Shown here: positions 1-64,000 of the stretch, piece by piece | Layout of the letters: the number at the start of each line of letters is the position of its first letter | Numbering within the stretch: the first letter of the stretch is position 1 | Assembly: GCA_028692735.1 (NCBI GenBank) | Contig: JAQUWS010000002.1 | Span: 1 to 64,000, forward strand | Length of the DNA: 64,000 bases | Source of the DNA: Candidatus Altimarinota bacterium | Lineage (GTDB): Bacteria; Patescibacteriota; Gracilibacteria; BD1-5; UBA6164 | Direction of reading: 5' to 3' | Made by a program: the position numbers and the translations under genes | Notes under the pieces: model-generated | What the model saw: only the letters and a program-made list of their open reading frames with translations | What the model was told of the DNA's origin: nothing | Database searches by the model: none

Positions 1-443
1 AAACTATTTCTTTCTGTGTTATAAAGAGTTAACCGATAATTTCTAACTTCTCAAATATCAATTTTAAATTCTTTAAAATCAGTTGTAGGAGTATATTTTA
101 AATCAAATACTTCAGTTTTTATTGTATCTTCTTCAGTTTTTTGTTCTTCTAAATTTATTTCATTTGTGTGAGAAACTATCTTTTTCTTAATCTCATTAAT
201 TATTTGATATGATCTAGATTTTTCATCAAGTTTCTTTAAAGTATTGTCTAGAGCTACAACATACTTTATTGTTATACTATTTCACTTTTCATCAATCATC
301 TTGTTTATTTTCGCAGATACTTGGCTAGCTATCAAATGATCTTTCATCTTTAAACTATAAGTTTCATCTGCATAGATATCTTTAAAAGACACAAAAAGTA
401 TAAAAAATACAAAAAAAAATACTTTAAAAAATTTGTTTTTCAT
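1..443 (-). CDS. Exported protein of unknown function (3' end beyond the window)
   Basis: Reading enters on the minus strand at an ATG at 443-441 and stays open to the window edge, so the C-terminus is missing. The first 26 residues (MKNKFFKVFFFVFFILFVSF, then KDIYAD) look like a Sec signal peptide with a basic start, a hydrophobic core and a small-residue cleavage site. The rest is hydrophilic, with a charged stretch rich in E, K and T around residues 95-115. I recognise no family. It starts 22 bases after the stop of the upstream minus-strand gene, so the two are probably co-transcribed. The predicted location is outside the cytoplasmic membrane. Confidence 0.75.
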
Positions 444-465
444 AAAAAAATAAAAATTAAGTAAA

Positions 466-1311
466 TTAGTTATTAATTTGAATATTTTCAAAAGTAAATC
501 ACTCTTCTTCAAGAAAATATATAAAATCAACTATATTCATCTCAAAACTATCATATTCATAACCACCATCTAGTTTTAATATAAATTTATCCCATTCATT
601 TCATCATAAATTGCAATAAAAAGGTTTATATCAACTTCTTGAGATAGTTGAATATTCATATGATGTTACAATCTCATTATAAAAATATTTAAAATTCTCA
701 TAACTTTGCAATCATAAAGCAATTCTATAAGAATTAATTGTTTTTATTGTCTCAGCTGATGTATCATCAGTATATAGAGTTGAAACTTCTATCTCTCTAA
801 GCTTTGTTTTAGTTTTATTTCTTCATATAGAGTATGATAAGTATAATGAAGATAATAAATTTATCAATAAAACTGAAAAATTTTCTTTATTTACTAATTT
901 TTTTTCTTTATTTCAAGCAATTTTTCAATACAACCTATTTAAAAAATCCAAATCATCTTTACTTATATCTATTTTTGAATTTTTTTCTTTGAAAAATAAT
1001 TCTAAGTTATAAGGATTTATTTCTCAGTTATATCATAAGTTTCTAATTATTGAAACTAATCTTTTATGTTCATATATTAGTGAATTTTCCAGTTTAATAT
1101 CTCATATATTTTTTGAGATTAAGAGTATTTTATCAACATTATTTTTAAAATTTAATATATGATTATCAATTAAATTTTTTCATGAATTTAAAGTTAGTGC
1201 AGCGAATATGCACAATAATATATTTGTTCCAAATCAAGTGTTTTCTAAGAAAATATTAATTTTTTCTTTTATTGTAGCTTTTTTATTATCAGAATTAGAA
1301 ATTTTATTCAT
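466..1311 (-). CDS. Membrane-anchored protein of unknown function
   Basis: A 281-residue ORF starting at ATG 1311-1309 and ending TAA at 466. A hydrophobic stretch around residues 25-42 (GFGTNILLCIFAALTL) could be a single N-terminal membrane anchor; the remainder is hydrophilic and mostly helical in appearance. No catalytic motif or family is recognisable. It is followed at 22 bases by the exported protein at 1-443, suggesting a two-gene unit transcribed away from the pilin gene at 1482. The roughly 170 bases between 1311 and 1482 must hold divergent promoters, but I see no clear pair. Confidence 0.7.
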
Positions 1312-1481
1312 GTATAAATATTAATTTTAGATCTATATAATAAGTATAATAAATAATATGTCAAATCACCGAACTAATTTAGTAAAGAATTATTTTAAAT
1401 GTCAATTCTAAATATAAAAATAATTTTGAGATAATTGAAAATTAGTAATAATTAATAAAATATAAAATAACTTAAAAAATT

Positions 1482-3113
1482 ATGAACAAACAAACAAATG
1501 CCTTCACACTAGTAGAACTAATAGTAGTAATAGTTATCCTAGCAATTTTATGAACTATTGCATTCATAAGTTTTCAGTGATACTCTAGAAACTCAAGAGA
1601 CTCAGTAAGAATTGCTGATATAAATAGTACTAAAAAAAGTCTAGAAATCTTTATAACAAAATCATGATTTTACCCAACTCCAGACTGAGCTACAAATATA
1701 ACATATAGCTGAACAACCGTATGGGTAGAAGGAACAATATGAGTAGATGTTATAAAAAATATACAAAGTGTAAGTAAAGTGATAATAGATCCACTAACAT
1801 CAAACGAATATACATATAGTATAACAAGTAGTAAAACAGAATATCAAATATGAGCTATAAGTGAAGTATGATGATTAACAAACAACAAAATAATAAATAA
1901 CATATATGCAACAGATTTAAATAAAATAAATGCAGTAGCATACATAAGTTGAAACTACAATGAAAAGTTTACAAAAGTAAATACATGAACTATAAGTTGG
2001 ATACTAGCCCAACCAAGTATAATAGCAACAGATATTTGAAACTCAGATTTATGAAATATACTATCAAATAAGAAAGTTGTATTTAATAATTATTGAAATT
2101 ATCCGCATTCATACAATCAAAATAGTGCATGATGATTTAACTATACAAATTGAAATCCAATAATATTTACATGAACATTAGAAGAACTACACGAAGATAA
2201 TCAGAGAAAACTAGATTTTATGACAAATTTGAAACAAGCTTATATAAGTACAGATCTAGCAACAAATCCAATCTATGAAGATATAATGAGTCTTGATACT
2301 TCAAACGACTCTACTTGAACGATAAATCTTGCAATTAGCTATATTAACTCAAATAAATGAGGAATAAAACTTGAGCAATTACCATTATTATGAACCACAG
2401 CAATCATAAATGGAAATACAGGATCAATAACAACTTATGTTGTTTGAGATTGTGATTCTTCTTGACAACTACTTACATGATCAACAACATATTGAAGTTG
2501 TAATGCAAATGATATTATTGTATGTAGCTGAAATTGAGTTTGATATACAATATCATCTTGTAATATTTGAACAAATATTTCGGGAACATGAGAAAGTTCA
2601 TATTGAATATATTTTCAATGGTGAAGAAATAAGTGATTTTCTATTGATGATATAACTCAACAGACAACAAAAATTTCATGAACAATATGACTTAATGCTT
2701 CAACAGATACATATTGATTTGTTTGGAGTGAATCTTTGCCATCTCCACTTACTTGGGCATCAACAGATATAACTGATAATTGGTGAAGTTTAACTAACAC
2801 AAGTGAAGCAAGAAAATGACCTTGTGAAGAATGATATCATATTCCATCAAATCTTGAATGGATAGCTATAATATCAGCATGATGATGGGGAATGAATTGA
2901 ACCTGATTTATAAATGATATTAAAATTCCAATGGCATGACGGAGATATTATGCAACTTGAGTTGTTTGATATAAGTGAAGTAATGGGAATTACTGGTCAT
3001 CATCACATACAACAAATTATGCATATGAATTACAATATAATAATATATCAATATATCCAAGTTCTGCATCATACCGTGTAGATTGAAAACCTATTCGTTG
3101 CATCAAAAACTAA
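1482..3113 (+). CDS. Type IV pilin-like protein with C-terminal Fibrobacter-major-paralogue-like domain
   Basis: A 543-residue protein. The N-terminus MNKQTNAFTLVELIVVIVIL is a textbook class III prepilin leader: a short basic leader, cleavage before F, glutamate at mature position 5, then a hydrophobic helix. The central part (about residues 30-330) resembles a pilin headgroup. From about residue 365 the sequence (YFQWGRNKGF, later GYHIPSNLEW and a closing RCIKN) matches the pattern of the Fib_succ_major domain, which occurs on exported proteins of many bacteria. The N-terminal half closely resembles the pilin at 17588 and the C-terminal domain closely resembles the one at 15751, so this gene looks like a chimera of the two. 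The product should be processed by PilD and assembled on the cell surface. Confidence 0.9.
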
Positions 3114-3151
3114 AAAAAAGATGACTCATGTACAATACATAAATCATCTTA
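3113..3151 (-). terminator. Intrinsic terminator of the DEAD-box helicase gene
   Basis: On the minus strand AAGATGA pairs with TCATCTT; an inner ATGTA/TACAT stem continues the hairpin, and a run of eight T follows. On the plus strand no T-run follows, so it serves the helicase rather than the pilin gene. It lies about 80 bases past the helicase stop. Confidence 0.6.
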
Positions 3152-3233
3152 GAAATATTTAGTGTTTTTTATCTATTCCACTTTTGTGGGGACAAATCAA
3201 ACGCTAGAAAGTTTTTTTTAGTTTTTTCAAAGT

Positions 3234-4850
3234 TTATCTAGAAGTTCTGCTTCCTCATCTACTACTTCAACTATCCCTTCTAACAGAAGATGATCTAGAT
3301 GATGGTCTTGATGATGCACCTCTTGTTGTGCTTCTTTGTCATCTTTTTTCATCTCTTTTAGCAAAGTATCAAGAACTTTTATGTTCAAATGTTTTTTCTG
3401 AATCTGATTTTCTAAAGCTACTGTTTTTATCTCAAACTGGCTCTCTATCAGAGAAAGTTCTTTTTTCTCAAAAACTCTTTCTTTCTCATGAAAAACTTTT
3501 TTCTCAAAAAGATTTTTTCTCAGAAGATTCAGCTCTTTCTCAATATGGTTTTCTTTCAGAACGTCAAGCACTAAATCAGTAGGATTTTTTTTCAGAAGAA
3601 CCACTTCTTGAAGAACCATATCTAGTGCCTCATCTACTACTTCCTTCACTTCTACTTCTAGAACCAAATCTTGAAGGAGCTCTTCATCTTCAACCAAAAC
3701 TTCATCTTGAAGTACTTCTTTCCTCTTTTCTTTCGATTTCTTCACCTTCAGTATTAACTTGTTTTATTGTAATTTTGTTGGTTTTCTCAATATTTTTAAA
3801 TGCATATTTTTCTCATCAAGATACAAACATTATAGCTTTTCATTCAGCTCAAGCTCTTCAAGTTCTTCATATTCTATGTATATAACTTTCAGGATCAGTT
3901 GGAACATCATAGTTAACTACAAGTTCTATATTTTTCATATTTAATCATCTTGCAGCTACATCAGTAACAACAAATATATTAGTAAGTCATTCTTGAAAAT
4001 CTTTCAACGCTTTAAATCTTTCTCTTTGTCTCATATCACCATTTAAAAAAGATGCTTTAAATCAGTCTTCATTTAGTTTCATTGCAAGTTTTTCGGTATC
4101 AACTTTCATTTGTACAAATACTATAGTCTTTTCAGATTTATGTTTTTTGATAAATTTATTAAGTAATTCATATTTATTTATCATAGGAGTTTCCAAAAAA
4201 CTATGATCTATTTTTTCAGTAGTAATTGCATCAGTTGATTTTATAAAAGTATAATTTATTCATAAATACTTTTCAATAATTGTTTTAATTGCAGGAGTGA
4301 TTGTTGCAGAAAATGAAAAAACTTGTTTTAAATTAGTTAATCAACTCCATATAAAATCTATATCATCTATAAATCACATATCAAGCATTCTATCAACTTC
4401 ATCAAGTACAAAATAATTTATATGTTCAAGTTTCAAAACTTTTCTTTCAATCAAATCTATTACTCTTCAAGGAGTTCAAATAACTATATCTTGTCATTTT
4501 CTAATTAAATCAATTTGTTTATAAATAGGACTTCATCAAAAAACAGCAAGAGATTTTACTCTATGATATTTACTTAATTTAAAGATTTCATCTTTTATTT
4601 GAGTAACAAGTTCTCTAGTTGGAGCTATTATAAGAGCCTGAGTTCATCTCTTATTTAAGTCAATATTTTGTAATAAAGACAATACAAAAGCAGCTGTTTT
4701 TCCAGTTCATGTTTGAGATTGTCATATTATATTTTTTCAATTATTTGCCTCAGAAATTACATCAAATTGTATTTTTGTAGGCTCTTTATAACCAATATCA
4801 TCGAGTGCTTTGATTAAATCAGCATTTAATCATAATTCATTAAAATTCAT
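3234..4850 (-). CDS. DEAD-box ATP-dependent RNA helicase with long Arg/Ser/Gly-rich tail
   Basis: A 538-residue protein. The two RecA-like domains (about residues 1-360) show the Walker A loop QTGTGKT, PTREL, GG, TPGR, the DEAD box written as DEVD, SAT, and the closing HRIGRTGR. It unwinds RNA duplexes in ribosome assembly or RNA turnover. From about residue 367 to the end the protein is low complexity, rich in R, S and G, with repeated short units such as KSFGEK, RSTSRG and SRGGTRYG. Such tails bind RNA non-specifically and can drive condensate formation. The tail is kept open in the helicase frame; neighbouring frames are also open because of its composition. The gene stands alone between hairpin terminator 3113-3151 and a long 5' spacer. 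Confidence 0.93.
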
Positions 4851-5185
4851 AATTTATATATAAAAAAATAATAACAAACTAAAAAAGAATACGAAATTAT
4901 TATTCTTCATTTAGTTATTTTTGAATTAGCAAAGTTTTTAATACAAGCATAAAAAATATCCTTATGTAAAAAAGAAAAATATTATTCTTTTTATTAATTT
5001 AAGGAATATCTTTATAAAAAAAAATGAAATGTAATCTTTTAAATTTAAGATTAGTGAGATTATTAGATTTTCCTTAAAAAAGTTATTTAAACTTTTCAAA
5101 TTCAATTGCATTATATACAAAAAAAAATTATTGCAAATTTTAATAAAAAAATTAAACTCTAAATCATATTAACTTAATAAAAAAT
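4851..5185. other. Intergenic spacer, divergent promoters
   Basis: About 335 bases between the divergently transcribed helicase and NAD kinase genes. The sequence is almost pure A/T. I see no ORF, RNA gene or repeat in it; it presumably carries both promoters. Confidence 0.5.
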
Positions 5186-5977
5186 ATGGAACAGATAAAT
5201 TTTATAAATCATACAATTTTTTATGATTCTCATACAATAGAAGAAAAAGAAGAATTAAAAAAAATTATAAATAACAAAGTTTATGAAGATATTTTGTGAC
5301 AAATAAAAGAAGATACAATACTTGTCTTATGATGAGATTGAACTATGTTAAAGGCTATAAAAAAATATTATGATGAAAATAAACAATTTTTGTGAATAAA
5401 CTTTTGACGTAAGTGATTCTTATTAAATCCAAAAGAATACATAAAAAAATGATTTTCATATGTTACTAGAACTTATCCATTACTTGAGATAGAAACAAAT
5501 TTAAACTGAAATACAAAAAAAGAGATTGCAGTAAATGAGATAGATATAAGAGCAGGGGAATGAAAAATGATAAGTTTAAGTATATGTTTATCTGAGAAAC
5601 AAAACATAAACATAGAAGGAGATTGATTAATTATATCAACACCAGCTTGATCAACTTGATATAACAGTTCTCTTGGATGACCAGTTATTCCTCACACAAT
5701 AAATGCTTTTGTTTTAACACCAAAAGCATCTTGGAGACCAAAAAGACAAGGCCCAATTATTATAAATGATTCTGAAATAATCAAAATAAAAAACACTTGA
5801 AGAAAAAATCAAGTAGAGATTTATTGTGATTGAGAATTATTTATAAAAACAGACAAAGATCAAAATTTGAATATAAAAACAAAAAAAAGTAAAAAAAATA
5901 TAAAACTTATAATTTCAGAACAATACTTAAATATATGGGATAACAAAGTTTTGCAGGAACAATGATTTCAAATTTAA
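5186..5977 (+). CDS. nadK: NAD kinase
   Basis: A 263-residue protein that phosphorylates NAD to NADP with ATP. The nucleotide-binding signature GGDGT is at residues 49-53, where all three glycines are TGA codons (5330-5341). The second conserved segment NEIDIRAGEGKMISLSI, then GDGLIISTPAGSTGYNSSLG, matches the family's substrate loop and the STPTGSTAY motif. The length is normal for bacterial NadK. It is followed 63 bases later by an unknown membrane protein in the same direction, sharing the terminator at 6621. Confidence 0.95.
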
Positions 5978-6040
5978 ATACTTGAAAAAATATAATTAAT
6001 TGTTACTATAAACATAAATTATTATTTAAACAAAAAAATA

Positions 6041-6622
6041 ATGCATTCAAAAATCAATGAAATACTTAAAGAAATAGAAAAAAAGAAAAAAGAATTGATA
6101 AAAGAATATGAAGAGTTAATGAAAACTTATTCATTCTACATTGATTGAAAAAAAGTTATTTTCTCTAAAAAAACAAGACAATACAATAAAAATTTTAAAC
6201 AGTGATTATTTAAATATATTTTCAATGCAAAAATAAGACACTTACTTTCAGCTCCTTTTATCTATGCAGTAGCAATTCCATCATTTATTTTAGATATATT
6301 TTTGTTTGTTTATATGCATGTAGCATTTAGATTGTATTGAATTCCTATAGTAAAGAGAAGTGATTATATTATATTTGATAGAAAATACCTTGATTACCTA
6401 AATATAATTCAAAAAGTTAATTGTTTGTATTGTTCACGGGTAAACTGACTTTTTTCTTATGCAGTAGAAATTGCATGAAGAACAGAAAAATACTGGTGTC
6501 CAATAAAAGCTTCAAGAGATATAAGATGATGACACAAACGGCAAAAACACTTTGCAGATTATTGAGACCCAGAGTGATTTAAAGAATGTTTTAATAAAAA
6601 TGATATTTTTTACAAAGATTAA
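6041..6622 (+). CDS. Conserved small membrane protein with cysteine motif
   Basis: A 193-residue protein. An N-terminal coiled segment rich in K/E is followed by a hydrophobic stretch around residues 75-100 and then a cysteine-bearing soluble part: NCLYCSRVNGL, EIAGRTEKYWCPIKASRD and a C-terminal HFADYGDPEGF. I recall the same pattern (IDR..L.YLN..EK.NC.YC, then E.A.RTE.YWCPIK) from uncharacterised proteins in Proteobacteria and Bacteroidetes, but no function is known to me. The CxxC plus later Cys and His suggest metal binding. It ends inside the terminator hairpin at 6621-6646. Confidence 0.8.
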
Positions 6623-6646
6623 GAACGAAAAAATCGTTCTTTTTTG
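6621..6646 (+). terminator. Intrinsic terminator
   Basis: AAGAACGA and TCGTTCTT form an 8-bp stem around five A, followed by a T-run. It overlaps the stop codon of the gene ending at 6622. Confidence 0.85.
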
Positions 6647-6702
6647 TTTTTAAAAGAAAAATATGATATTATTATTTTAATATTATTATTAAAAATTACC
6701 TT

Positions 6703-8751
6703 ATGGCATGACCTAGAGAAAATCCAAAATGAACAGAAGAAATTGATGTAACAATTAAAGAATGAGAAAAAAATGATAATGACAATGAATTAAAGATTCC
6801 TAAAAAAGTATTAGATAAAATAAAAACAAAATTTTCAAAATTAGAATGACTTGTTATAGACTGAACAAAAGATGAATTAACTCATTTAAAAAACAAAGTT
6901 GAAACAGCAAATACTACTATGAATACTGAAGAACTTGAAGCATCACTAAGAAAAGAAGTTATAGAAGAAAGAGTAGAAAACTGAGAATCTAAATTTGATG
7001 CTCTGATTACTTGAGTCAGAGAAACTTCAACAGAACAAATAATCAATGATTTATGAATAAAAATTTGAGATAGTTTTAACTCATATAATTTAACTCCAGA
7101 CCAAATTGATAATATAAAAACTTGAATAACACAAAAGATTTTGAAATCTTGATGAATTGATAATGCATTAAAAGTTATTGATGATTATTTAAAATGAAAA
7201 GAAAAATGAACTCAAGATGCTACTAAACTTCAACAAAAAAATACTATGATTGATGATCTAGTTAAAAATAATTCAGCAGACTTAAAATGATTATTCGAGA
7301 AAAATAAAGATAATAAAGAATTATTAAACTGACTTTTATCAAATTCAAAAGCAATTGAAGAATATAGAGAATGAACGGATATATCAAACATAATTGCATT
7401 ACAATGAAAAGAATTACAAGACTATTTATTATCATGAAATGATAAAGTAGTATGAATGGATAAAAAAATGTGAGACATAAGAAAACAAGCAAGTAATATA
7501 CTAAACAATGAAAAAATAAGTGAATATATGAAAAAGTGATTTATAGAATTTATTGAGAAAATATTAAAATTTTTTGGAATTTCAGAATTATGAAAAACAA
7601 TACTTGAAGATTACAATAAAAGCAAAGATATGACAAAATCAGTTGAAAATCTTAAATCTTATTGAATTGTTAAAATTGACTGAGTTGAAAAAGAGTGAAA
7701 AAATCATAAAAGTATTAAATTACTTGATTGAAAAGACCTGACAAATATTCAAACTTGAAAACTTGAATCATTTTTTACCAATTGTAAAGAAAAATGAATA
7801 GATATAACAAAAAATGATTTTTGGCCAACTATACTTTCAGAAAACAATGAAAATAAAACTATAAAATGAACAGTAAAAGAGAAAGTAGCAGTCCAAAATC
7901 AACTTCAAAATCCACAACAAACTCAACAAGAAGTAGATGTTGTAAAAACTTATAATATAGGTGAGATTAAAGCTGGTGATATAGATACCACAGATTTTAC
8001 AAATTTTTATAAGAAACTCAATAATATAGGTTTCATTACTGAAGTAAGTTGAGTTCCAAAAACAGAAGCAAATCCTTCAAGTACAACAACACAACAACAA
8101 GAACAAAAAAAAGAACAAGAAGCAAAAAAACAAGAAGATAAAGTTATAGAAAATTTAAAAAAAGATATTCCAGAAAACTGAAAAAAACAAATTGCTGAAT
8201 TTTGAGAAGAATCAAACCAAAAAACTGTTAATTTATCTAGATGAACAAGCTGATTTATTTTATCTATAAATGGTAAAGATTGAAAAGAAATAAATAAATC
8301 TCAAGACATTCAAATTAATTCACTTAAAGATGTTAACGATACATTAAATTGATTTGGTTTAAAAAATGAAGAAATTTCAACAATAATGAATAAAATAAGT
8401 ATTATTCCTGCTACTCCTGAAGAAGCTTGAGCAAATAAGCAAGAACAACAAAGAACTCAAAAAGAAAAAGAAGAAGAAAAAACAAAATTATCAAATATAG
8501 AAAAAGAATTAGCAAGATGAAAGAAAATTTTAATTGCAGAAATTTGATGAGATAAAAGAGGTTCAGTAAAACAGGACTTAAGTTTATATAAAGAAAATGA
8601 AAAAATATATTTAGAGTTAAAAACTCCTTGAATAGTAAATACAGTTGATAAGAAAGGAATAGAATGATTAAATTCAATAGACGAGTTAAAGAAACAAATT
8701 ACTGAATGGGATAAAGTAAGAAAAAATTCAAAAATAGAATACAAAGTATAA
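6703..8751 (+). CDS. Large hydrophilic protein of unknown function
   Basis: A 682-residue protein rich in K, E, N and Q with no signal peptide. It looks mostly helical. A short more hydrophobic patch (FIEFIEKILKFFGISEL, about residue 283) is followed by linker-like runs: a Q/T/P-rich segment near residue 400, an S/T/Q/E/K-rich segment near residue 465 and a second E/K stretch near residue 590. The last 80 residues are more ordered. I recognise no domain. It has its own terminator (8751-8775), shared with the convergent membrane protein gene. Similar long low-complexity proteins are common in this lineage and have no assigned role. Confidence 0.8.
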
Positions 8752-8775
8752 AAAAAGAGCAAATGCTCTTTTTTT
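8751..8775. terminator. Bidirectional terminator
   Basis: AAAAAAGAGC and GCTCTTTTTT form a perfect stem around a 4-base loop, with A-run and T-run flanks working in both directions. It serves the convergent genes ending at 8751 and 8774 and overlaps both stop codons. Confidence 0.85.
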
Positions 8776-9226
8776 ATACTCTTATTTTTTCAATTTTTTG
8801 TCAGTACTTAAGACATTTTGAAGTTATACATTTTCAAGTGATTCAAGCAATCAGTGGAAATAATCACATTAATCATATAAGTACATCTATATCTAAAGTT
8901 GGGCTTTCTTGTATCTTATGAGAGATATAAAAAAGTACTACACCAAAAACAATTTGAATAATTCTCACATATTTACTTTTAAATAAACATAAATTTGTTA
9001 CTCACAATAAAATTGGAACTAATCACAATGAAATAAATACGTATTTTATTATAGTTACAGTGCTTTCACTCACATCAACCCAAAAGAAATTTGGATCAAG
9101 TCATTTCCCTAAAGAGATTAAGTTATAGTATAAACTTCAAGAAAGCAATAATCAAAAAACAATTCTAGAGATAAGTATAGTTTTGTCACTTGGCCTTTTT
9201 CTCAAAAGGTTAATTAATCACATCAT
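8774..9226 (-). CDS. Small integral membrane protein
   Basis: A 150-residue protein with about four membrane segments (for example RIVFGLLLSGSLYYNLISLG and IIQIVFGVVLFYISH). The C-terminal segment GLMGLFPLIAGITGKC resembles the end of the YgaP-type membrane domain (DUF2892), where a Gly-rich helix is followed by a Cys. That match is from memory and weak. Two adjacent ATGs (9226 and 9223) are possible starts; I give the first. It converges on the large unknown gene ending at 8751. Confidence 0.7.
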
Positions 9227-9393
9227 AATATTATTTTTAAGTAATAAACTTAAACTATTGTAAATTACATTATATATACAAAAATAATTTTTCAAAATAA
9301 AAGTATATAGATTATTTTTTTAATACAAAAAATATCTTGACATATTGTAAAATAAATTTATAAATACATTAAGATTAAGATAAATAATTATAT

Positions 9394-10287
9394 ATGAGTA
9401 AAGAGATTTTTGAGACATTGCCAGTTATATCAAGATTAACACAAGAAAATAATGAAGAAAAAATAATTTTTTTTACAAAAGATAATGTAAGGGAGTTAAT
9501 AGCATTCAAGGATAGAAAAGATATACCAGATGATGATTTTTTAATATATTTAAAAGAAATTTGATTTGATAATAAAACTATAAAAAGTTTTTTAAATTAT
9601 TATACCCAAAAAACTGATGTTCCAAAAGAAATAAAAAGATTAAGAAGAACTCTTAAATACAATAATGAATCAGAATTTGATAATCAAACAAATGAAAATA
9701 TAAATTCACAAGTATCATTAATATCAGAAGAACAAAAAACAATTGAGAAAATAAAAGCTACAATGAATGTAGAATATGCAAAAAAATATACAGATTTTGT
9801 TTACATTATGTGAGAATTATATGAGTTTTGGGAAAATGCTTTAGATAGTGAAGTTCAAGAGATTTATGAAGAAGCAATGATAGAACCAGCTTTATGACTA
9901 ATAGAAAGTTATAAAAATGAAAAAAATATAATAGAAGCATTTAATTGATTATATGATTGACTTGACTGTTCATATTGAAAAGCAGAAATAATATTAGCAA
10001 ATGAAATTATAAGAGTCCTAAAGAAAATGAAATCTCCAAGGAGTTACTTAGATAAATTAATATATTGTCATGATATTGTTTCAGAAAAAGCCAAACTTGT
10101 ATTTGAAGATGCTATGATTTTACCAACAGTTTTTCTAATAAGTAAATCAGAAAACCTTGAGTGAATAGATTTAATAAAATATTTAAAAGCTGTTGAATTA
10201 TTAACAGTATGAGAATCAAATGACCTAGTTAATGATGAAATAATATACAGATCAAATATTGAAGAAATAAAATCAATTTTATCATAA
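9394..10287 (+). CDS. Protein of unknown function
   Basis: A 297-residue, mostly helical and hydrophilic protein without signal peptide or membrane segment. Residues 40-75 (FLIYLKEIGFDNKTIKSFLN then YYTQK) read like a small helix-turn-helix segment, and the YYTQK that ends it recurs in the unknown protein at 20349. The second half, from about residue 120, contains aromatic helices (YTDFVYIMGELYEFWENAL). A TTGACA at 9343-9348 lies upstream as a possible -35. It ends before the bidirectional terminator at 10372. No function can be assigned. Confidence 0.75.
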
Positions 10288-10371
10288 ATAAACAATAAAA
10301 ATACCAGACTTGTCAATACAAACTTATAAAAAATCTATTGGGTTCAGTGTTCGTTGTATAAAAGATTAACT

Positions 10372-10401
10372 AAAAACATTCTAGCTTTAGCTAGAATGTT
10401 T

Positions 10402-10403
<2 letters not shown>
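10372..10403. terminator. Bidirectional terminator between the 9394 gene and tgt
   Basis: AAAAACATTCTAGC pairs with GCTAGAATGTTTTT around TTTA, a perfect 14-bp stem. The tgt stop codon (10402-10404) touches its end. Confidence 0.85.
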
Positions 10404-11559
<1,156 letters not shown>

Positions 11560-11570
11560 TAATAGATTTT

Positions 11571-11601
11571 AAAAAAATAAAAAGTTATCACATTGATAAC
11601 T
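11571..11601 (-). terminator. Terminator of the rseP-HD unit
   Basis: On the minus strand AGTTATCA pairs with TGATAACT around ATG, followed by TTTTTATTTTTTT. It lies 45 bases past the HD gene stop. Confidence 0.75.
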
Positions 11602-11645
11602 TACTTGTATTTTTATACATAAAAAATTATTATTTACAAATATTT

Positions 11646-12266
11646 TTAATAATTTGGAGTTATGTTACTTTCTCAATCATTCTTCACCATATTTTTTAAT
11701 AATTCTTCATTTTTTCTTTTTATCACTCATCTTTCCATTTCCTGAGTTTTTGTATAAAATTTATGATTCCATAAAAAATCAAGTGAAGAGTGATGCCAAT
11801 CAGGATCTTTTATTTTGATTTTTTTAATAGTTTCAAGTTCTTTTTTTAACTTTTCTCATTTATCAAAGAAATCTTCTCTTCATATATTATCTAAATCTGC
11901 ATCCTTAATAATTTTTTCATAAATATTTTTTGGTTCAGTATATAGAGGATTAGTAGCAAGAATAACTTTTTCTACTAATTCAATTTTATCTGTTGGATAT
12001 AATTTAGATTTTAAGAAATTTTGAGCGATTTTAGCTCATACATACTCATTATCATCATACTTAATTGTAAAACCTGTATCATGAAAAAGCCCAGCTAATG
12101 CTAAAATTTCAGTCTCATCATCGTTTAACCCTTCTTTTTGAGCAAGATATATTGATCTTATCATTACATCTAAAGCATGCTCATATTGATGATAATAATA
12201 ATTTTCAAGAGGCATCAATATAGAGTTTACATATTTCTTAGCATCCATTATTAATTTATCGTACAT
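11646..12266 (-). CDS. HD-domain phosphohydrolase
   Basis: A 206-residue HD-superfamily protein. The metal-binding pattern is visible: H near residue 29 (YHQYEHALDVM), the HD pair in LAGLFHDTGF around residue 62, and a distal D in KDADLDNIG. Such proteins hydrolyse phosphate esters, often nucleotides or signalling nucleotides; the substrate cannot be read from the sequence. The start codon follows the rseP stop by only 2 bases, so the two are co-transcribed and probably translationally coupled. The C-terminus is charged and ends near terminator 11571-11601. Confidence 0.88.
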
Positions 12267-12268
12267 CT

Positions 12269-13585
12269 TTATTTATTAATTAATTTTAAAACATCATTAT
12301 ATGTTATAATTATACTCAAAAATATAAAAATAACAAAAAAACTGAGGTGAATTATTCATTCTATTCTAGGAGAAATTCATTTTTTTCAAATAGTTTTACG
12401 AATTATAGCATTTACAGTTATAAATAAGAATCTTCATCAATCTAAAGCAGGAATCGGTAAAAGATTAAAAACTCATAAATTTATACTTATTAAACAAGCC
12501 AAAATCACGATAACAGAAACTCATCATTTCAGTGCATCGTTTACAACTCATACAATTCAAACAGGTCAACTCATACTATTTACAGCATCATCTCTTTCTT
12601 CTATTGTTTTTGGTGCTATTAACTTTCTAAAAAGTGATCATAAAGCTTCAAAAGTAAGTAATGACTCTCAATAAACTTCTTTTACAGATATGATAACAGA
12701 ATTTCATAAATCATATTTGTAATTGAATTTAGGATTATAATCTATATTTGGAACTAAATAAGTTCAGATCTTACCATTTTCTCAAACTTGCATTTTTAAA
12801 TCAATAGTGTTTTCTTCTCTTTTCAATTCCAAACTTATTTCTTTTCATATATTACTTGAAATTATATCTTGAACTCAAGTTGCTGTATCTATTTTAAAAT
12901 CATTAATTTTCAATAATATATCTCAATCCTTTATTCAACTTGTTTGAGCTAATGATCATGTCAATGGAAATAAAACAACTCAAGGACTTTCAATAAGTAG
13001 TCAATTATCTAGTGCTTGTTGTGTAGTAGGAAATAACTTAATGTCTAAACTAGTATCCAATTTATCATTTATTCAAATTGGTTTTACTCAAATAGTAAAC
13101 AAAATAGTATAGATAATTATGGCAAGTAAAAAATTCATTATAACTCAAGCCAATATAACTATACTTTGTTTAATGTATGATTTATTTATAAGATTATCTT
13201 CATCACTATTTTCTTTTATTTTTTGCAAAGCATCTTCTCTTTCTTCTTTTGAAATTTTATTTCACTTTGCATCATATACAGAAGTATCACTTTTTAAAAC
13301 TTTAACTAGCTCTTCTTGTTTATACAATTTTCAATCTTTATTATAAACAAAAAAATAATTATAGTTTTCTCATTTCAGTCTCACAAATCATCAAATAGGA
13401 AGCCAGTTCAATGTATATTCAGTTCATTTTTTATCCTTCCATAACTTTTTTGCTTTTGGAGGAATTCCAAGTCAAAATTCATATACCTTAACTCCAAACA
13501 TCCTAGCAGTTTTAAAATGCCCATATTCATGAGCCAAAACTATCACAGAAAATATAATCAAAGACACAAGTATTCAAATAAACAT
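12269..13585 (-). CDS. rseP: Site-2 intramembrane zinc metalloprotease (RseP/RasP family)
   Basis: A 438-residue membrane protease. The zinc motif HEYGH lies in the first membrane segment (residues 20-24) and the third ligand motif NLLPIPALDGGR near residue 385. A central PDZ domain is visible (GSLAQTSGIKDGDILLKIND). Several further hydrophobic segments complete the S2P fold. It cleaves membrane-spanning anti-sigma factors or clears signal peptides within the bilayer. It is the first gene of a two-gene unit with the HD protein. The upstream spacer carries a block of repeats, so its promoter should be close to 13586-13690. Confidence 0.95.
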
Positions 13586-14165
13586 AATTAATTTGTTACA
13601 ATTTATAAAAAAATATAAATAATTATACAATTAAACCAACAAAATTCAAAAAATAATTTTGAAATTAATACTTAAAATTTTTAAAAAACTTTAACAGACT
13701 GTCATCCTGAACTCGTTTCAGAATCAAAAAATTATAAAAATCCTTATATCGTTCTAAATTGTCATTCCTGGCTTGACCAGGAATCTATAAACTCACTTAA
13801 CATATTTATTTCACTTAAGATACAAAAATTAAAAACACTTTATCATCCTAAATTGTCATCCCGTAAATGAAACGGATCTTCCTTATATAATACCCCCTTG
13901 ATAAAGGGGGCTAGGGGGATTTTGTATCTAAATTGTCATCCTGAGAGTAACGAAGGATCCATTAAGCAATGCAATATAAAAAAACAAAGTAAAAGGGATT
14001 TTTCATTTCATTCAGAATGACAAAATATTGTAGCTAATTTCTCATTCAGGACCTATTCCGGAATCAATAAAAATATCAAGTAATCCTTTAAATTTTATTT
14101 AACTAAAAGAAAAAAGTGACTAAGTAGAAATAATTAGTATAATAACAAAACACAAAAAAAACACT
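13586..14165. other. Intergenic region between rseP and radA, holding a repeat cluster
   Basis: 580 bases without a gene, between two minus-strand genes. It contains the GC-richer repeat elements listed separately (13701-14065) and AT-rich flanks. No RNA gene or ORF is supported. Confidence 0.6.
13701..14065. repeat. Cluster of short dispersed palindromic repeats
   Basis: At least six related elements beginning GTCAT(C/T)C and ending near G(G/A)ATC: 13701-13725, 13761-13785, 13855-13878, 13935-13960, an inverted copy at about 14007-14023, and 14042-14065. Most can fold, for example CCTGgcttgaCCAGG and CCGTaaatgaACGG. Between them at 13891-13920 lies a C/G-rich element (TACCCCCTTGATAAAGGGGG and its continuation). 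All are much richer in G+C than the flanks. A related copy lies at 56808-56832. Confidence 0.75.
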
Positions 14166-15479
14166 CTATCAAACCTTCTCCACAAAATCACTTATACTTT
14201 TTACTTTTATAACCTCTATCTTAAAATCTCATTTTATCTCAATATTTGGCACAAACACTCTTTTAAATCACAATTTTTCAGCTTCTTTTATCCTTTTTTC
14301 GAGTTGAATAATATTTTTTATAGTTCAAGTCAATGAGATTTCTCATATGAATATACTTTCTCTATCAATAGCTTTGTTTGTCTTACTTGAAATCATAGCT
14401 GAAACAAGTCATAAATCTATAGCAGGATCTTCTATTTTTAGTCATCTTGCAATATTTAGATATACATCTGAAGAATCAAGTTTTATTTTTGTGTATTTAC
14501 TTAAAATTGCAGCTAACATATCAAGTTTAGATACGTTGATTCATCTTACACTCCTTTTAGGGTAGCCAAATTTTGTATAATTAGTCAGAGCCTCACACTC
14601 AATCAAAATCGGTCTATTTCCTTCAATTGTTATGCTCAAACTAGATCATACAATCGGTTCTTTTTCTTTGTTATCTATTAACTCAAGTCATGGATTTTTC
14701 AGGTCTTTTAATCATTCTTCTCACATCTTAAAGATAGCTATTTCGCTACTATTTCAAAACCTATTTTTTATACTTCTCAAAATTCTTATGTCTTCAAACC
14801 TTTCTCACTCAAAAAATAAAACAGTATCAACAAGATGCTCAAGTATCTTTGGTCAAGCCAGATTTCAATCTTTTGTCACATGTCAGATTATGACTGTTGT
14901 TATATTGTTTTTCTTTGCAAAATCTTGTAACTTTTCAGCTATGTATTTGACTTGACTGATACTTCATGATCATCATGATACTTCTCAACTACTAAGAACA
15001 CTGATAGAATCAATTATAAGTAAATCAGGTAAATTTCATTTTATTGTCTCAAGTATATTTTCTATATTATTTTCGCATAATATAGATAAATTATCTCACT
15101 TTATTGATAATCTATTTGCTCTGGAAGTTAATTGTCAAATAGTTTCTTCTCAAGATACATAAATAATTTGTTTATCTATAAAAGAAGCAAGTTGAAGTGA
15201 TAAAGTAGATTTTCAAATTCAAGGCTCTCAACTTAGAAGTACAAGAGATCAAGGAACAATTCATCATCAAAGTACATTATTTAATTCTTCAGATTTAGTG
15301 ATTATCCTGTCTTCACTAAATGTTCATCAACTTAATTTTTCTAACTCTTTTTTTACTGCTTTTGCTTTCTCTTTTATTTTAGATTCTTTGAATTCAACCA
15401 ATGTATTCCATTCCTTACAAAAACTACATTGTCATTGCCATTTAACATACTCATTTCAACAATTATTACAGATGTACAT
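14166..15479 (-). CDS. radA: DNA repair protein RadA
   Basis: A 437-residue RadA. The N-terminal zinc finger is CNNC at residues 4-7 with CSFC following; the Walker A loop GEPGIGKST (its first three glycines TGA codons) and the RadA-specific KNRFG motif (IKNRFGNSSE) are present; the C-terminal Lon-protease-like domain includes SVRGI and SKTNKAIDRE. It acts on branched recombination intermediates in DNA repair. It starts at ATG 15479-15477 so that the zinc finger lies at the very N-terminus, as in the family. The stop TAG at 14166 follows a UGA glycine codon. It is transcribed alone. Confidence 0.96.
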
Positions 15480-15598
15480 AATATATAATTAGTATATAAA
15501 TTATTTTCATTATATTAAAAAAAAACAATTTGTAAAACTAAAGTTTATCTATAAAAAATATTATAAATACACTTTAAAAAAAGTACATATCAAAAAAA

Positions 15599-15626
15599 TT
15601 GACAAAAAATTATTAAAAACTAAAAT
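15599..15626 (+). promoter_or_regulatory. Likely sigma-70-type promoter of the two-pilin unit
   Basis: TTGACA at 15599-15604 and TAAAAT at 15621-15626 with 16 bases between. It would give a 5' leader of about 115 bases before the pilin start at 15751. The call is by eye only. Confidence 0.4.
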
Positions 15627-15750
15627 CAAAATATATTAAAAATTAAATAAGCAATGAAGAATGTTTTTCTTTTTTTTTGTTTATTTTTAATAAAAATTAT
15701 AACAAAAAATTGATAAAAAAATTTATATTTTAACCAATTTTATTTTTTAT

Positions 15751-17550
15751 ATGAAAAATTACATTTATAAAAATAGTTTTTATCTAAAAAATACAAACAC
15801 TTTTGCTTTTACAATGGTAGAAATAATAACTGTAATTACTATACTAGCGATACTTTCAACTATTAGCTTTTTTGGATATTCTGAGCATATTATTTGAGCA
15901 AGAGATGCTAGTAGGATAAGCCAAATAACTGAAATTCGTGACTGACTAGAAACCTTTAGAATGAATAATCCATTACCAGACCCTGAAGATGCAATAGAAA
16001 TTTTTTGAAGCTGAATACTTTTATGATATCAATGATATATGTGAAAAAGTAATTTAGGATTAATTTGATACAATAACTGATGAATAGATCCAAAAGATCA
16101 AACTTTTTATACATATTTTTTATCTTCAGATAGAAGATCATTCCAACTTATGACATATCTTGAAAGTTCAAAAGACATTCAGATATTTAGTAATGCAGAT
16201 TTTTTCAACAAAGCTAATGCAAATGATTTTGATTATAGTAAGAGATATCTAAACTTTAGTTGAGAAAGATTATGAATTTTAACAGAATGTGATACAAATA
16301 AACTACTTCAAGAAATTCCAGAATTAAAATCAACTTGACAATTTGAAGTATCTACAGCAACTGGTTCATTTAGAGTAAGTTTTGCATGAAATGATAGTAA
16401 GTGTTGAACTTGAGAGTTGTTATATGCTATGTTAAAAAATAGAACGACAAATCCTTTTTTACAATGTGCTGAAAATATATGATATAGATACAATTCGCAT
16501 ACTTACAATATTCCAGAATCAAATGTATGAGATACTCTTAATAATATAGTCTCAGATCCTGTCTCTGGATTAAACTGATTATATGAATATACTTTGACAA
16601 GTGTTACATGTTCAAATAGCTGAACTTATATAAATCCAGTTGAGTCTGCTATCTCTTATGCAGTTAGTTGTAATACTTGATATAGTATATCAGAAGAATC
16701 AACTCTTTGTGAAGAAAATTCTTGTGCAAATGCACCATCGTATACTTATTCAACTTTTACAAAATGAAATCCATCAGAAGCTAAGCAATGATGGCAAAAT
16801 TATGATAATTCTTCTCCTTGTTATTATACTTGTCCAGCTTGATATACTTGAAATGACTGTGATACTCCACTTAGTCAATATTATGCTTGTTCTTCAGCAT
16901 GACAAATATTAACAGCTTCAAGTAGATATTCTTGATGTGATGTAAATGATATAATTGTTTGTGCATGAAATTGATTGTGATACACTATTGCAGCATGTAA
17001 TGTATGATCTTCAAAATCTTGAACTTGATCTGAATCTTATTGAAAATATTTTCAATGGTGAAGAAATAAATGATTTGTATTTTGAGATATTAGTTCTTAT
17101 CTTTCATTAATAGATTGAGTTTTGTGATTAAATGAAGTTGCAGATTTATACTGATTTATTGAGTCATCTCCATTATATGATCCATATACTTGGGCTGTAT
17201 GAGATATAACAGATAACCGGTGAGATGAAACTGATTCAAATTGAGCGAGAAGATGACCATGTGCAACATGATATCATATTCCTAGGAAAACTGAATGGTT
17301 AGCTGTTGTTCTAGCTTGATGATGGTCAACAAACTGAAATTGAATGGTTAATGCATTAAAATTACCTCTTGCATGATATCGTTGATGAGATAATGGTAAC
17401 ATGAAGAGTCAATGAAATTTTGCATGATATTGGGCTTCAAATTGAAAAAATAAAAAGTCATCACAATTAGAAGTTTTCCTAGATTTTATAAATCCATATG
17501 AAGACAATGTCCGTATCCATTGATTTACAGTAAGATGTGTTAAAAATTAA
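15751..17550 (+). CDS. Type IV pilin-like protein with EGF-like Cys segments and Fibrobacter-major-paralogue-like domain
   Basis: A 599-residue protein. It has an unusually long leader before the prepilin motif FTMVEIITVITILAIL (cleavage after A at about residue 19). The middle (residues 270-400) is rich in Cys, Gly, Thr and Ser, for example CPAGYTGNDCDTPL, which looks EGF-like. The last 175 residues form the same domain as in the gene at 1482 (YFQWGRNKGF, GYHIPRKTEW, ending RCVKN). It should be exported, processed by PilD and displayed on the surface, where the terminal domain could bind carbohydrate or protein. It is followed after 37 bases by another pilin gene and ends without its own hairpin, so the two form one unit. 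Confidence 0.9.
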
Positions 17551-17587
17551 AAAAATGTTTTATATTTACTTTGTATCTATATAAAAA

Positions 17588-19204
17588 ATGAAAAAACAAG
17601 CCTTTACTTTAGTTGAATTAGTTGTGACAATAGTAATACTAGCAATACTCTGAACAATTGCATTTATAAGTTTTCAAGGGTATTCTTGAAATTCAAGAGA
17701 CTCAGTAAGAATAGCTGATATAAATAGTGTAAAAAAGAGTCTAGAGTTATTTATAACAAAAACATGATTTTACCCAGATCCTGATAATGCAGGTACAATC
17801 ACATATAACTGAGCAATAGTATGGAAAGAATGAACTTTATGAGACACAGTAACAAGAAATTTAGAAAAGTTAGATAAAAAAGTTATTGATCCACTTACAT
17901 CAAATGAATATACTTATAGTGTAACAAATACAAAAACAGAATACCAAATCTGAGCAATAAGTGAGATGTGATGACTTTCTTCAAATTATGTAGAGAAAAC
18001 TTACGCTTTAGATTTAAGCAAATCAAATGTAGTAGCATATATATGATGAACATATAATGAAAAATTTATAAAAGTGAAAACTTGAAGTATAGACTTGATA
18101 CTGGCTCAACCAAGTATAATAGTAACAGATATAACAGATATAAATCTAACAAATATACTAACAAGTAAAAAATTGGTTTACTGAAATTACAAAAACATAC
18201 CACATTCTTACAACACACCTTGAACTTGATGATTTAATTTTGATATATCAAATCCAGTATTATTTAGTTGAACGTTAAATGAATTATTTGATGATGATAA
18301 GAAAGTAGAGTTTATGACAAATTTAAAAGAAGCATACAATTGAACAATATTATCAGAAGCTCCAATATATAGATGATTAATAGAAACAGATACAACAAGA
18401 GATTTGACAAATGCAGTAAATGAAGTAAATAAATATATAAACTCAAACATATGATGAATATGAAATGCAAAAGTAGAAAAAATAGCAATGATAAATGTAA
18501 AATGTTGAGCTTGATATAAAGTAGTAGTATGAAGTTGTATAGAAGAAAGTAAGCAATGAACATGTAGCTGATTACCAGCAAATTCTCAGTGGAATAGTGT
18601 ATCAACAATAACTCAAACAAAAAGTTGAGAACAATGGTTACCAAGCACAAATTGAACTTATAATACAGAAGAAAGTACAGAAGAATGTAGATTTGTATGT
18701 AGTGAATGATATGCTTGGAATTGAAGTAGTTGTATTACAGATGCGTGCAGTTGAAGCATCCCAACAAATGCAACATCAAATTCAACAAGCACTTGATATT
18801 GAAGTGGTCGGACTTACAATACAACAGCAGGAAAATGTACATTTCGTTGTAATTCTTGATATTCTTGGACTTCATGATCTTGTCAGCTACCAAAACTAAT
18901 TTATAACACACATACTGAAGCGCAATGTACAAGTTTATGATGAACAATTATATGAACATCACCGTCAGCATTTTGTCGTTTAACAAAAACCTCATGTCCA
19001 AGCTGATGGACTCAATACTTAAATTGGTATACAACATCATCAAAAACTTGTTGAAGTTGAACTAATTGCAGTAAATGTACTGTAACTTGATTATCATGGA
19101 GAAATGCAACAAAACCTTATTGTGAATATTGTACAACATGAGCAAATTGGGCAACAATACGGAATAAATGTTATGCCACAGTAACACAAGTATGATGTTA
19201 TTAA
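17588..19204 (+). CDS. Type IV pilin-like protein with cysteine-rich C-terminal repeats
   Basis: A 538-residue protein starting MKKQAFTLVELVVTIVILAI, a canonical prepilin signal. Residues 1 to about 240 closely match the N-terminal half of the pilin at 1482 (ADINS.KKSLE, DPLTSNEYTYS, LAQPSII). From about residue 300 the sequence changes to cysteine-rich repeats: CRFVCSEGYAWNGSSC, CTFRCNSGYSWTSGSC, then further C-rich units to the end (CGSGTNCSKCTVTG, CEYCTTGA). These resemble disulphide-stabilised repeats of surface adhesins. It shares a unit with the pilin at 15751 and ends at a strong palindromic terminator. Confidence 0.9.
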
Positions 19205-19213
19205 AACTATCAA

Positions 19214-19250
19214 TAAAAAAGTGAAATATAAATTTATATTTCACTTTTTT
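19214..19250. terminator. Bidirectional terminator after the pilin unit
   Basis: A perfect palindrome centred on AAATTT (AAAAAAGTGAAATATAAA pairs with the mirrored half), with A-run and T-run ends. It separates the pilin unit from the convergent gene whose stop is at 19252. Confidence 0.85.
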
Positions 19251-19251
19251 A

Positions 19252-20091
19252 TTATCTTTTTCAACTAAAATTACTTCAAGATTTATTCCTTATTTGAGTC
19301 CCAGCAGCTTTTTTATATCTTCATTGTAAAAGATCTAATGCAAATTCTTCACTTAAACCATCTTTAGTTATCATAACTTCAAGTTCTCTAATTTGCTCTA
19401 CTGATAAAATTCTATTGTACTTTGCTGATAGCTTATCAAATAAAGTAGCATTTTCTTGATTAGGAGTGCTTTTTTCAATATTAGATAAGTAACGATTTCT
19501 AGGGACAAAAGGTTTTATATTATTATCTCATTTTTTTCAATTTAATATAGTTTCTGTAAAACTATTTTGTTTTACTCCTTTTCCATATTTTTTTATTGCT
19601 AGATCACATTCTTCACTATTTTTACATTTTGATAAAATAAGATTAAGTAATCTAGTAGTAAAATGCATTTTAAAAGTTAATCAATATATATATTTATCAC
19701 ATTCATCAAAAGTTTCTGATTTTTTTAATGCTCCATATATCCTTATATTTCATACTATTACTTTTCTTAAGTAATTGAAATTTTGAGTTGGTGTAAATCA
19801 ATCATTAGCAAAATGATTATCAATAGAATCATCAAATGTAATCAAACTATCAGAAAATTTTTCTTCTAATAATCAACAATCTATATTATTGTCGGAGTTT
19901 AATAATCATAAATCTTCACATTTTTTCATTATTCTTGTAACTTCAAGATTCCCATTATAATCAATTACATCATCAACCTTTCAACAGATAACTTCAATCA
20001 TTTTTTTTATTTTTATTTCAAGCTCATTATTTCAAGTTATTAGTAATCACACAGATAAGTAATTATGATTTTTTTCCATAAAAATATTCAT
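19252..20091 (-). CDS. Protein of unknown function
   Basis: A 279-residue soluble protein starting at ATG 20091 (a second in-frame ATG lies four codons on). It has five cysteines in the first 190 residues and a basic C-terminus (GRYKKAAGTQIRN, then SGSNFSGKR). The middle (YLRKVIVGNIRIYGALKKS) is helical. No family is recognised. It converges on the pilin unit and diverges from the gene at 20349. Confidence 0.7.
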
Positions 20092-20156
20092 TTATTTAAT
20101 AAATTTAAACAATTATATTATTAAAAAATAAATTGCAAATAATTATATAAAAAAAA

Positions 20157-20186
20157 TTGACAAATATAAGTAATAATGTATATAAT
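20157..20186 (+). promoter_or_regulatory. Sigma-70-type promoter for the 20349-26533 genes
   Basis: TTGACA at 20157-20162 and a consensus TATAAT at 20181-20186 with an 18-base spacer. The start codon of the first gene is about 160 bases downstream. Confidence 0.55.
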
Positions 20187-20348
20187 GTATGTTGTTATAA
20201 AATATAATTTAGAAAAAAATTTAATATCATTGATAATGTAAATCTTTTGAAAATTAAATTTATGAATTAAAAAATAGTATTTTCCAAAAGTAAAGAATAT
20301 ATAAATTCAAATAAAAGAAACATAAATAACCTATATAATTTATTAAAA

Positions 20349-21131
20349 ATGACTTATTTAAATAGTTTTACAACAACAAATTACACAAAAGAAGAACAAG
20401 AAGCGACTACTTGAGTTGTTAACAGGGATTATTTAAATGAGAAAATAAACTCAATGTATCCATGAAAATCAGTAAATATGATAAAAGCATATGTAAAATG
20501 ACTCAATACATTTTTAGATGAGGTTGTATTAAAAATAGATAATGAAGTAGATCCAATATATTTTTTATATTATTTATACTACAATCAAAAAAAATCAATC
20601 TTGCAAATATCTTTAGTTTTAAATGACTTATGAGTTAATATATCAGAAGATACTTTATACTATTACACCCAAAAGTTTTTTTGATGGAAACTTAATATTT
20701 CAGATAGACAACTAACAACAGAAAGAAATGAAAGAAGATCTAATTGAATTTTAAATGATTGAGAATGAAAAAATATATTTTGAGTAAATGAAAAAATCGT
20801 TGAAATTATTGAAAAAGAAACAGCATATCTCATAAAGAAAATAGAATCTAAAACAAAAAAATGAGTTAATAACATCTTGCTAGAAGATCTTGATAATAAA
20901 AAGAATAAAATAGATAAACTCATCTACATTTTTGCAAATTATGGATTATTGAAAAATGAAACATTAAAAGAATTTTTAAACTTTTTAAAAGTTCTAAAAC
21001 ATAAGTGACTATCTGTTTGAAAAATAGCTAATATTTTTAATAATGTAATAAAAAATTTTAATCCCACAATTGACTTAAAAATAACAAACACAAATATAAG
21101 TTGGTGGATTTTAGGTATAGATAAAAAATAA
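20349..21131 (+). CDS. Protein of unknown function with possible helix-turn-helix
   Basis: A 260-residue hydrophilic protein. Residues 80-115 (ILQISLVLNDLGVNISEDTL then YYYTQK) look like a helix-turn-helix: a short helix, a turn at LGVNIS and a second helix. The rest is helical and charged, ending SWWILGIDKK. The YYTQK motif also occurs in the unknown protein at 9394. The next gene starts 8 bases after the stop, so it heads a three-gene unit (20349, 21140, 22334). A regulatory role is possible but not shown. Confidence 0.7.
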
Positions 21132-21139
21132 TACAAAAA

Positions 21140-22264
21140 ATGAACAAGATAAGAACAAATATAAATTATGGAAATGGAGTAAAAAAAATTGATAAGATTT
21201 TAAATGCCATAACAGACTGAAAAATTCATATTCAATCAAGTGATATACAAAAACAAGCTTGATTAGAATTACTTGGAACTTTAGATGATATAAAACTTCA
21301 AATTTTATGAGTTTTAGAGATAAGTTGAGATAAAAAAGAGTTATTAGACTTGATAGATGATTATAATAAAAACAAAGAAAATAAAAATGAATTAAGAAAA
21401 ATTTGAATCAAAATAATTAGATTAATCTTCAGACTAAAAACATCATTTGATAAACAAAATCAATCACTAAAAAAAGTTAAACTATCAGACGATGTAAAAA
21501 ATATAGTAAGATGATATTATACTAACGAAGAAAATTGAAATTTGATAGAATCTTTGCTGATTGAAAGAATTCTAATAGATTCTCTTGAAACAAAAGACAT
21601 AAATTTAATTCTAACTCCTGATTTACTAGATCATAAAAAAATAGATTTTATTCTAAGAATCATGTGAGATAATGATTTAAAAATATGAACTCAAGTAACT
21701 TTTACAAACTGAAAACATAAAAAAAGAAAGTTTACTGAAACAGAAAATTTAGCATATGAAATTGATGATGAAACAATAGATAATCCACACGAGGCACCAA
21801 TTTACAACTCAATCAAATTTAAAAACTTAAAACCTACTTATAATCCAGATTTAATATCATTTATATCAATAAGTGATAAATTTTGAAAAGAAATAACCTG
21901 ATCAGATAAACAAAGACTAAAAAAATCATTTTCAGCAAAACTTGAAAAAGATTATATTAAATCATTACAAGATTCGCTAAAAGATTATGAACAAGAATTG
22001 TTTAGAGATTTATCAGTGTGATATATTTTAGCATCAAAAGAAATAAAAACTTACCTAGAAACATGAGAATTAAAAAATCAAATTTCTATTCCAAATTCAG
22101 ATTATGTTATAAATATAAATAATAATAGTTCAAACATATTTGCAAAACTTGAATTTAATTGATTTGTATTAGCAGAGTTTACATTTTTTATCACAAATAA
22201 AAGTATTTCAAAATTTCATAGTAAACATATAAAAATTATTGATAGAAAACTTAAAAATAAATAG
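21140..22264 (+). CDS. Protein of unknown function, possible nuclease-like core
   Basis: A 374-residue protein. Around residues 160-190 the sequence LDHKKIDFILRIMGD is followed by KIGTQVTFTNGKHKK. A D in a strand followed about 15 residues later by a strand with Q.T is reminiscent of PD-(D/E)XK nuclease cores, but the match is loose. The C-terminal part has no recognisable feature. It begins 8 bases after the upstream gene and ends 69 bases before the giant gene at 22334. Confidence 0.7.
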
Positions 22265-22333
22265 TATAAATTTGAAGTAAATAAGTAATTATGATAATAT
22301 AAATCAAGATAAAATAAAAACAAAAATTAGTCT

Positions 22334-25300
22334 ATGAACAAACAAATTCTTTGAATTGATACTACCTTATCACAACAAGAAAGAGATAAAATACAATCTT
22401 TTTCTATTTTATGACTAGAAAACAATTTCAAAGAATTAGTTTCATCTATTTTAGAACCACAAGAAATTGAAAAAAGTATAGAAGAAATAGAAAAAGTAAC
22501 AGATTTTTTAGATAATGAACTGATTAATTTTATCTTACTAGATCAAAAGAAAATTTTCTTTTATTTATGAGATATACAATCTGAGATAATTATAAATTGA
22601 AATTTGTGAGAAAAATTTATAAACAAATTGTTTCAAAAACTATTAACTGAACTTGAAAATTTAAACAGAAGTACTATAACATATATATCATCTCTAGCAA
22701 AAACTTGAAAAATAAACCAAACTTCAATTGATAAATTAAATAAAATCTTTGTTGATTTATTTGGATTTCTTAAATCCCAAAATACCAAAGAACGGGATGA
22801 AGTAATCGTAGGATTAATTGAAACTTGATTATTAACAGAACCAATATTAAATAATTCATTTGCTGAGTTATTTGTTGAATGAGAAAAAGAATACAAAAAA
22901 ACTTATAAAAGAGTTGAAGCTTTTATTAAAACATGAAAAATAACAAATGAAAACACAGATAATGCTTTTACTCAAATATTGAATCGAAAAGAAAATGATA
23001 CAAACGTAATAGAAAAAATTCTTTCAGAACTTATAAAATCAGGTAAAGTTTCTATTGAATTACTTAATTCAAAATTTGATGATATAATAAAACACTCAAT
23101 CAACGATAAAGTATGGATAAAATATATATTAATAAACGCGATAAATACAAAGCAAATAAGTAACACAAAAATCAACGACCTATTTGATAAAGCTGAAACT
23201 TTATTTCAAAATGTGATTGAGATAATGCCTGCACTCATAAAAACATGACAAATTGATGAAAAAAGATTAAATTTTTTCTTTAATTCAGCGTTTCATGTAT
23301 CAAAAAACTTTGATAACCGGGCAGTTTATATACTAACTCCATTAATTTGAACCTGAAAAATAAAAAAAGAAAAAATAAATGAGGTATTTTTAGAAATACT
23401 AAGTATAGCTTGAAGAGATTATATGAAAATGGGAGAGGGGATATCTATTCATGATAATACTAGTAATACATATTGGAGAACTAGTGTTTTACCAGAGATA
23501 GTTAAATTATGAATTGATAATCCAGAAAACATTCAAGCATACAAAGAATTTATAAAGAATTTTGTTACTGATAGTAAAAATATAATGAATGGTGTTGATT
23601 ATATTGATGATGAAAATATTAAAGAGATAGTTTCAGAAAAACATAATAAAAAGTTTTTAGAGATTATAGAAACAAATAAATTCAATGAGTTAAAAAACTC
23701 AAATTACGCATTACCAGAATTAATTAATACAAAGTTAATTACAAAGAAAAATCTATTACTACTTTTTGATACATTATTAAAAGATGTATCAAAAAATAAA
23801 ACAACTATTGGTATAGTTTTGCCTTTATTAATCGAGTTATGAGAAATACAAAAAGAAAAATTACAAGAAGTCTTTGATAATTTAATAGATATTTCACAAA
23901 ATGAAGGTAATTCAGACTTAGATCAAGTTATAATCAAAATAATAAGTGTTTTAGATCTTACTGACCTTCAAAAAAGTAAGCTAGATTCTCACATTATTTC
24001 GTTGATAAACTCGTTTAATGGTTGAAGAAATATACTTGCATGATACATAAAAACATGAAAAATCCATTTATTTAGAGAAAAAAATGAAGAATCTTTACTT
24101 GAAACTAAAGCAAAGTACAAAGAAAATTATAAATTATATAAAGATATTTTATCAAAAATTGATGGTAATAGTTTAAAAATGGTTATTTTCTTGAGGAACA
24201 ATTTTTTAAATATTGAAAAATTACAAAGCATAGATACTTTATTAAACTATGATATTTGAACAGGTCTTTTAATAGAAAACTTTGAGTTTATAACTAAAGA
24301 TAATGATATAAAAAATATTATGCTTAGATACTTCTCTATAGCTGTCAGATCTTGACTTTATGATGAGTGAATAACACACAAAAACATAAAATTACTACAT
24401 TATGAATTTACTAAAGATAGAAAATTAGAAAGACTTCCTATAACAAAAGAAGATTTTATAGATTATATGGATGAAGAAAAACCATTGTTTGAATTTCAAA
24501 AAGACAAAGATTTTGATTTTCCATGAACAAAGCCATGGACAAAAAAATGGTTTTTAGAAGATAAAAAAAGAATTAGGTACCTAAAAAGTGAGAAACTAAA
24601 AACTTTTGAAAAATTTTGAACTTACTTAGCAACTTGAATTATAGAATGAAGCCAATGATTAGATAACATAAAAATTTTTTATGAACATATTTTTAAAAAT
24701 ATTTCATACAAAGATAATAGGACAAATATATTACAATTATGAGAAGTTTTTAACTTGATTTTAAAACAAGGAAATTATGAAATATTTGATAAAATCTTAA
24801 ATAATTGATTCTGAAAAGAATTGAAAGATTTTATAGATACATACCACATAAAAGACAAGTGAAGAACTATAGTAACTCTTATGATAACAAAAGAGATAAG
24901 AGATAGTTTTCAGATCTTTAATGATAATAAATGAAAAGAACAAGTTGATTACTTAAAAATAGAAGAAGTTTTTAAGATAGTTCAAGAAAAACTAAAAAAA
25001 TATAGAAAAAAAATAGATCTATACAAAAATCAACAAATAAAAACTTCAATTTGACTTGAATATGAAGTTACTGAAAGTATTGCAAAATGATACTTAGAAT
25101 CAATTTGAAGTGATTATAAAAATGATATTGAGATTATATCAGAATATGCAGATGTAGCAGAGTGAAATGATGCAGTACATGAAATAGCAACAAACCCAAC
25201 AGATAATCCATATTTACTTATCTTAGAAATGAAATTACTTGATGATTTAGATTTTATAGACCTAAACTTCAAAAAAGAAGATTATGCAAAATGATCTAGA

Positions 25301-26533
25301 TGAGTTCATTTTACTGTCTGATGAGAACAATGAATATGATTAGATGAAAAAACAAATTTCATACAAAATATACTTATAGCAGGGAATTTCTGATGATTAA
25401 ACGCAGGAGAAGACGTAATTAATTTATGATTATATTCAACTATAACAGAGAAAATATATAATTGTGAAATATTGTTTTGAGATAAAGAAACAAAATGTGT
25501 AGAGTATAGAAGTCTTTGAATAGATAAAAAAGAACAGTTTGAAAGATTGATTATAAGTCTTTTTAATTTAAATATGACTTTACAATTAGCCAAAAAACAT
25601 CTTTGAAAGAAACTTGATTATTTATTTGGAGTAAGTAATCTTACTTTGGAAAAATATAAAAAGTTATTAATAAATTCATATAAAAAAAATCCAGATTTAG
25701 ATGAAAAGATTATAATCAATATTTTTGAGTATTTGAAATTGATAAAAGATATACATTTTATAATAAAAAGACATAATACAGACTTTATATACAACGAAAC
25801 AACCACTGTTGATAACCAAAGATGATTAAATAATTTAATTAATTTGATGGTTAGTACAAATCCAGTTATAGAGCTAATGAAAAATATAAATCTAAGTATC
25901 AATTTTTTTAAGACTATATTTGAAAATGAATTAAATTGAAATCCTATAAATTCTATTGAAGACTTTGAAGACGTATTAAAATCAAACTGAAAAGATATAG
26001 ATACTTTAACTCAAAGACAAAAACAAATTATCTATAACTGATACAGATTAAGAATCAGAAAGAATCTAGATACATTAAAAGCTGAAAACATAGAAATATA
26101 TGAAAATATAGAAATGTATTTAAATTGAAATATAGAAGAAACTATAAGAAAAATAACAAACAAAAAAAGATTTGATGAAGTTATAAAATCAAGTTGAAAA
26201 GATTTTGATACTTACATAGATTCATTATTTATAGAGTTGAATGACTTTGATAAAAAATCATCAACAGAACTAGTAAACCAATTTACACATATAAATAATC
26301 TTTTCATAAAAAAGGATTCTACAAATGCTCTTAGTATGTATGATACTACAAAAGAACAAACTTGAGAAATTATCTCAGACAGGAGATTATCAGAAACAAC
26401 AAGCTTTGATAAACTTGAACTTTGATTACCAGAAAGAGATTGACCTTATGTAATCCAATGAGCAAGTGACTCTATGCTAACCCAAGCAATACAAAAAAGA
26501 ATCCTAGAATTCAACAAAAATTTGCAAATTTAA
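22334..26533 (+). CDS. Giant repeat protein with a carboxylate-amine-ligase-like domain
   Basis: A 1399-residue single ORF, the longest in the window. Residues of about 115-570 contain repeats of about 36 residues with the core (L/F)IKTGKI....IN..F..IL. After a linker comes a domain at about 905-1090 with IGLEYEVTES, VHEIATNPTDNPYL, SRGVHFTVGGEQGIG and CVEYRSLGID. This spacing of E.E, E, H and R residues resembles the glutamine-synthetase-fold ligases (glutamate-cysteine ligase and amidoligase families), which join a carboxylate to an amine using ATP. The C-terminal 300 residues are helical and end in a short disordered tail. No signal peptide is seen, so it should be cytoplasmic. It is the last gene of its unit, just upstream of tRNA-Leu. 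The family assignment is inference from motifs alone. Confidence 0.85.
22680..24060 (+). repeat. Protein-level helical repeats inside the 1399-residue protein
   Basis: Repeats start near 22690, 22802, 22912, 23020, 23116, 23222 and 23331, about 108 bases (36 residues) apart, with weaker copies near 23491, 23703, 23818 and 24031. Consensus core: LIKTGKI followed by a 12-residue helix IN..F..IL. Examples are FIKTGKITNENTDNAFTQIL, LIKTGQIDEKRLNFFFNSAF and LIGTGKIKKEKINEVFLEIL. The DNA copies have diverged, so the repeats are old. Confidence 0.75.
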
Positions 26534-26569
26534 AGATTTATATATAATAATCAAGCCAACTAAAAAAAT

Positions 26570-26656
26570 GCCTCGGTGGTGGAATTGGTAGACACGCGGG
26601 ACTCAAAATCCCGTTCTAGCAATAGAGTGCGAGTTCGATTCTCGCCCGGGGCACCA
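26570..26656 (+). tRNA. tRNA-Leu (anticodon CAA)
   Basis: An 87-base class II tRNA with a 7-bp acceptor stem GCCTCGG/CCGGGGC, D-loop, anticodon stem CGGGA around CTCAAAA (anticodon CAA, reading UUG), a long variable arm, T-arm GCGAGTTCGATTCTCGC and an encoded CCA. Confidence 0.97.
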
Positions 26657-26670
26657 AACTAAAAACAAGA

Positions 26671-26704
26671 AAAAATAGCTTTCTTTATGAAAGCTATTTT
26701 TTTG
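26671..26704 (+). terminator. Terminator after tRNA-Leu
   Basis: AAAAATAGCTTTC pairs with GAAAGCTATTTTT around TTTAT and is followed by more T. Confidence 0.85.
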
Positions 26705-26758
26705 TTTAAAATCTAACAATATGATAACATAAAATAAATATATTATTTAAAGTGTGTT

Positions 26759-27802
26759 ATGTGATTAGATATATGAGAAAATATTTGAATGTTACCTAGT
26801 AATAAACTAATTGAATTATTTAAAATTTTTTGAGTTGATGAAAAATTAGCTTCAAATGATAGTATTGAAGTATGTGATTTATGAGCATGAATTCCACATT
26901 TTTCAAATCAAATTTTATTGGATTATTCTAATTTAAAATGAATTAATTGTATTGACCCTATTTATAAAACATCAAAAAATATAAAAGAAACATTATTAAA
27001 TATTATTGAAGATGATTACCGTAATTGACGGGATTGGGTGTTTTCAAATTATCAAGTTTGAGTAAAATTAAGTTTGATGGATAAGTTTAAAAAAATCATT
27101 GAAAATGAGTGAATAAACTCAAAATTAAACTTTTTTTGATGAATAGAAGAGATTGCTAAGTGAAGTCAAGATTTGGTTTTTGCTAATTTTGTATTTAATT
27201 TTATCTTATTTCCAAGAGAAATGCTAGAAAAAATAAATTCGATTTTATCAGACAATTGAGAATTTGTAATATTAGACTTTGATAGTTATTCTTTCAATTT
27301 GATAAAAGATATATTAAATAAAAATCATATAGAACATAGAGAATGACAACTTTCTTATCACGATATCAACTATACATCAATATCTATACCAAAAAAATCA
27401 TTAGAAAAGATATTATTAGCATTAAATGAATGAGTAACTAAAGGACTTGATGAATTTGAAATTGAGCTTTATGACTGGTTAGACTGAGAAAAATTTATGC
27501 AAAAGTACTCAATAATACCAATAGAAAGAATAGTTGATTGAAAACTTTCAAACTCTGAAATAAAATTAATAAATAAAGTTTTTAAGAATGAAGAAAAAAT
27601 TATTGAGGAAATAGATCACTATAGAGAGACACTATCTACTATGAGTAAAGAATGAGATGAATTTCACGATGAAGAATTTAACTTCATTTTAACAAATATA
27701 ATAGTTTATTATGAGAATAATAATCTAGATAAACCAGTTCAAGAAAGAGATTATGATACTTTAAAAGAAATATTTAATTTTTTTCAAAATAAAAGACATT
27801 AA
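26759..27802 (+). CDS. SAM-dependent methyltransferase-like protein
   Basis: A 347-residue protein. Residues 35-55 (IEVCDLGAGIPHFSNQIL) form the glycine-rich SAM loop of class I methyltransferases. LVFANFVFNFILFPREML, then LSDNGEFVILDFD, match the later strands of that fold. The second half (about 210-347) is helical and charged with no recognised domain. The substrate is unknown. It has its own transcript between tRNA-Leu and merR. Confidence 0.7.
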
Positions 27803-27849
27803 AATTTTAATTATTTAAAAAAAATCATTTACTTATTTTACTTATTATT

Positions 27850-27878
27850 TTGACTTAAAGTACTTCAATGTTTATAAT
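27850..27878 (+). promoter_or_regulatory. merR promoter with MerR operator
   Basis: TTGACT at 27850-27855 and TATAAT at 27873-27878 enclose the dyad TTAAAGTACTTCAA (27855-27868). The dyad matches the operator in front of the next gene, so merR is probably autoregulated. Confidence 0.6.
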
Positions 27879-27907
27879 ATTTTTAATTTAAAATATTATA
27901 AAAAATT

Positions 27908-28345
27908 ATGCAAACATATACTATCAAAGAAGCCTCAAAACTATCATGATTACCAGAATCTACTCTCAGATATTATGAAAAAATGTGACTTATAAGCTGA
28001 ATTGCAAGAGATAAAATCAGTGGTTATAGAGTTTATACAGAAGATAATTTGACTTTGATAGCTACTATTTCTTGTTTAAATACTACTTGAATGTCTATTT
28101 GAGATATGAAACAATATATTGATGGTATTTTTTCATGAGACAAAACTAACACTAAGCAGTTAGATATTTTAAAACAACAAAAAAAGATATTGATAGAAGA
28201 AGAAAAAGTTTTAGCTCTTAGAAAAAAATATATAGATTGAAAAATAAAATATTGGGAATTAATAAATACTAATGATAAATCCTGAGTTGAAGAATTATAT
28301 AAAGAACTGCTTATATTAGCTAAAAAATTAAAACATACTAGATAA
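27908..28345 (+). CDS. MerR-family transcriptional regulator
   Basis: A 145-residue protein with the typical MerR start YTIKEASKLSGLPESTLRYY, then EKMGLISGIARD and GYRVYTEDNL, followed by a coiled-coil dimer helix (LKQQKKILIEEEKVLALRKK). It lacks the cysteine pattern of metal-sensing MerR proteins; it resembles the AdhR/NmlR-like branch that responds to aldehydes or electrophiles. It sits directly upstream of a flavodoxin-like quinone reductase with a matching operator, which makes that gene its likely target. Confidence 0.93.
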
Positions 28346-28357
28346 TTAAAAAAACAT

Positions 28358-28387
28358 TTGCATTAAAGTACTTTAAGGTATTATAAT
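28358..28387 (+). promoter_or_regulatory. Promoter and MerR operator of the quinone reductase gene
   Basis: TTGCAT at 28358-28363 and TATAAT at 28382-28387 are separated by 18 bases holding the perfect dyad TTAAAGTACTTTAA (28363-28376). A dyad between -35 and -10 is the hallmark of MerR-activated promoters. Confidence 0.7.
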
Positions 28388-28407
28388 TAGATAACTTTAA
28401 TTTTATA

Positions 28408-28989
28408 ATGTGTAAAAATATGAAGAAAACAGTAGTAATAAATTGACATAGTGATTATGAAAAATCATTTGCCAACAAAGCAATAATCAATTGATTAGTT
28501 GAAAAATTTAATGGACAAAATTTCTGAGATTTAATAGAAATAAGAACATTAATTGAACTTTATCCAGATTTTAAAATAGATGTAGACGCCGAACAAAATG
28601 CATTACTTGAAGCTGATAATATTGTATTACAGTTTCCTCTTTATTGGTATAGTACACCCGCAATTTTAAAACAATGGATTGATAATGTATTACAACGTTG
28701 ATTTTCTCATGGTTCAAATTGAGATAAATTAAGAAATAAAAATCTAATTATATCTATTACAATTTGATCTTCAGAAATAAATTATCCAAAAACTCAAGAT
28801 GGTTATGATATTGAAGAGTTAATTGCTCCATTTAGAAGAACATCAAACATGATTCAAACAAATTTAATTGAACCTGTTTATTCTTTTTCTATGACTTATA
28901 TTCCATGAGTTAATGAAAAAGAGTGAGTTTTAGATAGAGTAGAAAAACATATTCAAAAATTATATAATACTTTAATCAATTTACAATAA
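28408..28989 (+). CDS. Flavodoxin-fold NAD(P)H:quinone oxidoreductase
   Basis: A 193-residue protein of the MdaB/KefF/NQO family. The family's central segment is clear: ADNIVLQFPLYWYSTPAILK followed by QWIDNVLQRGFSHG. The early strand TVVINGHSDYEKS binds FMN, and TIGSSEINY and FRRTSNMI follow in order. It reduces quinones or electrophiles by two electrons. A second in-frame ATG at 28420 is an equally good start. The operator upstream and the adjacent merR gene indicate induction by electrophilic stress. Confidence 0.9.
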
Positions 28990-29116
28990 GAAGTACTAAG
29001 CTAAAAGTAGATTAGTATAATTTTTTTTGTTAATATAATTATTGATTTATAAAAAAATTTGTAAAAAAATAAAAACTGAGTAAACAATATAACTATTGAT
29101 ACTTAATTTTAAAAAT

Positions 29117-29545
29117 ATGTGATTAGAAAATTATGATGATGACTTAGATGAACAACAAAAACTATTTTTATCATACTATGAAGAATATTTAACTACAATG
29201 AAAGATTTATGACTTGAATTAAGCGATAATGCTAAATTAACAAGTATAAATACATTTAAAAACTTGATAAAGGCAACCTGAAGCGATTTTGAAAGTCAAA
29301 TTCAATCTAAATACAAGATAGAAAAAGAACTTAAAGATGATTATCTTATATACTTGTATATCAAAAACAATAAAGAAGATATAAAGTGCTGAAAATTACT
29401 TATTATACCAATTTTTCTTGAAAATTGATATATTATAAAAGTCTACTTTATAAAAAATAAAGATACTTTATGAAATTGTAAACAAGAAATAAAAAAGTTT
29501 GTTGAACAGATTTTTTCTTGAGCTACAGTACTAGGTTGAGTCTAA
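29117..29545 (+). CDS. Small acidic protein of unknown function
   Basis: A 142-residue hydrophilic protein beginning MGLENYDDDLDEQQK. A Gly-rich hydrophobic C-terminus (IFSGATVLGGV) closes it. No motif is recognised. It precedes the protease-like gene by 37 bases, so the two may be co-expressed. Confidence 0.7.
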
Positions 29546-29582
29546 AAAATATAGAATTTTTAAATTTGTAATATAAGCAAAA

Positions 29583-30086
29583 ATGCTAAATTTTTTTATA
29601 AACCAAGAACAATTTTTTAAAGAATTAGATGATAAAAAATATTGAAAATATCAACATAACCTTTGTTGACTTATAAATATTTTTATTATTTTGAAAAATC
29701 TTTGATATGATGTAACAAAGCAAGATTTATTACAACAAGCAATCAAGCTAGATGCTTATAACGAAAAAACTTGATGGAAATATATATGATTGACTAAAAT
29801 ACTTGAAAGTTATTGAGTTAAATCAGAGATATACAACAAAAGGTTATTTCACAACTACTTTTTTAAAAAGAAATTACAAAAACAAAAAAATAATAATTTG
29901 ATTTTTATATCATCAATAAAAATTCAAAAAGAAAACCACTTGATAATTATTGATGAATTTAAAAACGATACATTATATTATAAAAGTGTATGAACAAAAG
30001 AAGTTGAATCAACACAAACTTGAGAGCTAAAATTTAATGATTTTATGAAGATATATAACAAAAGATGAATTATCGTTTATTTATAA
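29583..30086 (+). CDS. C39-like cysteine peptidase
   Basis: A 167-residue protein with the papain-like C39 pattern: a Gln/Cys segment YQHNLCGLINIFIILKNLGY, then GWKYIGLTKILESYGV, and a later His strand NHLIIIDEF. Cys, His and a following acidic residue fit the catalytic triad of peptidase C39-like proteins. There is no signal peptide or transporter domain, so it is probably cytoplasmic or part of an immunity/maturation system. Its last codons form one arm of the terminator 30054-30109. Confidence 0.65.
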
Positions 30087-30109
30087 TTGATAATTCATCT
30101 TTTGTTATA
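30054..30109. terminator. Long bidirectional terminator overlapping coding sequence
   Basis: Perfect 21-bp arms (30054-30074 and 30089-30109) around a 14-base loop. The left arm lies within the last codons of the C39-like gene; the right arm abuts the folA stop at 30110. Confidence 0.85.
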
Positions 30110-30649
30110 TTATTTTTCGTAAACCATAAATCTAAATTTTATCCCATTTTCTTCTTGCCAATCTCATTGACTAAGCAATTTAAATTTTGATCTATCAAAT
30201 TCTACAAATCTATCACTACCAAAATCTCAATCAACTTCAGTTAGATAAACTTTATCAACTAAAGGATGAGCTAGTCATATGTTGTAAACACTTGTTCATC
30301 AGATAACAAATATATTCTCAACATTTTCTTTTCTATCAAGTTCTTCCAAAGCATGTTCAAAAGTATTAAAATGCAGTACAAAATCATCAATCTTAGAATT
30401 TAAGCTTTCAGTATGAAGTTTTTTACTTATTATACAATTGATCCTATCAGAAAGAGGTTTAAACTTACTTGGAATAGATTCCCAAGTCCTTCTTCATATA
30501 ATTACAGCATTAAGTTTTCCTAAATCTTCATTTTTTGTAGTTATATCCTTAAAATACTTCATATCAGCATTTATTTTCCAAGCCAACTCATTTTTTATTC
30601 AGATTCAATTCTTATCATCCATAGCCAATATCACAGAAAATTTTTTCAT
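30110..30649 (-). CDS. folA: Dihydrofolate reductase
   Basis: A 179-residue protein that reduces dihydrofolate to tetrahydrofolate with NADPH. Family landmarks: FSVILAMDDKNGIGIKNELA, the W-K substrate region AWKINADMKYFK, NAVIIGRRTWESIP, the NADPH loop IFVIGGTSVYN and the C-terminal strands HPLVDKVYLTEVDGDF. It lies opposite and next to thyX. ThyX releases tetrahydrofolate directly, so FolA is not strictly needed to recycle it; its presence suggests reduction of salvaged folates. Confidence 0.95.
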
Positions 30650-30853
30650 ATTATCTTAATTTTAGAAAATAAAATTAATAAAATGTTGAAAAAAATTTGT
30701 TTTTTATATTATTTTATAGATGTGTTTTTCAACGATTTTAGATATTTTTATTTTATATTTATTTGATATAAATTCAAATAAATATAAAAAAAACTTTTTA
30801 ATTTTATTAAATTTTTTATATACTTATATCAAATATTTTTTAAACAAATTTTT

Positions 30854-32560
30854 ATGACTAATACTTGAACATTTGCCCCATTACTAAACAAAAGAGATTA
30901 TAACGAAAATGAAAAAATAGTCTTAGAATACTTTTTTACAAATATAGATAAAAATATTTATTGTGCTAAAAATACTTTATCATACCAATTATGGGCTTTT
31001 TTAGTAGGACAATATTCTAGAAGTGATTTATCTATGAGAGATAGATTTTTACAATTATTTCAAGATAATGATAAAGCATTAGAAAAATGACTTATATCAA
31101 AAGAAGAACATATATCTTTAGATGATTTAGCTCAAGATATAAAAAACTCAAAATCTATAAAACTAGATTATTTTGAGCAAAGATCAAGTGACTTTTTAAA
31201 AAAATGGTGAGTAGATTTTTGACACAATAGCTTAAAAGATGCAGATAGAATTAGATTTGCAATAGAGTGAGTAAGTCAAGTATTTACAAAAGTTATAGAA
31301 TCTCCGTTTCCAGCTCTTTGAGATTTCCAAGAAAAATCAACAAGATACTTACATTTTTGAAAGGAATCGTTAATAATCCCTCAAGATTTACTTGATTCAA
31401 ATTATGCTAGTGATATAAAACAAATTTCAAATGATTTAATGGAAACTTATTTAAAAAGTTTTCCAATTGTTAGAAAAGCACTTGAAGATAATCAAATAGT
31501 AAAAAGGGAAGAGTTTACATCAGATAGATCATATGAAAATACTTTAAATGCTAAGATATTTGATATAGTAAGATATTTATTACCATCAAATGTAAGTACA
31601 TCACTTTGAGCATCTTTTTCCACTCGTACTCTAGAAAGTCATCTTACATACATGTTGAGTCATCCACTTCTTGAAGTAAGAACTATTGCTGAAACTATGC
31701 ATACAGAGGCTTTGAAACTTTCACCTTGATTACTTAAACATGTATGAGTTTCCGAGTATGAATTGAAAAAGAGACAAAATCTAGATAGATATACAAAAGA
31801 ATTATTTAGAACTATATTTGAAAAAGAAGATAATATAGAATTTTTTAAATGAATTGATGATAAAGATAGGGTAGACCTAGTTTTTGAATGAGATTTAGAT
31901 AATCAAATTTGTGCATCACTTTTATTTGAAAATTCTAGAAGTAAATGACTTTCATACAATGAGTGTCTCGACATAGTTTTGGAAATGGATAAAAATGAAA
32001 AAGAATATATTATGAAATTAGCTCTATGAGATAGATGAAGTCATGATCGTATGCCTAGAGCCCTACAACACTCTTCAGTTATGTTTGAGTTTTTAATTGA
32101 TTTCTGAGCTTACAGAGATATACAAAGACACAGAGCTTCATCACAATTATGGCAGTGAGCAACAGCAATTTCTGGTTATGATTATCCAGAATATATAAAC
32201 TTACCATGAATGGAAGAATTTAAAGATATGTATGATGATGTGATGGCTAAAGCTACTTTACTTGCAAATGATATAGTAAAAGAAAATACATATTTATCTG
32301 AATATGCTTGTGCACTTTGACATTTAGTGAGAACTACTTTTGAGATGAATCCATGACAATTAGCATACGTTATAGAACAAAGGACAACTCCATGGTGACA
32401 TCATAGTTACAGAAGATTATTTATAGAAGTATATAATCAACTTAAGGAAATTGCACCAATTTATGCAAAATACATAAGAGTATGAAAAGTTGAAGAAGAA
32501 TCAAGCAGAAAAATTCAAGAAGAAAAATCAGAAGTAAAAAGACAAAAACTGTGAATTTAA
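30854..32560 (+). CDS. thyX: FAD-dependent thymidylate synthase, duplicated (double ThyX)
   Basis: A 568-residue protein, about twice the usual ThyX length. The catalytic ThyX signature is in the second half: YRDIQRHRASSQLWQGA, the RHR...S motif, followed by RTTPWGHHSYRRLF. The first half carries a degenerate copy (RYLHFGKESLIIP and SRSDLSMRDRFLQLF). It methylates dUMP to dTMP using methylene-tetrahydrofolate, FAD and NADPH. Two-domain ThyX proteins are known to me from Patescibacteria. It lies divergently beside folA and upstream of terC. Confidence 0.88.
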
Positions 32561-32597
32561 AGTTATTCAACTAATTATTATATTTTAAATAAAATTT

Positions 32598-33509
32598 ATG
32601 GAAAACCTATCACAAGAATTTATTGGCTTATTTTCTATTTCTTGAGTATTAGCTCTAATTAACATAATTATAATAGATATAGTTATGAGTTGAGATAATG
32701 CTATAGTTATATGAATGGCAACAAGAAATCTTCCTACAAAACTTAGAAAAAAAGCTATATTAGTAGGTATCGTTCTAGCAACAGTTATGAGAGTTATTTT
32801 TGCTCTCTTTGCTACTATATTACTTGATATGACATGACTTAGATTTGCTTGATGAATATTACTTTTATATGTTGTTTGGAAATTTTATAAAGAACTTAGG
32901 AATTGAGGATGACATGATGAAGATTGAGATGGTAAAAAGAAAGAAGTATGATTTATGGCAGCAGTTTATACTATTGTTTTAGCTGATGTATCTATGAGTC
33001 TAGATAATGTACTTGCAGTAGCTTGAGCTTCTCATGGTAATGTAGTAACTTTATGAATCTGACTTATTTTTTCTATATTATTGATGGCATTTGCATCAAA
33101 TTATATAGCAAAAAACCTAAACAAATATCCAATAATTCAGTGGATATGACTACTAGTTATACTTTTTGTAGCAATAGAAATGCTTATAAAATGAACTCCT
33201 GATATAGAAAACACTATTCATATTTATAATTTATTTCCATTTTTTATTTTTATTGCATCTATGTTTTTTGTTTACCTACATCAAAGATATTTTAAACCAA
33301 TTAGTGAAGATAAAATTAGAAATTATATAGATAACAATTATTTAAAAATAGGAGTTTTCTTCTTGTTAATCATCTTGATATTTGTAAATCTATGAGATAA
33401 AATATTTGCATTTATAAATAGTCATGTAGTATTTTTATATCTAGTCAATCTTATAATATTATTTGTATTTCTTGAATTTATAAGCATACTAAAAATAAAA
33501 AGAAAATAA
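32598..33509 (+). CDS. TerC-family integral membrane protein
   Basis: A 303-residue polytopic protein with seven to eight membrane segments. The TerC signatures are visible: IIIIDIVMSGDNAIVIGMA with the conserved D and N, and VLADVSMSLDNVLAVAGAS with the second D/N pair. TerC proteins are linked to metal-ion (manganese) export at the membrane. It begins 37 bases after thyX and ends before a strong terminator. Confidence 0.92.
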
Positions 33510-33523
33510 AAACCAATTGTCCG

Positions 33524-33556
33524 AAAAAATCTATTTGTTAAAATAGATTTTTTTTT
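33524..33556 (+). terminator. Intrinsic terminator after terC
   Basis: AAAAAATCTATTT pairs with AAATAGATTTTTT around GTTA. Confidence 0.85.
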
Positions 33557-33688
33557 GAAAACACTTAATCTCAATAAAAAATATAATTTTTGCTTAAAAT
33601 AAAGAAAAACATATAAATTAAAATTGACAAAACAAATATTTTATATATTATTCAAAAACAAAATAATTTATTATTTAAAATATAATTT

Positions 33689-33961
33689 ATGTGAATGAAT
33701 TCAATTGATTGAGCTGAATTTGAACCAGAAAATTTAAAAATTACAGCTAAAACTCCAAGTTGAGAATTAGTAAATATATGATCACATGTTGATCCAAGCA
33801 TAACTAGCTGAGATATGATTATAAGAATAGCTGAAAATGCATTATCTTCTAATGGAGATGTGGATATAAAAAATGCTGAAATAACTAAAATAGTTGATGA
33901 AAGTACTTGATTTGTAATGGATATTGTTGATTGAAAAAAACAAGTTTCATTTATAAATTAA
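33689..33961 (+). CDS. Small protein of unknown function
   Basis: A 90-residue acidic protein starting MGMNSIDGAEFEPENLKI, with no signal peptide or motif I recognise. A TTGACA at 33624-33629 with TATTAT at 33646-33651 could be its promoter. It converges on the CHAP gene across the bidirectional terminator at 33988. Confidence 0.6.
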
Positions 33962-33987
33962 TACTTTGCAAATCTAAATTATTTAAA

Positions 33988-34029
33988 CAATAAAAAAATA
34001 AGAAGTTCACACTTCTTATTTTTTTATTG
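33988..34029. terminator. Bidirectional terminator
   Basis: A 19-bp stem (33988-34006 with 34011-34029) around TCAC, with A/T-run ends. Confidence 0.85.
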
Positions 34030-34037
34030 TTGTTTTA

Positions 34038-35162
34038 TTATTCAGCATATATATATCAAATTATAGCACCATCATTTTTTGAAACTTTTCTTGTAGTAAC
34101 TTCATTTAACGCACGATAATTCATGTCTTTTACTATTATTGAATCAGATTTTACTGATGTTACAATTCAAACATGTCAGTATACTGGATTATATCATTTT
34201 CAACTAAATACTACAATTGCTCATACTGTTGGACTTGATCAGGTTTCAACTCAGCTAGATCTAGCATTTGCTAACCAGTTCTTCGCATTTCATCACCAAG
34301 TTACATTTTTATATTGAGCAACAAACCGAGTACAATTTCACCGTGCAAATGATCTCTTAGCAGTTCTTTTAACTAATGAATAATCTCAATCATCATCAAC
34401 ATAAACACTTTTAGAATATGTAGTTGCTGTTTTTGATGTAGTTTTTCCTTTTGACGTAGTTTTATTTGAAGTAAGTAATTTTTTTGTTACTACAGGAACT
34501 TCAACTTTTTTAATTCATCATGGTATTACAATTTCATCTCAAACTCTAATTGGATCAGAACTTGATAATAAATTTTGAGCAAGTATTTTTCATTCTAATA
34601 TATCGTATTTTTTAGCTAGAGATGATATAGTATCTCATTTTTTTACTATATGAATTAATCAAGAAACAGGTGGAATCTTTATTTTTTGACCAGGATGAAT
34701 TATTGTTTTTTCAGTAAAATCATTTGCCCAAAAAATAGAATTTCTTGAAACTCAATACTTAGAAGCAATGGAAGCGATAGAATCTCAATATTTAATTTCA
34801 TATGTTACTATTTCATTACTTATAGGTAAATCTCTGTTTCATTCTGACAATGTACTTACTGATAAGAAATTTCAATCCTCAGATTCAAATATAGGTTTAT
34901 TTAAATCATCATCAGTCCATTCATAAGATGATATGATAGATGACTCATCTATATCTCATCTATAAAAATCTACAGTAGCATTATCATAAACCAAAGCAGC
35001 TAATGCTGGGTAAAAAGGAAACACAAAAATAATTACAAACAAAACTATTTTGTAAGAAATACTATATTTATTACTTGATGTAGTTGATTTTAATAAGTTA
35101 TCTTTTAGTATTCTACTATGTCTCTCTATTTTAGCCTTTAAATTTATTTTATTTTGTGCCAA
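34038..35162 (-). CDS. LysM-CHAP peptidoglycan hydrolase
   Basis: A 374-residue exported protein. A basic N-terminus is followed by a membrane segment (KIVLFVIIFVFPFYPALAAL, residues 38-57), then two LysM domains (EIKYGDSIASIASKYGVSRN and HIVKKGDTISSLAKKYDILE), a T/S/K linker, and a C-terminal CHAP domain with Cys in RGNCTRFVAQY, His in VYGHVGIVTSV and a following N (KDMNYRAL). LysM binds glycan strands and CHAP cleaves peptide or amide bonds in peptidoglycan. The only start consistent with the N-terminus is TTG at 35162-35160; the frame is closed just upstream. It could serve the cell's own wall or attack a host. Confidence 0.92.
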
Positions 35163-35293
35163 AGTATAATTTTAAAAAAATAAAAATTATTTGTAATGGT
35201 AACTTAATTTATAATTATATATTTAAATATCACTAAAAATAATTACTATGTCACTCCTAATATAATATATTTTTTTAATAAAAATTCAAGTTT

Positions 35294-35605
35294 TTATGCT
35301 ATTGATAATACTTCTAATTTAGTTAATTGAGGTCTAAATCAGATAGTTCTTGCATATCTTTTTTTAGATTTCATCTTGAAAACTCTTATTTTATCACCTT
35401 TAAATTCATCAATTACTTTCATCTCTATTTTTGATCATGATACAGTTGGTGTTCAAACTTTTAATTCTTTTCATTCTTCATCAGATACTAACATTGCTTC
35501 AACTGTTAAAGTTGTTCAAACTTCATTTTCTAATTTTTTTACATCTATTACATCTCATTTTCTAACAATAAATTGATTTCATCCAAGTTCTATTACAGCT
35601 AACAT
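35294..35605 (-). CDS. rplU: 50S ribosomal protein L21
   Basis: A 103-residue bL21: MLAVIELGGNQFIVRKGD at the start, KVGTPTVSGSKIEMKV in the middle and the basic KKRYARTIGFRPQLTKLEV near the end. It normally precedes rpmA (L27); here the next gene downstream is the LysM-CHAP hydrolase, so that pair is broken. Confidence 0.95.
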
Positions 35606-35864
35606 ATTTTAATTAATTAATTAATAATTTATAAGTAACAATTATATTGTGAAAAATTGTTAAATTTTAAGTAAATTACAAATTTTCCCTAATAAAATTT
35701 ATAATTATTCCAAAAATTTATGTTACAATAAACTAACAAAAAGGCTTGCGATTCTTTCGTTATAATCTAATTCCACCATCTAGTAATTAACTTATATCCT
35801 TTAAAAATACTTAGTGAAACAAAAATATTATTCACTTTTCACTATTAATTATCCACTAATAAAA

Positions 35865-35939
35865 TGGCTGGGATGGTAGGATTCGAACCTACGAATGGTG
35901 GAGTCAAAGTCCACTGCCTTACCACTTGGCGACATCCCA
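35865..35939 (-). tRNA. tRNA-Gln (anticodon TTG)
   Basis: A 75-base tRNA on the minus strand with a TGGGATG/CATCCCA acceptor stem, D-arm GTCGCCAAGTGGTAAGGC, anticodon stem GTGGA around CTTTGAC (anticodon TTG), T-arm GTAGGTTCGAATCCTAC and an encoded CCA. Confidence 0.97.
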
Positions 35940-36005
35940 ATATTTTTAATTTGCTTAAATAGTATATAAAAAAATAAAAAAAGTCAAAAAAAATTTAAAG
36001 ATAAT

Positions 36006-36902
36006 TTAAAATTCTTTGATATCATTACTATCATCATAAGGATCAAGGTGTATTAATACTTTAGAATTTTCAACAACTTCTCTTATCTTATACTCGATTT
36101 TATCTCAAATATGATGAGCATCATACAAAGATATCTGTTTATCAAAAACAACATGTACATCTATAAAAACATCATCTCAAGATTTTCTTGAATTTAATAA
36201 ATGATATGAAGAAACTCTCTTATCTGTATTTAAAATTATATCTACAACACAATCAAGTATTCACTGGTCAAGTTTTTTATCCATAAGCATCTGAACTCAC
36301 TCAGTTATTATCTCTTTACTAGAAGTAATAATATAAATTCAGATAATTATAGCAACAATACTATCTATAATTATAAATCAAGTAAGCTTTATTAATCAAA
36401 GTGAAAGTATTATTCATATATTTGTAAATAAATCTGTCTGATAATGAAGCATATCAGCTTTGATTGTCAGATTTTTTGTTTTTTTAGCAACTCTTGATAG
36501 ATATGTTACCAATATTCAAGTTAATAAAACAGATACAATCATTACATAAATTGATTCATTTAAGTTATCAATTCCTCCTTTATCTAGTATTTTATTTATA
36601 GCTAAAACAATTAAAGATATTCAAGAACCTCATACTATAACTCATTCAACAACTGCTCAAATTCATTGAATTTTTCATTTTCAGTAGTTATAATTTGCAG
36701 TATTTTTATCATGAGATGTTTTTATAACATATAAATTAAATAATGATACCATAAAATCAAGACAAGAATCAAGAGCCGATGATAATAATGCCAAACTTCA
36801 ACTTATAAGTCATACACTAGTTTTTATTATTACAAGAGTAATTGCAGTTGTATTTGCCATAATTATAGCTCTTTTTATTTGTTTTCAGTTCTTAGTATCC
36901 AT
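36006..36902 (-). CDS. Cation diffusion facilitator (FieF/CzcD-like)
   Basis: A 298-residue protein with six membrane segments and a cytosolic C-terminal domain. TM2 holds the zinc-site pattern SSALDSCLDF and TM5 the H...D pair (ADMLHYQTDLFTN). The C-terminal domain shows VFIDVHVVFDKQISLYDAHH with conserved histidines. It exports zinc, iron or related divalent ions in exchange for protons. It is transcribed toward tRNA-Gln; no metal-responsive regulator is adjacent. Confidence 0.93.
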
Positions 36903-36978
36903 TTTAATTAATAAAAATATAACTTAACAAATCATAAAGATTTTATAAAAAAATCAAATAAATATATTTTAGATTATA

Positions 36979-37006
36979 TTGACAAATATATAAAATAATG
37001 TAATAT
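36979..37006 (+). promoter_or_regulatory. Possible promoter of the 37031 gene
   Basis: TTGACA at 36979-36984 and TAATAT at 37001-37006, spacer 16. By eye only. Confidence 0.4.
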
Positions 37007-37030
37007 ATAAAAATAATTATTTTAAAAAAT

Positions 37031-38242
37031 ATGGCTAACAATAAAACTCAAAAATTAAAATCAGAAGTATGTGAAAATAATGAGGATGTTATTTTTTGAA
37101 AATGAAAAGAAATATTTTTAAGATGATTTTCGATAAGTTTAAATAAATATTTTAAAACACATGAAAATAATGAATTGGTTATAATAGATTATGAGCAAAT
37201 TATACTAAAACTACAAAATAATTTGAAAATTACTGTTAGTGAATTTAAAATCATGGAAAGTATTATTAATGATAAAAAATTTTTTTCTATAGCAAAAAAA
37301 GTGTTTGAGGAAGTTTTAATAGTTTCCTCAAGTATAAAAGATATAAATAACTTTATAGAAAAAATAACTCCAGAAAGTTTAAAAACAGATTTAATAAGAT
37401 ATTTATATGAAAATGTTATTAAATATACTGTTGTAGTTTGTTTAGAATCACAAGAAAAAGAACAAATCTGATTTGAATATGAGAACAATGATATAGAAAT
37501 ATACTTTAAAAATGATAAAATTCCAGTATATACATTAAAAAATAAACAAACTAAAGAAATAAACTATTTTTACAGAATTGATTTAACATATTTAGAAAAA
37601 TATTGATTTATCTTAGCAAGAAATAAAAAATGAAATATTTTACTATCAAAAAATTGAACAATTTTGTCAGAAAATGATTTTGATATAAGTTTTTTAGAAA
37701 AGACTTGATTGGTTATAGTTAAAAAAAATAAAAATGATATTTTGTTGTTTAGAAATTGACTACAAATCAATGATAAAAAAACAACTTACATAGGATATGA
37801 TTTATCCTACTATCAAGAAACTTGATTTATTGTAGCTAAAGAAGTCAACTGAAGAGTTATATTATGATCAGATTGAAAAAAAATAAGTGAAAAATTAAAA
37901 TATTATACACATATAGATTTAAAAAATCTTTCAAAAACTTGATTAATTACTGTTTGAGATAATAAATGAATATATATACTTAATAAAGATTTATCTCTTT
38001 ATTCACAAGAAAATAAATACTATAGATGATTAAATTTAGACTATTTAGATAGTTTATGAGTTATAATTGAAATTACATCAGATTGATTCAATATACTTAC
38101 AAAAGATTTAAAGCACATATTATACAAATGAAATAAACCGCTTATTTATGATGAAAAGAAAAAAGATTTATTTCAAATCTGAATATTTAATAGAAAAAAT
38201 TACCTAAAGATAAGTAAGTTACCAGCAAAGTACTACAAATAA
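37031..38242 (+). CDS. WG-repeat-like protein of unknown function
   Basis: A 403-residue protein. The first 155 residues are helical (including SEFKIMESIINDKKFF). From about residue 170 to 390 there are repeating beta units of about 40 residues of the form hydrophobic-T-G-(L/F)-I-x-V-x(4)-G-x-x-(I/L)-L: EKTGLVIVKKNKNDILL, QETGFIVAKEVNGRVIL, SKTGLITVGDNKGIYIL and DSLGVIIEITSDGFNIL. This resembles WG (KWG)-repeat proteins, which form beta-propeller-like solenoids. No signal peptide; cytoplasmic. The function is unknown. Confidence 0.7.
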
Positions 38243-38245
38243 AAA

Positions 38246-38276
38246 TTGACTAATTATATAAAATATATAATATAAT
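38246..38276 (+). promoter_or_regulatory. Promoter of the leader-peptide attenuator
   Basis: TTGACT at 38246-38251 and TATAAT at 38271-38276 (spacer 19; an alternative TATAAT at 38266). It begins immediately after the stop of the upstream gene and leaves a short leader before the ATG at 38303. Confidence 0.5.
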
Positions 38277-38302
38277 AAAAAATTATAGTTAAAATAATTA
38301 TT

Positions 38303-38371
38303 ATGAAAAATTTTATTTTAAATACACAAAGAAGAAGACCTTTTGAGATTTCTCTTAAGGTAATTGTTTAG
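38303..38371 (+). CDS. 22-residue leader peptide with three consecutive arginines
   Basis: The tiny ORF starts MKNFILNTQRRRPF and ends in TAG at 38369-38371. Three AGA codons in a row lie at 38330-38338. The later part of the ORF (38346-38356, AGATTTCTCTT) is exactly complementary to 38404-38414 in the terminator hairpin downstream. This is the layout of ribosome-mediated attenuation: stalling in the Arg run would leave the antiterminator strand free and let transcription continue into the GNAT gene. That it is translated is inference. Confidence 0.65.
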   Translation: MKNFILNTQRRRPFEISLKVIV

Positions 38372-38396
38372 GTTATTTTTTTCATAATTTAGATAA

Positions 38397-38427
38397 AAAC
38401 TTCAAGAGAAATCTTGAAGTTTTTTTA
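38397..38427 (+). terminator. Attenuator terminator in front of the GNAT gene
   Basis: AAACTTCAAGA pairs with TCTTGAAGTTT around GAAA, with seven T overlapping and following the stem. It lies 19 bases upstream of the GNAT start, between the promoter and the gene, so it must be read through for expression. Confidence 0.85.
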
Positions 38428-38446
38428 TATTTTAATTTTAAATAAT

Positions 38447-39211
38447 ATGAATAAAATTAATGAAAATTTATTTTTAGAAAATCTAAAAATATCAAATTGG
38501 AGTCTAGATGTAAGTAAAAGTATATATGAAATACTTGAAAAGCCTAATTGGGCAGAGTGGTTAGAAGCTAGTATAAATTCTATAGAATGAAGGTCAAAAG
38601 TCTTTCCTGAATGACAATTTCTATTAAGTAATTGAAAAGAAACTTTATGAAGTTTGTCAACAAATCAAATATATTGGGATTGAAATCCAAATACATTGCA
38701 AAGTTGGGATGATATCGCTTGAGATCCAACAACCTATGAAAATACATATAATAAAAATTGAAATACTTTAGTGTTTATGTCAATGAATATAAATAATAAA
38801 TTTTTATGATTAAGGTTAACTGATTACTTAGTTTGAGCAGCAAAAGATTTTGCAAAACTTAATTGAATAAAACATATTATTGGTTCTTTTCGTCCAAGTT
38901 GATATTGAAAATATAAACTAGAAAATTGATATATTAAGTTTGAAGATTATGTAAATTTAAAAAATAATGATTGATTTTCAATAGATCCATGGCTAAGGAG
39001 TTTACAAAAAAAATGAATGAAACAAATAAAAATAGATGATGTTGCTATGAAAGTAGAATTGACAATGGAAGAATTTTTAAAATACAAAAAAACAAATTGG
39101 ATAGAACAAAAACCTTGAATTTGGGAATGTTGAGAAGTTTGAAATTTTGAAGTAAAAAATGATAAAGCAATTTACACTGAAAAAAATGTATGGTGAGAAC
39201 TACCATTATAA
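38447..39211 (+). CDS. GNAT-family N-acetyltransferase-like protein
   Basis: A 254-residue protein. Central segments LGLRLTDYLVGAAKDFAKL, IIGSFRPSGYGKYK, SIDPWLRSLQKKGMKQIKID and AMKVELTMEEFLKYK match, from memory, an uncharacterised group of GNAT proteins found in Actinobacteria and Firmicutes (pattern SFRPS..G.YK, then DPWLR.L...GM). The substrate is unknown. It starts just after the attenuator terminator, and the metallo-hydrolase gene begins 15 bases after its stop, so the two form an attenuated unit. A resistance-type acetylation role would suit leader-peptide control but is inference. Confidence 0.75.
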
Positions 39212-39225
39212 GTTAATATGTATTT

Positions 39226-39912
39226 ATGTTAGAAATAAAACAAATAGAAAAATATATATGGTGAATTAGGGAATCGTATCATTATGAAGATGTATTAAGT
39301 TATCTTATAATATGAGAAGAAAAAGCATTACTTTTTGATACATGAATGTGAATTTATAATATAAAAGAAGCAGTTTATAAAATAACAAATCTTCCAATAA
39401 TTGTTTTAAATTCACATTCACATTTTGATCATATATGATGAAATTCATTGTTTGATGAAATATGGATATACAATAACGAAAAAATAAAAAATATAGCAAA
39501 AAATTGAGTTGATAAATCAATAATTTTAGAAAACTATGTAACTGAAAAATTTATTAAGAAACCAGAGTCTTTTGATTTAAAAAATTTTGAAATAAAATGA
39601 TTTAACTACAAAAAAGTTTTATATGATAACTATGAAATAAATCTAAAACCTTTTAAATTTAAAGTTATACATACTCCATGACATTCTATTGACCATATTT
39701 GTATTTATGAAGAAAACAAAAAGTTTCTTTTTGCATGAGATTTGATATACAAATGACCAATTTTCATAGATAATTATACTCAGTTTATTAATTCAATAAA
39801 AAAAATTAATAAACTAAACCCAAAAAAGATTTTTCCATGACATAATGATTTTTGTATAAGTGAGATTTCTCTAAAACTAAAAAAAGTAAATAACAATTAT
39901 TATTTTTTATAA
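39226..39912 (+). CDS. Metallo-beta-lactamase-fold hydrolase
   Basis: A 228-residue protein with all the fold's metal motifs in order: NSHSHFDHIGG (HxHxDH), IHTPGHSIDH, FAGDLIY and FPGHND. These bind two metal ions. The family includes glyoxalase II-like thioesterases, lactonases and many others; the substrate cannot be inferred. It is the second gene behind the attenuator at 38303-38427 and lies 15 bases after the GNAT gene. An upstream out-of-frame mini ORF (ATG at 39218) overlaps the spacer. Confidence 0.93.
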
Positions 39913-39954
39913 TTTTATATATAATATAATAGATATAAAATTTAATAACAAACT

Positions 39955-41097
39955 ATGATTTGAATACTTTTAAACATGATGTTATCATCATGAATTTCTA
40001 TGAAAAGATGGAATAATTTCCCAAGAATAGAAGATATTAGCCATATAGACAATGTTTGATTTATTTTACATATTGCTTTATTTTTATCTCATTTAGAGGA
40101 AAAAGAATGAAATATAGTAGATAAAGAATTTATAATAAAAAGGATTTTATTTAATTCTACAAAAATTTTGTTTCTATCAGATATCAGTTCTTGAACTAGA
40201 GTTTATATTGAAAAAATAAATAAAGATATTTTTCCAGAACTAGAAGAAAAAGTTTTTAATCATATATTATCATTTAATGCTCCAAAATACATAAAAGAAG
40301 ACATAAAAACTATAATGAATGATGAAACAAAAACTCTAGAATTATCAATCATAAAAGCAGCAAAAAGATATGCTGCTTATAAAGAATGTCTTATAAATAT
40401 GAAAGTATTTGAGCTTACTTATGAGGTTCCACACAATGAGATTATGACATCATTGGAAGAAAAAAGAAAAGAATTAAAAAGTCTTGATAGATTATTAAAA
40501 GATTCTAATTATGAGAAATATCTTTTAAATATAAGAAAATTATCTCATAGTTTTAGATGGAATTCAGAAAAAAGGATATTTCCAATTTCAGTTATGTCTC
40601 ACCTTGTGATAACAGCATTTTTATCATACATCATATGAAGTATAGAAAATGCTAAATGATGAAAGCTTAATATATATGAGATGATGCTAAAAGCAATTTA
40701 TCATGATATCCCTGAGGCTATGACTTGAGATGTAATCACACCAACAAAAAAAGCAATTCCATGATTTTCAGAAGTACTAGAAGAAGTTGAAAAACAGATG
40801 CTAAAAGATTATTTATTTTATTATGTATGAGATGAATACGAAAATTTTGTAAAAGATTATATGCTAAATCCTTGGTCATGAACTGAATGAAAATATGTTA
40901 AATTTGCAGATGTAATCTGTGCTATGTTTGAATCAAAGATAGAAGTAAATTACTGAAGTACAAATTACATAGAGATATATAGATCCTTAAAAAGAAAAGT
41001 TAATACATTTGAATGACCAAGTGTAGAATATATGTTAAAAGAAGTAAGTGATAGTTTTGATGATAAAAATATAAATTTACATTTTAATAACTGATAA
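39955..41097 (+). CDS. YfbR-like HD phosphohydrolase, duplicated
   Basis: A 380-residue protein made of two HD-like halves. The C-terminal half has the YfbR/HD_3 signature: RWNSEKRIFPISVMSHLVIT, KAIYHDIPEAMTGDVITPTK and later KFADVICAMFESK. The N-terminal half starts with the same opening (RWNNFPRIEDISHIDN) but lacks an HD pair, so it is probably a catalytically dead copy. YfbR-type enzymes dephosphorylate deoxynucleoside monophosphates. The next gene starts 2 bases after the stop and is also an HD protein. Confidence 0.88.
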
Positions 41098-41099
41098 TT

Positions 41100-41921
41100 A
41101 TGTATGAAAATAAATCTGAAATTTATTCATTAACAGAAGCTACAAACTTATTGCTTGAGACTTACAAATGACAAACCCCAGAAATAAATGAGATAAAAAG
41201 ATATAATTCACATAAGGTAAGACACACTTTTTGAGTATTGGAAGTTTGAAGAAATATATTAACAATAATAAAAGAAAATATAAAACTTGAAGATAAACTT
41301 ATAAATAAAGCTGAAATCTGTTTTATACTCCATGATATATGAAGATTTTTCCAAAATGATTGAAAAAAGACATTGTCTAGTATCGAATTTGATCATTGAT
41401 ATAAATCATATGAAATTGTTAAAAAAAATAATTACCCAAGAGATATTTACTTATCTATAAAATATCATAGTGCTTACTCTATTGATTGACTTTATAATGA
41501 ACAAGATTTTATAAGTATGTCAGAAAAAGAAAAAGAAGATACAATTTTTTTAACTCAACTTTTAAAAGATGCAGACAAAGTTCAAAATATACTTTTTTCT
41601 ATCTTTGAATATAAAGATATTGATAAAAATTATTTTGATAAAACTCTTGATATTTTTTCTAATTGAGATATATCACCAATAAATATACCAAATATAAAAA
41701 ACTGAAAATTATTAGAAATAGAAAATATAAAAACAATTTGAGATTATATTCTCTTAGAATTATGTTTTACACATGAAATATTTTTTAAAGAATCATATAA
41801 AATATTGAATTTTTACAATTATTTTGATGTAATGTTTGAGAAAATTAAAAAAACTCCCTATATAAGCCAAGAGAGTTTTTTAATGGTAAAAGATGTATTT
41901 GAGAAATACAAAAGTTACTAA
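41100..41921 (+). CDS. HD-domain phosphohydrolase
   Basis: A 273-residue HD-domain protein. Metal residues: H in SHKVRHTFGVLEVG (about residue 40), the HD pair in ICFILHDIGRFF (about 80), H in SIKYHSAYS and D in LLKDADKVQN. The second half is helical. It starts 2 bases after the YfbR-like gene. Its stop codon overlaps the stop codon of the convergent saccharopine-dehydrogenase-like gene by three bases (41919-41920 shared region), with no terminator hairpin between. Confidence 0.9.
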
Positions 41922-43057
41922 ATTTCTTTATTATCAATATAGATTTTAAAATTTCTCTTTTTTAGTTCATCAATAAACCACAAATCATCAACAAATTCCT
42001 CAGGATGAAAGACTCAAGGAGTTGTTGTGTTGTTTATAAAATATTGAGCAATTAAAGAACATCAAATTCAAGTGTTCATTACTCAAGCAGGAACTCAATC
42101 AACAGAATCATTATCAATTTTCACAACTTTTTCATCAAGTTTTATAAACAAACTTTCTTTATCTTTAACGTAATAATTTTGAGGAGCATGTTTAGACATA
42201 AGAGTATTAGTAGCTTCAAAAGATGTAATTTCAACTCATTTAATATTTATTTTGTTTTCTTTATCTAAGAATCAAAATTTATTTAAGCTTTTTACTAGTT
42301 TTATTACACTAGGAGAATGTTTCATTATAAAATAAACATTTTTAATTCATTTTTCACTTAAATATTCTGGTAAAGAAAATTGTTCATCATGATTTGTTAC
42401 ATAACTCTTCGGTAAAAAACAAGATTTATTTACTCATCATTTACAGAAATCTCAGTCTATTTTTCTACTACTTCATCCAGTAAAAAGATATTTTCAATTT
42501 TCAAAAAGCAAAGCATCTCATAGGATTTCTTCTACAACTGTTGTAAAATTAAAAGGAAGCATTTCTTCAGGGGCATCTATTATCTCATCAGCAAATGATA
42601 TAGTAATAGTATCAATTTTTTGCATACTTTTTGCAGCATATTTTGTCAATACATTCACTATTCAAGGAGCAGATCAAGCTCATAAACAAACAGAAATTCA
42701 AGCTTCTTTTGCTAAACCATCCTTACTTCTAGATATTTTAATTCAATTATAATCATCTCATAAATCTACATAATTTTTTCCACATTTTATACATAAGTCT
42801 AATATTAATTGATTAAAAGTATACTCCAAACAATTTACAACCAAGTCATATTTTTTAAAAACTTCAATTAGATTTCATTCATCTTTCATATCAATAACAA
42901 CTTTTTCAATGTTTGATGAGTTTAGTTTAGATGTAAAACTATCAATTTTTTCTCTACTTCTTCATCAAATTCATACAAAGAAATTAGAGTTAAGTAAATC
43001 TTTTACTACAACTTGTCATATATTTCAATATCATCATAGTACCAATACTTTTTTCAT
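41918..43057 (-). CDS. Saccharopine dehydrogenase-like oxidoreductase
   Basis: A 379-residue protein with an N-terminal Rossmann fold (KKVLVLGGYGNIGQVVVKDL), DLVVNCLEYTFNQLI, the segment VCLGAGSAPGIVNVLTKYAA and a C-terminal domain resembling LYS9/carboxynorspermidine-synthase family proteins. It would oxidise or reduce an amino-acid-like substrate with NAD(P). No lysine or polyamine genes are nearby. It converges on the HD gene with overlapping stop codons. Confidence 0.85.
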
Positions 43058-43191
43058 ACATAAAGTTTAACATTATACGTTATGATATTCTATCATAAAA
43101 AAATAAAAAAATCTAGAAAAAATAAAAAAATGTATTTACTTTTTTAACAAAAGACTTATCCTAAAAAAGATAATTACTAAAAATACAAAAA

Positions 43192-43815
43192 ATGCAATTA
43201 AAATCAAAAAGACCTAAACCATATGTTGTTAAAGATACATACTTTCTAAAAGCCAAACAAGAAGGCTATAGAGCTAGAAGTGTATATAAACTTATAGAAA
43301 TACAAGAAAAATTTAAAATCATAAAAGAATGAATGAATATCTGTGATGTTTGAGCTGCCCCATGAAGTTTCATACAATACATAAAAAGGATAATAAAAGA
43401 TACATGAGAAATTGTATGAATTGATATAAAACCAATTGATAAATATAGTCAAAAAAATATCAATACAATAGTACATTCTATTTTTGAATTTGATACTCTA
43501 AAACCAAAAGTAGAACAATTTATCTGAGTATGAAATCAATTTGATTTAGTTACATCAGATATCGCACCAAACACAACTTGAAACAAAGATATAGATCAAT
43601 ATGCAAGTGTAGAATTAAATATAGAGATACTTAAGTTTGCAGATGTATTTTTAAAAAAAGGATGAAATTTAATTTTAAAAGTATTTAAATGAGAAGATTT
43701 TATTGATCTAGTAAAAGAAATAAAACCAAGATATAAAACCTTTAAAGAATACAAACCAAAAGCTACTCGTGATAGAAGTTTTGAAACCTATGTTATTTGT
43801 GAAGGGAAGTTATAA
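43192..43815 (+). CDS. rlmE: 23S rRNA 2'-O-methyltransferase RlmE/FtsJ
   Basis: A 207-residue SAM methyltransferase that modifies U2552 in the ribosomal A-loop. The catalytic K-D-K-E set is visible: K in ARSVYKLIEI, D in TSDIAPNTTG, K in LILKVFKGED and E in RSFETYVIC. The SAM loop is DVGAAPGSFIQY. Length is normal. It ends at a bidirectional terminator facing mscS. Confidence 0.95.
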
Positions 43816-43850
43816 AAAAACAAGATTTTTAAAAAAAATCTTGTTTTTTT
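43814..43850. terminator. Bidirectional terminator between rlmE and mscS
   Basis: A-run, then ACAAGATTT and AAATCTTGT around an AT loop, then a T-run; it touches both stop codons. Confidence 0.85.
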
Positions 43851-43851
43851 A

Positions 43852-44985
43852 TTAAACTTGTTTCAATCTTATCTCTTGAGTATTAAACGCGATATCAAGT
43901 CATAATTCTTCAAATTGTTTTTTTATCTCAAAATTTATTACTTCTTTTTGTTTTACATAAGCATTATAATCTTCATTTAAAAGCGAAAAATAAGTTACTT
44001 TTATATCAAGAGAAGAAGCTCAAAATGTATCAAAATAAACTCTATAACTATCTAACTCTTTTTTCTTTACATGTTTTTCAAGTATAGATTCAATTGCCTT
44101 AATTCATTTTTTCATGTCTTCGATTTTTGTTTCATAAACAACTCAGATAAAAAACTCATTTTTTCTATTTTCTCTTTGAGTAAGATTTTCTATAACTGAT
44201 GATATAAGACTTTCATTTGGAATCAAGATTTTATTTCAAGTTAAATCAGTTAATTCAAGATAAGTAAGTCATATTTCTTTTACATTTCAAGTAAAAGTAT
44301 CTATTCTAACCATTTCTCATACCTTAAAAGGTTTATTTAGTATTATTGAAATAGCTCAAAATATATTAGCAACTGATTTTTGAGCTGCCAAAGCTATAGC
44401 AAGTCATCAAACTCAAGCTCAGGTAATTAACGCAGATATATCAAATCATAAGTTTCATAAAATTGTTAATCATCCGACAATCCATATAAAAACTATTATT
44501 ATAGTACTTAAAATTGGAAAAACTTGTTTTGATAGATCACTATTTTCCTTTCATTTTGCAAGTATCTTAAAAACAGATTTTAAAAAAGAAGTTATAAGTA
44601 AAATGAAAACAAAAATAAAAGATATTCTAAAAATTTTATCTATTATAATAATAGCATTATCAGGAATATAAGCTAATTGAATTCAAGAATAAACAGCGAT
44701 AATATATTTAGAAATTTCAAGAAATCTAACAAAAGAATCTCCTAATAATTTTAAAAACTTTCATGTTTGAAAAAACTTATTTGTAAGCCTATTTAATAAT
44801 TTTATGAGAAATCAAATCAGTCACAAAATAATTAAAAAAAGCATTACAGAATCTATATAAGAAGAGATTTTTTCAAAATAAGGATAATAATTTCAAAAAA
44901 GGTTTTGGATAGTTCAGTTATTTTTAAAAAAATATGTTAATCAAAAGTAAAGAGTTCAAATCAATATATAAAAAGTATTTTTCAT
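43852..44985 (-). CDS. mscS: Small-conductance mechanosensitive channel (MscS family)
   Basis: A 377-residue membrane protein with about five membrane segments. The pore helix is typical: GFDISALITGAGVGGLAIAL, then AAQKSVANIFGAISIILNKP, with the beta-domain segment VGEMVRIDTFTGNVKEIGLT. It opens under membrane tension to release solutes. The ATG at 44985 is the only in-frame start after an upstream TAG. It is longer than E. coli MscS by extra N-terminal segments. Confidence 0.95.
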
Positions 44986-45111
44986 AAACTTCAAATTTAA
45001 ATAAATATTTAAAAAAATTATATAAAAATATAGCTAATTATCAAATAATTATATTTTGTTTTTAGTAAATTTTTATTATACTTTTGTAAATGTATTTATA
45101 AATATGAAAAT

Positions 45112-46671
45112 ATGGCAAAATTTTATGATACGATTCTCTGAGAATATATAAAAAATCCCTGAAATAGGGGATTATCTCTTGATGATTTAGCATTGAAATA
45201 TTTTGAATATAAAATGATAAGTTATAATGAAGTAACAAACAAGAAAAAACTAAATTTTCAAGATGTAGATTTAGTTGATGCATCAATATATAGTGGAGAG
45301 GATGTTTACGTAACATGGGAATTATATAAAAAACAAATTCAAGAGGAAATATCATCAGGTTGTCACTCTGAATATAATTCAGAAAAATCAAATCAACTAA
45401 GTGATAAATGTGAAAATCAAGATTTTTCAATTCTATATAATATAGAGATTCCACTTCTTGAAGTACTAAAAGATATGGAAATAGCTTGAGTAAAAGTTGA
45501 TAGAGATAAATTAAAATGAATTGGTATACTGCTTGAAAATGAAATTGCTAGTTTAGAAAAAGAAATTCACAATTTAGCTTGAGAAGATTTTAATATAAAA
45601 TCTCCTCGTCAAGTTGCAGATATACTTTTCACTAAACTTTGATTAAGCTCAAGTAAAAAGACAAAAACATGATTTTCTGTTGATAGTGAAGTGCTAGAAG
45701 AATTAGCAAAAAAACACGATATTGCAAAAAAGATTATTGATTATAGAACTTACACAAAACTACTCTCAACATATATAGAATGACTTATATGAGAACTAGA
45801 TGATGAGGATATAATTCATACAAATTACAATCAAACAATAGCAAGTACATGAAGATTAAGTAGTACAAATCCTAACTTACAAAATATCCCAACATGAGAA
45901 TGAATATCATGAGAAATAAGAACTGCTTTTATCCCTTTTTCTCAAGATGAAATTATGTTAGCTTTTGATTACTCTCAAGTAGAAGTAAGAGTTTTATCTA
46001 TTATGTCAGGTGATGAAAACTTAAGAAATGCATTTTTAAATGGTATAGATATCCATTACAATACAGCTAAATTTATGTTTGGTACAGAGTATATAACAAA
46101 AGATCAAAGAAAAATAGCGAAATCAGTAAATTTCTGAGTAATTTATTGAATAAGTGCTTTTTGATTAAGTAAGATGATTGAAGGTTGAGTTTGAGAATGT
46201 AAAAAATATATTGATAAATTTTATGAAAATTATCCAAAAGTAAGAGAATTTTTTGATAAAGTTGTTGAAAATTGTAAAGAAACTTGATATGTTGAAACTC
46301 TTTTTTGAAGAAAAAGATATATTGCATGAATCAATGATAGTAATAGGATTATTGCCGAATCAGCAAAAAGAGAGGCTATCAATATGCCAATTCAATGAAC
46401 AGCAGCAGATATAATCAAACTTGCTATGATAGAAATACATAAGTTTATAAAAGAAAATAACTTAAAATCAAAGATGATTATGCAAGTACATGATGAACTT
46501 GTGTTTTCTGTAAGAAAAAGTGAACAAGAAATTTTAGAAAAAAATATTAAATTAATAATGGAAAATGTTTTAGAAAATAGCATAAAAAAATGAATCATAA
46601 AAAATGATATTTCATTAATTCCATTATTAGTAGATGTTTGAATATGAAAAAATCGGTGAGAAGCAAAATAA
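45112..46671 (+). CDS. polA: DNA polymerase I, N-terminally truncated
   Basis: A 519-residue protein. The polymerase domain is complete: motif region SPRQVADILFTKL, IASTGRLSSTNPNLQNIP, motif A AFDYSQVEVRVLS, motif B KSVNFGVIYGISAFGLS and motif C MIMQVHDELVF. The N-terminus begins in the middle of the 3'-5' exonuclease domain (KFYDTILGEYIKNPGNRGLS), so the ExoI motif and the entire 5'-3' nuclease domain are absent. The 126 bases upstream carry stops in the frames and do not encode the missing part. It would therefore be a proofreading-poor or proofreading-deficient polymerase unless complemented elsewhere. Confidence 0.93.
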
Positions 46672-46700
46672 AAAAGTAGATTTTAATCTACTTTTTTTTC
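46670..46700. terminator. Bidirectional terminator after polA
   Basis: AAAAGTAGATT and AATCTACTTTT with long A/T ends; the stop of the convergent gene (46683-46685) lies inside it. Confidence 0.85.
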
Positions 46701-47261
46701 TGTTCAATCCTTTATACTTTGTGTTAATTCTGAAGCTTTTATGTTATCAAATTGAGATTTTATAATTCAAGAAACGTTTTTTAATATTCAAATTTCATGT
46801 AATAATAAAGCTTGTTTTTTTGCTAGTTGAAGTATAGATACCGTATTAGAATTTATATCAATACTTGGAATATGAATCTTATTTACTTCATTTATATCAA
46901 TCATAATTTGATTATTTATATGTGTTAATAAGATTTCTAAAACTAAAGAAGTTGAATTATTTATAATTTCAATAACTTTTCATAAATTATAATCACTATC
47001 TTTAAATTCTTTTAAAATTTGTTTTCATTGATTTAAATCAATTTTTTCTGCATTTATACAATGAATCAATGATATTTCCTCTCAGTTAATAAATATTGAA
47101 TTATCTCAGAATCAAGTAACTTCTCAATTTATAGGTTCATCATTATCAGCTAAACTTATTATTGCATGATTTCATTTTGCAAATTTAATTCAATTAATTG
47201 TTCTAGTATTTAAATTACCGACTTCTTGAGTAGGATTAATTACATTTGTTCATTTTTCCAT
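46683..47261 (-). CDS. Protein of unknown function
   Basis: A 192-residue soluble protein starting MEKGTNVINPTQEVGNLNTR. The first 70 residues look beta-rich (GEVTGFGDNSIFINGEEISL), the rest helical. There is no signal peptide. I recognise no family. It converges on polA and diverges from dnaB. Confidence 0.7.
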
Positions 47262-47493
47262 ATAAAATAATTAATTAGTAATAAATTGACAAATATATTA
47301 TATATATTTTAATATATATTGCAAATATTTATGATTTTTTCACAAACTTCTTATAAGTAAATATAATTTAAAATTTACAAATCAAATAAAAAAGATAAAA
47401 TAATAAGAAAACTAATATAAAAATAAGCGATAAATTATATAATAAGTTATAAGTATCGTTTATTAGTTTTTGTGTATTTAATGAATTTTTATT

Positions 47494-48822
47494 ATGCTTA
47501 AAGTACCTCCACACTCTCATGAAGCGGAAAAGTCTGTTTTATGAAGTTTATTGATAGATAGAGAATGATTTATAGTTATATGAGATATGTTAAAACCTGA
47601 AGATTTTTATGATGATTCACATTCTCTTATATATAGCTCTATGTTTGAGCTATATAAAAACAATAAACCTATAGATTTAATAACAGTAAAAGAAAAATTA
47701 GATTGAAAAAAACTACTTGATAAAATTGGTTGAATTGTATATCTTACAGAATTAATTGATATAGTGCCTACTTCATCAAATATTTTTGAATATGCACAAA
47801 TTGTAAAAAATAAAGCAGTTTTAAGAAAACTTATAAAATCGTGAAATGATATTATATCATTTTGATATAATGAAGAAGCAACTATAAATGAACTACTTGA
47901 AAAATCTGAAAAATCTATTTTTGATGTAACTCAAGTTTTTATAAAAAATAAATTAGTTCATATAGGTGACATAATAACACAAAGATATGAAGAATTTGCA
48001 GAACTTCATTGAAATCCAGAAACCATAAAAAATCATAGACTACAACTTTGATATAAGTGACTTGATTTTAAATTATGATGATTGAAGTGATGAGATATGG
48101 TTATAATTGCAGCAAGACCAAGTATGTGAAAAACAGCCTTTTGTTTAAATATTGCACAAAATATTTGACTAAAATGAAAAAATATAGCAATATTTAGTTT
48201 GGAGATGAGTAAAGAACAATTGACAGATAGAATGATATCGTCTGCTATATGAATTGATAGTTGGAAATTAGCAAAATGAGAATTAGAAGACGAAGAATTT
48301 TCTCGTATATGAGAAGCTATGGAAAAACTAAGTGAAGCCAATATTTATATAGATGATACAGCTTGATGAAGTTTGATGGATTTAAAAAGTAAAGCAAGAA
48401 GACTGAAAATGGAAAATTGACTTGATTTAATTGTTATTGATTATTTGCAGTTGATGTCAAATTGAAATAATTTAAATAGAGTACAAGAAATAAGTGAAAT
48501 TAGTCGTTGAATTAAAACTCTTGCAAGAGACTTATCAGTTCCAATAATTGCATTAAGTCAGTTATCCAGAGCAGTTGAATCTCGTCCAGATAAAAGACCA
48601 ATACTATCAGATTTAAGAGAATCATGAAGTATTGAACAAGACGCAGATGTAGTAATGATGATGTATAGGGAAGAGTACTATGATGAATTTACAGAAAAAA
48701 AAGGATTAACAGAAATTTTTATCAGAAAAAATAGAAATTGACCGACTTGAACAGCAGAACTTATGTTTGAAAAAAGACATCAGAAATTCCTTGAAATTGA
48801 GAAAAATATTTCAATGGACTAG
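47494..48822 (+). CDS. dnaB: Replicative DNA helicase DnaB
   Basis: A 442-residue hexameric helicase. N-terminal domain start: [20 protein letters not shown]. Helicase motifs: Walker [24 protein letters not shown], Walker [30 protein letters not shown] and [19 protein letters not shown]. Length is normal and there is no intein. It unwinds DNA at the replication fork. The next gene, a HisRS-like protein, follows after 37 bases. Confidence 0.97.
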
Positions 48823-48859
48823 TTAAATAAACCACATTAATTTATTATAACACCACATT

Positions 48860-50137
48860 ATGACTTGAATACATAACTACTTGCCAGATGATCATAAATA
48901 CTTCACTTTTTTGAAAAAAGTGTTTCGTCATGAGTTTCGTAAAAATGGTTTTAGGAGAATATGAACAGTTTTTTTTGAAAATAAAGATTTACTTGAAACA
49001 GTATACTGAGAAGATTTTATTCAAGAAAATATTTTTTTGGTTGAAAATAATAAATGATTAAAAATTAATCCACATTTTTGAAACTTAAATGCATATTTAT
49101 CATGAGAGTTAAGAGATGAAACACAGCCGGTTTACTTATATAATATAGATAAATATTTTACTAAATCAATATCAAGTTATACAAATAATTATGAAAATTA
49201 TTTTATATGATGAGATATAATTTGAGAAACTGATCCAATTCTTGATTCTATGCTTATTTATATGACATATTCAACTTTAAATAAGATGTGACTTCAAGAC
49301 ACTTTTAAAATATCATTAAATTGTGTTTTAAATAAGAAAGAATTAGAAAATTATTTACAAGACTTAAAAGACTTTTATGAAAATAAGAAACATCTATTAA
49401 GTGAAGAATGATTAAAAAAATTGGAAACAAATCCAATAGAGATATTGAATTGAAAAAGTGAAAATGAGATTATATTAGCAAAAGAAACACCAAATGTAAT
49501 GAAATATATGAAAAAAGATTCAAAAGAATACTTTAATAAGTTACTTTGATATCTTGAAATGTTAAAAGTTCCATATATATTGGATAATTTACTAACTCCA
49601 GAGTTTTCATATTCATCAAATTCAACTTGGATTATAACAAAAAATGATACAGATAAAATAATATCAAGATGATGAAGATATAATAATCTTGCAAAATTAA
49701 TGTGAAATAATAAAGATATATGAGCTGTATGATTTACAATTAATGTAGATTATTTAATAGAAATGATTAAAGAAAATAATATCAAAATAAAAAATAAAGA
49801 TGAATTGGATTTATATTTTATACAATTATGAGATGATGCTAAAAAAATAGTTTTTAATTTAAGTCTAGAAGCTAGAGAAAGATGAATAAAGACAATGGTT
49901 TCTCTTTGAACACCTTCTATGAAAGAACAGATTTTGAAAGCACAAAGAGTTAAAGCTAAATTTATTGTTATTGTATGATTTATGGAAGCAAAAAACTGAG
50001 CTTTTCAAGTTAGAGATACAATTAAATGAACTCAAGAAGAAATTAAAAAAGAAAACCTTTTAGATTATATTATATGAAAAATATGAGAAGAAAATCTAGA
50101 TTTCTATTGTCCTATAAAAGATTTAATAATTGAATAA
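48860..50137 (+). CDS. Histidyl-tRNA-synthetase-like protein with degenerate catalytic motifs
   Basis: A 425-residue class II synthetase-like protein. The overall HisRS/HisZ layout is visible: GIHNYLPDDHKYF at the start, NGFRRIGTVFFENKDLLETV, GETDPILDSMLIYMTYSTL, the motif 3 region SRGGRYNNLAKLMGN with GAVGFTINVDYLIEMI, and an HGTP-like C-terminal part (FIVIVGFMEAKNGAFQVRDT). The motif 2 arginine region (FRYE/REFxQ) and the histidine-specific RGLxYY motif are not recognisable; their places hold YTNNYENYFIG and TPEFSYSSNSTW. It may be a non-aminoacylating paralogue. It follows dnaB by 37 bases. Confidence 0.75.
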
Positions 50138-50138
50138 C

Positions 50139-50164
50139 AAAAAGACTTCTTAAGAAGTCTTTTT
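50139..50164. terminator. Bidirectional terminator
   Basis: A perfect 26-base palindrome centred on TTAA (AAAAAGACTTCTT and its mirror). The minus-strand stop at 50150-50152 lies in its centre. Confidence 0.85.
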
Positions 50165-51190
50165 GTTTAATTTATTCCATATAAGTTGAACTCATCTTTT
50201 TGGTGTGATGTATCATGAAACAGTTCATTTTTGTACTATAACTCAATCTCTTGTTTCTAGAGTATATGCTCAAGTAACAAATTTTTCACTTACCTCAATT
50301 ACTTCACATTTTACAGTAAGTTTATTTCAGATTTGTTCTTTTGTTATAGGAAAAGTTTTTGATGTAGAATTAGCAAAAGTCAATAATTTACTTTTTTTAT
50401 CATTTATTCATATTCAATTATTGATTATAAAAGAAAATCAAAAAGAAAGGATTTGTGCTACAATTTCTGGATACAAGCATTCATCAATTTTTCAATCTTT
50501 ACCAGTATATATTAAATCATTAGGAATTGAATAGGTTCATTTTATTACATCTCATTGAGATATTTTACCTTCTTCATTTAGGTATAAATCACAAGTTCTT
50601 GCAAATCTAAATTTTCATGATTGAAGCAAATAATGATCAATTTCATCTTTTAAACTATGGGTTGGATAAAAATTCACTCAATAATTATCACAAAAAATTT
50701 CATTTTTATTATTAAACATGTCTATTGGCACTCATATTTCATGTAGAGTATTACTTTTTGGAAGTTTAATACTTATAATTTTTTCTCAATCCCTATATAA
50801 TCAATCAGATTTTATCTCAACTTTGTTTCAAGTAATAAGCATATTTTCAAAATCTATTGATTCATATCAATTATATTTCATATCAATTCAAGAAAGTTCT
50901 TTAAATAATTTAACTAAAACAACTCATGGAACTATTGATAATCAAGTAAAATGTCATTTCAATCATTTACTAGTTTCGGCAGATTTTACAATTATTTCTC
51001 AAGCTTTATTAACTTCAAAAAAATCATTCAATAAACTACTTTTTTCAATCTTTTCTTTTACTTCTGATATATTAAGAGTCAATAATACTCATACATTATC
51101 TGATACTCATTCTGAAATACTTTTTCAAATATCTCATTCTCATTTTGAAATACTGTTTAGATTATTTAAATCATCTAGGGAATTTACCAT
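50150..51190 (-). CDS. Hotdog-fold dehydratase-like protein (FabZ/FabA-like), probably tandem
   Basis: A 346-residue protein. Residues 80-105 (GHFTGLSIVPGVVLVKLFKE) match the active-site HFxGxPIxPGV pattern of 3-hydroxyacyl-ACP dehydratases. A second region (about 175-260) shows THSLKDEIDHYLLQSGKFRF and PEIVAQILSFGFSFI, like another hotdog repeat. Closing strands TVKCEVIEVSEKFVTGAYTL and IVQKGTVSGYI fit the same fold. Fatty-acid synthesis is mostly absent in this lineage, so its substrate is unclear. The last codons overlap the terminator 50139-50164. Confidence 0.7.
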
Positions 51191-51211
51191 CTTTTTTTTG
51201 TAAAATTATAA

Positions 51212-51247
51212 AAAATACAGATTTATATTAATATAAATCTGTATTTT
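51212..51247 (-). terminator. Terminator of the giant membrane protein gene
   Basis: A perfect 36-base palindrome centred on ATTAAT (AAAATACAGATTTATATT and its mirror) with T-rich sequence following on the minus strand. It lies between the gene at 51279 and the start of the one at 51190. Confidence 0.7.
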
Positions 51248-51278
51248 GTCAAACTATTATAATTTAGCTTTAGAGAAA

Positions 51279-54200
51279 CTAATTAAACTTAAATAATGCT
51301 TTATATCAAGAAGGTATTTTTGAATATAAAAATCTATATTTATCTTCTTCATTTGTAAGTTTTTGATTTTCTAATTCATCTTTAATACTTTGCAAATAAG
51401 AAAAATTACCATTTGTAACAAATTTATTATCAAATAAATATAATATAGTTTTATAACAATTAGTTAATTTTTGTACTCTATTTATTTCAGTACCATTTTC
51501 ATAACTTTCAAAATTTACTCAAGCCAATGCTAAATAAGTTTTCATATCCTTATCAGTTTTTTCAGATTTCTTATATAAATCAATCGCAGTTCTTAGGCAT
51601 AAACTATCACTATCTATTACTGATACTCTGTCAGAAGTCAAAGTTTTTAATAAATTTTCAAATCTAGTTGTCAATGTATGATTTGGATCTTTATCAATTG
51701 TAGGAGTATTTAAATCAAGTAATAGATATTTCATTCAAATCTTCTCAAAGTTATCAACTGTCTTATTTATATCTTTATCATAAACATAATCATCAAAATT
51801 AAAAACAAGAGAATCATCATAAAGTCTATAATTATTTTCGGTTACAAAATATTTTAAGAAAGTTCCTAATCTATAAATAATAGCATCACTCTTATAATCA
51901 GCTGATGGTGATAAAATATTTACATATATATCTTTTCTTATTTTTGTTAATAATTGTACCATATTTGTATATACTGGAGTATTATTAAGACTTGTTTGAA
52001 ATTTTTGATCATTTATAAGAGTAAATAATACTTGGTTTAAAGTATCAATATTATTAATTTGTTCTATAGCTTTAGTAATTCATGAATCAAATTTATTTCC
52101 AATCATAAAATCATAAATCTGCTTTTTATAATTATTTAAGAACTCTGCCTTTTTTTCATCTTTTATATTTAATTCATACAACACACTTAAGTAATCACTA
52201 TGATACATAAAAATAGCTTCATATTCCTGTATTTTTCATGATTTATAATGCATATAACTATCTTCATCAAAGTTAGCAAACATATGAGGAATAGTAGATC
52301 TAATAAAATATATAGAAATAACTACAAATATTGCAAGAAAATTAATAACTTTAACAGTATAAAAAGTTTCATTTGAGTCTATATTATTATCATCTATTGT
52401 TACGTAATAAATTCAAACTCAAATTAATATAAGTAAGTTAAAATATAGTATTATTCAATACCAAACAATTCAAAATGCAGCAATATCCCATAAGAAAATA
52501 TAAAAAGCAGCAAAAGCAAAATTAACTAAAAATAACTTCATGACTTTATCATTTTTATAATTTGTAGTCAGTTTAAAAAACAATAATGGAAGTAAAAACA
52601 CTAATAATATAAAAATATATCATAAAGGCAACTCAATTGAAGAGATTAAATTAGTTATCACAGTACTACTTCAAGGGAGTATTAAATACAATATTTCGAA
52701 AATGATTGCAAAATAAATAAAGAAGTAATAATATTTTTTGGTTAATGGTAAAAATAAAAACAAGATAGGCAATAACGCAAAAAATATATAAGTAATATCA
52801 GTATACTCTCATCTTTGATTAGTTTGCATTGATAAACTATATGGAAGTTTTAGATAATTATTTATTCATTTCTCATATCAAAAATATCTTCACATATCAG
52901 CATTTGCTGCTTGTCAATTTGCATCTAGTGATGTTCTTTTATTAATCTTATCTTGGATTTTCTTAAGTTCATCACTTGAATATATTTTTGAATAATCAGC
53001 ATTATATATAATTGATTTTCATCAAATTAAAGTTCAAACACTTAATCTTGATAATCATGACTCAGATACATTTTTTCCTAACCGAGGAATCAATGCTATA
53101 AATATTCAAACTAAAAATACTCATATAATTTGAAAAGTTTTTATGATATAATTTTTGTTATTTCTACTAAACTCAAATACAAACATAAAAAGTCACATAA
53201 CAAAAGAAACAACAGAAAAAATATTTACAAACAAAGCATTATCTTTTGGATATACTACATTCATCATATCCCATAAATGAAGTTTAGTAAAAACAGCGAA
53301 ATAGATTGCAAGATATCACAAAAATGCAATAAATCATATTCTATTAAATAAAATCAATCATAATACTGCAGATATCAACATAAGAGTCGTAAACTTTATA
53401 GCGAAACTAAATCATACAATTATTCAAGCTATAAACATAAAATAATAATCTTCTTTTTTAAAAAATTCTTTTTTTGAAACTTTTTTAAATAGATTTTTTA
53501 CACTAAACTTATTTTCATCAACTTCTAAATAATTGCTATCTGCAAAATAATCTTCTTTTTTAACAAATATGTAATAAATCATGTAAATTCAAATCAGGCT
53601 AATTGAAAACAAACCTATATCCAACTTCATATCTTTTCATAACTGAAATATAACCATAGGTAATGAAATAAATATTGTTATTAGTAATAAAGGAATGTTA
53701 ACAAACTCATTTTTTTTACCAAAAAAACTTTTTGCAAACATATAAAGTATTATAGATGCAAGAATTCATGAAAAAGTATTTAAATAAAAAGCTTGTGTTG
53801 TTGATCAAAACAAAAATCAAACTCAAGTATATATTTCCCATGCTTGCATTCATCAAAAAGAAATCATTTTTCAAGCAGCTGAAATTAGATGAGGTGTATT
53901 CATATATGAACCTAAATCATCCCATCAAATTGGAAAAGGCCTAAAAACTAAAATTAAGTTAGTACTTATTAATGCTGTTAATATAATAAAAAGAAATTCT
54001 GAAGTATATAAATTTATATTATTTGAAAACTCTATTTTTTTAGTAAAAAAAGTCTTCAGTAATTTTCAGGTTCATTTATATCAAAATATTATAAACAATA
54101 AAATTATTATAAAAAACAAATATAAATTATAAAATCAAAATAAGGCTCAGATAAAAAGTAATGCTACAAATGAAAAGAATCAAATTCACAGTGAAGATAA

Positions 54201-54635
54201 GAATTTAAAAGTATATTCCTCATCTTTAAATCAATTGATAAATCATAAAATTCTTCTTCAAAAACCATAAGAAGTTATAAATATAGTAGTTGGTAATATC
54301 AAGTATCATAATATTTTAAAAAACAGTCATATTCAATCAGCTCAAGAAAATCATTCCTTTGTTACGAAATACACTATACAAAGTAAAAATAAATGAACAA
54401 AGGCATAAAACAAAACTGTAAAATAATTTATTTCAATTTTATCACTTCTTTCATTGAATACATATAAAGATAATACCTTATAAATTATGTATATTATTAC
54501 TAAAGGCAATAAATATCCTTTAAATATTATTGTAGAAAAGCTTTCTGCGTGGAAAGAAAAAATACTATAATATGAAAAGATAGAAAAAGAAGAGAACACA
54601 ATCATTGTGAGCATCTTTATAATATATGAAACCAT
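51279..54635 (-). CDS. Giant polytopic membrane protein, possible GT-C-type glycosyltransferase
   Basis: An 1118-residue ORF without interruption. About the first 740 residues hold some 17-20 hydrophobic membrane segments. A short loop near residue 235 reads FRPFPIGWDDLGSYMNTP; an acidic DD pair in an early external loop is typical of GT-C glycosyltransferases (PMT, STT3, ArnT), which use lipid-linked sugars. From about residue 740 on there is a large soluble, helical C-terminal domain (for example MKYLLLDLNTPTIDKD, KTLTSDRVSVIDSDS). I recognise no specific family. It is transcribed alone from a promoter between 54636 and 54843. Confidence 0.8.
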
Positions 54636-54843
54636 ATTTCGTTAATTAATAATAATATTTTGTTTTTAAATAACTAAAAGTTTAGTATTATAATCTATAA
54701 AACTACAAAAAACACTTAAGAAAAAAATATTTTGTTTAAATACCTTAAGTTATTTAGCAGATTATATAAAAAAACTTGCAAAATTCAAATAATTTGAAAT
54801 AATAAATAAAAAGCCAATAAATTATTTCTAAAAATCTAAAAAG

Positions 54844-56631
54844 ATGGACAATTTAAAAACACTAATCAAGTCAAAACTAGCACAAGTTATAAATGAAATT
54901 TATTGAATTGATATAAAAGATGATGAACTATTTCTAGAAACTCCACCCAAAAAAGAACTTTGAGATTATGCTTTTCCATGTTTCTGACTTTCAAAATTAC
55001 TAAAAAAATGACCAGCTCAAATCTGACAAGAAATCATAGATTTTGTAAACAAAAACAAAGACAGATTTGATGTATTTTCAAGCCTTGAAATTGCATGACC
55101 TTACTTGAATTTAAAAATTAATAAATTAGAAATTATTTCATTAATAAATGATTATAATATTAATAAATTTACAGAGAACCATAGGGATGACACTATAATA
55201 GTAGACTATATCTGAGCAAATGTATGAAAACCTCTTCATATAGGGCATATGTGTACTCCAAATCAATGACAAGCAATGATAAATGTATATAAAAGACTTT
55301 GATTCAATGTTATTTCTGATAGTCATATTTGAGATTGGTGAATAATATTTTGAAAGCTTATACTTGCTTACAAAATGTGGTGAGATGAAGAAAAGTTAAA
55401 AGAAAATGCAGTTGAACATCTTTTTGAGTTATATGTTAAAGTTACAACAGAATCAGAATCAAATAATTCATTAGAAGACGATTTTAGGAAACAGTTTAAA
55501 TTATTATCTGAATGAAATACTGAATCTATAGAATTATGGAGAAAATTTACTAGATATAGTATAGATGCTATGAATATTTTATTATGAAAATTAAACATAA
55601 AACCTGATTATAATATATGAGAAAGTTTTTATGAATGATTATGATTACCAAAAATGGAAAACTATCCTGATTTAAATTACAGTATGAAAATGATAGTTGA
55701 AGAATTGGTAACAAAATGAATTGCTACAAAAAATGAAGATAATTCTGTGTGAGTAGTATTCCCAGAATATACAAAACTCCCAAGTTGTGTACTTCAAAAA
55801 AGAGACTGAACTCATGGTTATTTAGCTTCTGATTTAGCATGTGTAAAGTATAGAGTAGAAAATTGGAACCCATGGAATATTATATACTTTGTTGATGTAA
55901 GACAACAGTTACATTTAAAACAGGTTTTTGAAATTGCAAATATGGCTTGATGGATTGATAAGAAAAAACTAATTCATGCATATAATTGATTTATAAGTCT
56001 TAAAGATTGAGCAATGAGTACTCGTAAATGAAGAATTATAAAACTTGATACATTACTTGATGAAGCTGAAAGTAGAGCTAAAAAAATTATTTTAGAAAAA
56101 AGACAAGATTTTACTGAAGAAGAATTAAACGAAATTTCAAAAGTTGTGTGAATATGAGCAATAAAATATTGATATTTAAAAAAAAGTAGAGAAACAGATG
56201 TTATCTTTGATTGGGATGAATTTATGACTTTTGAGTGAAATAGCTGACCATATATACAATATGCATATGTAAGAGCAAAAAGAATTTTAGAGAAATCTCA
56301 AGATTTTGAATATAAACAAATATTAGAAAATTATGAAGAAGTAAAAGATAAAGTAAAAGAAGAATCTTTAAATTTAATAAAACTATTAGTTAGTTATACA
56401 ACAAAGGACTGAATTTTAGTTGAAACCGCTGAAAAAAATATGCCTCATATATTAGCTAATTATTGTTATGAACTTACTAAAGCTTTTAATGCTTTTTATA
56501 ATAATGTAGAAGTTTTATGAGAGGAAAACATAAAAATCAAGAAATTAGCATTAAGTCTCACTAATCATTTTGCAGAAACAATTAAACAAGCTTTTGATAT
56601 CCTTTGAATCGATATGCCTGAAAAGATGTAA
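54844..56631 (+). CDS. argS: Arginyl-tRNA synthetase
   Basis: A 595-residue class I synthetase. The HIGH motif is in GANVGKPLHIGHMCTPNQ, the KMSKS-like motif is DGAMSTRKGRII, and the C-terminal DALR domain includes SGPYIQYAYVRAKRILE and ILANYCYELTKAFNAFY. The N-terminal additional domain is present (ETPPKKELGDYAFPCFGLSK). It charges tRNA-Arg. It has no co-oriented close neighbour; repeats fill the spacer after it. Confidence 0.97.
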
Positions 56632-56696
56632 TTTATTTTTTTCATACTAGGGCTTCCCCCAAGTATCCAGTGTATTTTTGAACAAGAAAAAGTATA

Positions 56697-56832
56697 CAAA
56701 TACCTTCGTAACCATTCCCCCCGTGAACATACCACTACAAACACCATCTTAACCACGTAATCCAGACCCCACAAATACCATCTTACCCCCGTAATCCAAA
56801 CACCCCCGTTATCCTGAACTTGTTTCAGGAAC
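56697..56832. repeat. GC-richer intergenic tandem repeat and dispersed palindromic element
   Basis: Two adjacent 34-base copies, 56737-56770 and 56771-56804, share ACAAA.ACCATCTTA.CC.CGTAATCCA; a degenerate partial copy starts at 56697. Then 56808-56832 (GTTATCCTGAACTTGTTTCA and on) matches the element at 13701-13725. C-runs are frequent and the base composition contrasts with the flanks. Confidence 0.75.
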
Positions 56833-56906
56833 TATAATACATAAACAATCGTCACAAAAAACATTATACAATATAATTTTAATATTATAATATTTAAAAC
56901 TTACAA

Positions 56907-57563
56907 ATGTCAGTAGATTATAATAATTTTTCCAATACATTCTCAAATTCAAGAATCAATATGAAATGGGAAGAAATAGACTATTTTATAAAATATTTAA
57001 AAGATAATATAAAAGATAAAAAAGTAGATATCTTAGATGTTTGATGTGGAAATTGAAGACTATTAGAACACCTAAACAAACAAGATATTTGAGAATTTGA
57101 TTATTTATGATTAGACTCATCAGTCTGACTTATTGATGAAGCAAAAAAAATACATACTGATAATGAATTTAAAGTTCTAAATATGCTTAATTTAGAACAA
57201 TTAAAAAGAGAAATTAACTACCTCTTTTTTATTGCATCCTTTCATCATCTTGAAAGTATAGAAGATAGATTAAAAGTCCTAATTCAAGCAAAAAAATTAC
57301 TTAAACCAAATTGAACAATTTTTATGACAAATTGGGCTTTAGAAAGTAACTTAAACCTTGAAAAATATAAAGATAGTTTAATAAATAATTCTACAAATCA
57401 GTACCAAAGCAAAGATTTTAAAATAAAAATAGGTAGATTTGATAGATTTTATCACAGTTTTTCAATAGAAGAACTAGATTATCTATTCAAAGAAGCATGA
57501 CTAGAAATAATTGAAAACAAACTTTTCTCAAACCAAAAAAACATAGTAAGTATTGTTAGATAA
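56907..57563 (+). CDS. Class I SAM-dependent methyltransferase (TRM9/ALKBH8-like)
   Basis: A 218-residue methyltransferase with the SAM loop ILDVGCGNGRLLEHL and the later segments YLGLDSSVGLIDEAKK, YLFFIASFHHLE and LLKPNGTIFMTNWALE. The FMTNWA.E segment and the closing FSIEELDYLFKEAG resemble the TRM9/ALKBH8 group that methylates wobble uridines, though other small-molecule methyltransferases share these features. It stands alone after the repeat region. Confidence 0.85.
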
Positions 57564-57678
57564 ATCAATTTTTAATAATTAAAATATTATTTATATCATA
57601 GTTAGTAAGATTCTTACCACTTTTTTAAAGTAATGAAAAAACTCTTCAAACAAATTAAATTTTTAATTTATCAACTAA

Positions 57679-57707
57679 TTGACAAAAAAATAAATATATT
57701 TTATTAT
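57679..57707 (+). promoter_or_regulatory. Promoter of the coiled-coil gene run
   Basis: TTGACA at 57679-57684 and TATTAT at 57702-57707 with a 17-base spacer, 30 bases before the start codon at 57738. Confidence 0.5.
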
Positions 57708-57737
57708 TATATAAATTAATTATTTATAAATAATATT

Positions 57738-58595
57738 ATGGAACTAGAAGAAATAGAAGAATGAACTCAATTAAGTTTAATTGACAAGGAACCAGATAGA
57801 GTACCATTAGCAACTAAAGACACAAAAGATAAAGTATATGAAATATTATCAAACCAAGAAAACTCAGTTGTAGATAAATTTCTAGAATTAGATAAACTAA
57901 TTGAAAGTGATTCACACATAATCTATCTAAAACTTACAGATATAAAAGCAAATCATAAAAAATCTCATAATTACTTATGAAAAGATGAATATAAAACTCA
58001 ATTCAAACAAAAAAAATTATCTGAAATCGAAAAGAAAGTAGAATCAGTAAGAAGACTTAAATTTAAGATTATTGCTCTATGATTTTTAACAAACAATAAA
58101 GATTCAAAAATTGTAGTTGAAAAAGATGTAAACTCATTATTATATAAAATGTTTGAGAAATGACTTGGTACACAAACTTTAATTATTGAAAAACAAAAAG
58201 AAATTCTTACTTTTATTGAAAGAGAAGAAAGTTTATTTTCTGTTCTTGAAGCAAAAGATAAAATCACAGACGAATTAAAAAGTACTCAAGCATTGATTAT
58301 CATAGATCAGAATTGATTGAAAAGAAAAAAAGATTCTTTATACAAAAAAAATAAATCTATAATAAGTGAAAAAATTAAGAAATTATGAAATTATATTACA
58401 CATATAACAAGTATATTAAGTAATGAAAACATTACAAAAATACAACAACAAGAAGTTAATGATGCTCAAGAATTTATTGTTAAGTCACAAAAAGAAATAT
58501 TTAATGAAATTGAAGAACTTTTATTAAAAAATTCCACTGATTTTATTATATCAGAGATAGTTGATGATATAATTTCTGGAAATCAAATAAAATAA
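57738..58595 (+). CDS. Coiled-coil protein of unknown function, probably truncated
   Basis: A 285-residue, K/E/I/L-rich protein starting MELEEIEEGTQLSLIDKE, with long helices and no membrane segment. The reading frame ends at TAA 58593-58595, but coding-like sequence continues in another frame to 58837 (see the remnant entry), so the ancestral protein was about 80 residues longer. It opens a run of similar proteins to the window end. No function can be assigned. Confidence 0.7.
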
Positions 58596-58837
58596 AAAAC
58601 ATTGCTCAATCTTGATTTGATAAAAATGAGAAAATAGCTACAGAAAACAAAAGCAACTTTATTGATATAATTATGTATATTTATAGTAATGAAAATAGAT
58701 TAAGAATAAGAATTTGATAAATAACAGACAACAAGAAAAAAGTTAAACTTCTAGGAATAATTGATTATTTGACAAATTGAAAAAACTCAACAGATAGCAA
58801 AATTAATTATATCATTTCAAAAGAATACAAATTATAA
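58596..58837 (+). pseudogene. Decayed 3' end of the preceding coiled-coil gene
   Basis: After the TAA at 58593 the frame starting at 58601 reads IAQSGFDKNEKIATENKS and SNFIDIIMYIYSNENRLRIR, then an in-frame TAA at 58718-58720, then ITDNKKKVKLLGIIDYL and on to KINYIISKEYKL before TAA at 58835. The composition is that of the real gene and it ends exactly before the terminator, so it looks like a C-terminus lost by one frameshift and one stop mutation. A sequence error near the A-runs at 58585-58600 could explain the shift but not the second stop. Confidence 0.6.
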
Positions 58838-58868
58838 AAAAACACTCTTTTCAAAAGAGTGTTTTTTT
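58836..58868 (+). terminator. Intrinsic terminator
   Basis: CACTCTTTT pairs with AAAAGAGTG, extended by A and T runs. It marks the end of the decayed gene. Confidence 0.85.
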
Positions 58869-58923
58869 GCAATTTAAAGAATTTAGTGATAAGATTAAAA
58901 TAAGTAATACTTATTATATAATT

Positions 58924-60798
58924 ATGAGTAATAAAAATATTTTATATACAAAATGACCAGAACAAGGTAAAAATGTTATTTGAGATACAGAAAGAGAAAT
59001 AGTAAAATCAAGAGTAAGTGAATTAATTGAAAGTAGTGAAAATACATTGGTTACTGAGATAATAAGACAAGATGTATTTATAGAAGAATTTATTTCATAT
59101 GTAAAAGATATATGATTTTTTCAGTGAAAAGAAGATTATATAAATTCAGCACTTTTGAAAGAAATATTAAAAAAAGTATTTAAAGATAAAGATCTTAACC
59201 AAAAAGAAAAAGAAATTTTATATAAATTTCTAGATAATTACTCAGAGATTTTTTATATTTCAAAAGATGCATATGCAGAAGAGTTTAACTATGAATTAAC
59301 AAGAAAACTAAAAGAAAAAACTGAAGTATTTGGAAAAATAGAAAAAATTGAAAATAAAACACTTTTATTCGATGAAATGTTAAAAAAAATGGAGAAAGCA
59401 AAGGCAGATTTTTCTCCAAAAGAGACTATTATAAAAGATAAAAACATTATAAATATATCTGATATAGAAAAACAAACAATTGAAACAGAAGATAAGATTA
59501 ATACTAAAAAAGATGAATTAAGACAAAAGCATAATGAATGTAAAATATATTTATGAAAAGAGAAATATGCACAAGTAATTTCTAATCAAATAGATTTTAC
59601 TAAGATTTCACAAATAAACACAAAAATAAAAATAATTAAAAATAAGTTAAATGAAACAAATTCAAAAATTACAAAAGCACAGTTATTTGAAAAAATGAAT
59701 ATTTTACTTGATGAAAAACTAAAAATTTATTTAAGAATTGAAAAAAGTATAAGAGAGATTTTAAAAGATAGAAACTTAATAATAAAAAATCTTTTCAAAA
59801 AACATACATTTATAAAAGATAAAATAGAAAATTTAAAAAATAAAGCAAATTACTTAAAAGATGAAAGTATTGATAATTCTATTATTTTTATTGATGAGAA
59901 ATTAAATGAATTAGAGATTTTATTAAATCATGAACTATCATCTAAAAATGATTTTGTATATACAGAAAAAGAATTAAATAAAACATATAAAAAATTTGAA
60001 GAACTTACAATTAAAATTGAAGAATATTTAGAAAATGATTTTAGTAAAGAAAGAATAAATAAGTTTAAGTGATTATATGATAACAATAATGAATTAATTT
60101 CAAAAAATTCAAATAATATAGAAAAAATTTATCAAAATTATATATCAAAGAAAGAAGACCTAAAGAAATATAGATGAAATAGAGTTATATATAAAGTAGA
60201 AAATATATATTCTGAAAATTTAAAATTAGAAAAAATAATACAAAGTTTAGAAAAGTTAAAAGAACTTTCAAAAAGTAAAATAGATACTAAAACGTATATT
60301 ACATGACTAAAAAGAGGTATAGAATTACAAAACAATATTATAAATAGACAAAATCATATATTAACTATTTTAGAAAATTATAAATGATTTTGAGATGAGC
60401 TTCTTTCAGAAAATGAAATTAAAATTAAAGATTTAATGGAAAGATATACAAAATTAAAAGAAAATTTAATAAGCTTTAAAGAACAAGTTAGGAATGAAAA
60501 TAATAGCATTTTTATGTCTAAACTTTCATGGATTATAAAAAAATTTAATTCATTACAAACAACTGACTTTTTCAAAAAAGATATAAATTATATTGAAACA
60601 TTTATGAATAGAATTGATGAAGAAGTTTTAGAATTAAAAAATGAAATTAATTTAAGTAAAACAATAATACAGAATTCAAACAACAACAAAGATGATTATT
60701 TAGATAATATAAAAATAAATGAATGAAAAGAGAAAAAACAAAAAAAGAAAACATTTTGATGATGGATAAAAAATAAATTTAAGAGCTTTTTTACATAA
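58924..60798 (+). CDS. Long coiled-coil protein with basic, aromatic C-terminal tail
   Basis: A 624-residue protein composed almost entirely of charged helices rich in K, E, N, I and L with heptad-like spacing. There is no signal peptide. It ends KKTFGGWIKNKFKSFFT, a basic and aromatic stretch that could bind membrane or nucleic acid. I see no nucleotide-binding motif, so it is not an SMC-type ATPase. It has its own promoter region and terminator (60819-60845). Confidence 0.75.
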
Positions 60799-60818
60799 AA
60801 TAAAATTTAAAAATAAAA

Positions 60819-60845
60819 CACCCGATTTAAATCGGGTATTTTTTG
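60819..60845 (+). terminator. Intrinsic terminator
   Basis: CCCGATTTAAATCGGG is a perfect palindrome followed by TATTTTTT; its G+C stem stands out against the surroundings. Confidence 0.85.
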
Positions 60846-60899
60846 CAATTTATTTAAATAAATGATAAGATTAAAATAAATATATTTCTATTTAATTAT

Positions 60900-62222
60900 A
60901 TGAAAAAAATTAATCTAATTAGACAAAAACTAGAAACAGAAAAAAATGAAAAGATGGTGAATAAAATCGTTAATTTTTTTAAAGCGTCAATAGATGATAT
61001 TTTGTCAATTTCTAGAAATAGTTTATTTGATGAATTAGATAATTTTCAGAAAATAATAAACAAAATTAAAGATAATGAAGAAGAAATACAAAAACTAAAT
61101 AGTGATAATACAAATACAACTTGAAATATTAATTATTCAGAAATTTCAGTTTATGAAGATTTAATAAATATTTTAAATAATCAAGATATTTATGAAAATC
61201 TATCAGTCAAAGAAATAAAAGAATATATATATAAATTGAAAAAGTGATTAATAAAATTAAACAATATAATTCTAAAACAAGAAAGAATAATTAAATCTAG
61301 CCATAATTTATGAGAAATAAAAATTAATGACAATGAAAAAATAGATACATCTGAAGAAATTTTCTGAGAAATCAAAATCTGAGATATGAATGTATCTGAA
61401 ATAAATGATAAAGATGAAGAGAAAATTAAAATAGAAATAGAAAGAATAAAAGATAAACAGATTTTGATTGACAATGAAATAGAAAAACTAATGACTCTTG
61501 ATATAAATCTAGAAGCACATAAAGAAGTGATTTATAATAAACTAACAAAAATAGATAACTCTGAGAAATTAAAAGGCATTACAATAACAACCGATGAACA
61601 ATTAAATTCAATATTTTTAGAAATAGAACAGATAGAAGAATTACAAAATAATTTAAAAAAATTAATTACAGAAAAATTATTAGAATCAAAATTAAAATTA
61701 AAGAAGTCAATAAAAAAACTAGAAGGAAAACAGATAGAATTAAAAGAAAAGACAAGTGAGTTATATTATGAGGATATAGAATTCTTATGAAAATTAAATG
61801 AAATAAATAATCATATACAGTGGTTATTAATCCAAATAAATACAGAAGAAATAGATAGTAACAAACTAATAGAAGTGAAATTTAATCATGATTGAGTTAG
61901 GGGATTGCAAGAGAGCTTAGCAATTGATTTTACTGAATTAATGAAAAATCAAAAAGTAAATTTAAGAGATAAAATTGCTGACGATTTAAAAAAATGAAAA
62001 ATAACAACAATAAAAGAATTTGTAAAAAGATTAAATACAGAAGTTGATAAAAAAGAAAAAGATACAATGTTAAAAATGTTAAACGAAATAATAAAAAAAC
62101 TTATTGAAGAAAAAGTAAAAAGTGAAGATAAAAAAATAATGACTTTTATAAACTACATTACAAATAGACATTTTAAAATTGAAACAAAAATAAGATACAT
62201 AGAAACTTTTAATTTAAAATAA
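60900..62222 (+). CDS. Coiled-coil protein of unknown function
   Basis: A 440-residue, highly charged helical protein starting MKKINLIRQKLETEKNEKMV. Long K/E/I/N helices extend over its whole length, with N/T- and D/E-rich breaks. No membrane segment or catalytic motif is visible. The next gene starts 6 bases after the stop, so it heads a three-gene unit (60900, 62229, 62521). Confidence 0.75.
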
Positions 62223-62228
62223 TAAATT

Positions 62229-62504
62229 ATGGATATAAAGATAATAAATCTACATAAAAGAATAGGTTTAAATCTAGCAACTGGCTTAGAAAACTGAAAA
62301 ATAACAGAAGAAGAGACTTTAGCGTATATGATTTACATAGAATCTCTATGAGAAAATGAAGACTTAATAAATAAAGCAGTTTTCAAAATTTGGAAAAAAG
62401 ACTGAATTTTTTGAGACATAGTAAGTGAATTGATATTAAACCAAAAAATTAAACAAGATTTGGACTCAGCAAATATATTATCTAAACAAATAAAAACAAA
62501 ATAA
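62229..62504 (+). CDS. Small protein of unknown function
   Basis: A 91-residue helical protein (MDIKIINLHKRIGLNLATGL at the start). Close spacing (6 bases before, 16 bases after) places it in one transcript with the long coiled-coil genes on both sides; a partner or adaptor role is possible but only inferred from position. Confidence 0.7.
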
Positions 62505-62520
62505 TTAATAAAATTATATT

Positions 62521-64000
62521 ATGGCATTAAATACTAACCAACTAGCCGAAAGAGAGGCACTAAGAATACTAAATAAATGAAACTCAAATTTGTCTCCAAA
62601 AGCAAATACTTTGCTATCTATCTTAGAATGAGCTGAGTGAAGTTTGAGTTTAAGAGAAAAAATCTCAGCATATATAAAATCTCAGTTTTGAGATTTAATT
62701 TGAGATAACCAAGATAAACTAGATCAATTAAATAGTATAAAAGAAAAATTAGCATATCTAATAAACTTAACAGACAATGATGATAGAGAAAGTATTATTC
62801 AAACCATAAATGATATAATAAACAGTATAGAAAAAGAAATTTTAAAAACAGAAGACTATTCAGAAAGTGCAATAATAAGACTATCAGCATTAAACAGATT
62901 TGATGTAAAACTTACTTCAACAGAAAAAAAAGATCTTTATATTATTTGAAATAGTATGTTACAAATAGCAAAAGATAATAATTTATCAGTTGATTTAAAT
63001 CTATTTGCAGAAAATGATGCTCAAAAAATCTACAAAATAAAAATTCTTATAAATTCACTTATAAAAAAAGGATTAATAAGTGAAAAAAATACACAAATAA
63101 ATGATTTTGAATCAAAATTTCAAAATAAATTAGATAAATTAAATGATTTAGATAACAAATATCATGATTTAAACGAAACTAGAAACTTCTTTTACAGAAT
63201 ACAAAGAACTTATTGAAAGATAGAAGTTCTTTCAAAGAATAAAGAACAAAAACTTGTAAGTATATTGAAATCTATGTTAAATCCTCAAACAACTGGTGAA
63301 TGACGAGATAATCAATCAAACCAAAATTTACTTGATTTAAATAAATTATTAAATTCATCTTCACTACCAACAGAACTAACAGAGATAAATAAAATTGAAT
63401 CACTTTTAAATACTTTAAAACACAATTTTACATTTAATGAAGCTCTAAAAAGTCAGAATCTATCTGAATCAGAGTTTGATAGATACTTTTTGTTATATTT
63501 TGCAGTAAAAGCACTTAAACAATCAAAAATAGATTTTGACTCTAAAAAACAAGAAGTATTTTGAGATAAACTTAGAGATTTTGACTGAGATATAATAAAA
63601 TGGAGAAATATGCAAAGAGATAGAATTGTACATTTTGCAAATCAAGAGCCTATAGATATAGATTCACTTGAAAACATCTTTGATAGAGATAGAAAACTAT
63701 TTATACTTAACTGAACATTTAATAATTTACAAGAATGAGATGGAAGTATAATTGAGTGACTTAGTGCTGTAATAGAAAGAAGGTATGCATCATTGAATCC
63801 ATGACAAAGACAAGAACTAGTAAGAACTATAGTATGTGAAAACATCGCCACAAATGAATTGTATTATAGTGATACAAACAGATTTTTATCTGAAAGAAAA
63901 GATAATTGATTACATAGATTTTTCAATTTTACTCGTAAATCTGGTCCATGAATAGAAAATGTAAATACATATACAACAAAGATAGTTAAACCTTTTATGA
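62521..64000 (+). CDS. Large helical protein of unknown function (3' end beyond the window)
   Basis: Open from ATG 62521 to the window edge, at least 493 residues. The first 260 residues are coiled-coil-like (for example KIYKIKILINSLIKKGLISE); later parts are more globular, with RYFLLYFAVKALKQSKIDFD, WRNMQRDRIVHFANQEP and GLSAVIERRYASLNPGQRQE. I recognise no domain. It follows the 91-residue gene by 16 bases and is the third gene of its unit. Confidence 0.75.

Follow-up and report, generated by a model that had tools for sequence, protein, structure and literature searches.

A predicted glutamine-synthetase-fold module, putatively enzymatic, on an interchangeable helical-repeat arm in Patescibacteria

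What might a protein of 1,399 residues do in a very small bacterial genome when its N-terminal part is built of helical repeats and its C-terminal part carries motifs of carboxylate-amine ligases? The question is raised by a gene in the 64,000-nucleotide stretch analysed here (the window; contig JAQUWS010000002.1 of a Candidatus Altimarinota bacterium). Translation with table 11 gave no long open reading frame at 22334-26533; with TGA read as a residue, the entire window opens up. Under table 25 (TGA = Gly, the SR1/Gracilibacteria code) the gene is a single frame with 57 in-frame TGA codons, open from 22331, so that the one 1,399-residue protein of the preliminary description is intact once TGA is glycine. 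Glycine was favoured over tryptophan because the TGA codons of the gene fall at conserved glycines, e.g. G907 of the G.E.E motif, which is TGA-encoded here and invariant in all 16 aligned family sequences, standard-code relatives included. No obvious signal peptide was seen by eye at the N-terminus, and the protein therefore probably acts in the cytoplasm.

Motifs and predicted fold of the C-terminal module

The motifs GLEYEV, HEIATNP, GVHFTVGG and EYRSLGI had been read as following the order of glutamine-synthetase (GS) fold enzymes. All four were found in that order at residues 907-1064 (Table 1), and the six residues E909, E911, E950, H992, E1057 and R1059 were unchanged in all 16 aligned sequences, whose catalytic domains are 31-73% identical to that of the window protein. 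Six residues of the C-terminal part (R1368, G1370, Q1375, G1376, M1381 and Q1387) were likewise invariant in the 16. The motif order is the same as that of E130/E132, E213, H270 and E358/R360 in E. coli GlnA, the roles of which we take from general knowledge of GS. HEIATNPTDN of the window protein resembles HEVATAGQNE of GlnA, and the E-x-R of motif 4 is comparable to that in RIEVRF of the same enzyme; outside the motifs, no sequence similarity to E. coli GlnA was detectable. Structure prediction and conservation together support placing E909, E911, E950, H992 and E1057 at the metal-holding positions of GS-fold enzymes and R1059 at the position that holds phosphate or substrate.

An AlphaFold2 (AF2) model of residues 690-1399, built from a shallow alignment of 12 rows, reached a pLDDT of 79 and a pTM of 0.78, with strands at 904-911, 950-952, 991-997 and 1055-1061 that carry the four motifs. 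In a Foldseek search of the PDB, ranks 1-9 were all GS, with weak E-values of 0.03-0.23, none below 0.001. In a second look with VIA, all 50 PDB matches listed were GS-fold enzymes, led by Dop (Z 9.5), YbdK (9.0), PafA (8.6) and GS (about 8); on this scale, where rows within 1 Z count as tied, values of 7-8 are typical of models without a clear match and the best value here is somewhat higher. Against Dop, YbdK, PafA and GS, the aligned range ran from motif 1 through the C-terminus. The top named matches among the viral structures of BFVD were amidoligases. Prediction and conservation thus support a GS-type fold for residues ~897-1399 of the model. The preliminary description, which had made a GS-type beta sheet the thing to look for, is borne out in this respect; its ligase-like domain at about 905-1090 is predicted to have a GS-like fold there, and the fold seems to extend over ~897-1399 with a helical insertion, part of which is missing from three family members (L034, L039 and L041).

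Table 1. Features of the giant gene and its predicted product (window coordinates)
Feature	Residues	Coordinates	Strand	Basis
Whole CDS, table 25	1,399 aa	22334..26533	+	Open only if TGA is a residue
Main block of 36-residue helical repeats	~122-373	22697..23452	+	Lag-36 signal; AF2 helix pairs; Foldseek alpha-solenoids
Second, degenerate stretch of the 36-residue repeat	~463-530	23720..23923	+	INTKLITKKNL at ~463; IELGEIQKEKL ~36 residues on
Conserved helical segment before the fold (PWTK.WFLE, ILQLGEVF, KGRTI)	~698-900	24425..25033	+	Conserved in relatives; mostly helical in AF2
Predicted GS-fold catalytic core, first part	~897-1095	25022..25618	+	AF2 strands; GS-fold structure matches
Motif 1, GLEYEV (E909, E911 invariant)	907-912	25052..25069	+	Sequence, alignment
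Motif 2, HEIATNPTDNP (E950 invariant)	949-959	25178..25210	+	Sequence, alignment
Motif 3, GVHFTVGGE (H992 invariant)	990-998	25301..25327	+	Sequence, alignment
Motif 4, VEYRSLGID (E1057, R1059 invariant)	1056-1064	25499..25525	+	Sequence, alignment
Helical insertion within the predicted catalytic fold	~1100-1275	25631..26158	+	Alignment; helical in AF2
C-terminal part of the predicted fold	~1276-1399	26159..26530	+	VIA ranges reach the last model residues; invariant residues

Searches of Pfam, NCBIfam and PDB sequences with the full protein gave nothing beyond chance. Weak matches to hnRNP_Q_AcD in Pfam, to CsrA in NCBIfam and, for the relative at L026, to mTERF and Radical_SAM in Pfam were set aside as effects of composition or repeats, and a PDB profile search returned only ribosomal L5 and similar (E above 0.005), which were dismissed. 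The Amidoligase_2 model (PF12224), which does detect phage tf amidoligase, had no match up to E = 10 in the window protein, nor any in five relatives; the GCS2/YbdK model (PF04107), which scores YbdK at 328 bits, likewise had none in the window protein. The Pup ligase/depupylase (PF03136) and GS (PF00120) models did not match it either, and its genome (~92% complete) held no match to PF00120, PF12224 or PF03136. With hhalign, no profile alignment to GS, amidoligase, YbdK or a Pup ligase reached significance, in a comparison that was underpowered, as controls aligning GS with amidoligase, YbdK and Pup ligase failed equally; against phage amidoligases the probability was below 1%, where the GS-amidoligase control also fails. 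PADLOC gave nothing, PHROGs yielded only chance-level matches, and a limited literature search turned up no description of a solenoid arm on a GS-fold ligase.

The repeat arm and its variation among relatives

In the N-terminal part, IKTGKI-type anchors were located at residues 122, 162, 198, 234, 270, 302 and 338, and again, more weakly, near 463. The self-similarity of residues 61-600 at a lag of 36 was -0.11, whereas the highest value among 200 shuffles was -0.44. An AF2 model of the arm (residues 61-649), built from the single sequence, was weak overall (pLDDT 57, pTM 0.45) and contained helix pairs that recur at intervals of about 36 residues over ~150-360, with local pLDDT of 70-87; its Foldseek list held many alpha-solenoids (importins, adaptins, designed repeats). 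The model thus has the tandem two-helix repeats of regular length that define an alpha-solenoid, at a low confidence that does not distinguish between the HEAT, TPR and PPR classes. Of the solenoid of LIKTGKI repeats that had been assigned to the N-terminal third, the 36-residue repeat stands, beyond all shuffles, while its regular block covers about one fifth of the protein.

Further members of the family were taken from GTDB contigs, and clear ones were found in nine other Patescibacteria genomes, the complete proteins measuring 1,002-1,747 aa. The architecture does therefore recur in related genomes, as had been anticipated, in the sense that the module is shared; the particular repeat does not characterise the family, and the N-terminal half varies. 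When N-terminal alignments were each compared with 12 shuffles, that with L036 scored clearly above them, those with L037, L038_4557 and L033 modestly above, and those with L034, L038_9877 and L039 at shuffle level. A repeat period of 36 was found in the window protein and L036, a weak one of 34 in L033 and one of 33, with a different motif, in the G097 member; in most other members no period was significant. Since N-terminal alignments and repeat periods differ while identity in the catalytic domain is retained, we regard the arm as replaceable and the module as the conserved part.

The family is rare and patchy, as profile searches matched 2 of 379 genomes in the phylum set and, in the class set, 7 of 353, with the window's own genome included. 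A single-sequence search of 99 genomes had given matches in seven, among them again the window's own; two of the seven were weak fragments. Viral contigs and phage and plasmid collections held no relative, and hence there is no sign of a mobile-element origin.

Several genomes or members showed individual features. The genome UBA6489 has six family copies, five of them in tandem; the tandem copies (L020 6331-15502, L021 1-13646) are 1,279-1,708 aa long with N-terminal halves that differ in length and sequence, and the sixth lies on a separate contig (L022). A second copy is present in the genome to which the window belongs, interrupted by a gap and by the end of a contig. In the G097 member an in-frame TAA (L026, ~7273) lies between the catalytic motifs and the C-terminal part, whereas a close relative in G552 (L090 2615-7771, 1,718 aa) is uninterrupted. 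The members at L034, L039 and L041 contain no in-frame TGA.

Proposed activity and competing explanations

We propose that the window protein is a GS-fold carboxylate-amine ligase mounted on an alpha-helical repeat arm that binds a partner, likely a protein, for modification, a tentative reading to which we assign a probability of roughly 0.45. It would represent a new GS-fold family on an interchangeable arm, putatively enzymatic and probably active, and our best guess at its activity is that it uses ATP to modify a protein held by the arm. By analogy with GS, PafA and GCS, ATP with Mg would phosphorylate a carboxylate, which an amine would then attack, with an amide or isopeptide bond as the product. 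The architecture further suggests that the fast-changing arm may bind the partner, most likely a protein, and hold it at the active site, and that paralogs with different arms may modify different targets.

A more specific version, possible but doubtful, is that of a one-polypeptide protein-conjugation enzyme in some Patescibacteria. It would be a GS-fold ligase with no sequence similarity to PafA that can be detected; solenoid arms that can be exchanged would serve as its built-in substrate receptors, and duplication would have given rise to target-specific paralogs. If the proposed ligase is real, a GS-fold ligase family absent from all libraries searched would sit in very reduced genomes that seldom retain GS itself (PF00120 is kept in 15 of 96 genomes of the phylum, the window's own not among them). 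The pairing of a conserved module with a freely swapped arm suggests how a minimal cell could aim one chemistry at several targets, and the module (residues 690-1399) is small enough for expression and assay, which makes the substrate question testable.

The strongest competing explanation, which we consider unlikely, is a GS-fold ligase whose product is a small molecule or short peptide, as in GshA and YbdK, with the arm as a scaffold or oligomerisation device only. Small molecules are the substrates of many GS-fold relatives, YbdK scores level with PafA in VIA, and the phage amidoligases that top the named BFVD matches are thought to make small molecules or short peptides. Most of the phage amidoligase genes that we fetched, however, adjoin amidotransferase or ATP-grasp genes, whereas no conserved biosynthetic neighbours accompany the family described here, and such free variation of the N-terminal half would be unexpected in a pathway enzyme.

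No neighbouring gene was consistently common to the family loci. The gene tgt lies near three of them at different distances, which looked incidental, and it was rejected as a partner. Two genes directly upstream on the same strand (20349-21131 and 21140-22264), without significant Pfam matches, may be co-transcribed with the giant gene; they were not found beside relatives. Elsewhere in the window, 1482-3113 and 17588-19204 encode large proteins with a type IV pilin N-terminal methylation motif, and at L036 the family gene is likewise flanked by pilin-like genes of a similar kind. A 568-aa protein at 30854-32560 has two stretches matching ThyX (Thy1) and appears to be a thymidylate synthase that was duplicated or extended, and a 1,118-aa membrane-protein-like ORF without a Pfam match lies on the minus strand at 51279-54635.

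The chemistry could also run in the other direction, in a Dop-type GS-fold hydrolase that takes a modification off instead of attaching it. Dop heads the VIA rows, and its fold is the one that PafA has too (PMC7947786). Rows within 1 Z are tied, however, and the fold cannot separate ligase from hydrolase; with no Pup ligase family match in the genome this explanation seems improbable. A catalytically dead module serving the repeat protein as a binding or sensing domain would be consistent with a rare family without known activity; we consider it decidedly improbable, as six motif residues invariant in 16 diverged sequences are unexpected for a pseudoenzyme. The shallow alignment, weak Foldseek E-values and lack of HMM support might suggest that structure prediction misled us and that the domain adopts some other alpha/beta fold than that of GS. 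This is very improbable given that sequence motifs and structure search concur and that, for several GS-fold families, the matched region extends from motif 1 as far as the C-terminus.

Comparison with known GS-fold enzymes

Under the preferred reading of a ligase on a partner-binding arm, four known groups invite comparison. The phage amidoligases (Amidoligase_2) share the G.E.E opening motif with the window protein, besides the structural resemblance and the difference in gene neighbourhood described above; in a class relative (G565, L043), an ORF weakly matching Amidoligase_2, below the cut-off, was seen beside phage-like genes. GS shares the fold and the motif order E.E / HE.AT / H / E.R of E. 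coli GlnA, whereas the window protein has no Pfam match to it and a similarity confined to the motifs. YbdK, of the GCS2 family, shares the fold with an rmsd of 3.9 over 200 residues at the Z given above; it is a protein of 372 aa with no repeat arm, unlike the window protein.

For GS-fold enzymes with proteins as substrates, PafA and Dop are the precedent (PMC3511204; PMC7947786). With the module they share the GS fold, at Z 8.6-9.5 over ~213-218 residues. They act with Pup, and to our knowledge they carry no repeat arm. Compared with both, the window protein has in addition a helical insertion within its predicted fold and a helical segment before it.

Follow-up and report, generated by a model that had tools for sequence, protein, structure and literature searches.

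Bacterial arginine biosynthesis is usually discussed through the repressor ArgR. The classical enterobacterial attenuators (trp, his, leu, ilv, thr, phe) carry an ORF with a codon run directly 5' of their genes, and the position of the ribosome on this ORF chooses between an antiterminator and an intrinsic terminator. Amino-acid leaders beyond Proteobacteria were described by Naville and Gautheret (2010), in whose main text arginine is absent (PMC2965389). In Salmonella, two consecutive Arg codons in the speF leader orf34 sense arginine; pausing there switches the RNA structure, and low arginine raises expression (PMC6386406). This leader works via Rho, RNase G decay and sequestration of the RBS, and the peptide that it encodes forms a conserved domain (PMC6386406). 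In B. subtilis tlrB (yxjB), an RYR leader acts with tylosin, and a terminator lies before the gene. The drug-dependent stall occurs at the C-terminus of the ORF, and an antiterminator overlapping the terminator was not identified in that paper (PMC6851288).

Here we describe an element at positions 38246-38427 of a 64,000-nt stretch of a Gracilibacteria genome (contig JAQUWS010000002.1, positions 1 to 64,000; "the window"). Judged from its sequence and from folding models, it is very probably a ribosome-mediated transcription attenuator that senses the charging of Arg-tRNA. The evidence from sequence consists of the anatomy of the element, its non-randomness, its conservation, compensatory changes, and the association with arginine genes in relatives. 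A literature search on attenuators of Gracilibacteria or Patescibacteria and on argG leader peptides returned nothing relevant, an absence that does not prove novelty. As far as we found, an Arg leader-peptide attenuator is new in this lineage, although its mechanistic class is known, and the family of near-identical arginine switches to which it belongs appears not to have been described earlier.

Anatomy of the leader region

The genome uses genetic code 25, in which TGA specifies Gly, and the genes near 38.4 kb are open under this code alone; the leader ORF contains no TGA. All features of the element lie on the forward strand. The leader ORF (MKNFILNTQRRRPFEISLKVIV; 38303-38371), defined by its sequence and by alignment with nine related leaders, begins with ATG, has 22 codons, and stops at TAG. 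Codons 10-12 are AGA AGA AGA (38330-38338), an Arg run that is the putative sensor and lies in a sequence, AGAAGAAGAC, that is identical in 5/5 attenuators of the group A alignment described below. After the run, and still within the ORF, comes strand 2 of the antiterminator (38346-38361), assigned from exact complementarity, the fold, and compensatory changes. Its 11-nt core (38346-38356; AGATTTCTCTT) is exactly reverse-complementary to 38404-38414, a segment that is both the core of the terminator and strand 3 of the antiterminator; in the predicted fold, the pairing of strand 2 with the terminator extends to 38332-38361 with 38399-38426. The intrinsic terminator (38395-38427) has a 13-bp stem (38395-38424), a GAAA loop, and a T-rich tail, with a stability of -13.9 kcal/mol. 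Early in the nascent RNA, strand 1 is predicted to pair with strand 2 in a leader hairpin (38338-38361), the minimum free energy structure of transcripts ending at 38376-38403.

The initial annotation, made by reading the DNA alone, thus located the 22-codon ORF with its three AGA codons and the exactly complementary 11-base strands correctly, and the terminator that it placed before the structural genes is confirmed, with 13 pairs and a T-rich tail. It fared less well with the promoter. The site TTGACT-16-TAATAT (38246-38273) is plausible by position, but its match is weak (9/12) and no better than chance: 31 such sites were found where 31.1 are expected.

Comparison with chance

The fold of 38270-38430 has a z-score of -4.4, and none of 200 dinucleotide shuffles was as stable. 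Because shuffling the whole window destroyed the terminators, the null model kept them fixed. With this terminator held, a perfect 11-nt complement arose upstream in 15 of 5000 shuffles (0.3%), and a duplex of equal stability in 0 of 2000. There are 14 terminator calls on the two strands of the window, several of them being the two strands of one hairpin; this one has an 11-nt strand that lies within an ORF and closely follows three identical residues in a row, a combination that none of the other 13 shows. When all 14 were shuffled, 1000 replicates of the set yielded an 11-nt complement alone in 24 cases and one combined with an in-ORF codon run in none. The tripeptide RRR is itself absent from the 19,025 aa of the window's larger proteins. 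Rfam, searched at gathering and relaxed thresholds, has no family at the element, and neither a T-box nor another riboswitch was found in 38200-38460 up to E = 1. A near-identical terminator hairpin is present elsewhere in the genome (L009 4320-4358, G000:C49), where it follows the gene of an ABC-F ATPase near the end of a contig and has no leader. The idea that the terminator belongs to a repeat family was rejected, as the genome has two copies only.

Predicted switching

The ribosome footprint was masked at each A-site codon and the probability of the terminator stem computed, in a model of equilibrium rather than kinetics. With codon 11 (the second Arg) in the A site, this probability does not exceed 0.01 at any footprint edge between +11 and +16, and the antiterminator wins. 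With codon 9, 10, 12, or 13 in the A site the outcome is mixed and depends on the edge; at codon 12 (the third Arg), the footprint chosen sets it anywhere from 0.00 to 0.86. From codon 14 through the stop codon, the terminator has a probability of 0.92-0.96. The predicted structure therefore flips at the Arg codons, and the terminator is favored soon after the run. Such folding supports what had been proposed from the letters, namely that a ribosome completing the ORF would lead to termination, and one stalled at the Arg codons would leave strand 2 free. In ribosome-free RNA of the window, the antiterminator is predicted to be the preferred state, so that basal termination depends on translation of the leader or on the early 1:2 hairpin; in the model, hairpin 38338-38361 would serve as a protector.

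By the same scans, the relatives G002 and G014 are predicted to switch sharply at the Arg run, G027 and a second site in this genome (C77, see below) partially, and G003 weakly; in equilibrium scans of the G011, G004, and G015 leaders, the switch was not reproduced. The sharpest predicted switches are those of the window, G002, and G014.

In the mechanism that we propose, RNA polymerase would transcribe the leader with a ribosome following behind. When charged Arg-tRNA is ample, the ribosome would clear the AGA codons and cover strand 2; the terminator would then form, and transcription would stop near 38427. With Arg-tRNA in short supply, the ribosome would stall at AGA codons 10-12, leaving strand 2 free to pair with the core of the terminator. 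Formation of this antiterminator would allow polymerase to read through into the GNAT-like and metallo-hydrolase genes. We infer arginine starvation as the signal at this locus, and likewise the efficiency of termination and the role of both genes.

Arginine leaders in related genomes

In G004, G014, and G015, argG is present and is preceded in each case by an Arg-run leader (MTNLFTTSLRRRPFSKGKWLLLLCK, MLNNISIIRRRRLVRNSH, and MQNLQFIRNRRTFSDKKMVSFGVCKIF, respectively). The operons behind these leaders are argG-argF-argH in G004 and argG-argH in G014 and G015, argF and argH being named from N-terminal sequences without a family search. In the genome of the window, which is 92% complete, argG was not found. 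Other attenuators in this genome were sought by pattern and family searches, and a search of the family for AGAAGAAGACY added sites in G003, G002, G011, G027, G019, and the genome itself. This last site (G000:C77) is a second Arg-run attenuator of the same genome, before a gene for N-acetylglutamate synthase. The proteins after the G003 and G027 leaders match acetylglutamate kinase/N-acetylglutamate synthase models, and those after the C77 and G002 leaders are shorter versions that can be aligned with them, the C77 protein being without most of the kinase domain. We read the gene after the G011 leader as an N-acetylglutamate synthase too, from its sequence and without a model search. In G019 (L117 1005, contig C206), an RRRPF leader lies about 320 nt 5' of a PLP-enzyme-like gene, with other hairpins in between.

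The sister species G002 has a leader (MKNIFTQLINRRRLYEISHEVVV) and a terminator (ATTTAGATAAAAACTTCAAGAGAAATTTCTTGAAG) closely similar to those of the window. Across the window leader and nine related leaders (those of the relatives and C77), RR is invariant, and most have the full RRR run. In group A (window, G002, G014, G011, G027), TAGATAAAAACTT is invariant along with the sequence of the Arg run. Compensatory double changes are seen at 3 of the 11 antiterminator pairs and 85% of cells are paired, in a small sample of five sequences for which 12 of 500 shuffles score as high; slid registers of the alignment give at most 56% paired and no double changes. Conservation in relatives, which the first reading of the locus had named as a check, extends to the RRR leader, the antiterminator with its compensatory changes, and the terminator, albeit in a small sample.

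Across the class, 11 of 35 argG loci (L048-L080, L081, L082; mostly code-11 lineages) have RRR encoded in a short upstream ATG ORF (up to 40 codons), compared with 0.42 expected from shuffles. This count scores the ORF and RRR; a strict terminator scan was too insensitive at these loci to be informative. Other amino-acid runs upstream of the same 35 loci number 0-2 each. The argG of G093 apparently has two tandem Arg-rich leaders, and no RRR leader was seen for that of G124 within the stretch covered. As a sequence query, the leader peptide found no significant match besides itself, and the pattern QRRRPFEI had two matches in GTDB contigs, about the number expected by chance.

Leaders for other amino acids

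The leuA gene of this genome is preceded by MTNKTNLLLLALLLLGNKPKSYFDVN, a strand, and a terminator, laid out as in the Arg element, and an Ile/Leu/Val leader (M..KFNLILVIVVLLGK..) lies before another gene of the same genome. Both kinds recur in sister species. Leu-run leaders before leuA or leuA-like genes, and the Ile/Leu/Val leader before other genes, are located at L012 (G000:C18), L021 (G004), L020/L035/L039/L042 (G003), and L017 (G027); G027 carries a tandem pair of Leu leaders, and G003 has an Ile-run leader as well. Rfam gave zero matches among the Leu, Ile/Leu/Val, and Ile leaders. In the equilibrium model the leuA leader switches in G004 only and not in G000, which indicates that the model can overlook real candidates.

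Two RNA elements of other kinds were seen. A SAM riboswitch aptamer, scoring slightly under the gathering threshold, precedes metK (L011 2319-2421, G000:C30). On the minus strand of G008 (L014 ~1280-1360), a T-box-core-like sequence, GGGTGGAACCGTCC, is followed by a terminator and adjoins a leuA-like locus.

A possible frameshift in N-acetylglutamate synthase

After the Arg attenuators of four genomes there is a TTA CCC AGA site: L003 1709-1726 (G000:C77), L116 1344-1361 (G003), L089 1614-1634 (G002), and L094 1616-1636 (G027). Frame 0 of these genes runs from ATG to TTA CCC AGA, encoding M(K/E)..LPR, and reaches a stop codon at once in two genes and later in two. In all four genes, the reading frame of N-acetylglutamate synthase is the open +1 frame, which lacks its own ATG, GTG, TTG, or CTG start codon. 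The four genomes share one and the same nonamer, TTACCCAGA; CCC is rare, accounting for 5 of 361 Pro codons in the window's genes. By their sequences, the four genes appear to require a +1 frameshift at CCC-AGA. In the simplest reading, tRNA-Pro would slip +1, from CCC to CCA, while AGA awaits Arg-tRNA, and the site would be a possible second, hungry-codon sensor of arginine. The Ty1 site CUU-AGG is a comparable +1 frameshift site. The GNAT-like gene of the window does not have this arrangement.

It is conceivable, at somewhat less than even odds, that one regulon in code-25 Gracilibacteria reads Arg-tRNA charging twice: through the RRR attenuators of argG(FH), of N-acetylglutamate synthase, and of the GNAT-like/hydrolase pair, and through the CCC-AGA +1 frameshift in N-acetylglutamate synthase. 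If so, the GNAT-like/hydrolase pair would have an undescribed function in arginine supply.

The downstream genes and the insertion

The first gene behind the terminator (38447-39211, forward strand, code 25) encodes a GNAT-like acyltransferase of 254 aa with weak similarity to the GNAT domain of CurA; the second (39226-39912, forward strand, code 25) encodes a metallo-beta-lactamase-fold (MBL) hydrolase of 228 aa (Pfam PF00753, E = 4.3e-26). Of the GNAT/metallo-hydrolase pair named in the initial annotation, the hydrolase is therefore upheld by Pfam, but "GNAT" corresponds to one weak PDB match, CurA, at E = 9e-4. The GNAT-like protein has no match in Pfam or NCBIfam and no relatives in 353 genomes of the class, among viral contigs, or in GTDB contigs; no relatives of the MBL gene were found in 40 class genomes. 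A plasmid tblastn with the GNAT-like protein gave just matches of ~22-28% identity, and the two contexts viewed were uninformative. A single-sequence AlphaFold model of this protein (pLDDT 34) was unusable. Its assignment as an N-acetylglutamate synthase was rejected, the similarity being not beyond chance. Neither gene has a known link to arginine, and this counts against the attenuator reading. The GNAT-like gene contains 19 TGA codons, which suggests that it probably resided in a code-25 lineage.

In G003, the counterpart of the cation transporter gene at 36006-36902 directly adjoins that of the YfbR-like gene at 39955. Thus, 36903-39954 is an insertion in this strain; it comprises the attenuator and the genes for a repeat protein, the GNAT-like protein, and the MBL hydrolase. 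The repeat protein (37031-38242, 403 aa) consists in part of repeated K(Y/T)GFILARNKKG-like units. The gene pair, brought in with the strain-specific insertion, is predicted to be a member of the organism's arginine-starvation regulon.

A genuine Arg attenuator captured in this way could be non-functional or constitutive here if much of the arginine pathway is gone from this strain. The missing argG, the truncated C77 synthase, and the antitermination favored by free RNA are in line with such a loss of function; however, the element keeps its leader ORF, its RRR, the spacing of its strands, and its stem intact, and the predicted switch is, with those of G002 and G014, the sharpest. We regard a captured, inactive attenuator as unlikely.

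Nature of the signal

Arginine starvation and a ribosome-targeting inhibitor had both been put forward as the signal. If an antibiotic were sensed, RRR would be a +X(+) macrolide-stall motif and the GNAT/hydrolase pair would form a resistance operon, after the pattern of B. subtilis tlrB. RRR does fit R/K-X-R/K, the motif of tlrB with its transcription attenuation (PMC6851288), and an acyltransferase and an MBL hydrolase could act as drug modifiers. However, the homologous leaders precede argG, argF, argH, and N-acetylglutamate synthase, resistance genes were not encountered downstream in the family, and elsewhere in the genus the same architecture is built around Leu and Ile/Leu/Val runs. Stalled by a macrolide, the ribosome would have the third Arg codon in its A site, a position for which the model gives an ambiguous state (0.00 to 0.86, according to the footprint chosen). 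Because of the arginine-gene homologues and the Leu and Ile/Leu/Val leaders that share this design, the antibiotic reading is very improbable; starvation, the half of the earlier proposal that the relatives' arginine biosynthesis genes favor, is retained, and the signal is most likely uncharged Arg-tRNA. Least probable of all, and scarcely credible, is that an ordinary 3' terminator of the 37031-38242 gene lies beside an accidental leader and complementarity, with the GNAT-like gene having its own promoter past it: the leaderless copy after the ABC-F gene at C49 and promoters inseparable from chance would allow this, but the terminator lies 153 nt past the upstream stop codon and 19 nt before the GNAT-like start codon, and the entire leader-antiterminator-terminator unit recurs before the relatives' arginine genes with compensatory changes.

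Relation to known systems

Read as an attenuator that senses Arg-tRNA charging, the element would extend classical attenuation to alternative-code Patescibacteria and to arginine. It would also tie an orphan gene pair to arginine starvation, as predicted here. The Arg leader, a structural RNA family without a match in Rfam, can now be searched for. In an uncultivated lineage with reduced genomes, leaders of this sort are one of the few direct indications of the nutrient that a cell is monitoring.

Within the genus, the Leu and Ile/Leu/Val leaders are alike in having an amino-acid-run ORF, an ORF-internal strand set against the terminator, and a terminator shortly 5' of the gene; they differ in the amino acids, the RNA sequence (CCTAAGAG/CTCTTAGG), and the targets, leuA and others. 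With tlrB the element shares the combination of an Arg-X-Arg leader peptide and a terminator 5' of the gene; however, tlrB has no arginine regulon, and the window has an antiterminator that overlaps the terminator. The likeness to speF orf34 lies in consecutive Arg codons of a leader ORF that serve as an arginine sensor, whereas the element in the window has an intrinsic terminator, and the targets in its relatives are arginine biosynthesis genes. Shared with the classical enterobacterial attenuators is the overall design, with their codon-run ORF, their choice of structure by ribosome position, and their place directly 5' of the genes. Unlike those attenuators, the element of the window would sense arginine, belongs to code-25 Patescibacteria, has no Rfam match, and carries strand 2 inside the leader ORF itself.
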